From: Mollicutes bacterium
GTDB lineage: Bacteria; Bacillota_I; Bacilli_A; Izemoplasmatales; Izemoplasmataceae
Length of the DNA stretch: 34,406 nucleotides
Assembly: GCA_003559235.1 (NCBI GenBank)
Contig: PWME01000116.1
Coordinates: forward strand, 1 to 34,406
Direction: 5' to 3'
Part shown: in pieces, positions 1-34,406 of the stretch
How the letters are laid out: each line of letters opens with the position of its first letter
Position numbering within the stretch: position 1 is the first letter of the stretch
Notes under the pieces: generated by a model
Told to the model about the DNA's origin: nothing
Database searches by the model: none
What the model saw: only the letters and a program-made list of their open reading frames with translations
Translations under genes and position numbers: made by a program

Positions 1-771
1 ACAGGAACGAATACCTTTGGTAAAGAAAACAATGACTTTCGTGGAAAGATTACGTATGATACGAAAGAACTTAGTTCTGCAATAGCATTGGGTTACAGAC
101 TAATAGACACGGCTATATATTACCGCAATGAAGCGGTTATTGGGAAAGCAGTAAAAGAATCAGATGTGGATAGAAGTGAATTCTTTATTACATCAAAAAT
201 CCCAGCAGAAAAAGAATATACGGAAACCGATGAACGGATTCAATATCATGTTGAAAAATCGCTTGAAGCGCTTGATATGGACTATATTGACCTTTATTTG
301 ATTCACTTTCCACTGGAAACACACGAAGATAATCTAAGGGTTTATCGGGTGTTAGAAAGCTTTGTAGACCGAAGGCTTATAAAATCCATTGGTGTTTCTA
401 ATTTTAAAGAGGACCAACTGGCGTATTTAATTAAACATGCAAAGGTCAAACCCGTACTCAATCAGTTCCAATCTTATCCAGGCAACCATAACCAAGCATT
501 GATCGATTTTTGTAAAACCCATGATATTATACCCGAAGCGTATCAGTCGCTTGCAAAATTAGATGACAAAATAAAAGATAAACTTATTGATTTAGCCAAA
601 CCATATAATAAAACATGGAGCCAAATCATATTAAACTACCAAGTTCATGAGGGCATCGTGGTGATTCCAAAATCTCATAACCCTCAGCATCAACGTGAAA
701 ACATCGACATTTTTGACTTTGTATTAAAAGAAGAAGATATCGAGAAGATTAAAAACTTACATAGTAATTAA
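1..771 (+). CDS. Aldo/keto reductase, 5'-truncated by window edge
   Basis: Frame 1 is open from base 1 (TGTNTFGKENNDFRGKITYDTKELSSAIALGYRLIDTAIYYRNEAVIGKA...), upstream of the track start at 88; AKR motifs GYRLIDTA, DYIDLYLIHFP, SIGVSNF, VIPKS. Confidence 0.93.
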   Translation, partial: TGTNTFGKENNDFRGKITYDTKELSSAIALGYRLIDTAIYYRNEAVIGKAVKESDVDRSEFFITSKIPAEKEYTETDERIQYHVEKSLEALDMDYIDLYLIHFPLETHEDNLRVYRVLESFVDRRLIKSIGVSNFKEDQLAYLIKHAKVKPVLNQFQSYPGNHNQALIDFCKTHDIIPEAYQSLAKLDDKIKDKLIDLAKPYNKTWSQIILNYQVHEGIVVIPKSHNPQHQRENIDIFDFVLKEEDIEKIKNLHSN

Positions 772-902
772 TGGTATCCTTGACAAGCTACATTGTACGT
801 AATCATACGCTATATGATTAATGATAAGGTCAGTGCATGTTCTTTCTATTTTTGTTATTTTATCGAGTAGTTGTTAAATTTGATATATTTTTATTTACCC
901 AT

Positions 903-929
903 AAAAAAACTCTTATGAAGAGTTTTTTT
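903..929. terminator. Bidirectional intrinsic terminator between convergent genes
   Basis: aaaaaaactctt-atg-aagagttttttt, perfect inverted repeat with A/T tracts on both sides, between the + AKR and - epimerase genes. Confidence 0.85.
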
Positions 930-1923
930 AAGATAACGATTTGACAGATTTTACCATTGCATCATACCGCTTTAAGAAGTCTTGGTTAATAGTTTGATTG
1001 TCTGGGTTATTTAAATAATATGCGATGGCTTTATGAATGACATCGGTATACTCAATCGACGATCTATAGTTTTTTGCGATGCCTTTAATCTTGGTGTTAT
1101 CGTAGACACTATCATGAAGATTATCCCCCATTAAGGGCCCCTTCAGTTCTGGAAAGAACGTAATGATAGTTTCACTTGGAATATAAATGATTTTAGGGTG
1201 TTTATTTAAGGCTTTGTAAAAGGTAAAAGCGAGTTCATTCCATGTATACACTTTTTCTGAGGTTAAATGAAAGGTATCGTTATAGGCTTTTTGATTGCCG
1301 AGTAAGTCCAAAAATCCGTATGCAAAATCTTCATGATGTGTCATTGTCCAGCGCGTGTCGCCATGGTTAGGAATGACAATAGGCTTTTCGTCTAAGATGC
1401 GCTTTATTAATGTAAAGGGATGATCCCATAGCTGCACTTGAAAGGCAATTGATTGATCGTTAACCGTATGCGAAGGGCGAACGATTGTGACGTTGAAATC
1501 CGAATCGTTTAACGAACGTAAATAGTCTTCACATTCGGCTTTATTTTGACTGTATTTCCAATAAGGGTTATCGAGGGGAATGTCTTCTGTAATCGGAAGC
1601 TTCGGTAAAGGTTTTTGATAGGCAGAAGCACTGCTTATAAAAATGTATTGGTTTGTCTTCCCTTTAAATAGTCGATAATCACGTTCAACGTCCTTTTTTG
1701 TAAAAGCAATCCAATCAACAATGACATCGAAATAATGGTTGTTAATGCGCTTTTTAACCATTTCTTGATCATTGATGTTCGCTTGAATAAGATTGACTTT
1801 TGCAGGGATATCTTGATTTTGATTGCCTCGATTGAGTAAAAATAAATCAATCGACTGCTTGACAGCAAGTTTTGTGACAGCAGTTGATATTAAGCCTGAC
1901 CCACCAATAAACAACACTTTCAT
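928..1923 (-). CDS. NAD-dependent epimerase/dehydratase (extended SDR family)
   Basis: MKVLFIGGSGLISTAVTKLA (Rossmann GxxGxxS), ...YIFISSASAYQKP...; likely start is MKVLFIGG at 1923 rather than 1938. Confidence 0.85.
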   Translation of the reverse strand: MKVLFIGGSGLISTAVTKLAVKQSIDLFLLNRGNQNQDIPAKVNLIQANINDQEMVKKRINNHYFDVIVDWIAFTKKDVERDYRLFKGKTNQYIFISSASAYQKPLPKLPITEDIPLDNPYWKYSQNKAECEDYLRSLNDSDFNVTIVRPSHTVNDQSIAFQVQLWDHPFTLIKRILDEKPIVIPNHGDTRWTMTHHEDFAYGFLDLLGNQKAYNDTFHLTSEKVYTWNELAFTFYKALNKHPKIIYIPSETIITFFPELKGPLMGDNLHDSVYDNTKIKGIAKNYRSSIEYTDVIHKAIAYYLNNPDNQTINQDFLKRYDAMVKSVKSLS

Positions 1924-2216
1924 GACTAAACACCTCAACTCGTTTTTATAAAACTTTGTTAATACTATATTACCGCACTTGGCTTGTAGTGCATAATCAT
2001 TTAATTTACACGATTATTTTGTGATTATGTCACGTGGTGATTATTAAGATATAGGACACGCTTTATGGCCAGCTCGTGGTAGTTGACTGTCTATTTATAA
2101 TGTTTAGGTTGGTTTCATTTGCACAAAAGCAATTGAAAAGCGATGTCAATATAATATAATACCAATGTAGATAGGGAAAATGTTATACACTACTGGGTAC
2201 TATTTGGGGGCCTTAT

Positions 2217-2672
2217 ATGGTGGAAAGAATAAAGCTTAGGTTTCAAAAGCTTCGCATAGTGACGGTTTTAGCTTGGCTTGTTATTTTCTTTCTTGGATCT
2301 ATGTCGCGCGGTGTGATTTCACCGTTAGCTTTTTGGATGTTGGTTATTGTGTTTATTATCTTACTATCGATTGATGTGGTTTACTTTATTATTCGTGTGA
2401 GTGAAGCACATTATTTACAAGTTACTCAAAAAAGCGTAGTGATAAAAAGAGTGTTTCAACCCCCAAGGGCAATGCTAATTTCAGATATTAAATCTATACT
2501 GTTTATTGAAAAAAATGGAACTGCAGAACGTATTATTTTATCTGATGGAAAGCACGCGATAGAAATCCAACACATTTACAGAGTATCAAAAGAAATTATT
2601 ATAGAAAAAATTAAAGCATCTCCAGAGTATCCAAATGGGCTTGAAATTGATTTAATTAAAGCAATCTGGTAA
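2217..2672 (+). CDS. Small membrane protein, two N-terminal TM helices plus PH-like/YdbT-type cytosolic part
   Basis: 151 aa; hydrophobic stretches VLAWLVIFFLGSM and FWMLVIVFIILLSIDVVYFII; preceded by a G-rich SD (tttggggg). Confidence 0.6.
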   Translation: MVERIKLRFQKLRIVTVLAWLVIFFLGSMSRGVISPLAFWMLVIVFIILLSIDVVYFIIRVSEAHYLQVTQKSVVIKRVFQPPRAMLISDIKSILFIEKNGTAERIILSDGKHAIEIQHIYRVSKEIIIEKIKASPEYPNGLEIDLIKAIW

Positions 2673-2746
2673 AAATTTGTGTATAAAGTTATTAAAATAC
2701 ATCTAGAGAAGGATATTTATCCTGTCAAAAAGCTTAATCATCAAAG

Positions 2747-2778
2747 CAAAGGCTTCCACATTTTAGTGGAGGCCTTTG
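2747..2778. other. Strong stem-loop (possible terminator for convergent transcripts)
   Basis: caaaggcttccac-attтta loop region-gtggaggcctttg; 13-bp stem with one G-U; no clear U tract; lies between convergent genes. Confidence 0.5.
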
Positions 2779-2929
2779 ATTCTATAATAAACATAGTCAT
2801 TGTTGTCTATAATAAACATTCGCGTGAATTACATCGTTTAAGAATCTTAATAGGTTTAGTAAATGAACTTTATGAGTACGTTTCAACCGCTTCTTTATGG
2901 AATGCCATAATTATCAAACGATTAAGTCA

Positions 2930-4732
2930 TCAATCATCATAAGTTAGGCCATATCCTAGTGGATAGTGGACATGATTATCTGGTGAATCGAAATAATTTA
3001 AACTTGCTGGCCATGCAAACGATAATTTCCCTTGAAATTCTGTCTGATTATACAATAAATCACTAAAAGCACTTCCGCCTTCAGAGCCTGGCAAAAAAGC
3101 AGCGATAAGTGCATCAAATGTTTCAACTGTATCATCTAACACTAATGGACGCCCACTAACAATGACACCAATCACGTTAAGTCCGAGCGCTTTTGCCTGT
3201 ATAGCTTGTTGGTAGGCTTGCGTATTATCAGGGTGTGCAAGACCATTAAACAAGGTTGGATGTTCAGTATCACCATGGCCTTCAGCATAAGGCGTTTCAC
3301 TAAATACGACAATAACGGTATCCGCATCTTCTAGATTATGAACGATGTGACCTGGGTTGTTTTTCAAGTGGTTTTGAATACCCTCTAAGATTGAAGTTCC
3401 AGTACCCAGACGGGCATCCTGATTGCCTTGCCAATGTGTTGTCCAACCGCCTGCTAAATAACCAACATGATCATGAGCAGGGCCAGTTAAATATAGGTTT
3501 TCAGTGCCGTTTAATGGTAGCACACCATCATTTTCTAATAGAACCATTGAGGCACTGGCTGCCTTTTTTGCAAGTTCTATATGAGAATCACTCGCAAAGT
3601 AAGTTTCAGTGTCTACTCGATGTGTTGGGTTTTCAAACAGATGATGATTATACTTTAATGTTAATATACGTTTTACCGCTTCATCAACTCGTTCTGTTGT
3701 AAGCATGCCCAAGTTAACGGCATCGATGAGTTCAGCGTGTGCAGCTTGCCAATCCATAGGCAACATTACTATATCAACACCAGCATTAATCGAAGTGACG
3801 AGCTGTTCTTGAAACGTGCCATCGAGTTGGAAAATTGCATTCCAATCACTTAACAAAACGCCATTAAATCCAAGCTCATCTCGCAATACAGTTGTTAGCC
3901 AATATTCACTGGCGTGCATTTTAACGCCGTTGATTGAGCTAAAAGAAACCATAATGATCGACACGCCAGCTTCAATAGCTTCAATAAATGGTGGTAAATG
4001 GTAATCGCGTACGGCTTGTTCACTTAAGATAGCATCGCCTTGGTCAATGCCTTTAAAAGTCCCTCCATCGGCCACAAAGTGTTTAGCGGTAGCGATGGCG
4101 TGATGGGACTGTAGACCTTGTATGAATGAAGCAACTAAATTGGCGTGTATGCTTGGGTCTTCACTGAAAGATTCATACGTTCTACCCCAACGTATGTCGC
4201 GTGCGACGCTAACCGCTGGACTAAAGTTCCAATGGATGCCAGTTGCTTTCATCTCTAAGGCCGTTGCTTCACCGATTTGTTCAACCAATGCTGCATCGTT
4301 CATCATTCCGAGATTGATGTTATGTGGGAAGATTGTTGCGCCATAAACATTATTATGGCCATGGACAGCATCAGTGCCATAAAGCAGTGGAATGGAACAC
4401 CGTGCCTCAAGTGCAGCTTCTTGATAGTCTTTTACCATTTCATACCACACACTAACGTCATCATCATAATGATTTGGGTGACTGCCGCCTCCACTTAAGA
4501 TACTTCCAATACCATATTCAGTAACTTCTTCAGGGGTAATATACTTTTCTTCTGCTTGTAACATCTGTGCGATTTTTTCTTCTAATGTCAAGTTAGCCAT
4601 CAGATGATTAATGAAATGCTCTTTGTCGTCTTTATCACTAGGCAAGCATAGCGCTTAATCGTCGCGTTCATTCACACAAGCAAAAATAAGAAAACTTACC
4701 AATAGTATCAGCATGGTTAACAATTTTTTCAT
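2930..4732 (-). CDS. GH3 beta-glucosidase/exo-beta-glucanase (ExoI-like), lipoprotein signal peptide interrupted by in-frame TAA at codon 26
   Basis: Catalytic ORF 2930..4645 has GH3 motifs LTLEEKIAQM, GTDAVHGHNNVYGATIFPHNI, KHFVADGGT, LLSDWNAI, AGGWTTHWQG, PLGYGLT. Upstream, in the same frame, AGGAGG..ATG (4732) encodes MKKLLTMLILLVSFLIFAC|VNERDD then TAA, then ALCLPSDKDDKEHF... continuing into the GH3 domain. Confidence 0.85.
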
Positions 4733-4744
4733 AGACGCCTCCTA

Positions 4745-4766
4745 AAACGATTTCGTTTCAAGTATA
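4745..4766 (-). promoter_or_regulatory. Extended -10 promoter (TGT-TATACT) with adjacent LacI-type operator for the minus-strand GH3
   Basis: Minus strand reads TGTTATACT-TG-AAACGAAATCGTTT-TAGGAGGCGTCTATG; AAACGA/TCGTTT inverted repeat. Confidence 0.65.
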
Positions 4767-5073
4767 ACACGGAAGAGCCTGTTGTGCACTATGCATCTAA
4801 AAACAGCACTTTCTGTGATCCTTAAATTAAAAATAGAAGCCATTAAGAATAGAAAAATAGATATTTGTAAGATTGATTTCCATGGTGTTATCCATGACAA
4901 AACTGCCATAAAAAAAGATTTTTTAAAAGGTTTTTGAAGATTTTTTTCGTATTTGTTACATGCATATTATACGTTTAGTGTAGAAAGCTTTTTTACTTTA
5001 AAGAAGCCCTGTGTTTTATTTTTCAAAATAAGAATGAAAAAAATACATATGACAAGAACTAATTGAAATTACG

Positions 5074-5095
5074 AAAACGTTATAGTAAAACGTTT
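5074..5095 (+). promoter_or_regulatory. Two AAAACGTT operator-like palindromic cores spaced 13 bp
   Basis: cgAAAACGTTatagtAAAACGTTTac; same core as upstream of the LacI gene and the second GH3. Confidence 0.4.
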
Positions 5096-5110
5096 ACATT
5101 TGTGATAAAC

Positions 5111-5133
5111 TATAAACGAAAACGATTTCGTTA
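5111..5133 (+). promoter_or_regulatory. -10-like TATAAA followed by LacI-type operator AAAACGATTTCGTT
   Basis: TATAAA-cg-AAAACGATTTCGTT-A just upstream of the SD/ATG of GH30; the exact 14-mer also occurs at 4744-4757. Confidence 0.6.
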
Positions 5134-5146
5134 TGGGGTGTTTTAC

Positions 5147-6460
5147 ATGATTAACCATTATGAAACAGCGAAATATAACCATACAAGACATGAACGGGTT
5201 ACAAGGCATCTTGATGACGTTGAAGGCACGTTAACCGTTGATGCATCACAAAAATATCAACGTATCGTTGGCTTTGGGGGTGCTTTTACTGAAGCGGCTG
5301 CATTCACTTTATCAAAGATGTCATTCGATAAACGTAACGACGTACTTAACGCGTACTTTCATAAAACAGAGGGCCTCGGTTATAACCTTGGTCGTGTTGC
5401 CATAAATAGTTGTGATTTTTCGTTAGAAAACTATACGTATGTTGAGGATTATGATGTAAATCTGTCAACGTTTTCTATTGAAAGAGACAAAGCGAATATC
5501 ATCCCAATGATTAAAGATGCAGAAAAGGTACGTGGCGATACAATTGAGTTACTTGCATCACCATGGAGCCCCCCGGCGTGGATGAAAGATAACAATGACA
5601 TGAACCATGGCGGGAAGCTCTTGTCTAAGTATCGGCAGGTTTGGGCTGATTATATGGTTAAGTTTGTGGAGACATACCAAGCGCATGATGTTTCTGTGTT
5701 TGCACTTTCGGTTCAAAATGAACCCGCCGCAAAACAAGTGTGGGATTCTTGTCTTTATACAGGAGAAGAAGAACGCGATTTTGTGAAGTATTTTTTAGGA
5801 CCTACCATCGAAAAAAGCAAAGTACCGAAAACAAAGATATTTATTTGGGATCATAATCGAGATCTCATTGTAAAACGCGCAAAGGCAGTTTTAGAAGACC
5901 CTGTTGCAAATGCATATACTTATGGAATTGCATTTCATTGGTATGTATCAGAGGCTTTTGAAAACTTACATCAGGTACATAAACTTTTTCCTGATAAAGC
6001 ACTACTATTTACTGAAGGTACGATTGAAGGTGGTGTTTCGTTGCACGCTTTTGAATCAGGCGAACGCTACGCGCGCAACATGATTGGTGATTTTAGCCAT
6101 TATTGCACAGGTTATATTGATTGGAATTTGACGCTTGATGAACATGGTGGACCCAATCATGTTGGTAATTATTGCGACGCGCCAATTATTTGTGACACGG
6201 CAAACAACATTATCCATAAAAATTACTCTTATGATGCAATCGGTCACTTTAGTAAGCATATTGAACGCGGTGCTTTACGGATTGGTTCATCGTCAAATCA
6301 TGACGGTATTAAGCATGTTGCTTTTGAAAACCCTAATGGTAAAAAAGTTTTGGTTGTACAAAATGAAACTGAAGAAGATTGTGCGTTACAGGTGAGCTGT
6401 GATCACACGCATCACAATATCCTTTTTTGCAAAAGAAGTATTTCTACTATCACGTTTTGA
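5147..6460 (+). CDS. GH30 glycoside hydrolase (beta-1,6-glucanase/glucosidase type), cytoplasmic
   Basis: GFGGAFTEAAAFT, ASPWSPPAWMKDNNDM, SVQNEPAAKQVWDSC, LLFTEGTIEGG; ATG 5147 (MINHYETAKYNH) with SD gggg; the track start at 5063 would run through the operator. No signal peptide. Confidence 0.9.
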   Translation: MINHYETAKYNHTRHERVTRHLDDVEGTLTVDASQKYQRIVGFGGAFTEAAAFTLSKMSFDKRNDVLNAYFHKTEGLGYNLGRVAINSCDFSLENYTYVEDYDVNLSTFSIERDKANIIPMIKDAEKVRGDTIELLASPWSPPAWMKDNNDMNHGGKLLSKYRQVWADYMVKFVETYQAHDVSVFALSVQNEPAAKQVWDSCLYTGEEERDFVKYFLGPTIEKSKVPKTKIFIWDHNRDLIVKRAKAVLEDPVANAYTYGIAFHWYVSEAFENLHQVHKLFPDKALLFTEGTIEGGVSLHAFESGERYARNMIGDFSHYCTGYIDWNLTLDEHGGPNHVGNYCDAPIICDTANNIIHKNYSYDAIGHFSKHIERGALRIGSSSNHDGIKHVAFENPNGKKVLVVQNETEEDCALQVSCDHTHHNILFCKRSISTITF

Positions 6461-6469
6461 GGTGACGAT

Positions 6470-9400
6470 GTGAAAGATTACTATTATAAAGACAATGCGT
6501 TTGTTATTGAAAATTACAACACAAAAAAGCCTTTCGCAAGCTTTTTGCCCGGATTGGCGGGTAAAAAAGGTATTCCTTTGTGGGCGTTTTATGTGAATCG
6601 TGCTCAAGGTATTGCTGGTTTTGGTTTACAAGATAAATCCAAACCGATTATGACATTTACCCCTGCTAATAAAGCGTATGAAAGCGTTGGAACATCAGGA
6701 TTCCGGACTTTTATTAAGGCTGATAACCAGTACTATGAAGCATTTGCATCTGATGATAAACATGCGCATCGCATGCGCATCAAGCGAGCATCGTTATGTA
6801 TTGAAGAAACGCATGAACAATTAGGTTTACAGGTTCATGTTAAATATTTTGGCTTACCAAACGCACCGATTGCGGCATTGGTAAGAATGCTGACGATTAA
6901 AAATGTTGGTAATGAAACTAGAAACATCGAAGTGCTAGATGGCATTACTGAAATATTGCCTTCAGGCGTTTCCAATGGTGCATTTCAAGCTTCATCCAAC
7001 TTGTTAGCGAGTTGGATGGATGTTAACCATCTCGATGAAAATATCGCGTTTTATAAGCTACGCGCCTCTACAGGTGACTCCAGTGAAGTGAACGATATTA
7101 GTGATGGAAACTTTTATATCGGTTTCACGGAAGAAGGGTTAATTAAACCACTCGTCGATCAACAATTAATTTTTTCTTACAATACTGCAAAAAAGAAGCC
7201 CATAGGCTTTATTGAACAACCTTTACAAACACTTATGAAACAACCACAAGTTGTTACCAACCATATTCCATGCGGGTTTATTCCGTTTAAAAAGTCACTT
7301 AAACCAGGTGAAACGGTAACGCTTTATGCGTTGAGTGGCCATGCTAGAAATGTAAACTTTCTACGCAATCAAATCACCGTATTGAGTGATACACAGGCAA
7401 TAAAAGCCAAAGCTAAAGAAGCGGAAGCGATTATAGAATCATTATTAAACGATGTTGATACCGATACGGCATACCCAGTATTTAACCAATATATTAAGCA
7501 AAATTATTTGGATAATTTATTGCGTGGTGGCTACCCGATTGCAATGGGTGGATGCATCTATCACCTTTATTCTAGACGCCATGGAGATCTTGAGCGCGAT
7601 TATAATTATTTTAATCTAGCGCCTGAATATTATTCGCAAGGAAGCGGAAATTTCCGCGATGTATGTCAAAACCGAAGAATGGACGCGTTCATTCATTCTG
7701 AAGTTGGCGCATTTAATATCCGTCAGTTTGCGAGCTTAATTCAACTTGATGGTTATAATCCACTTGTTGTTAACGGAATGCGTTATACGATTGACGATGA
7801 AGCGGTACGACAAACGTTGTGTCAAACTTATTTCAATGGTAATAAAACAATGCAGGCATTATTGGCAAAACCGTTTACGCCGGGTGCAATTGTGAATACC
7901 ATAGAAAACCATGCTATCGCATGCAATCACAATGAGTCAACTTATCTTGATGCGATACTAAAGGCATCAACACCGCATTTTGAAGCGGTCTTTGGAGAAG
8001 GGTATTGGACGGATCATTTCACGTATTTGTTAGAAATGATTGAAAACTATGAAGCCATTTATCCAGATTATATGGAGACGTTGCTTTTTGAGGACATGTC
8101 ATATTTATACTTTGACTCGCCTGTCACATTACGTGCGCAGCATGAAAAGACAGTAAAAACAGATAAAGGAACCATACGCCAGTATGGTGCTTTAAGGCAT
8201 TATGATGATGAAAAGATTAAACGCCTTAAGATGGATCCACATCAATCAAACTGGGTCAAAATAGATAATGAACCATACCGTTCTACGCTTTATGTTAAAT
8301 TGCTTAGCATCGTGTTAAATAAACACAGTCAACTCGACCCTGATGGCTTTGGCATTGAAATGGAAGCAGAGAAACCTGGGTGGAATGACGCGATGAATGG
8401 ATTGCCAGGATTACATGGTTCAGGCGTTGGAGAAACTATTGAAACGATGCGGTTGGTAGATTTTTTACTAAAATACCATAACCCAAAATACAGGATACAG
8501 ATACCTAAAGAACTCAACGATCTTTTCAAAGGCTTAATCAAAACCCCTGATTATTTTACCCGTGTTCATTTACGCGAAAACTATCGCGATGCCATACGGT
8601 TTGGGATAAGTGGTAAGTTTGAAGACCTTAATCCATCGTTGATAAAAGACTATTTAACCCGTTTAAGCGAGACCCTACAACATAATTTGACAACATTGTT
8701 TGAACATTCTAATGGTATTATGCCGACTTTTTTAACGTATGAGGTAACCGAATATGAAACGCTAATGAAAAATAATCAGCCTATCATTGGCAATTATAAA
8801 CTTCCGCTTGTGAAGCCTCTTGCCTTTAAACGTCGTGCCTTGCCGCATTTTTTAGAAGCACCAGCGCGCTTACTTAAATCACGTTTTTCGAATGAACATC
8901 TAAGACGTATGCATGAAAATATACTAAATTCAGATATTTACGATGCTTCCTTAAACCTTTTTAAAACGAGTGCGTGTTTAGAAGGTGAAACACATGAGAT
9001 TGGAAGAATCCGTGCTTTTACGAAAGGTTGGTTAGAAAGAGAAAGCAACTTTTTACATTTAACCTATAAATATTTGATAGGACTTTTAAAAGCTGGCTTA
9101 TATGATTCATATTTTCAAGCACTTAAAGACAATTTGGTATGCTTTATGAACCCAAATCAGTACGGGCGCAGTACACTCGAAAATTCCAGTTTTATCGTGC
9201 CATCAAATAATCCAAATCCAAAACTTCATGGCCAAGGCTTTTTTGCTCGTTTGAGTGGTTCGACAGTAGAAATGATTCATATGTGGGCTATTATGATGAC
9301 AGGTGGAAACCCGTTTACACTAAAAAATGATCAATTAACTTTGTCTTTTAAACCGGTTTTATCGAGTGACTTTTTCAAAGACGATGGAACCGTTAGCTTC

Positions 9401-9598
9401 ATGTTTATGAAACAGACACGTGTAACCTACATTAATAAAAATCGACAATCGACTTACTTACAATGTGAAACTGAAAAAATCGAATTATCGAATGCGCAAG
9501 AAACGATTGTCAAAGAGGGTGGTGAGATATCGGGGAAACTAGCAGAAGCGGTACGCAATGGATTATATCAAAATATTATAATTACATTAAAAACCTAA
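6470..9598 (+). CDS. Large beta-glucan phosphorylase of the GH94/GH149/GH161 group (candidate beta-1,3-oligoglucan phosphorylase)
   Basis: 1042 aa, GTG start with gagg SD; phosphorylase-like features including GLQDKSKP, YSQGSGNFRDVCQNRRMD, EKPGWNDAMNGLPGLHGSGVGETIE. Subfamily not resolvable by eye. Confidence 0.75.
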   Translation: MKDYYYKDNAFVIENYNTKKPFASFLPGLAGKKGIPLWAFYVNRAQGIAGFGLQDKSKPIMTFTPANKAYESVGTSGFRTFIKADNQYYEAFASDDKHAHRMRIKRASLCIEETHEQLGLQVHVKYFGLPNAPIAALVRMLTIKNVGNETRNIEVLDGITEILPSGVSNGAFQASSNLLASWMDVNHLDENIAFYKLRASTGDSSEVNDISDGNFYIGFTEEGLIKPLVDQQLIFSYNTAKKKPIGFIEQPLQTLMKQPQVVTNHIPCGFIPFKKSLKPGETVTLYALSGHARNVNFLRNQITVLSDTQAIKAKAKEAEAIIESLLNDVDTDTAYPVFNQYIKQNYLDNLLRGGYPIAMGGCIYHLYSRRHGDLERDYNYFNLAPEYYSQGSGNFRDVCQNRRMDAFIHSEVGAFNIRQFASLIQLDGYNPLVVNGMRYTIDDEAVRQTLCQTYFNGNKTMQALLAKPFTPGAIVNTIENHAIACNHNESTYLDAILKASTPHFEAVFGEGYWTDHFTYLLEMIENYEAIYPDYMETLLFEDMSYLYFDSPVTLRAQHEKTVKTDKGTIRQYGALRHYDDEKIKRLKMDPHQSNWVKIDNEPYRSTLYVKLLSIVLNKHSQLDPDGFGIEMEAEKPGWNDAMNGLPGLHGSGVGETIETMRLVDFLLKYHNPKYRIQIPKELNDLFKGLIKTPDYFTRVHLRENYRDAIRFGISGKFEDLNPSLIKDYLTRLSETLQHNLTTLFEHSNGIMPTFLTYEVTEYETLMKNNQPIIGNYKLPLVKPLAFKRRALPHFLEAPARLLKSRFSNEHLRRMHENILNSDIYDASLNLFKTSACLEGETHEIGRIRAFTKGWLERESNFLHLTYKYLIGLLKAGLYDSYFQALKDNLVCFMNPNQYGRSTLENSSFIVPSNNPNPKLHGQGFFARLSGSTVEMIHMWAIMMTGGNPFTLKNDQLTLSFKPVLSSDFFKDDGTVSFMFMKQTRVTYINKNRQSTYLQCETEKIELSNAQETIVKEGGEISGKLAEAVRNGLYQNIIITLKT

Positions 9599-9617
9599 AA
9601 AATAGGGAGGAAGTTTC

Positions 9618-12077
9618 ATGAAAAAAGTTTTATCTTTGGGATTAGCTTTGTTGTTATTGATTGGTATTTTGGGGTGTGGAGAAAGAACTCCACTGGAAGA
9701 TCCACCAACCATTGATGGGGTTGAAGACGTAACGGTTTATTTGGATGAATCATTTGACGTGATGGAAGGCATTACAGCAGCGGATGCTTTAGGCAGAGAC
9801 TTAACCGATGCCATTGAAGTTACTGGTGTTGTAGATACATCCAGTGTTGGAACCTATTTCTTACGTTATAGCGTTGAGGATAGAGATGGAAATAGAACTG
9901 AACGCACACGTAATGTTACGGTCGAAGTCGATCCAGAGTTAGTCGGCGATGATATGGTTCGCAATGGCGATTTCTCACTGGGAATGGCTTTCTGGAGTTA
10001 TACCACAGGGTTAGAAGGCGGTACTGCAAGCTTTGAGGTTGTTGATGAAGAGCTTAAGATTGACATACACTCTGTCTCTGGTGGTATGTGGGAACCACGC
10101 CTTGAAAATCAAGGGATTACCTTTGAAGAAGGTGTTAGCTACAAATTAAGCTTTGATGCACGTGCGGAAGATCCTCGTGCCATCCATATTCAAATCGGAG
10201 AGTTATTGCCAGCAGCGCCATGGTTTAATAACTTTAAGCCCGCACAAGTTGATATCGTTGATTTAACCACTGAAATGGAAACGTATGAAGTTATCTTTAC
10301 GATGACACAAGAAACAAATGAAAACGGCTCTGTGCTTTTTGAAATGGGAACTGTTGGGGAAGAAAATCATATCACTACTGTATATCTTGATAATGTTATA
10401 ATTACTGAAACTGAGCCGGTTTATAGTGAACCAGTTATCTCTGGAGCAAATGATATTAGTATAGAAACTGGTTCAGTGTTTGATCCACTCGAAGGCGTCA
10501 CGGTGTTTGATGCGGTGGAGGGTGAATTAGAACTTACGCTTGAGCATATTGAAGGCGAAGTTGATGTAAATACACCTGGAGAATATGTCTTAACGTATAC
10601 TATCTCAAATTCTGAAGGGTTAACAGCGGTTGTTACGAGAACAATTACAGTGGTTGACTTAATATTTAATCCAACAGATATAGTAAGAAACGGCAACTTT
10701 GAAACACCACTTGATGAAGAAGACCCTGAATGGACTTTATGGCAAGCAGATTGGGATCCTGAGGGAAGCCCGATGACAGACGGTTCACTCTTTATTGAAA
10801 ATGACCAAATGGTACTTGAAGTAAATGATATCGGTACATGGGGTTATCAAGGATGGTTATTACAAGCATCACAAAATATTGAACTTCAAAAAGGGTATAC
10901 ATATAAAGTGATTTTTGAAGCAAAAGCTGAAGAAGCACGCGAAATAACTTCAGTAGTTGGCTTCTTAGCAACGGGTGATGTATGGAATCAATATGGAGGC
11001 GGAAACTTTAATTTAACGACTGAATTGCAAACCTTCGAGTATATCTTCACCGTTACACAAGAAAGCGGTGAATATCTTGAGGAGTTAAAATTTGAATTTG
11101 GCCACGCCGATGCTACCATCATGATTGAATATGTTGAAATTCAGATACTTGATGAAGAACCTTTACAAGTCAATGGAAGCTTTGATGAAATCGGTTGGCA
11201 TATGTGGAGTCAATACTGGGGTGCAGCACCGGTTGTAGATTATAGTATCGTTGATGAAGAATTGGTTGTAGTCATTGAAGAATCTTTAGGGGATGCAAAC
11301 TGGGCGATTCAATTATTACAAGAACAAATTGCAATGAATCCTGAGGCAACGTACCGTGTTTCGTTTGATGCGCGTAGTGATCATGAACGTGACATAAACT
11401 TTAAGTTTATTGAAGGTGCTGAAGGTGGATTAGAGTTTGCTGAGACGTTCACTATTACTGAGACAATGGAAACATACACGTTTGACTTTGTCTTTGATTC
11501 ATCACTAGATTTTGGTCGCGTAAGTATTGAACTTGGCGCGATGGGTGATGCTGTGCCGGGTGAGATTATTTTTGATAATATTAGCATGGTTGAACTTGAT
11601 GAAGAGGAAGACGTAATTGAAGGCAGCGAACGCATTACCAATGGAACGTTTGATCAAATCGTTGGTTGGCATCATTGGTCACAAGATTGGGATAATATTC
11701 CTGTTGTATCAAAAGAAGTTGTTGACGGTGAACTCGTCTTTACGATTGATGAAACCTTAGGCGATGAACCATGGTCAATACAACTTTTCCAAGCGCTTGA
11801 TGGACTAACACCAAATGCAACGTATGTATTTGAATTTGAAATGCGTGCTAGCGAACCACGCGACATTAATGCTAAAATGATTGTACAGCCTGGGACACTT
11901 GAATGGGTTGAACTGGTTAGTCTCACTGAAGAAATGCAACACTTTGTGTTTATTGTTGAGTTTGACTTTGATTCAACAGAAGCTGTTTTAAACTTTGAGT
12001 TTGGAAACTTTGATGATGCAGAAGTAGGAGAAATTGTTGTTGATAACGTTAAAGTGTATCGGACGTTTAACGAGTAA
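9618..12077 (+). CDS. Non-catalytic surface glycan-binding lipoprotein: two Ig-like (DUF5011-type) domains plus four CBM4/9-like modules
   Basis: Lipobox LLIGILGC; Ig-like PPTIDGVEDVTVYLDESFDVMEGITAAD... and PVISGANDISIETGSVFDPLEGVTVFD...; four repeats beginning VRNGDF, VRNGNF, QVNGSF, ITNGTF, each ending in a xxDNVxI-type strand. No catalytic domain visible. Confidence 0.85.
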   Translation: MKKVLSLGLALLLLIGILGCGERTPLEDPPTIDGVEDVTVYLDESFDVMEGITAADALGRDLTDAIEVTGVVDTSSVGTYFLRYSVEDRDGNRTERTRNVTVEVDPELVGDDMVRNGDFSLGMAFWSYTTGLEGGTASFEVVDEELKIDIHSVSGGMWEPRLENQGITFEEGVSYKLSFDARAEDPRAIHIQIGELLPAAPWFNNFKPAQVDIVDLTTEMETYEVIFTMTQETNENGSVLFEMGTVGEENHITTVYLDNVIITETEPVYSEPVISGANDISIETGSVFDPLEGVTVFDAVEGELELTLEHIEGEVDVNTPGEYVLTYTISNSEGLTAVVTRTITVVDLIFNPTDIVRNGNFETPLDEEDPEWTLWQADWDPEGSPMTDGSLFIENDQMVLEVNDIGTWGYQGWLLQASQNIELQKGYTYKVIFEAKAEEAREITSVVGFLATGDVWNQYGGGNFNLTTELQTFEYIFTVTQESGEYLEELKFEFGHADATIMIEYVEIQILDEEPLQVNGSFDEIGWHMWSQYWGAAPVVDYSIVDEELVVVIEESLGDANWAIQLLQEQIAMNPEATYRVSFDARSDHERDINFKFIEGAEGGLEFAETFTITETMETYTFDFVFDSSLDFGRVSIELGAMGDAVPGEIIFDNISMVELDEEEDVIEGSERITNGTFDQIVGWHHWSQDWDNIPVVSKEVVDGELVFTIDETLGDEPWSIQLFQALDGLTPNATYVFEFEMRASEPRDINAKMIVQPGTLEWVELVSLTEEMQHFVFIVEFDFDSTEAVLNFEFGNFDDAEVGEIVVDNVKVYRTFNE

Positions 12078-12099
12078 TACGGCTTGATTCATTGGTGGC

Positions 12100-12126
12100 G
12101 TTAGATTAACTTAATCTGGCTAACGG
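12100..12126 (+). other. Intercistronic stem-loop upstream of solute-binding-protein gene
   Basis: CGTTAG-ATTAACTTAAT-CTGG-CTAACG, inner AGATTAA/TTAATCT pairing; no U tract. Confidence 0.45.
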
Positions 12127-12168
12127 ATGAATTTAAGTAATGTAACGTATTGAAACGGAGGATAAGCA

Positions 12169-13515
12169 ATGAAAAAATTTGGGATACTTTTACTAGCATT
12201 TACGTTTATTTTCACCTTACATGCATGTGGTGATGATGAAGACAACGGTAACGGGAGAACACCTACACGTAACATTGTTTTAACTTACGCAGATTGGGGT
12301 GATCAAGAACTCAATCAAATGCTTATTGATGCTTTTATGGAAGAAAACCCGAACATTACTGTTGAACTTAGAACCGACATTACGGGGGCTGGCGCAGCAT
12401 TTACTGAAAGTCTTTTAAATGCACAAGCAGCTGGTGTTTTACCTGATGTTTTTGCGATTGATAATGTACCAACAGGGTATTCAAATGGTATGTTATTAGA
12501 TATTTCTGAATATTGGGACAGCGATCCAGACGTTGAGTTTATTTATCCAAATATCCGCGATACCGCCGTTTATGGCGACGGACGCTACGCAATTCCATCA
12601 TTTCAATTCATTCGCGGTATTTATATGAATCTCACATTGTTTGATCAATACAACATACCGATTCCAGATAAAGATTGGACATATGATGAGTTTGTGCAAT
12701 TATCGATTGATATTCGTCAAGCTGGAATTAATGATTCAGTATTTGGTATCGATCCATGGTTCGGTGCACTTGATTTTGAAGCTATGTGGCCGACGCAAGA
12801 CTATGAAGATGTTGGATACAACACATGGGATGGGGAACAGTTTAATTTTAATACACCGATGTGGATTGAAGCGTTCGAAGCACGGCTTGATTTAATGGCA
12901 CAAGATGTTGTTGGGTCTTACACAGAAGAAGAATTGGCTGATCTCGGTGTTGCGTGGCCTTGGTTTGAAGGGCTAATTGGTATGAATATTGATGGGTCAT
13001 GGAATCTATGGATGGTCGATGATATGTTTGATGAATATGGCATTGAAGTAGGCTTTTGGCCTTATCCTGGTGGTGATGCAGGACAGTTCCCACCAACCAT
13101 CCTTGATTTTAATGTAGTTTCAAGCCAAACCGAACATCCTGAAGCGGCTTATGAGCTTGCCAAATGGATGACGTTTGGAAAAGAAGGTTGGTTAACGCGT
13201 TTAGATTTGATGGAACAACGTGGCGATCTTTATCTTGACCGTTTTCCTATTGCGGATTATCCAGAAGTATGGGCAAAAGCTGAAGACTATATTGATTATA
13301 TTGAAGGTGTCCGTGAAAGCGTTGAATTATTTGATTATTCAAAACCTGATGTTGATAAATGGTTGTTGGGGTATAAAGCTTTCTGGGAATGGGTAGAAAG
13401 TGACGACAATGATTATTGGACACGTATTAATGAAGGATTGATTACGCCACAAGAATTTGCGCCTGAATGGGAAGAACAAATCAATAAAATGGTTAACGAA
13501 GCCTTACAAGATTAA
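12169..13515 (+). CDS. ABC transporter sugar-binding lipoprotein (family 1 extracellular solute-binding protein)
   Basis: Lipobox FTLHAC; IVLTYADWGDQELNQMLIDAFMEENPNITVEL..., LPDVFAID, AAYELAKWMT; SD ggagg. Confidence 0.93.
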   Translation: MKKFGILLLAFTFIFTLHACGDDEDNGNGRTPTRNIVLTYADWGDQELNQMLIDAFMEENPNITVELRTDITGAGAAFTESLLNAQAAGVLPDVFAIDNVPTGYSNGMLLDISEYWDSDPDVEFIYPNIRDTAVYGDGRYAIPSFQFIRGIYMNLTLFDQYNIPIPDKDWTYDEFVQLSIDIRQAGINDSVFGIDPWFGALDFEAMWPTQDYEDVGYNTWDGEQFNFNTPMWIEAFEARLDLMAQDVVGSYTEEELADLGVAWPWFEGLIGMNIDGSWNLWMVDDMFDEYGIEVGFWPYPGGDAGQFPPTILDFNVVSSQTEHPEAAYELAKWMTFGKEGWLTRLDLMEQRGDLYLDRFPIADYPEVWAKAEDYIDYIEGVRESVELFDYSKPDVDKWLLGYKAFWEWVESDDNDYWTRINEGLITPQEFAPEWEEQINKMVNEALQD

Positions 13516-13535
13516 CAAAGCTTTGTAGGATTAAC

Positions 13536-13583
13536 GAGATGGTTAAAGCTTGGTTGATGTCAGCCAAGCTTTAACGCTATCTC
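13536..13583 (+). other. Strong intercistronic hairpin 3' of solute-binding-protein gene
   Basis: GAGAT-g-GTTAAAGCTTGG-ttgatgtcag-CCAAGCTTTAAC-gct-ATCTC: perfect 12-bp stem plus 5-bp outer stem; no U tract, followed directly by next gene's SD. Confidence 0.75.
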
Positions 13584-13593
13584 ACTGAGGTGA

Positions 13594-16548
13594 ATGATGA
13601 TGCGAAACATTATCACAAAAGTAAATCAGCATAAAATGAAAGGAATTATGTTGCTGCTTATTATGGGTGTTGGTTTATACTTTTTGATGAACCGCGATGT
13701 AGCATCAGAAATATTTATTGATGCGGAAGCGGTGCGACCAGCGGAAGGGTTTGAAAATAACTATTATCATGTGTCGCAAGCATGGGATGCCAATAAACCT
13801 TCTGGAGTTCATAAAGTTATTGATGCCACCCGTATAACGAATGATACCTTTCGTGTAGACGAATTTGATACCCCAGTTTTCCGTATGAATCGCGGGGAAT
13901 CGGTATCGTTTAGTGTGACAGTGCCTGAAGATGGTGTTTACACGATAGCCCTTGATCAAATGGATGTTGCTGAATCTATTCTTGTCAATGCAATCGCGGT
14001 TAAGGTGAATGGATCAATACCTTATGAAGAAGCGCGAATGATTGAGTTGCCAACACGTTGGGTTTTTTCAAGTAGTACTTTTCCACATGATCGTTACGGC
14101 AATGAAATCATGCCGAATGCTATAAAAACACAAGCGTTTTTTAAGACGTTTTTACACGATTCAACAGGATTAAATGCTGCGCCTTTACAGTTCAAACTTG
14201 AGGCTGGAGAAAATACCATTACCATTGAGCAAATGCGCGGGACTTCACTTGTTGGTAAGGTACATGTTGAAAGTGTTGATGTTTTGCCTACTTATGAAGC
14301 TTACCGCGCGAAACATGAAGGAACACTACAAACTGACGAAGCAATCACTGTCGGTGCTGAAACGCTCGAGTATCGAACCAATCCTTCAATCCGTTTACGA
14401 AGTTTACGCGATCCTTCGGCAACGAGTTATCATACACGTTTTTTACGTTTAAATGCTATTGATGGCTATAGCTTCCGTAAAGGCAATGATACGATTGCTT
14501 ACACGATTGAAGTCCCTACATCGGGCTATTATCACATCGGCTTTAAATATCAACAAAACTTTTTAATGCAAATGCCGGTTTTTCGCGAAATACGTATTAA
14601 TAATCAGGTGCCTTTCCAAGAAGTTTCGATGGAGGCTTTCCACCATTCGAGCCGTTATCGTAATCATTTGCTCGGTGGCGAAACACCTTATCAGTTTTAT
14701 CTTGAAGCCGGGACAAATACGATTGCAATGCGGGTTGTGGTTGAACCTTACCGCAACGCGTATGAAAATGTTATTCGCGTCATGGATGAAATGACGGATT
14801 TAAGTTTGGAAATAAAGAAACTTACAGGAAACACAACAGACCGTTATCGAACATGGCGCATTGAAGATTTTATTCCTGATATTGGTGACCGCTTAGACCG
14901 GTGGATTGAAATTCTCGAGCATGTCGATACAAATTTATCAAAGTATAGTCCAGTTGAAGAACCTTCTGAACTAACCAATTTGAGACTTGCAATTAGGCAA
15001 TTAAAGCAGCTCAATGAAGATGTCAATGATATCCCCAATCGTATGCGTATGCTTGCGGATGGAGATAGTTCTACGGCGCAATTGCTTGGAACATCCATTC
15101 AAAACTACCTTCAAAATGGTTTATCCATCGAAAAAATGGTTGTCACCGGTGCAGACGCTATGCCTGCCCCTAGAGCCAACGTTTTTGTGAATACATTTGA
15201 AGGAGTAAGACGTTTCTTCATTTCTTTTACTCATGATGATTATGCGATTGGTGATGTAGATGATGATGTGCTTAACATATGGGTTAATTATCCACGACAA
15301 TATTTAGAGATTATGCAACAAATTATTGATAGTGAGTTTACGGCAGAAACTGGTATCCGTGTTCAGTTATCATTAATGCCTGATGAAAATAAACTTGTAC
15401 TTGCCAATGCCGCAAATAATTCGCCTGATATTGCGCTTGGCGTCAATCACTGGTTACCGTATGAGTTTGCCATTCGAAATGCAAGTTTGGACTTAAGACA
15501 TTTTGAAGGGTATGAAGAGACCGTGGCACAATTTGCGCCTGGTATGATGGTGCCTTATGCCTTTGAAGATGGGGTTTATGGGTTACCGCTGACACAAAAC
15601 TTCTGGGTGACACACTATCGAACAGATATTTTGGATGCTTTGGATCTTCCGGTACCAGAAACATGGGATGAAGTGATTGAGATTTTACCAGAGTTACAAC
15701 GTTTTGGAATGAATTATTATCAACCACTAGCATTTTTTGGGGGATTTAAGCCGTTTGTGGCGACGATGCCATTCATTTATCAATTTGGGGGTCAATTGTA
15801 TTCAGAAGATGGTATGGAGACGATGATTAACAGTGAGGCAACGATTGAAGGCATTCGGTTGATGTCAGAATTGTTTACCATCTATAACATGCCTAAAGAA
15901 GTGCCAAACTTTTACAACCACTTCCGTTACGGGACATTACCAATTGGTATTTCTGATTTGAGTACATACTTACAATTATCCATTGCCGCTCCAGAAATTG
16001 CAGGGAAATGGAATATCGCCCCGCATCCAGGGGTGCGTAATGAACAAGGAATCATTGAAAGATGGGCACCAAGTGGCGCCCAAGCTTCCGTGATTATGTC
16101 TGCGACGGATCAACCCGATGAATCCTGGGAATTTTTACAGTGGTGGATGACCACACAAACACAAGCCCATTTCGCGACGCGTTTACAAACGACATATGGG
16201 ACAGAGTATTTATGGAACACAGCCAATCTTGAAGCTTTTTCACAATTGCCAATTCCTGAAGAACATATTGATGTAATATTAGCACAATGGGAGTGGGCTT
16301 TAGAGGCCTCACGTATACCGGGTGCTTATATGGTTGAACGTGAAATTAGCAATGCCTGGAATCGCATTGTTTTTAACGATGCAAATCCGCGTATTGCGCT
16401 GGATGAAGCGGTGCGTGTTGCTAACCGAGAAATCACTTATCGTATGGAAGAATTTGGTTACGTAGAAAACGGACTCGTTTTGAAACCTTACCGCGTGCCA
16501 ACCATCCATAACATTGAATATTGGTTAAAGGGGCATGACAATGACTAG
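13594..16548 (+). CDS. Membrane-anchored fusion: two jelly-roll/CBM-like modules plus C-terminal family 1 solute-binding domain
   Basis: N-terminal TM ([16 protein letters not shown]); jelly-roll-like segments ...[13 protein letters not shown]...[12 protein letters not shown] and ...[14 protein letters not shown]...[13 protein letters not shown]-terminal SBP region [36 protein letters not shown]...[40 protein letters not shown]...[10 protein letters not shown]. Confidence 0.8.
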
Positions 16549-17425
16549 ACGTATGAATCATCCAGCGTGGTTTTTTGGACCTTATGTACTCTTGTTTTTA
16601 ACCTTTATTGTCATTCCTGTTATTTTGGCTATTGTGCTTTCTTTTACCTATTTTAATACCATTGAAACACCAGAACCAGTAGGATTACGCAATTATGTTG
16701 AGCTATTGACGCGTGATGAGGTTTTTATGCAATATGTTTTACCCAACACAATACGCTTTGCCTTTATTGTTGGGCCGGTTGGGTATATGATGAGTTTTTT
16801 ACTCGCATGGATCTTGGCGCAAGTACCGCACAAAGTGCGGACAATATTTGCAATTATACTATACAGTCCATCAATGACTGCAGGCATTGCAATGTTTGTT
16901 GTATGGCGTGTGCTGTTTTCAGGGGATCAAAGCGGTTATTTGAATAGCTTACTGTTGAACTGGGGGTTCATTCAAGAACCAATTCAGTTTTTAACATCCC
17001 CACAATATTTGATGAATATTATGATTGTTGTTTCCCTTTGGGCGAGTATGGGGGTTGGATTTTTAGCCATGCTTGCAGGAATTTTAAATATTGATCAAAC
17101 ACTTTATGAAGCAGCATATATTGATGGGATGCGCAACCGTTGGCAAGAGATATTTTACATTACCATCCCCTCGATGAAACCTCAAATGTTGTTTGGCGCG
17201 GTTATGGCGGTTGTGGGAACGTTTCAAGTTGGTGCCATTGGGGTGCAACTTTCCGGGGCAAATCCTACCCCGCAATACGCGGGGCAATTAATGGTAAATC
17301 ATATTGAAGATTATGGGTTTATTCGTTATCTAATGGGTTATGCCTCAGCGGTTAGTGTTGTCTTATTGTTGATGATTTATGGTATCAGTAAAGTGACATT
17401 CAACTTACTCGGTGAGAAAAATTAA
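16535..17425 (+). CDS. Carbohydrate ABC transporter permease (MalF/UgpA type)
   Basis: Six hydrophobic segments and EAA loop [25 protein letters not shown]; overlaps preceding gene. Confidence 0.93.
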
Positions 17426-17437
17426 GGAGGTGCAATC

Positions 17438-18328
17438 ATGGCGAAATTTAGTGGCATGAAAATTAATCCAAAACATTTTCATCGCAGCCAACTGAAGTTT
17501 TACTTTATCTTAATTCCGATGGCTGTTTTTATGGGTTTGCCGATTCTTTTTATTGTTTCGCATGCGTTTAAACCCCTTAATGAACTATTTGCATTTCCAC
17601 CTCGGTTTTTTGTTAGGGTTCCGACGTTACAAAATTTCCGGGATTTAATTGACCTTGCGGCTGACTCTGGCGTGCCTTTTAGTCGGTATTTATTCAATAG
17701 TATTGTGGTGACAGTTTCTGGTGTTGCTTTATCAATTTTGATAACGTCATTGGCAGCTTATGGGCTTTCAAAGCTTAAATTCAAAGGAAAGAAGCTTTTG
17801 TTTGAAATCAATACTTTGGCACTTATGTTTGTGCCGATTGCGGTTACCATTCCACGCTATTTAACCATTGCACGGCTTGGTTTGATTGATACGTATTTAG
17901 TATTAATTTTACCGTTAATTGCGATGCCGGTGGGTCTATTTTTGGTTAAACAGTTTATTGATCAAACGCCAAATGAAGTTATTGAATCCGCAAAAATAGA
18001 TGGTGCGAGTGAAATGCAGATTTTTCTAAAAGTTGTTTTTCCGATAATTTTACCAGCCGTTGCCACCGTAGGCATTTTAAGTTTTCAATTAATTTGGAAT
18101 GATGTGATTGGGTCGACATTGTTTATCGATGATGAATCGATGAAGACGTTGGCGTTTTATTTCAATACGGTTGCGCAAACGATGCCGGGACAAGCTGCCA
18201 ATCCCGTTGCTGGACAAGGGATTTTAGCAGCAGCGAGTTTAATTATGTTTGTGCCGAACATAATTATGTTTGTGTTTTTGCAAAATAAAGTTATGAACAC
18301 GATGGCACATTCAGGGCTTAAAGGATGA
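17438..18328 (+). CDS. Carbohydrate ABC transporter permease (MalG/UgpE type)
   Basis: EAA loop [27 protein letters not shown] aaggagg. Confidence 0.93.
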
Positions 18329-20352
18329 AAAAGGTTTTATTTATTGTATTGTGTCTGTTCATGCTTCTCATCGGCACAACAACTATTGAAGCAGAGACGG
18401 GTGTTCGTTATCACACATATACCATGAGTAACAACCGGTTAGTCAGAACGCAAACTGCATATATTCCAGTGGCGTCTAGTGATCAGATTTATGACGTTGA
18501 TTTAGGTGAGCCTAATGACATACACGTTGATAGAAATAATACCGTCTATATTGTTTCTACTATGCCAGGAGGTTTTGGACGTTTAATTGTGTTTGATTTA
18601 GAAACCGAAGAAGCTTCAGTTTATGGTGAAGAATTTTTGGTTAATCCAACCGGTGTTTATGTTAGTCCAAATCAAGAAATTTATATTGCCGATCGTGGCG
18701 GGCGCAAGGCTTATCGACTCGATCAAGATGGCACTATACTACAGTCTTTTGAACGCCCTGTTTCACCTATTTTTGGCGATGGAGAGTTCCAACCTCGAAA
18801 GATAGTGGCTGATTCAAGAGGCAATGCGTATATTCTTAACCGTGGAACACGAGGCCTTGCGCAATTTAGTCGCAATGGGGATTTTCTTGGATATTATGGG
18901 ACGAATACAATCGCCCCAACGTTAAGAACGATATTGCAATATACGTTTTTTACACAAGAACAACTGTCTAGATTATTTAGTTTATCACCACCAGAAATCG
19001 CGAATATGGCTGTTGATCAACGGGGCCTAATCCATACGGTTAGTCTCGGTGTTGAAAACTACGGCGTGAAACGCTTAAATATTAGTGGTGACAATTTGCT
19101 GCCGGCCATGTTTAACGCACCAAATCTTGTAGATGTTTTTGTGGGACCTATTGGAAATATATACACCATTACAACCGACGGAATAATTTATGAATATGAC
19201 CGGGAAGGCAATTTATTGTTTATGTTTGGTGGTCAAGATGTCAGTAATCAAGTGCAAGGGCTTTTCAATGTACCTTCTGCGATTGCTGTTGATAGTGATT
19301 ACAATATATTTGTGCTAGATCGCGCGGCGGGAGAACTACAAGTTTTCATGCCAACACGGTTTGCGAACATGGTTCATCAAGCCCTTGAAACGTATCAAGA
19401 CGGTGATTATATTGCGAGTCAAGAACCATGGTCTGAAGTGCTGAAAATGAATGACTTCTTTGATTTAGCTCATCGCGGTATGGGGAATGCACATTTTAGT
19501 TTAGGAAACTTTGATGACGCATTAGAAGCGTATCGCATTGCTTATGATCGTGAGGGCTATAGTGAGGCGTTTTGGGAAGTTCGTAATGCGTGGTTATTGC
19601 AGCATGCGCCAAGTATGTTAACCGTGTTTTTTGTCGTAATTGTTTTGTATATTATTAATTTGAAAGCTAAGTTTTCACGAATTGTTACAACGCCACTAAA
19701 GCAACGTTTTGCCACATTACGAAAAAAAGTCCGCACATTAGATGAAGTTTTGTACGTATTCACCTATTTGCGTAATCCAGCGGATGCCAGTTATTTTATT
19801 AAACGTCGCAACCGTGTCAGTATGTTTTCGGCAACGCTTTTATTGGGTATATTTTTCTTGTTTTATGTGTTTTATATATATCAGCTCAGCTTTCTTTTTA
19901 ACATGAGAATTATTCAAAACATCAATTTAACGGAAGAGTTAATAAAAATCTTTTTGCCGTTTGGTTTATGGGTACTTGCGAACACATTAATTGGATCGAT
20001 TCGTGAAGGGGAAGGCCGGTTTAAAGATGTTTATATTACGACGATTTTTAGTCTTGCGCCATTTTTCCTCATCTTACCTATACTAACCATTATGTCGCAG
20101 GTGTTGACGTATAATGAAGCGTTTTTAATGGAGTTTGTCATGTTTATCGCCATCGGGGTTACGGTTATTTATTTCTTCTTCATGGTAAAAGAAACACATT
20201 ACTATACAGTTAAGGAGACTTTCCAATCGATTGCCATTTCAGCATTCACAATGGCTATGCTCATTTTAGGAACGTTTATCATTTATATTCTTTTGAACGA
20301 ATTGTTTGCATTGATACGTGATATTGTCATGGAGGTGTTTTATCGTGTCTGA
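18325..20352 (+). CDS. Exported NHL-like beta-propeller + TPR-like + C-terminal Yip1-like multi-TM protein
   Basis: Signal peptide ...[12 protein letters not shown]; propeller repeats [108 protein letters not shown]-like [56 protein letters not shown]; several C-terminal TM helices. ATGA overlap with preceding gene. Confidence 0.8.
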
Positions 20353-22708
20353 TGTTATTAAAAAGGCCTTTATTGCTTTTTTGTTCCTCATTGCAGGGGT
20401 AGTGTTTGTGAACGCTGTCCATGATGATGTACCCGTTGATAATGATGTACCTAGTGGATTTTATAATTATATTGAAAATCATAAATTAAATTCATCGCGG
20501 TTTTCACGTCCTGAAGACATGCAAGCAATTGACCCTGATACTATTATCCCTATAACCGACGATGATCAATATTTGATGAGTAATAATCGCTTTGAGTTAT
20601 ACATGAATCAAGCGACATTAAACTTTAAAGTGCTCAATAAAACAACAGGTTATGTATGGTCAACGGCAATGGATGCGCCTGATGCTGGTACTTATAACAG
20701 CCTTTTGGCCAGTGGTATTGGCATCGAGTATATCAATAAAGAGCAAAACATGTCAGTAAGAGAAAATGTTGGGCTAATTGAAACACAGTTTTCAACCATA
20801 GTGTATCCACGTGAAGACGGTGTATCCATTCAGATAGATATAGCGGATTATTGTGCGACGCGAAGGTGTCGAGATAATTATGATGCTTATTTGGATGGGG
20901 ATTATACTCTAGAGCAAATGATTCAATTCGGGTTGGTTGAACTTGGTGTTGCTTTCACACTAAATATTACGTTTAATGAAACAGGGATAACTGCAGAAAT
21001 ACCGTTTCATTCTATTATAGAAATAGAAACAGACTGGACGACGTTATCGAGTATTATTATTTTTCCAGCACTAGGGGCGACCTTTATGGAAGATGTTCCA
21101 GGGTATATGATTATTCCTGATGGTATTGGGACACTTATTCGCTATGAAGATAATGAAAGACGGTTTAGAACCCCGTATGAAGCACCTATATACGGGTCTA
21201 ATGTTGGGTTGGCTGCGAGACGCCGTTCAATGGCAAATTATCCTATTACCATGCCTATCTTTGGTGCGGTGCACGGGGTTCGTCAAAACGCTTTTGTAGG
21301 TATCATTGAATCCGGAGATTTTAATGCACGTTTAATCGCCTATCCAAACGGAGCCAATAATCTTGACTATAATCTAATCTTTCCAAAATTCGACTATAAA
21401 CAGCGTTATCGTCAAAGTTTTACCCGCGATGGTGCGGATGGGGCGAGAAGAGTTGTCGATACAAGTTATGCTGATGTTGTGGTCCATTACCATTTCCTTG
21501 ACAATGATGCGGCACATTATACAGGTGTAGCAGAAGTATATCGCAATTATTTAATTGATATAGGAAGCTTAGATCGCATCAACCACACTCAATCACAAAT
21601 ACCGTTGCACATTAGTTTGTTGATGGCGGATTCTACGAATCGTTTTATTGGTCAATCGCTTATTGAAATGACATCTGTTGCGGCCGCGAAACGAATTTAC
21701 AATGATTTATATGACGCTGGACTAACACATCAATTAGTGACCTTAAAAGGGTGGAATCAAAATGGCTATAGTGGGCATTTACCTACACCTGTTAATTTTG
21801 AAAGACGCCTTGGTAGAGAGCGAGATTTTATAGATTTGATTGCGCATGTCAATCAAAGCAATCGTGTTTATTTGGTAAACAATTATATCCAAGCGACGAA
21901 TGCGACATCGCGTGTATCATATCGCAATGATGTCGCTTTAGGGGTTGACCGGTTTAAAATAATGCACACACGTGATAACGCTGTATATCCTGAACGCTAC
22001 ACGTTATATCCTGATTCAGCCACCGCGTTTGCTTTGGAGGATATGACTGATTATCAAGCGCTTGATGTTCATGTGTTACATGAAGGGGTTGGTTCAATGC
22101 TCTTCAGTTACTATAAGCGTAATGTATTTACACGTGAAGATACATATGAAGCGCTTCAACCGCTCTTTGAAGCCTATACAAATCAAGCGGGTTATGTTTA
22201 CCCAAATGCATATATTTATCCGTATACTGATACAGTGTTTAATATGCCACTCTTTAATTCACAATTGAATTATTTTGACGACTTGATTCCATTATTGCCA
22301 CTTGTCTTAAGTGGCCATATGGAAATGTATAGTCGATATTTAAATTTCAATAGCTTAGGGCGTGAGCAGTTGCTCGCCATGATTGATTTTGGCATATATC
22401 CTTCCTATTTAGTTTCAGACGCTCGTGCGAGTGATTTGCGCGGATCTGATATAGAGCAATTTTATACAACCGGCTATGCAAATTGGCGTGAAAGTATTAT
22501 TAATGAATATGACTTTATTAATGGTGCGTTGATGCATGTAATGCATGCTGTTATTGTTGATCGCGTCGTATTAGATACCGGGGTTGTATTGGTTTCTTAT
22601 GACAATGGGGTTCGTATTACAATTAATTATACAGCTTCAGAGTATGAGAAAGCTTCCGGCGTTGTCGTGCCACCACTAGATATCCATATTGGAGGTGACA
22701 GCCCATGA
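20345..22708 (+). CDS. DUF5696-like large exported/membrane-anchored protein, possible uncharacterised glycoside-hydrolase-fold protein
   Basis: GTG start ([24 protein letters not shown]) with ggaggtg SD, overlapping the previous stop; beta-rich N half, TIM-barrel-like middle (HQLVTLKGWNQNGYSGHLPTPV...) and C-terminal ...GVVLVSYDNGVRITINYTASEY. Family name recalled from typical Firmicutes neighbourhoods, not searched. Confidence 0.65.
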   Translation: MSDVIKKAFIAFLFLIAGVVFVNAVHDDVPVDNDVPSGFYNYIENHKLNSSRFSRPEDMQAIDPDTIIPITDDDQYLMSNNRFELYMNQATLNFKVLNKTTGYVWSTAMDAPDAGTYNSLLASGIGIEYINKEQNMSVRENVGLIETQFSTIVYPREDGVSIQIDIADYCATRRCRDNYDAYLDGDYTLEQMIQFGLVELGVAFTLNITFNETGITAEIPFHSIIEIETDWTTLSSIIIFPALGATFMEDVPGYMIIPDGIGTLIRYEDNERRFRTPYEAPIYGSNVGLAARRRSMANYPITMPIFGAVHGVRQNAFVGIIESGDFNARLIAYPNGANNLDYNLIFPKFDYKQRYRQSFTRDGADGARRVVDTSYADVVVHYHFLDNDAAHYTGVAEVYRNYLIDIGSLDRINHTQSQIPLHISLLMADSTNRFIGQSLIEMTSVAAAKRIYNDLYDAGLTHQLVTLKGWNQNGYSGHLPTPVNFERRLGRERDFIDLIAHVNQSNRVYLVNNYIQATNATSRVSYRNDVALGVDRFKIMHTRDNAVYPERYTLYPDSATAFALEDMTDYQALDVHVLHEGVGSMLFSYYKRNVFTREDTYEALQPLFEAYTNQAGYVYPNAYIYPYTDTVFNMPLFNSQLNYFDDLIPLLPLVLSGHMEMYSRYLNFNSLGREQLLAMIDFGIYPSYLVSDARASDLRGSDIEQFYTTGYANWRESIINEYDFINGALMHVMHAVIVDRVVLDTGVVLVSYDNGVRITINYTASEYEKASGVVVPPLDIHIGGDSP

Positions 22709-23574
22709 CAAATAGAAACCGTGAGCGTTTAGCAGGGTTAGGGTTTATTTTCATATGGATTGTTGGGTATTTAATTTTTACGCTTTATCCAATATTTTAT
22801 AGTTTGTATCTCAGTTTGTTTAAAGTTCAAATGGACGGTGCTGATCTACTACTTACCTATGAAGGAATCAATAATTACCGCGCAACGTTTTTAAGTGATC
22901 CGTACTTTGTTGAGATACTTATTCAATATGTTTTAGAAACAATTATTAATGTGCCAGTAACCATTGTGTTTGCACTTATTATAGCGATTTTGATTAATCA
23001 AAACATACGGGGTAAAGGGTTGTGGCGGACTATCTTCTTTTTGCCAGTTATTATTACGAGTGGACCTGTGATTGCAGAGTTAATGAATCAAGGCATTACG
23101 ACGTTACCATCTATTCAACAGTATGATGTCATTGGGCTGATTTTAGATAATGTTGGGGCAGTTATTGCAAACCCAGTGCAAGCGTTGTTTGATCAAATAT
23201 TACTGGTATTGTGGTTTGCGGGAATCCAAATTCTTATTTTACTAGCAGGATTACAAAAAATTGATCGCTCAACTTATGAAGCCGCCATGATTGATGGCGC
23301 AGGACCTTGGATTGCGTTTTGGAAGATAACTTTACCATCAATTTTATCGCTTATTACTGTGTGTATCATTTATACTGTTGTATCTATGAGTGTATTTACC
23401 ACCAATGAAGTAATTATTTATATTCGTAATGTTATGATGGGTGAAAGCACACCTGCAATTACGACAGGTTATGGTTATAGTGCAGCTTTATCGTGGGTCT
23501 ATTTTATTACCATGAGCGTTATTATTGTCCTCTTCGTGGTTATGGTTAATATACGTAAGGGGGTCAAGTCATGA
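22705..23574 (+). CDS. Second ABC sugar permease (MalF/LplB type)
   Basis: EAAMIDGAGPWIAFWKITLPSIL; ATGA overlap with preceding gene. Confidence 0.92.
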   Translation: MTNRNRERLAGLGFIFIWIVGYLIFTLYPIFYSLYLSLFKVQMDGADLLLTYEGINNYRATFLSDPYFVEILIQYVLETIINVPVTIVFALIIAILINQNIRGKGLWRTIFFLPVIITSGPVIAELMNQGITTLPSIQQYDVIGLILDNVGAVIANPVQALFDQILLVLWFAGIQILILLAGLQKIDRSTYEAAMIDGAGPWIAFWKITLPSILSLITVCIIYTVVSMSVFTTNEVIIYIRNVMMGESTPAITTGYGYSAALSWVYFITMSVIIVLFVVMVNIRKGVKS

Positions 23575-24563
23575 AAAAAATGACACTTAAAGCAAAACAA
23601 AGTATTGATGCCCTAAAGCGTTTTATTGAAGAAAAGCGTTATGCTAAGCTTTATAATCGTGTACAACGCGTTTTGATTGGTATGCGCTTTACCGATGGTT
23701 TGCTTTACAAGATTATTATTTATGCTTTGTTAATTAGCTTGGCGTACATATATTTATATCCGATGCTTTATATGATTACCAATAGTTTTATGACGATGTC
23801 AGACATTATAAGTGTGAATGTGCGCTGGGTACCTTCATCGTTAAATTGGGAAAACTATCGTTTGGTATGGACTGCGTTGAATTACCCAAGAGCTTTACTA
23901 GATGCATTCATTCTTGCGGCAGCACCAGCCTTAAGTGCAACCGTGTCAAGCGCCATTATTGGCTATGGGTTTGCCCGTTTTCGCTTACCGTTTAAAAAAG
24001 TTTTAATGGGGTTAATGATTATGTCGTTTATTATCCCTCCGCAAATTACGATGTTGCCGATGTTCAGGATGTATGCTAATTATGAATTGTTGGGTTCAAT
24101 ACGTGCGTTTGTGTACCCGGCGATTTTAGGACAAGGACTGAATGGAGCAATTTATATCTTAATCTTTTATTCTTTTTTCCGCATGTTGCCAAAAAGTTTA
24201 GAAGAATCTGCAGAACTAGACGGCGCGGGACGCATAAAAGTCTTTACAAGCATTGCGTTACCGCTTGCGATGCCCGCGGTTATTATTGTGTTTTTGTTTA
24301 GTTTTGTTTGGTATTATAATGAAACGTATTTAGCCGGATTATTTTTAAGTGGTAGTGATATGCTTACGCTACCGTTGCGTTTAGAACAATACATTAATAA
24401 CTTTACGAGTTTATACCCAGAAGGCAGTCGCGCGCGTGAACTGATGCAAGCGGTTAAATTAGCGGGGAATGTGTTAACGCTATTGCCTTTGTTGATTATT
24501 TATTTCTTCACCCAAAGACATTTCGTCGAAAGTATCGACAGAACTGGAATTACAGGAGAGTGA
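23571..24563 (+). CDS. Second ABC sugar permease (MalG/YtcP type)
   Basis: ESAELDGAGRIKVFTSIALPLAMPA; ATGA overlap with preceding gene. Confidence 0.92.
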   Translation: MKKMTLKAKQSIDALKRFIEEKRYAKLYNRVQRVLIGMRFTDGLLYKIIIYALLISLAYIYLYPMLYMITNSFMTMSDIISVNVRWVPSSLNWENYRLVWTALNYPRALLDAFILAAAPALSATVSSAIIGYGFARFRLPFKKVLMGLMIMSFIIPPQITMLPMFRMYANYELLGSIRAFVYPAILGQGLNGAIYILIFYSFFRMLPKSLEESAELDGAGRIKVFTSIALPLAMPAVIIVFLFSFVWYYNETYLAGLFLSGSDMLTLPLRLEQYINNFTSLYPEGSRARELMQAVKLAGNVLTLLPLLIIYFFTQRHFVESIDRTGITGE

Positions 24564-24567
24564 AACA

Positions 24568-25734
24568 ATGAAAAAGTTACTGTATGGTTTTTTAATAATA
24601 ACAATCATTGCCATTATTGTTGGTTGTGATCAAGGCAATGGAACCTTTGAATATGACAATCGAAGTTTAGTGCCTGAATCGTGTGAATATTTAGATAATA
24701 TTGGACAGCATTGGCAACCAGTATGGTGTGATGAATTTGATACCGATGGCTTACCCGATTCTAGTCGGTGGCTCTATGACGCTGGTGGTGGCGGATGGGG
24801 GAATCAAGAACTTCAATACTATACCCGTGAAAACCTTAATAATGCTTTTATTGAAGATGGTATTTTGCATATTCGTGCGATTAAAGAGCAACATGGAAAC
24901 TATAATTATACCTCAGCACGCTTGGTTACCAAATATCAAGGTGACTGGGAATATGGTCGGATTCAAGTCAAAGCAAAAATGCCATCAGGCAGAGGAACTT
25001 GGCCAGCAATATGGATGTTGCCAACGGATTGGCGGTATGGGGGATGGCCTCATAGTGGTGAAATAGACATTATGGAGTATGTAGGCTATGATCCTGGTGT
25101 TGTGCATGGAACCATCCACACCGGTGCTTACAACCATATGCTAAATACACAAATAGGGTATACACGTAATGTACCAACAGCAGAAACTGAGTTCCATCTT
25201 TATGAAATGATTTGGGAACCTGCCTCGATTCGCTTATACATTGATGGCGTTCAGTTTGCGGAATTTGGGTATAACCCTGAGGTAAATAAACACATTGAAA
25301 ATAGTGAAGCATGGCCGTTTGATCAACGCTTCCATCTTATTTTAAACCTTGCTATAGGCGGAACTTGGGGAGGACAACGTGGGGTAGATGATTCAATATT
25401 CCCAACAGAAATGCAAGTGAAATATGTGCGGGTTTATCAGCGTGATTATGCTGGTATGACTAGACGTGCACCAGAAGCGGTTACCAACGTCCGTGTTCAC
25501 TGGACTGAAGCAACGCGCGCTCGCATTGCATGGAACCATGCCACACATAATGTGCAAGTGTCACATTATGCCATATATGTCGATGGTGAGCCGGCAGGGA
25601 CCACCACGGTTAATGCTTTTAATCTATCAGAATTGGTTCCAAACACGACACCACGGATTGATATTTATGCGGTGGATTTCGCTGGAAATCGCTCTGTAGC
25701 TGAAACAATCCATCTCCAAACTGAAGCCGATTGA
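24568..25734 (+). CDS. GH16 endo-beta-1,3-glucanase (laminarinase) lipoprotein with C-terminal FN3-like domain
   Basis: Lipobox IIAIIVGC; WCDEFDTDGLPDSSRW, catalytic GEIDIMEYVG, FHLILNLAIGGTWGG; C-terminal PEAVTNVRVHWTEATRARIAWNHA...IDIYAVDFAGNRS. Confidence 0.93.
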   Translation: MKKLLYGFLIITIIAIIVGCDQGNGTFEYDNRSLVPESCEYLDNIGQHWQPVWCDEFDTDGLPDSSRWLYDAGGGGWGNQELQYYTRENLNNAFIEDGILHIRAIKEQHGNYNYTSARLVTKYQGDWEYGRIQVKAKMPSGRGTWPAIWMLPTDWRYGGWPHSGEIDIMEYVGYDPGVVHGTIHTGAYNHMLNTQIGYTRNVPTAETEFHLYEMIWEPASIRLYIDGVQFAEFGYNPEVNKHIENSEAWPFDQRFHLILNLAIGGTWGGQRGVDDSIFPTEMQVKYVRVYQRDYAGMTRRAPEAVTNVRVHWTEATRARIAWNHATHNVQVSHYAIYVDGEPAGTTTVNAFNLSELVPNTTPRIDIYAVDFAGNRSVAETIHLQTEAD

Positions 25735-25751
25735 AATAGCCTGTCATGATG

Positions 25752-25760
25752 AAACGTTTT
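25752..25760. promoter_or_regulatory. AAACGTTTT operator-like site upstream of LacI gene (candidate autoregulation)
   Basis: tgatgAAACGTTTTgtgataag, 74 bp upstream of the LacI start; same core as 28051-28060. Confidence 0.45.
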
Positions 25761-25833
25761 GTGATAAGATGTTATTATGTGTTTATAAAACATCATAAAA
25801 AATGTTGTAAAGAAAATATATGAAGGTGATACC

Positions 25834-26850
25834 ATGGTCACAATTAAAGACATATCACGGTTGTCTGGGTTTAGCATAACAACTGTATCCAAAGCACTTA
25901 ATAATTACCCTGACATATCACAATCAACCCGAAATGCAATTTTAGGTATTTGTGAGGAAGTTGGTTATGTGCCCAACAGCAGTGCACAGTCGTTGAAAAC
26001 ACAACGGTCTTTTACCATTGGGGTTATTTTTGAAGAGGAAACCAACCAAGGGCTCAAACATCCGCTTTTTTCTAAAATTCTCGAACAATTTAAAAGTGAA
26101 GTGGAAAAAGAAGGCTACGATATTATGTTTTTAGCGAAAAACATGGGCAAACAAAATGGCTCATACTTACAACATTCGATGCGAAAACAAGTTGAAGCAA
26201 TTTTTGTATTATGCGCAGATTTTAATGCCAAACGTATTGTAGAATTGACCGATTCAAACATTCCTTTGGTTGTTATTGATTTCTCTGTTAATCAAGCCTT
26301 AAATATTGCATCGAACAATGATAAAGGTGTTGAAGAAGCGGTTACCCACCTCATTGATTTAGGGCATCGAGACATTGGTCATATCTTTGGGGATCGGAAT
26401 ACTTTTATCGGAGGAAAACGAAAACGTCGTTTTGAAGAAACCCTTAAAAAACACCAGCTGATTGTTCGGGATGAATGGCTTGTGGCAGGACCAAACTTTT
26501 CTAAAGAGGATGGGTTTAATGCTATGCAACAGCTATTAAAGCAAGATGCGCAACCTACAGCGATTTTTTGTGCGTCTGACATGCTCGCTATAGGGGCTAT
26601 ACAAGCCATTAAAGCAGCGGGGAAACGGGTTCCTGAGGACTATTCTATTGTAGGGTTCGATGGTATCGAAATTGGTCAACTCATAACGCCTAGGTTAACT
26701 ACAATCCGTCAAAATACGATTGAGATGGGAAGTATTGCAGCACGCAAGATGATGGAACTAATAGAAAACAAGTCACAAAAGCAATCGTTTGAAGCCATTA
26801 GTGTGGATACCGAACTCATTATTGGCGAATCCTCAAAACCAATCAACTAA
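25834..26850 (+). CDS. LacI-family transcriptional regulator
   Basis: MVTIKDISRLSGFSITTVSKALNNYPDISQSTRNAILGICEEVGYVPNSSAQSLKTQRS (HTH) and periplasmic-binding-protein-like effector domain. Confidence 0.96.
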   Translation: MVTIKDISRLSGFSITTVSKALNNYPDISQSTRNAILGICEEVGYVPNSSAQSLKTQRSFTIGVIFEEETNQGLKHPLFSKILEQFKSEVEKEGYDIMFLAKNMGKQNGSYLQHSMRKQVEAIFVLCADFNAKRIVELTDSNIPLVVIDFSVNQALNIASNNDKGVEEAVTHLIDLGHRDIGHIFGDRNTFIGGKRKRRFEETLKKHQLIVRDEWLVAGPNFSKEDGFNAMQQLLKQDAQPTAIFCASDMLAIGAIQAIKAAGKRVPEDYSIVGFDGIEIGQLITPRLTTIRQNTIEMGSIAARKMMELIENKSQKQSFEAISVDTELIIGESSKPIN

Positions 26851-26862
26851 GGGGTTATTCAG

Positions 26863-27567
26863 ATGAAATGTATTAAAGCGTACGACTTTACAACAATGCA
26901 ATCTTTAGACCGCAATGACTGGAACATAGAAACCGGAGATAAGTGGCATAATCAAGAACTTCAACGGTATACGAATCAATCCAAAAATCGCTTTTTAACG
27001 AATGAAGGGTTAGTGATTCGAGCAACCTATCAAAATGGTGTTTATGATAGTGCTCGGATAAATACAAGAGGAAAATTCGCTTTTCAATATGGACGCGTCG
27101 ATGTGAAGGCTAAAGTTCCGAAAGGTCGCGGGACGTGGGCTGCAGTTTGGATGATGAGCGATGATCGACGCTACGGTTTTTGGCCTAAAAGCGGTGAGAT
27201 AGATATATTTGAACATATTGGCAATGCGCGTGATGCTGTATATATGTGTTTACATACGGAGCGCTATAATCATACCCAAAACAAAGAATACTTCAAGAAG
27301 CATTATTATGAAGGATTATCAGACGATTTTCATACATTTTCTCTTTATTGGGATGCTAAATCGATTGAATATTTCATTGATGATGAATCGATTGTACGCT
27401 ATGAAAAAGGCATGGATGGCAAAGACACTTCAGAAAAAGGGTGGCCTTTTGATCATCCTTTTCACCTTATCATTAACCTCGCTATTGGTGGAACGTTAGG
27501 TGGCAGTGTGGATGAAAGCTGTTTTCCGCAAGATTTTGTTATTCAATCAATTAAGGTATATCAATGA
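26863..27567 (+). CDS. GH16 endo-beta-1,3-glucanase, cytoplasmic (no signal peptide)
   Basis: NQELQRYTNQ, GRGTWAAVWMMSDDRRYGFWPKSGEIDIFEHIGN, FHLIINLAIGGTLGG; starts MKCIKAYDFTTM with no hydrophobic N-terminus; 12 nt after lacI-like gene. Confidence 0.92.
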   Translation: MKCIKAYDFTTMQSLDRNDWNIETGDKWHNQELQRYTNQSKNRFLTNEGLVIRATYQNGVYDSARINTRGKFAFQYGRVDVKAKVPKGRGTWAAVWMMSDDRRYGFWPKSGEIDIFEHIGNARDAVYMCLHTERYNHTQNKEYFKKHYYEGLSDDFHTFSLYWDAKSIEYFIDDESIVRYEKGMDGKDTSEKGWPFDHPFHLIINLAIGGTLGGSVDESCFPQDFVIQSIKVYQ

Positions 27568-28014
27568 CTCACTATAAGCAATCATTTTATTATCACCATA
27601 CGATGGTTGTTTTGAACACGCTGAAATTGATGAATCATTTAGAGAATAAAAACATGAATAAAACTGTATGTGCACGAATACGATTACCTAGAAACGCTTG
27701 TCTTCTTTGTGGTTAACGTTGGTATTTTTAAAGCGCGACATGCAAGTCAGTACGGCCATCAGCCCTTCCCTATCCACCGTGAGTATTGCTGGTGGATTTC
27801 GTTTTGTAAGAGCGTTTTAAATGTTGAATATCATCTATTTACGCCCACTATATTTTAAAAGCTTTGAGGAATCGTAGTCAAAACTATTGTGAGTAAGTCG
27901 CAATGTATTTTTCTAGTAAAATAAACCATCACGGTACGCAAAAGGAAACTATGCAAGTGGCATTTTAAATATTTTTGAGTACAGGAATACTAACACTTGC
28001 TCATCGTTCAATAT

Positions 28015-28060
28015 TTAAGATTGAGATTGGACTGTGCTATAATGATTTCGAAAACGTTTT
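28015..28060 (+). promoter_or_regulatory. Promoter with extended -10 (TTAAGA-17-TATAAT, TGC before -10) and palindromic operator AAAACGTTTT
   Basis: ttaaga ttgagattggactgtgc TATAAT gatttcg AAAACGTTTT, upstream of GH3 SD/ATG. Confidence 0.7.
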
Positions 28061-28081
28061 AGGCGCAATGGGAGGTACAGT

Positions 28082-30292
28082 ATGGGAAAATTGCCAATAG
28101 ATGAAAAGATTAAACTAACGAGTGGTCAAGGGAACTGGCATCTCTTTGAAAGTGCATTGCTTGAAGGCCGAAGCATTAATGTGGCAGATGGTCCACACGG
28201 AGTTAGGGTGTATGGCAAAGCGGTGGATGCTGGCAACTTTTTAAACCAATCGAACCTAATGCCGGCAACGCTTTTTCCAAGTGCTTCTGCAATGGCGTCA
28301 ACGTGGAACAAGGAATTAATCGAAAACGTTGGTAAAATTATCGGACGTGAATGTCGCTATTATCAAATTGATGTTTTATTGGGACCTGGTATCAACTTAA
28401 AGCGTAGTCCTTTAGGGGGGCGTAATTTTGAATATTATAGTGAAGATCCGTATTTAACCAGTACCATTGCGGAAGCTTTTGTAAAAGGCGTTCAGTCTGA
28501 ACATGTCGGCGCGTGTATCAAACACTTTGGACTCAATGAACAAGAAACGATGCGCCGATTTGTGGATGTGAAGGTGGATGAACGCACCATGCATGAAATG
28601 TATCTATACCCATTTTATAAGGTCATAAAGAACGCGCAACCATGGATGGTTATGAGTAGTTACAATCGCTTAAATGGTGTGTACGCTTCTGAGTCTTCTT
28701 ATTTACTAAAGGATATCCTCCGTAAACGTTGGGGATATCAAGGGGTGGTTGTTTCAGATTGGGGTGCGGTTCAAGATAAAGTTAAATCTTTAAAAAATGG
28801 CATGAATATTGACATGCCGGGACCGTCAGCATTTGAAAGTAAGGTGAAGGATGCCTTACAACAAGGAACATTAACTGAACGTGAACTCGATGAGAGTTTA
28901 AAGCCTGTATTCGATTTACACAAACGCATTCAAACAACCCAAAAACTTAAAGACATTAATTTCGAAAAGCATCATCAGAGGGCAAAAAGTGTAGCCGAAG
29001 AAGCGATTGTTTTACTTGAAAATGATGGCGTTTTGCCGATAAAAAACCACCAAACAAAACTGGGTATTGTCGGGGATTTTGCAAAACATCCACGCATTAA
29101 TGGTGGTGGGAGTGCAACGGTGAGGCCTTATAAACAAGAAATCCCGTATGATGCGTTTAAAGAAGTCTTTGACAATATTGATTATGCCCAAGCATATCAA
29201 GAAGAAGAAACAACCGATGCATTAATCGCTGAAGCGGTTGACGTTGCTAAGGCGAGTGACATTGTTTTATTCTTCACTGGGACAACAAAAGCCACTGAAA
29301 CCGAAGGGCAGGACCGACCTCATATGATGCTTCCCGTGAGCCATCTTAACGTTTTTAATGCAATGCGGAAGATCAACAAAAACATAGTCGTAATCTTAAG
29401 CAACGGCAGTGCTTTGGATTTACGGTCTGTGCGACCCCATAGTCGGGCTATTTTAGAAACCTGGTTTTTAGGTGGTGCAGCCGGCAAAGCGATTGTTGAT
29501 GTGGTGATTGGCGCTGTGAATCCAAGCGGACGATTACAAGAAACATTTCCGTACATGGTAGAACATACACCGCATTATCCAACATTTCCTTCACTAGAAA
29601 CCGTGGATTATTCGCAAGACTTAATCATGAATGGCTATCGTTTTTACGATACCCATCGGTATGAAGTCTTGTACCCTTTTGGCTATGGTCTAAGCTATGC
29701 AACCATTGATTATAGCGATATCCGCTTTGTTAATGCAAGCGATAATCAGTCAATTATTTCTGTTGAGGTTACTTTAGAAAATCACAGTGATATTGATGCG
29801 TATGAAACGGTTCAACTTTACGTTGGCAAAAACATTGAGTACTTAATTAAACCAGAAAAAGAACTCAAAGCGTTTGAAAAAGTTTTCGTTCGTGCTAAAT
29901 CGAAAGCAATAGTTACCATTAAAGTCGAACGTGAAGCATTTGAGACTTACGATACAAGGCGTCAACAATTTGTTGTTTATAATGGGTGTTATACAATCCA
30001 TGTTGGACGGCATAGTCGTGCGATTTATGCAACGCATAGTGTCGATATTACCGACAAGGTCACGTTTCATCCTGCAATTACATTTGATTATCCAATTAAG
30101 TTTCTAAAACTTTATTATCCTCACTGGTATGAATATATCGAAACACATTATCGTCCTTTAAGGTGGCATGAACAAGAAGCACCGATTTGGCGAATTCTTA
30201 ATAGCTATCAGCGACATAAAGGTATTGATGATGTAATTCTCAAGCAGTTAATGAAAGATATAAAAGCAGATTTGGATGCATCTAATAAGTAG
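28082..30292 (+). CDS. GH3 beta-glucosidase with FN3-like C-terminus, cytoplasmic
   Basis: NVADGPHGVRVYG, LLGPGINLKRSPLGGRNFEYYSEDPYL, CIKHFGLNEQE, VVSDWGAV, FGYGLSYATIDY; SD gggagg; no signal peptide. Confidence 0.94.
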   Translation: MGKLPIDEKIKLTSGQGNWHLFESALLEGRSINVADGPHGVRVYGKAVDAGNFLNQSNLMPATLFPSASAMASTWNKELIENVGKIIGRECRYYQIDVLLGPGINLKRSPLGGRNFEYYSEDPYLTSTIAEAFVKGVQSEHVGACIKHFGLNEQETMRRFVDVKVDERTMHEMYLYPFYKVIKNAQPWMVMSSYNRLNGVYASESSYLLKDILRKRWGYQGVVVSDWGAVQDKVKSLKNGMNIDMPGPSAFESKVKDALQQGTLTERELDESLKPVFDLHKRIQTTQKLKDINFEKHHQRAKSVAEEAIVLLENDGVLPIKNHQTKLGIVGDFAKHPRINGGGSATVRPYKQEIPYDAFKEVFDNIDYAQAYQEEETTDALIAEAVDVAKASDIVLFFTGTTKATETEGQDRPHMMLPVSHLNVFNAMRKINKNIVVILSNGSALDLRSVRPHSRAILETWFLGGAAGKAIVDVVIGAVNPSGRLQETFPYMVEHTPHYPTFPSLETVDYSQDLIMNGYRFYDTHRYEVLYPFGYGLSYATIDYSDIRFVNASDNQSIISVEVTLENHSDIDAYETVQLYVGKNIEYLIKPEKELKAFEKVFVRAKSKAIVTIKVEREAFETYDTRRQQFVVYNGCYTIHVGRHSRAIYATHSVDITDKVTFHPAITFDYPIKFLKLYYPHWYEYIETHYRPLRWHEQEAPIWRILNSYQRHKGIDDVILKQLMKDIKADLDASNK

Positions 30293-30365
30293 ACAATGTT
30301 GTGTTAACATGCACAAAAATTTATGAATGCAATGCTTAGCGCATCGTCTTACCAGGGGGGATACG

Positions 30366-33026
30366 ATGAAAAGTACACTAAAGATTAATCAAGATGGCAG
30401 CTTTCATATACGTCATGTTACGGATTTAAGCTATACGTATTTTCCACTTTGTAACATCAACGGCATGAAAAGTTCGCTGACACCCAATATGGGTGGCGAT
30501 GCAACGATTGACCACAATAGCTTTATTTTACTGCCGTCAACGGTCGAAGATTTATCACAATCTTTATTAAAGAGAAATGTGTTTTTTCGCATTGAGGATA
30601 AATTAACTTGGAGTATTACCGCCCAAACACCTGAGCAAGTTATTGCCCCCGATGATGTTGAACTTTATGGCGACTTTTTGGTGCATAAAATTATGCGTAA
30701 GCATTCACAATTTACCGCCGAAATTGAAAGTTTTGTACCACATGAAGACCAATTTCAAGAAATGCATAAGATTAGCCTTCAAAATACCACGAAGAAACCC
30801 CTTAAAGTGAGACCGGTTGTTGCCGTACCTATTTACGGACGCAGCGCCGACAGTATTCGCGATCACCGCCATGTAACATCATTACTAAACCGAATAAAAA
30901 TTGTGAAAAATGGAATAATCAATCATCCCACATTCTCCTTTGATGAGCGCGGTCATCTCCTCAACCACCGTCATTATGGTGTCTTTTCAGCGTCATCGCA
31001 TCACGAAGAAGTAAAATATTATTATCCAACGCACGAAGATTTTATCGGCGAAGGACATACTCTTTATAATCCTAAATCCGTTCAAGAAATCATTGACTCT
31101 CCTTACCGTATCGGTGATATGGTTGCAGGCTATGAAGCGATGGCTGGCATGGCATATGATGAAGTCATCTTAAAACCCAACGAGACCTTAAAAATCGTGT
31201 TAACGCTCATCGTCACTGATAAAGGACAAACCCTTATGAAACACGGCGCAACCATAGATGAAAAAGCCTTTGAGAAGTTGAAGCGAAAGACAAAGATGTA
31301 TTGGGAAGCAACCTTATCGTCTTTAGTTTTTCACTTTGTAGATTACACCTTAAATGGATGGTTGAAATGGGTGACCTTACAACCAATTTTAAGAAGAATC
31401 TATGGTAACTCTTTCTTACCATATCACGACTATGGTCGTGGTGGGAAAGGATGGCGTGACTTATGGCAAGACTTATTAGCGCTTATTTTAATGGACCCTG
31501 ACTCGGTGAGGACAATGCTCATTAATAACTTCAAAGGGGTCCGCATCGACGGCAGTAATGCAACGATTGTCGGTGATAAGCCAGGTGAATTTATTGCCGA
31601 TCGCAACAACATTGCACGGATTTGGATGGACCATGGAAGTTGGCCACTCTTCACAACCAAACTCTATATCGACCACAGTGGTGATTTTGATCTTTTATGG
31701 GAAAAAGTGGGTTATTTCAGTGATCAATTTACGCATTACACAAAACACGTAAAAAAGACGAATATTTCTAATGATTCTTTGCTTAAAACCAATCAAGGGG
31801 ACACTTACTATGGTACCGTGTTAGAACACCTCATCGTTCAAAACCTTGTGCCTTATTACAATGTTGGGCCCCATAACAATATTCGTTTAGAAGATGCCGA
31901 TTGGAACGATGGGCTTGATATGGCGAAAGAAAACGGTGAGTCCGTTTCGTTTACATCGTTTTATGGTGCGAACTTGATCACCCTTTCTAAACTATTAGCG
32001 CATTCCAAAGCACGCGGCATGAAAGAGATTGCCTTATTCGAAGAATTGAAAATCCTTTTACAACGAGTATCGCATGGCGATATCGACGCCAAAAAAGCGA
32101 ATCTTCATGCGTTTTTTGAAGCGGTTAAAAACGGTGTAACTGGGACGCGTGAAATTTATCAAATATCCGAGTTAGAAAAACGTTTATATGATAAAGGCAA
32201 TGCTCTCTTAGAACATGTACGTCATCACGAATGGTTAGAAGAAGGTGAGGATGGATGGTTTAACGGGTATTATGATAATGATTCCAACCCTTTAGACAAC
32301 GTAAAGAAAAAACACATGACACTCACAGGCCAAGTGTTTTCTATCATGAGCCATGCTGCACGGGATGAACAAGTGGAAAAAATCATCCAAAGTGCTGATC
32401 GTTATCTATATGATCCAAACGTCGGTGGCTATCGGTTAAACACCGATTTTAATACCGTTAAGACTAATATGGGAAGACTCTTTGGATTCGCTTATGGTCA
32501 TAAAGAAAATGGCGCAATGTTTAGCCATATGGCCGTAATGTATGCTTATGCATTGTATCAACGAGGTTATGTTAGGGCAGGCTACAAAGTCATTAAAAGC
32601 ATCTATGAGCACAGCATCGATTTGCCATCCGCAAAAATGTATCCTGGTATCCCAGAGTATTTTGATCCTAAAGGGCGTGGCATGTATCCCTATTTAACTG
32701 GCTCAGCAAGTTGGTTCATTCTAACAATGGTCACTGAAGTGTTCGGTATTAAGGGAGATTTAGGGGATATAGTCTTTGAACCAAAGCTACTATTAGAACA
32801 GTTTGATAATCAAACCACGCTTTCTTTAAAAAAAGCCATTAGAAAGCAAATAACGACCGTTTTGTATCATAATCCGTTACACTTGGATTACCATGAGTAT
32901 GAAATTAAAGAAGTTTTCGTCGATCAAGAAAAAGTAGCATTCACAAAAACGCATAACGGCATTAAACTCAAACAAGACCAAATTGGTCGTATGATTGAGC
33001 TTGTTTTAAAAGCGAAATCATCATAA
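30366..33026 (+). CDS. GH94 phosphorylase, laminaribiose phosphorylase-like
   Basis: GRGGKGWRDLWQDLLALILMDP, NIRLEDADWNDGLDMAKENGESVSFTSFYGANL (GH94 catalytic Asp region), GSASWFI; start at ATG 30366 after aggggggatacg SD rather than 30327. Confidence 0.85.
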   Translation: MKSTLKINQDGSFHIRHVTDLSYTYFPLCNINGMKSSLTPNMGGDATIDHNSFILLPSTVEDLSQSLLKRNVFFRIEDKLTWSITAQTPEQVIAPDDVELYGDFLVHKIMRKHSQFTAEIESFVPHEDQFQEMHKISLQNTTKKPLKVRPVVAVPIYGRSADSIRDHRHVTSLLNRIKIVKNGIINHPTFSFDERGHLLNHRHYGVFSASSHHEEVKYYYPTHEDFIGEGHTLYNPKSVQEIIDSPYRIGDMVAGYEAMAGMAYDEVILKPNETLKIVLTLIVTDKGQTLMKHGATIDEKAFEKLKRKTKMYWEATLSSLVFHFVDYTLNGWLKWVTLQPILRRIYGNSFLPYHDYGRGGKGWRDLWQDLLALILMDPDSVRTMLINNFKGVRIDGSNATIVGDKPGEFIADRNNIARIWMDHGSWPLFTTKLYIDHSGDFDLLWEKVGYFSDQFTHYTKHVKKTNISNDSLLKTNQGDTYYGTVLEHLIVQNLVPYYNVGPHNNIRLEDADWNDGLDMAKENGESVSFTSFYGANLITLSKLLAHSKARGMKEIALFEELKILLQRVSHGDIDAKKANLHAFFEAVKNGVTGTREIYQISELEKRLYDKGNALLEHVRHHEWLEEGEDGWFNGYYDNDSNPLDNVKKKHMTLTGQVFSIMSHAARDEQVEKIIQSADRYLYDPNVGGYRLNTDFNTVKTNMGRLFGFAYGHKENGAMFSHMAVMYAYALYQRGYVRAGYKVIKSIYEHSIDLPSAKMYPGIPEYFDPKGRGMYPYLTGSASWFILTMVTEVFGIKGDLGDIVFEPKLLLEQFDNQTTLSLKKAIRKQITTVLYHNPLHLDYHEYEIKEVFVDQEKVAFTKTHNGIKLKQDQIGRMIELVLKAKSS

Positions 33027-33161
33027 CACTTAAAATCAAAGATTTTTAATAAAAATCGATTCAATAGCTTAAGGGTGATGATTATCAAGCGCGACTTAAT
33101 ACCGACAATCATCAGATACAAGGAGTCGATGAGTCGCCAAAATCTAATAAAGTAATAGCGC

Positions 33162-33178
33162 ACAATATATTGTATAAT
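33162..33178 (+). promoter_or_regulatory. Possible promoter with TATAAT -10 overlapping palindrome ACAATATATTGT
   Basis: cgcACAATATATTGTATAATtaacg upstream of the ORF at 33259. Confidence 0.35.
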
Positions 33179-33258
33179 TAACGCAAAGACAATCTAATAT
33201 CACGAAAAAAGAAGGAGCGTATAGTAAAATCGATTGAATTTATTATACAAAACACATT

Positions 33259-33693
33259 ATGACCAAAAACCACACATTGTATTTTTTTATGATCTTTGCC
33301 AAATCCCTCATTCCATCTGCTGTTCTATACGCAATGGGTATAGTGCTTTTTTATTTGATTTTTAATAGATACCCTCGACTCGATAGCGCATTTTTAATAG
33401 GAACACTACTCGCAGTGATGGTAAATGCGTATAGAATGATGGATATTACAAAAGATATCGTTTTAGTAAACATTATTGATTATAATGCCTTTGTTCATAA
33501 AGTCGCCAAAAAACGAAGATTTAAAATACTTGAAGATATCAATAATAGTCAATACATTATCAAAACGTCGTTTTTTGAGCGCTTATATGCCAATAACACA
33601 ACGGTCAAAGTGATTGATAAAACGCTCTATTTAAAAGGACCGAGGCGCATTGTGAACAAGTTTAGTGAAACGGTAAACATGCTTTCTGAATAG
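33259..33693 (+). CDS. Hypothetical small membrane protein
   Basis: 144 aa with two hydrophobic segments (AKSLIPSAVLYAMGIVLFYLIF, FLIGTLLAVMVNAY) followed by a basic soluble part; no family recognised. Confidence 0.5.
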   Translation: MTKNHTLYFFMIFAKSLIPSAVLYAMGIVLFYLIFNRYPRLDSAFLIGTLLAVMVNAYRMMDITKDIVLVNIIDYNAFVHKVAKKRRFKILEDINNSQYIIKTSFFERLYANNTTVKVIDKTLYLKGPRRIVNKFSETVNMLSE

Positions 33694-33843
33694 TGAGATT
33701 TCATGGGTGTGCATTACGATTAATTTATGTAGTGAACATAGGCGATTCATGTTCAAAAACATACAAAATCTTACAAGATAATGGTCAATAAAATGGTTTG
33801 ATACAATGCTGTTTTCGTGGACATCCCCACTGAAGGAGAATGT

Positions 33844-34406
33844 ATGAAAGCAAAGAAGTTGGAATCCCTGTCTCTTGAAGCGTTATGGAAATTGTTTCCG
33901 ATTGTTTTAACATCCTACCAACCGCTTTGGAAAGCGCAATTTAAGCGTGAGAAAATCTATTTGGAAGGTGTTTTGGATTTATCTAAGATAAGATGGATAG
34001 CGCATATAGGAAGTACCGCAATGGAATCTATCTATGCAAAACCAATTGTTGATATCTTAATTGAGGTAGAAAAAGATGTACTATTGCAATGTTTTCTTAA
34101 CGATTTGAACCAAGCAGGATATAGAGTCATGAGCGACCAGAAGCAGCGGCTTTCATTGAATAAAGGGTATACAGAAAATGGTTACGCTGATGAGGTCTTC
34201 CATCTTCATATGCGACACTTTGGCGATCACGATGAACTGTATTTTCGAGATTACTTAATCGATTTTCCTGAAGAAGCAAAGGCATACGAAGCTTTAAAGC
34301 ACACATTAGCTAAAAAGTACAAACACCATAGAGACCATTACACAAATGAGAAAACAGATTATGTTCATGAAATAACACAAAAGGCAAAATTATACTATGG
34401 TGATAA
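33844..34406 (+). CDS. GrpB/UPF0157-family protein (nucleotidyltransferase-like), 3'-truncated by window edge
   Basis: Open frame to the end, absent from the ORF track: MKAKKLESLSLEALWKLFPIVLTSYQPLWKAQFKREKIYLEGVLDLSKIRWIAHIGSTAMESIYAKPIVDILIEV...HLHMRHFGDHDELYFRDYL; SD gaaggag. Confidence 0.88.
   Translation, partial: MKAKKLESLSLEALWKLFPIVLTSYQPLWKAQFKREKIYLEGVLDLSKIRWIAHIGSTAMESIYAKPIVDILIEVEKDVLLQCFLNDLNQAGYRVMSDQKQRLSLNKGYTENGYADEVFHLHMRHFGDHDELYFRDYLIDFPEEAKAYEALKHTLAKKYKHHRDHYTNEKTDYVHEITQKAKLYYGD

Follow-up and report, generated by a model that had tools for sequence, protein, structure and literature searches.

A lone in-frame TAA between the lipoprotein leader and the catalytic domain of a GH3 gene is one of several such stops in a Mollicutes draft genome

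Results and discussion

Contig PWME01000116.1 of a Mollicutes bacterium (34,406 nucleotides; the window analysed here is the whole contig, C82) carries a GH3 gene that is interrupted by a single in-frame TAA, and this stop is not unique in its genome, as at least four unrelated genes of the same assembly bear a lone in-frame TAA as well. The stop is present in the record as the initial annotation described it, but comparison with the rest of the assembly shows that it is not special to this gene. It appears ordinary, the product of a recent mutation or of a fault in assembly, with no new mechanism involved. We infer, with a probability only slightly above one half (about 0.55), that it is an isolated nonsense substitution that arose from a base fault or a minority allele in a strain-mixed draft, and not a fixed trait.

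The interrupted GH3 gene

Read on the minus strand, the gene comprises a Shine-Dalgarno sequence AGGAGG (4738-4743), an ATG (4732-4730), a lipoprotein leader of 25 codons (MKKLLTMLILLVSFLIFAC-VNERDD, 4658-4732), the TAA (4657-4655) and, in the same frame throughout, a remainder that begins with ALC-LPSDKDD and stays open for 574 codons until the TGA at 2930 (2930-4654). This agrees with the initial annotation in both sequence and coordinates, and the common frame of leader and domain rules out a pair of frameshifts posing as a stop. The leader displays a short basic start, a hydrophobic stretch and a lipobox with its Cys (judged by eye and from the alignment); the lipobox reads I-F-A-C, with Phe at position -2, as it does in the sister genome G023 (L-F-G-C). 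As had been anticipated for automatic gene calling, the list of open reading frames gives a TTG-started form of 571 aa (2930-4645), so a cytoplasmic enzyme is listed for what is a family of surface lipoproteins.

The domain that follows the stop was said to be open and to retain its motifs, and the profile searches bear this out. Both Pfam domains are full-length (PF00933: E-value 6.2e-78, residues 20-330, profile positions 1-316 of 316; PF01915: E-value 3e-29, residues 367-569, profile positions 1-200 of 200), i.e. the two-domain GH3 architecture of a TIM-barrel domain and a sandwich domain is complete. The nucleophile Asp (3845-3847, minus strand) is present within the signature VLRDELGFNGVLLSDWNA, identified by a scripted match to a PROSITE-type pattern, while the Glu in YAEGHGD (computed position 3281-3283, minus strand) is presumably the acid/base residue, by analogy with barley ExoI. 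The nearest solved structures are 5m6g (beta-glucosidase, E-value 2.9e-130), 3usz (exo-1,3/1,4-beta-glucanase) and 1ex1 (barley ExoI), each covering the protein from residues 10-12 to residues 569-571. The NCBIfam model for exo-beta-1,3/1,6-glucosidases scored 300 bits, far below its cut-off of 1330 bits. With its catalytic signature kept, the protein resembles the barley ExoI and bacterial ExoP type of GH3 enzymes, from which it differs in that the enzyme of its relatives is carried by a lipoprotein leader, interrupted in this record. The gene is predicted to code for an exported, lipid-anchored exo-beta-glucanase of the ExoI/ExoP type.

Orthologues and the lipoprotein leader

The homologue search covered 120 related genomes, none of the same genus, and found a GH3 relative in 34 of them. 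The named relatives are "Mollicutes bacterium B1Sed10_81" and "uncultured Acholeplasmataceae OKU6". Twenty-six orthologues (~44-65% identity) are readable at the N-terminus; the lipobox Cys falls in one alignment column in all 26, and the full hydrophobic leader is visible in 25, the remaining one being cut at a contig edge. The 25-codon leader of the interrupted gene agrees with these leaders in position and type. In none of the 26 does a stop precede the catalytic domain, so that the sense codon expected in close homologues is what the comparison returned. Because the orthologues share the leader without the stop, and the sister genomes share the arrangement of operator, TTTAGGAGG and ATG, the gene was built as a lipoprotein, as the initial annotation proposed, and the TAA that breaks it is private to this record. 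A natural start at LPSDKDD was ruled out, since no orthologue begins there, and so was a leader reading frame arising by chance, given the conserved arrangement of lipobox Cys, Shine-Dalgarno sequence and operator. No intact second copy of the gene was found in the genome, where the sole other GH3 gene belongs to a different subfamily.

A stop that is absent from all orthologues is also what a young pseudogene would show, i.e. a recent nonsense mutation fixed in the population, with the surface exo-beta-glucanase lost and the remaining glucan locus kept. We consider this a tentative second explanation, with odds of roughly one in three. Apart from the TAA the frame is intact: 102 of 104 otherwise invariant columns and the catalytic residues are kept, and the differences from a sister gene (L004) are distributed over codon positions as 177/113/336, mostly at position 3. 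The GH3 branch is slightly longer than those of the sisters (0.48 versus ~0.31-0.39), and relative-rate tests with two outgroups gave private changes of 64:41 to 69:33, the result with a third outgroup not being significant. The longer branch would fit mild relaxation in a truly broken gene, though the neighbouring GH30 gene has a similar ratio of private changes (35:24). A strong loss of constraint is unsupported, considering the retained invariant columns and the comparable GH30 ratio. Part of the lost function could be covered by other genes of the locus, namely the second GH3 without a signal peptide (28082-30292), GH94 and the GH149-like phosphorylase, and other genomes of the group have an occasional lone stop too (G107, G023). 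On the other hand, no second lesion is present across the 571 GH3 codons, four unrelated genes of the assembly bear a like lesion, not one frameshift was found and the bin mixes strains. Should the stops be borne out by reads, a surface glucan exo-enzyme would be missing from the organism, with the uptake system retained.

Upstream region and translation starts

The initial annotation credited the gene with an operator and a Shine-Dalgarno sequence of its own. A pattern scan identified a LacI-type operator-like palindrome, AACGAAATCGTT in the minus-strand reading, at 4746-4757, two bases ahead of the Shine-Dalgarno sequence, and a similar palindrome at 5121-5132, ahead of the divergent GH30 gene. 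The arrangement of operator, TTTAGGAGG and ATG recurs identically in two sister genomes, G023 and G045, and as close variants in L006, L008 and L009; equivalents of the operator (CGAAAACGTTTTAGGAGG) were found in L036 and L037, and variants in L008 and L009. The Shine-Dalgarno sequence itself is shared, at near-identical spacing, by L004, L005, L006, L008 and L009. The palindrome at 4746-4757 probably acts as an operator. The operator abuts the Shine-Dalgarno sequence (CGTTTTAGGAGG, 4738-4757), a tight layout that is conserved across genera (L036, L037, L008, L009). The promoter-like hexamers TGCACA-16-TATACT (4761-4788, minus strand) represent one weak match, of which shuffled sequences contain more on average; a TATAAT-like hexamer occupies the equivalent place in sister loci.

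Three explanations had been offered for the stop, of which a nonsense mutation and a sequence or assembly error still stand, and reinitiation finds no support in the sequence. According to the latter, the stop would serve as a functional switch, with translation resuming at TTG 4645, ten bases past the stop, or at a later in-frame ATG, to yield a cytoplasmic GH3 that acts on imported oligosaccharides. Such a product would be complete, as the GH3 domain does not begin until residue 20 of the protein started at TTG, and the two ABC permease pairs of the locus, together with the GH30, GH16b, GH3b and GH94 proteins that have no signal peptides, could provide it with substrate. However, neither TTG 4645 nor the later ATG is preceded by a Shine-Dalgarno sequence, the stretch from the stop to TTG 4645 contains an out-of-frame ATG whose frame reaches a TAG after three codons, and no orthologue starts in the manner of TTG 4645. 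Around the stop there is no special RNA structure (z = 0.41 relative to shuffled sequences). We therefore regard reinitiation as improbable.

Lone stops in other genes of the assembly

A survey of 794 kb of the assembly (577 genes) for coding pairs in the same frame that are parted by a lone stop revealed, beyond GH3, at least four genes with a lone in-frame TAA and otherwise intact frames. They encode a gamma-glutamyltransferase (GGT; C100:2224, L069; relatives mostly with Leu or Met at the stop position), an NqrF-like reductase (C48:30403, L080:10403; Glu or Asp), a YloV/DhaL protein (C162:4616, L126; Glu or Asp) and a surface protein (C223:35855, L077:15855; Glu in the two nearest relatives). 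Each of them has one TAA in this genome and is open in nearly all of ~50 relatives; the surface-protein relative in G016 has a stop at a different place, at the extreme C-terminus. Further candidates of the survey (L081, L085, L100 twice, L101 and L113) were judged by eye to be ordinary adjacent genes. At three of the four further stops the nearest relatives have Glu, a change that needs G-to-T and could be a signature of library damage.

When a sample of this genome was compared with G016 proteins, the GH3, GGT, NqrF and YloV stops were found again and no frameshift appeared in the 98.5 kb of coding DNA that aligned. The comparison also yielded one spurious wrong-strand match (L115) and one possibly degenerate gene end (L099:1877-1934), with several stops relative to the G016 protein. 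In the reverse direction no stop or frameshift of G016 was convincing, and its candidate stops were judged by eye as ordinary adjacent genes; the resulting rates, 5 of 577 genes here versus 0 of 284 in G016, do not differ significantly (Fisher p = 0.18). Domain samples of this genome had no stops among 52 ABC ATPase and 30 permease domains. Five in 577 genes is also an ordinary rate for real nonsense alleles.

The lone stops are TAA in five of five cases and never TAG or TGA; with a TAA share of 0.52 among random nonsense changes, the probability of this outcome is ~0.04. Along with the Glu found in the nearest relatives at three of the four alignable positions, this could be taken to mean that TAA codes for an amino acid, either generally or depending on context, and that the five interrupted genes, including GH3, are expressed whole by ochre suppression. 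Yet TAA terminates 328 of the 577 genes, the relatives have no TAA at these five places, and what they have there instead varies from gene to gene, the GGT position being mostly Leu or Met. No tRNA with the anticodon TTA is among the 21 tRNA genes found, which form an incomplete set. Since TAA ends most genes, the residues at the stops differ and no such tRNA was seen, we consider a changed code very unlikely, even less probable than reinitiation. Programmed readthrough or recoding likewise finds neither a conserved stop in relatives nor a suppressor tRNA in this incomplete set.

Because at least four unrelated genes carry a lone in-frame TAA, the GH3 stop is best regarded as part of the background of this record, the more so as a joint loss of functions as unrelated as GGT, NqrF, YloV and the surface protein is not expected. 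The draft genome (1.7 Mb in 261 contigs, 90% complete, 3.2% contaminated) has contig ends that overlap one another for 227-597 bases, where they are 92.8-97.5% identical and differ mostly at synonymous sites (L068/L103, L073/L132, L088/L089, L096/L105 and L110/L112), and other ends that share exactly 121 bases, as expected for an assembly with k=121 broken at strain variants; both observations indicate that the bin is a strain mixture. Decaying genes usually show frameshifts as well as substitutions. As the lesions are substitutions alone, always to TAA, and occur in a strain-mixed bin, the most economical reading is that the consensus contains a base fault or a minority allele, which is more probably the source of the stop than a fixed trait. 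We propose that the gene is interrupted by a single nonsense substitution, located in the linker that follows the lipobox and is not conserved, and that draft quality and strain mixture have most likely brought a faulty base or the allele of a minority strain into the consensus. If the codon is real in the cell, translation from the strong start would halt after a lipopeptide of 25 residues, and little or no enzyme would be made.

In having one premature stop in an intact frame, open relatives and several such cases in the same assembly, the gene resembles genes of draft metagenome assemblies that are broken by a nonsense codon, be they young pseudogenes or errors of the consensus, and differs from them only in that its stop lies in the linker after the signal peptide and leaves two tidy-looking halves. 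Our literature search found nothing that bears directly on the GH3 stop. Before a story is built on one gene of a draft assembly, the frequency of its lesion across that assembly should be examined; here at least five unrelated genes are affected.

The glucan locus

Contig C82 further encodes a GH30 protein (endo-1,6-beta-glucanase-like), a GH149-like 1,3-beta-glucan phosphorylase, a CBM4 lipoprotein, two solute-binding proteins, two permease pairs, a GH16 lipoprotein, a LacI regulator, a GH16 protein without a signal, the second GH3 and GH94. The substrate names derive from family matches, mostly under the NCBIfam cut-offs, and on this basis the interrupted gene may be assigned to a utilisation locus of the beta-1,3(1,6)-glucan (laminarin) type. 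Between 5063 and 33026, GH30, the GH149-like phosphorylase, GH94 and one GH16, all without signal peptides, stand beside exported lipoproteins. This gene content suggests that oligosaccharides of the laminarin type are imported and then cleaved by phosphorolysis inside the cell. A DUF5696 protein (E-value 3.6e-139, 20318-22708), preceded by an NHL/TPR protein, is encoded between the two permease pairs.
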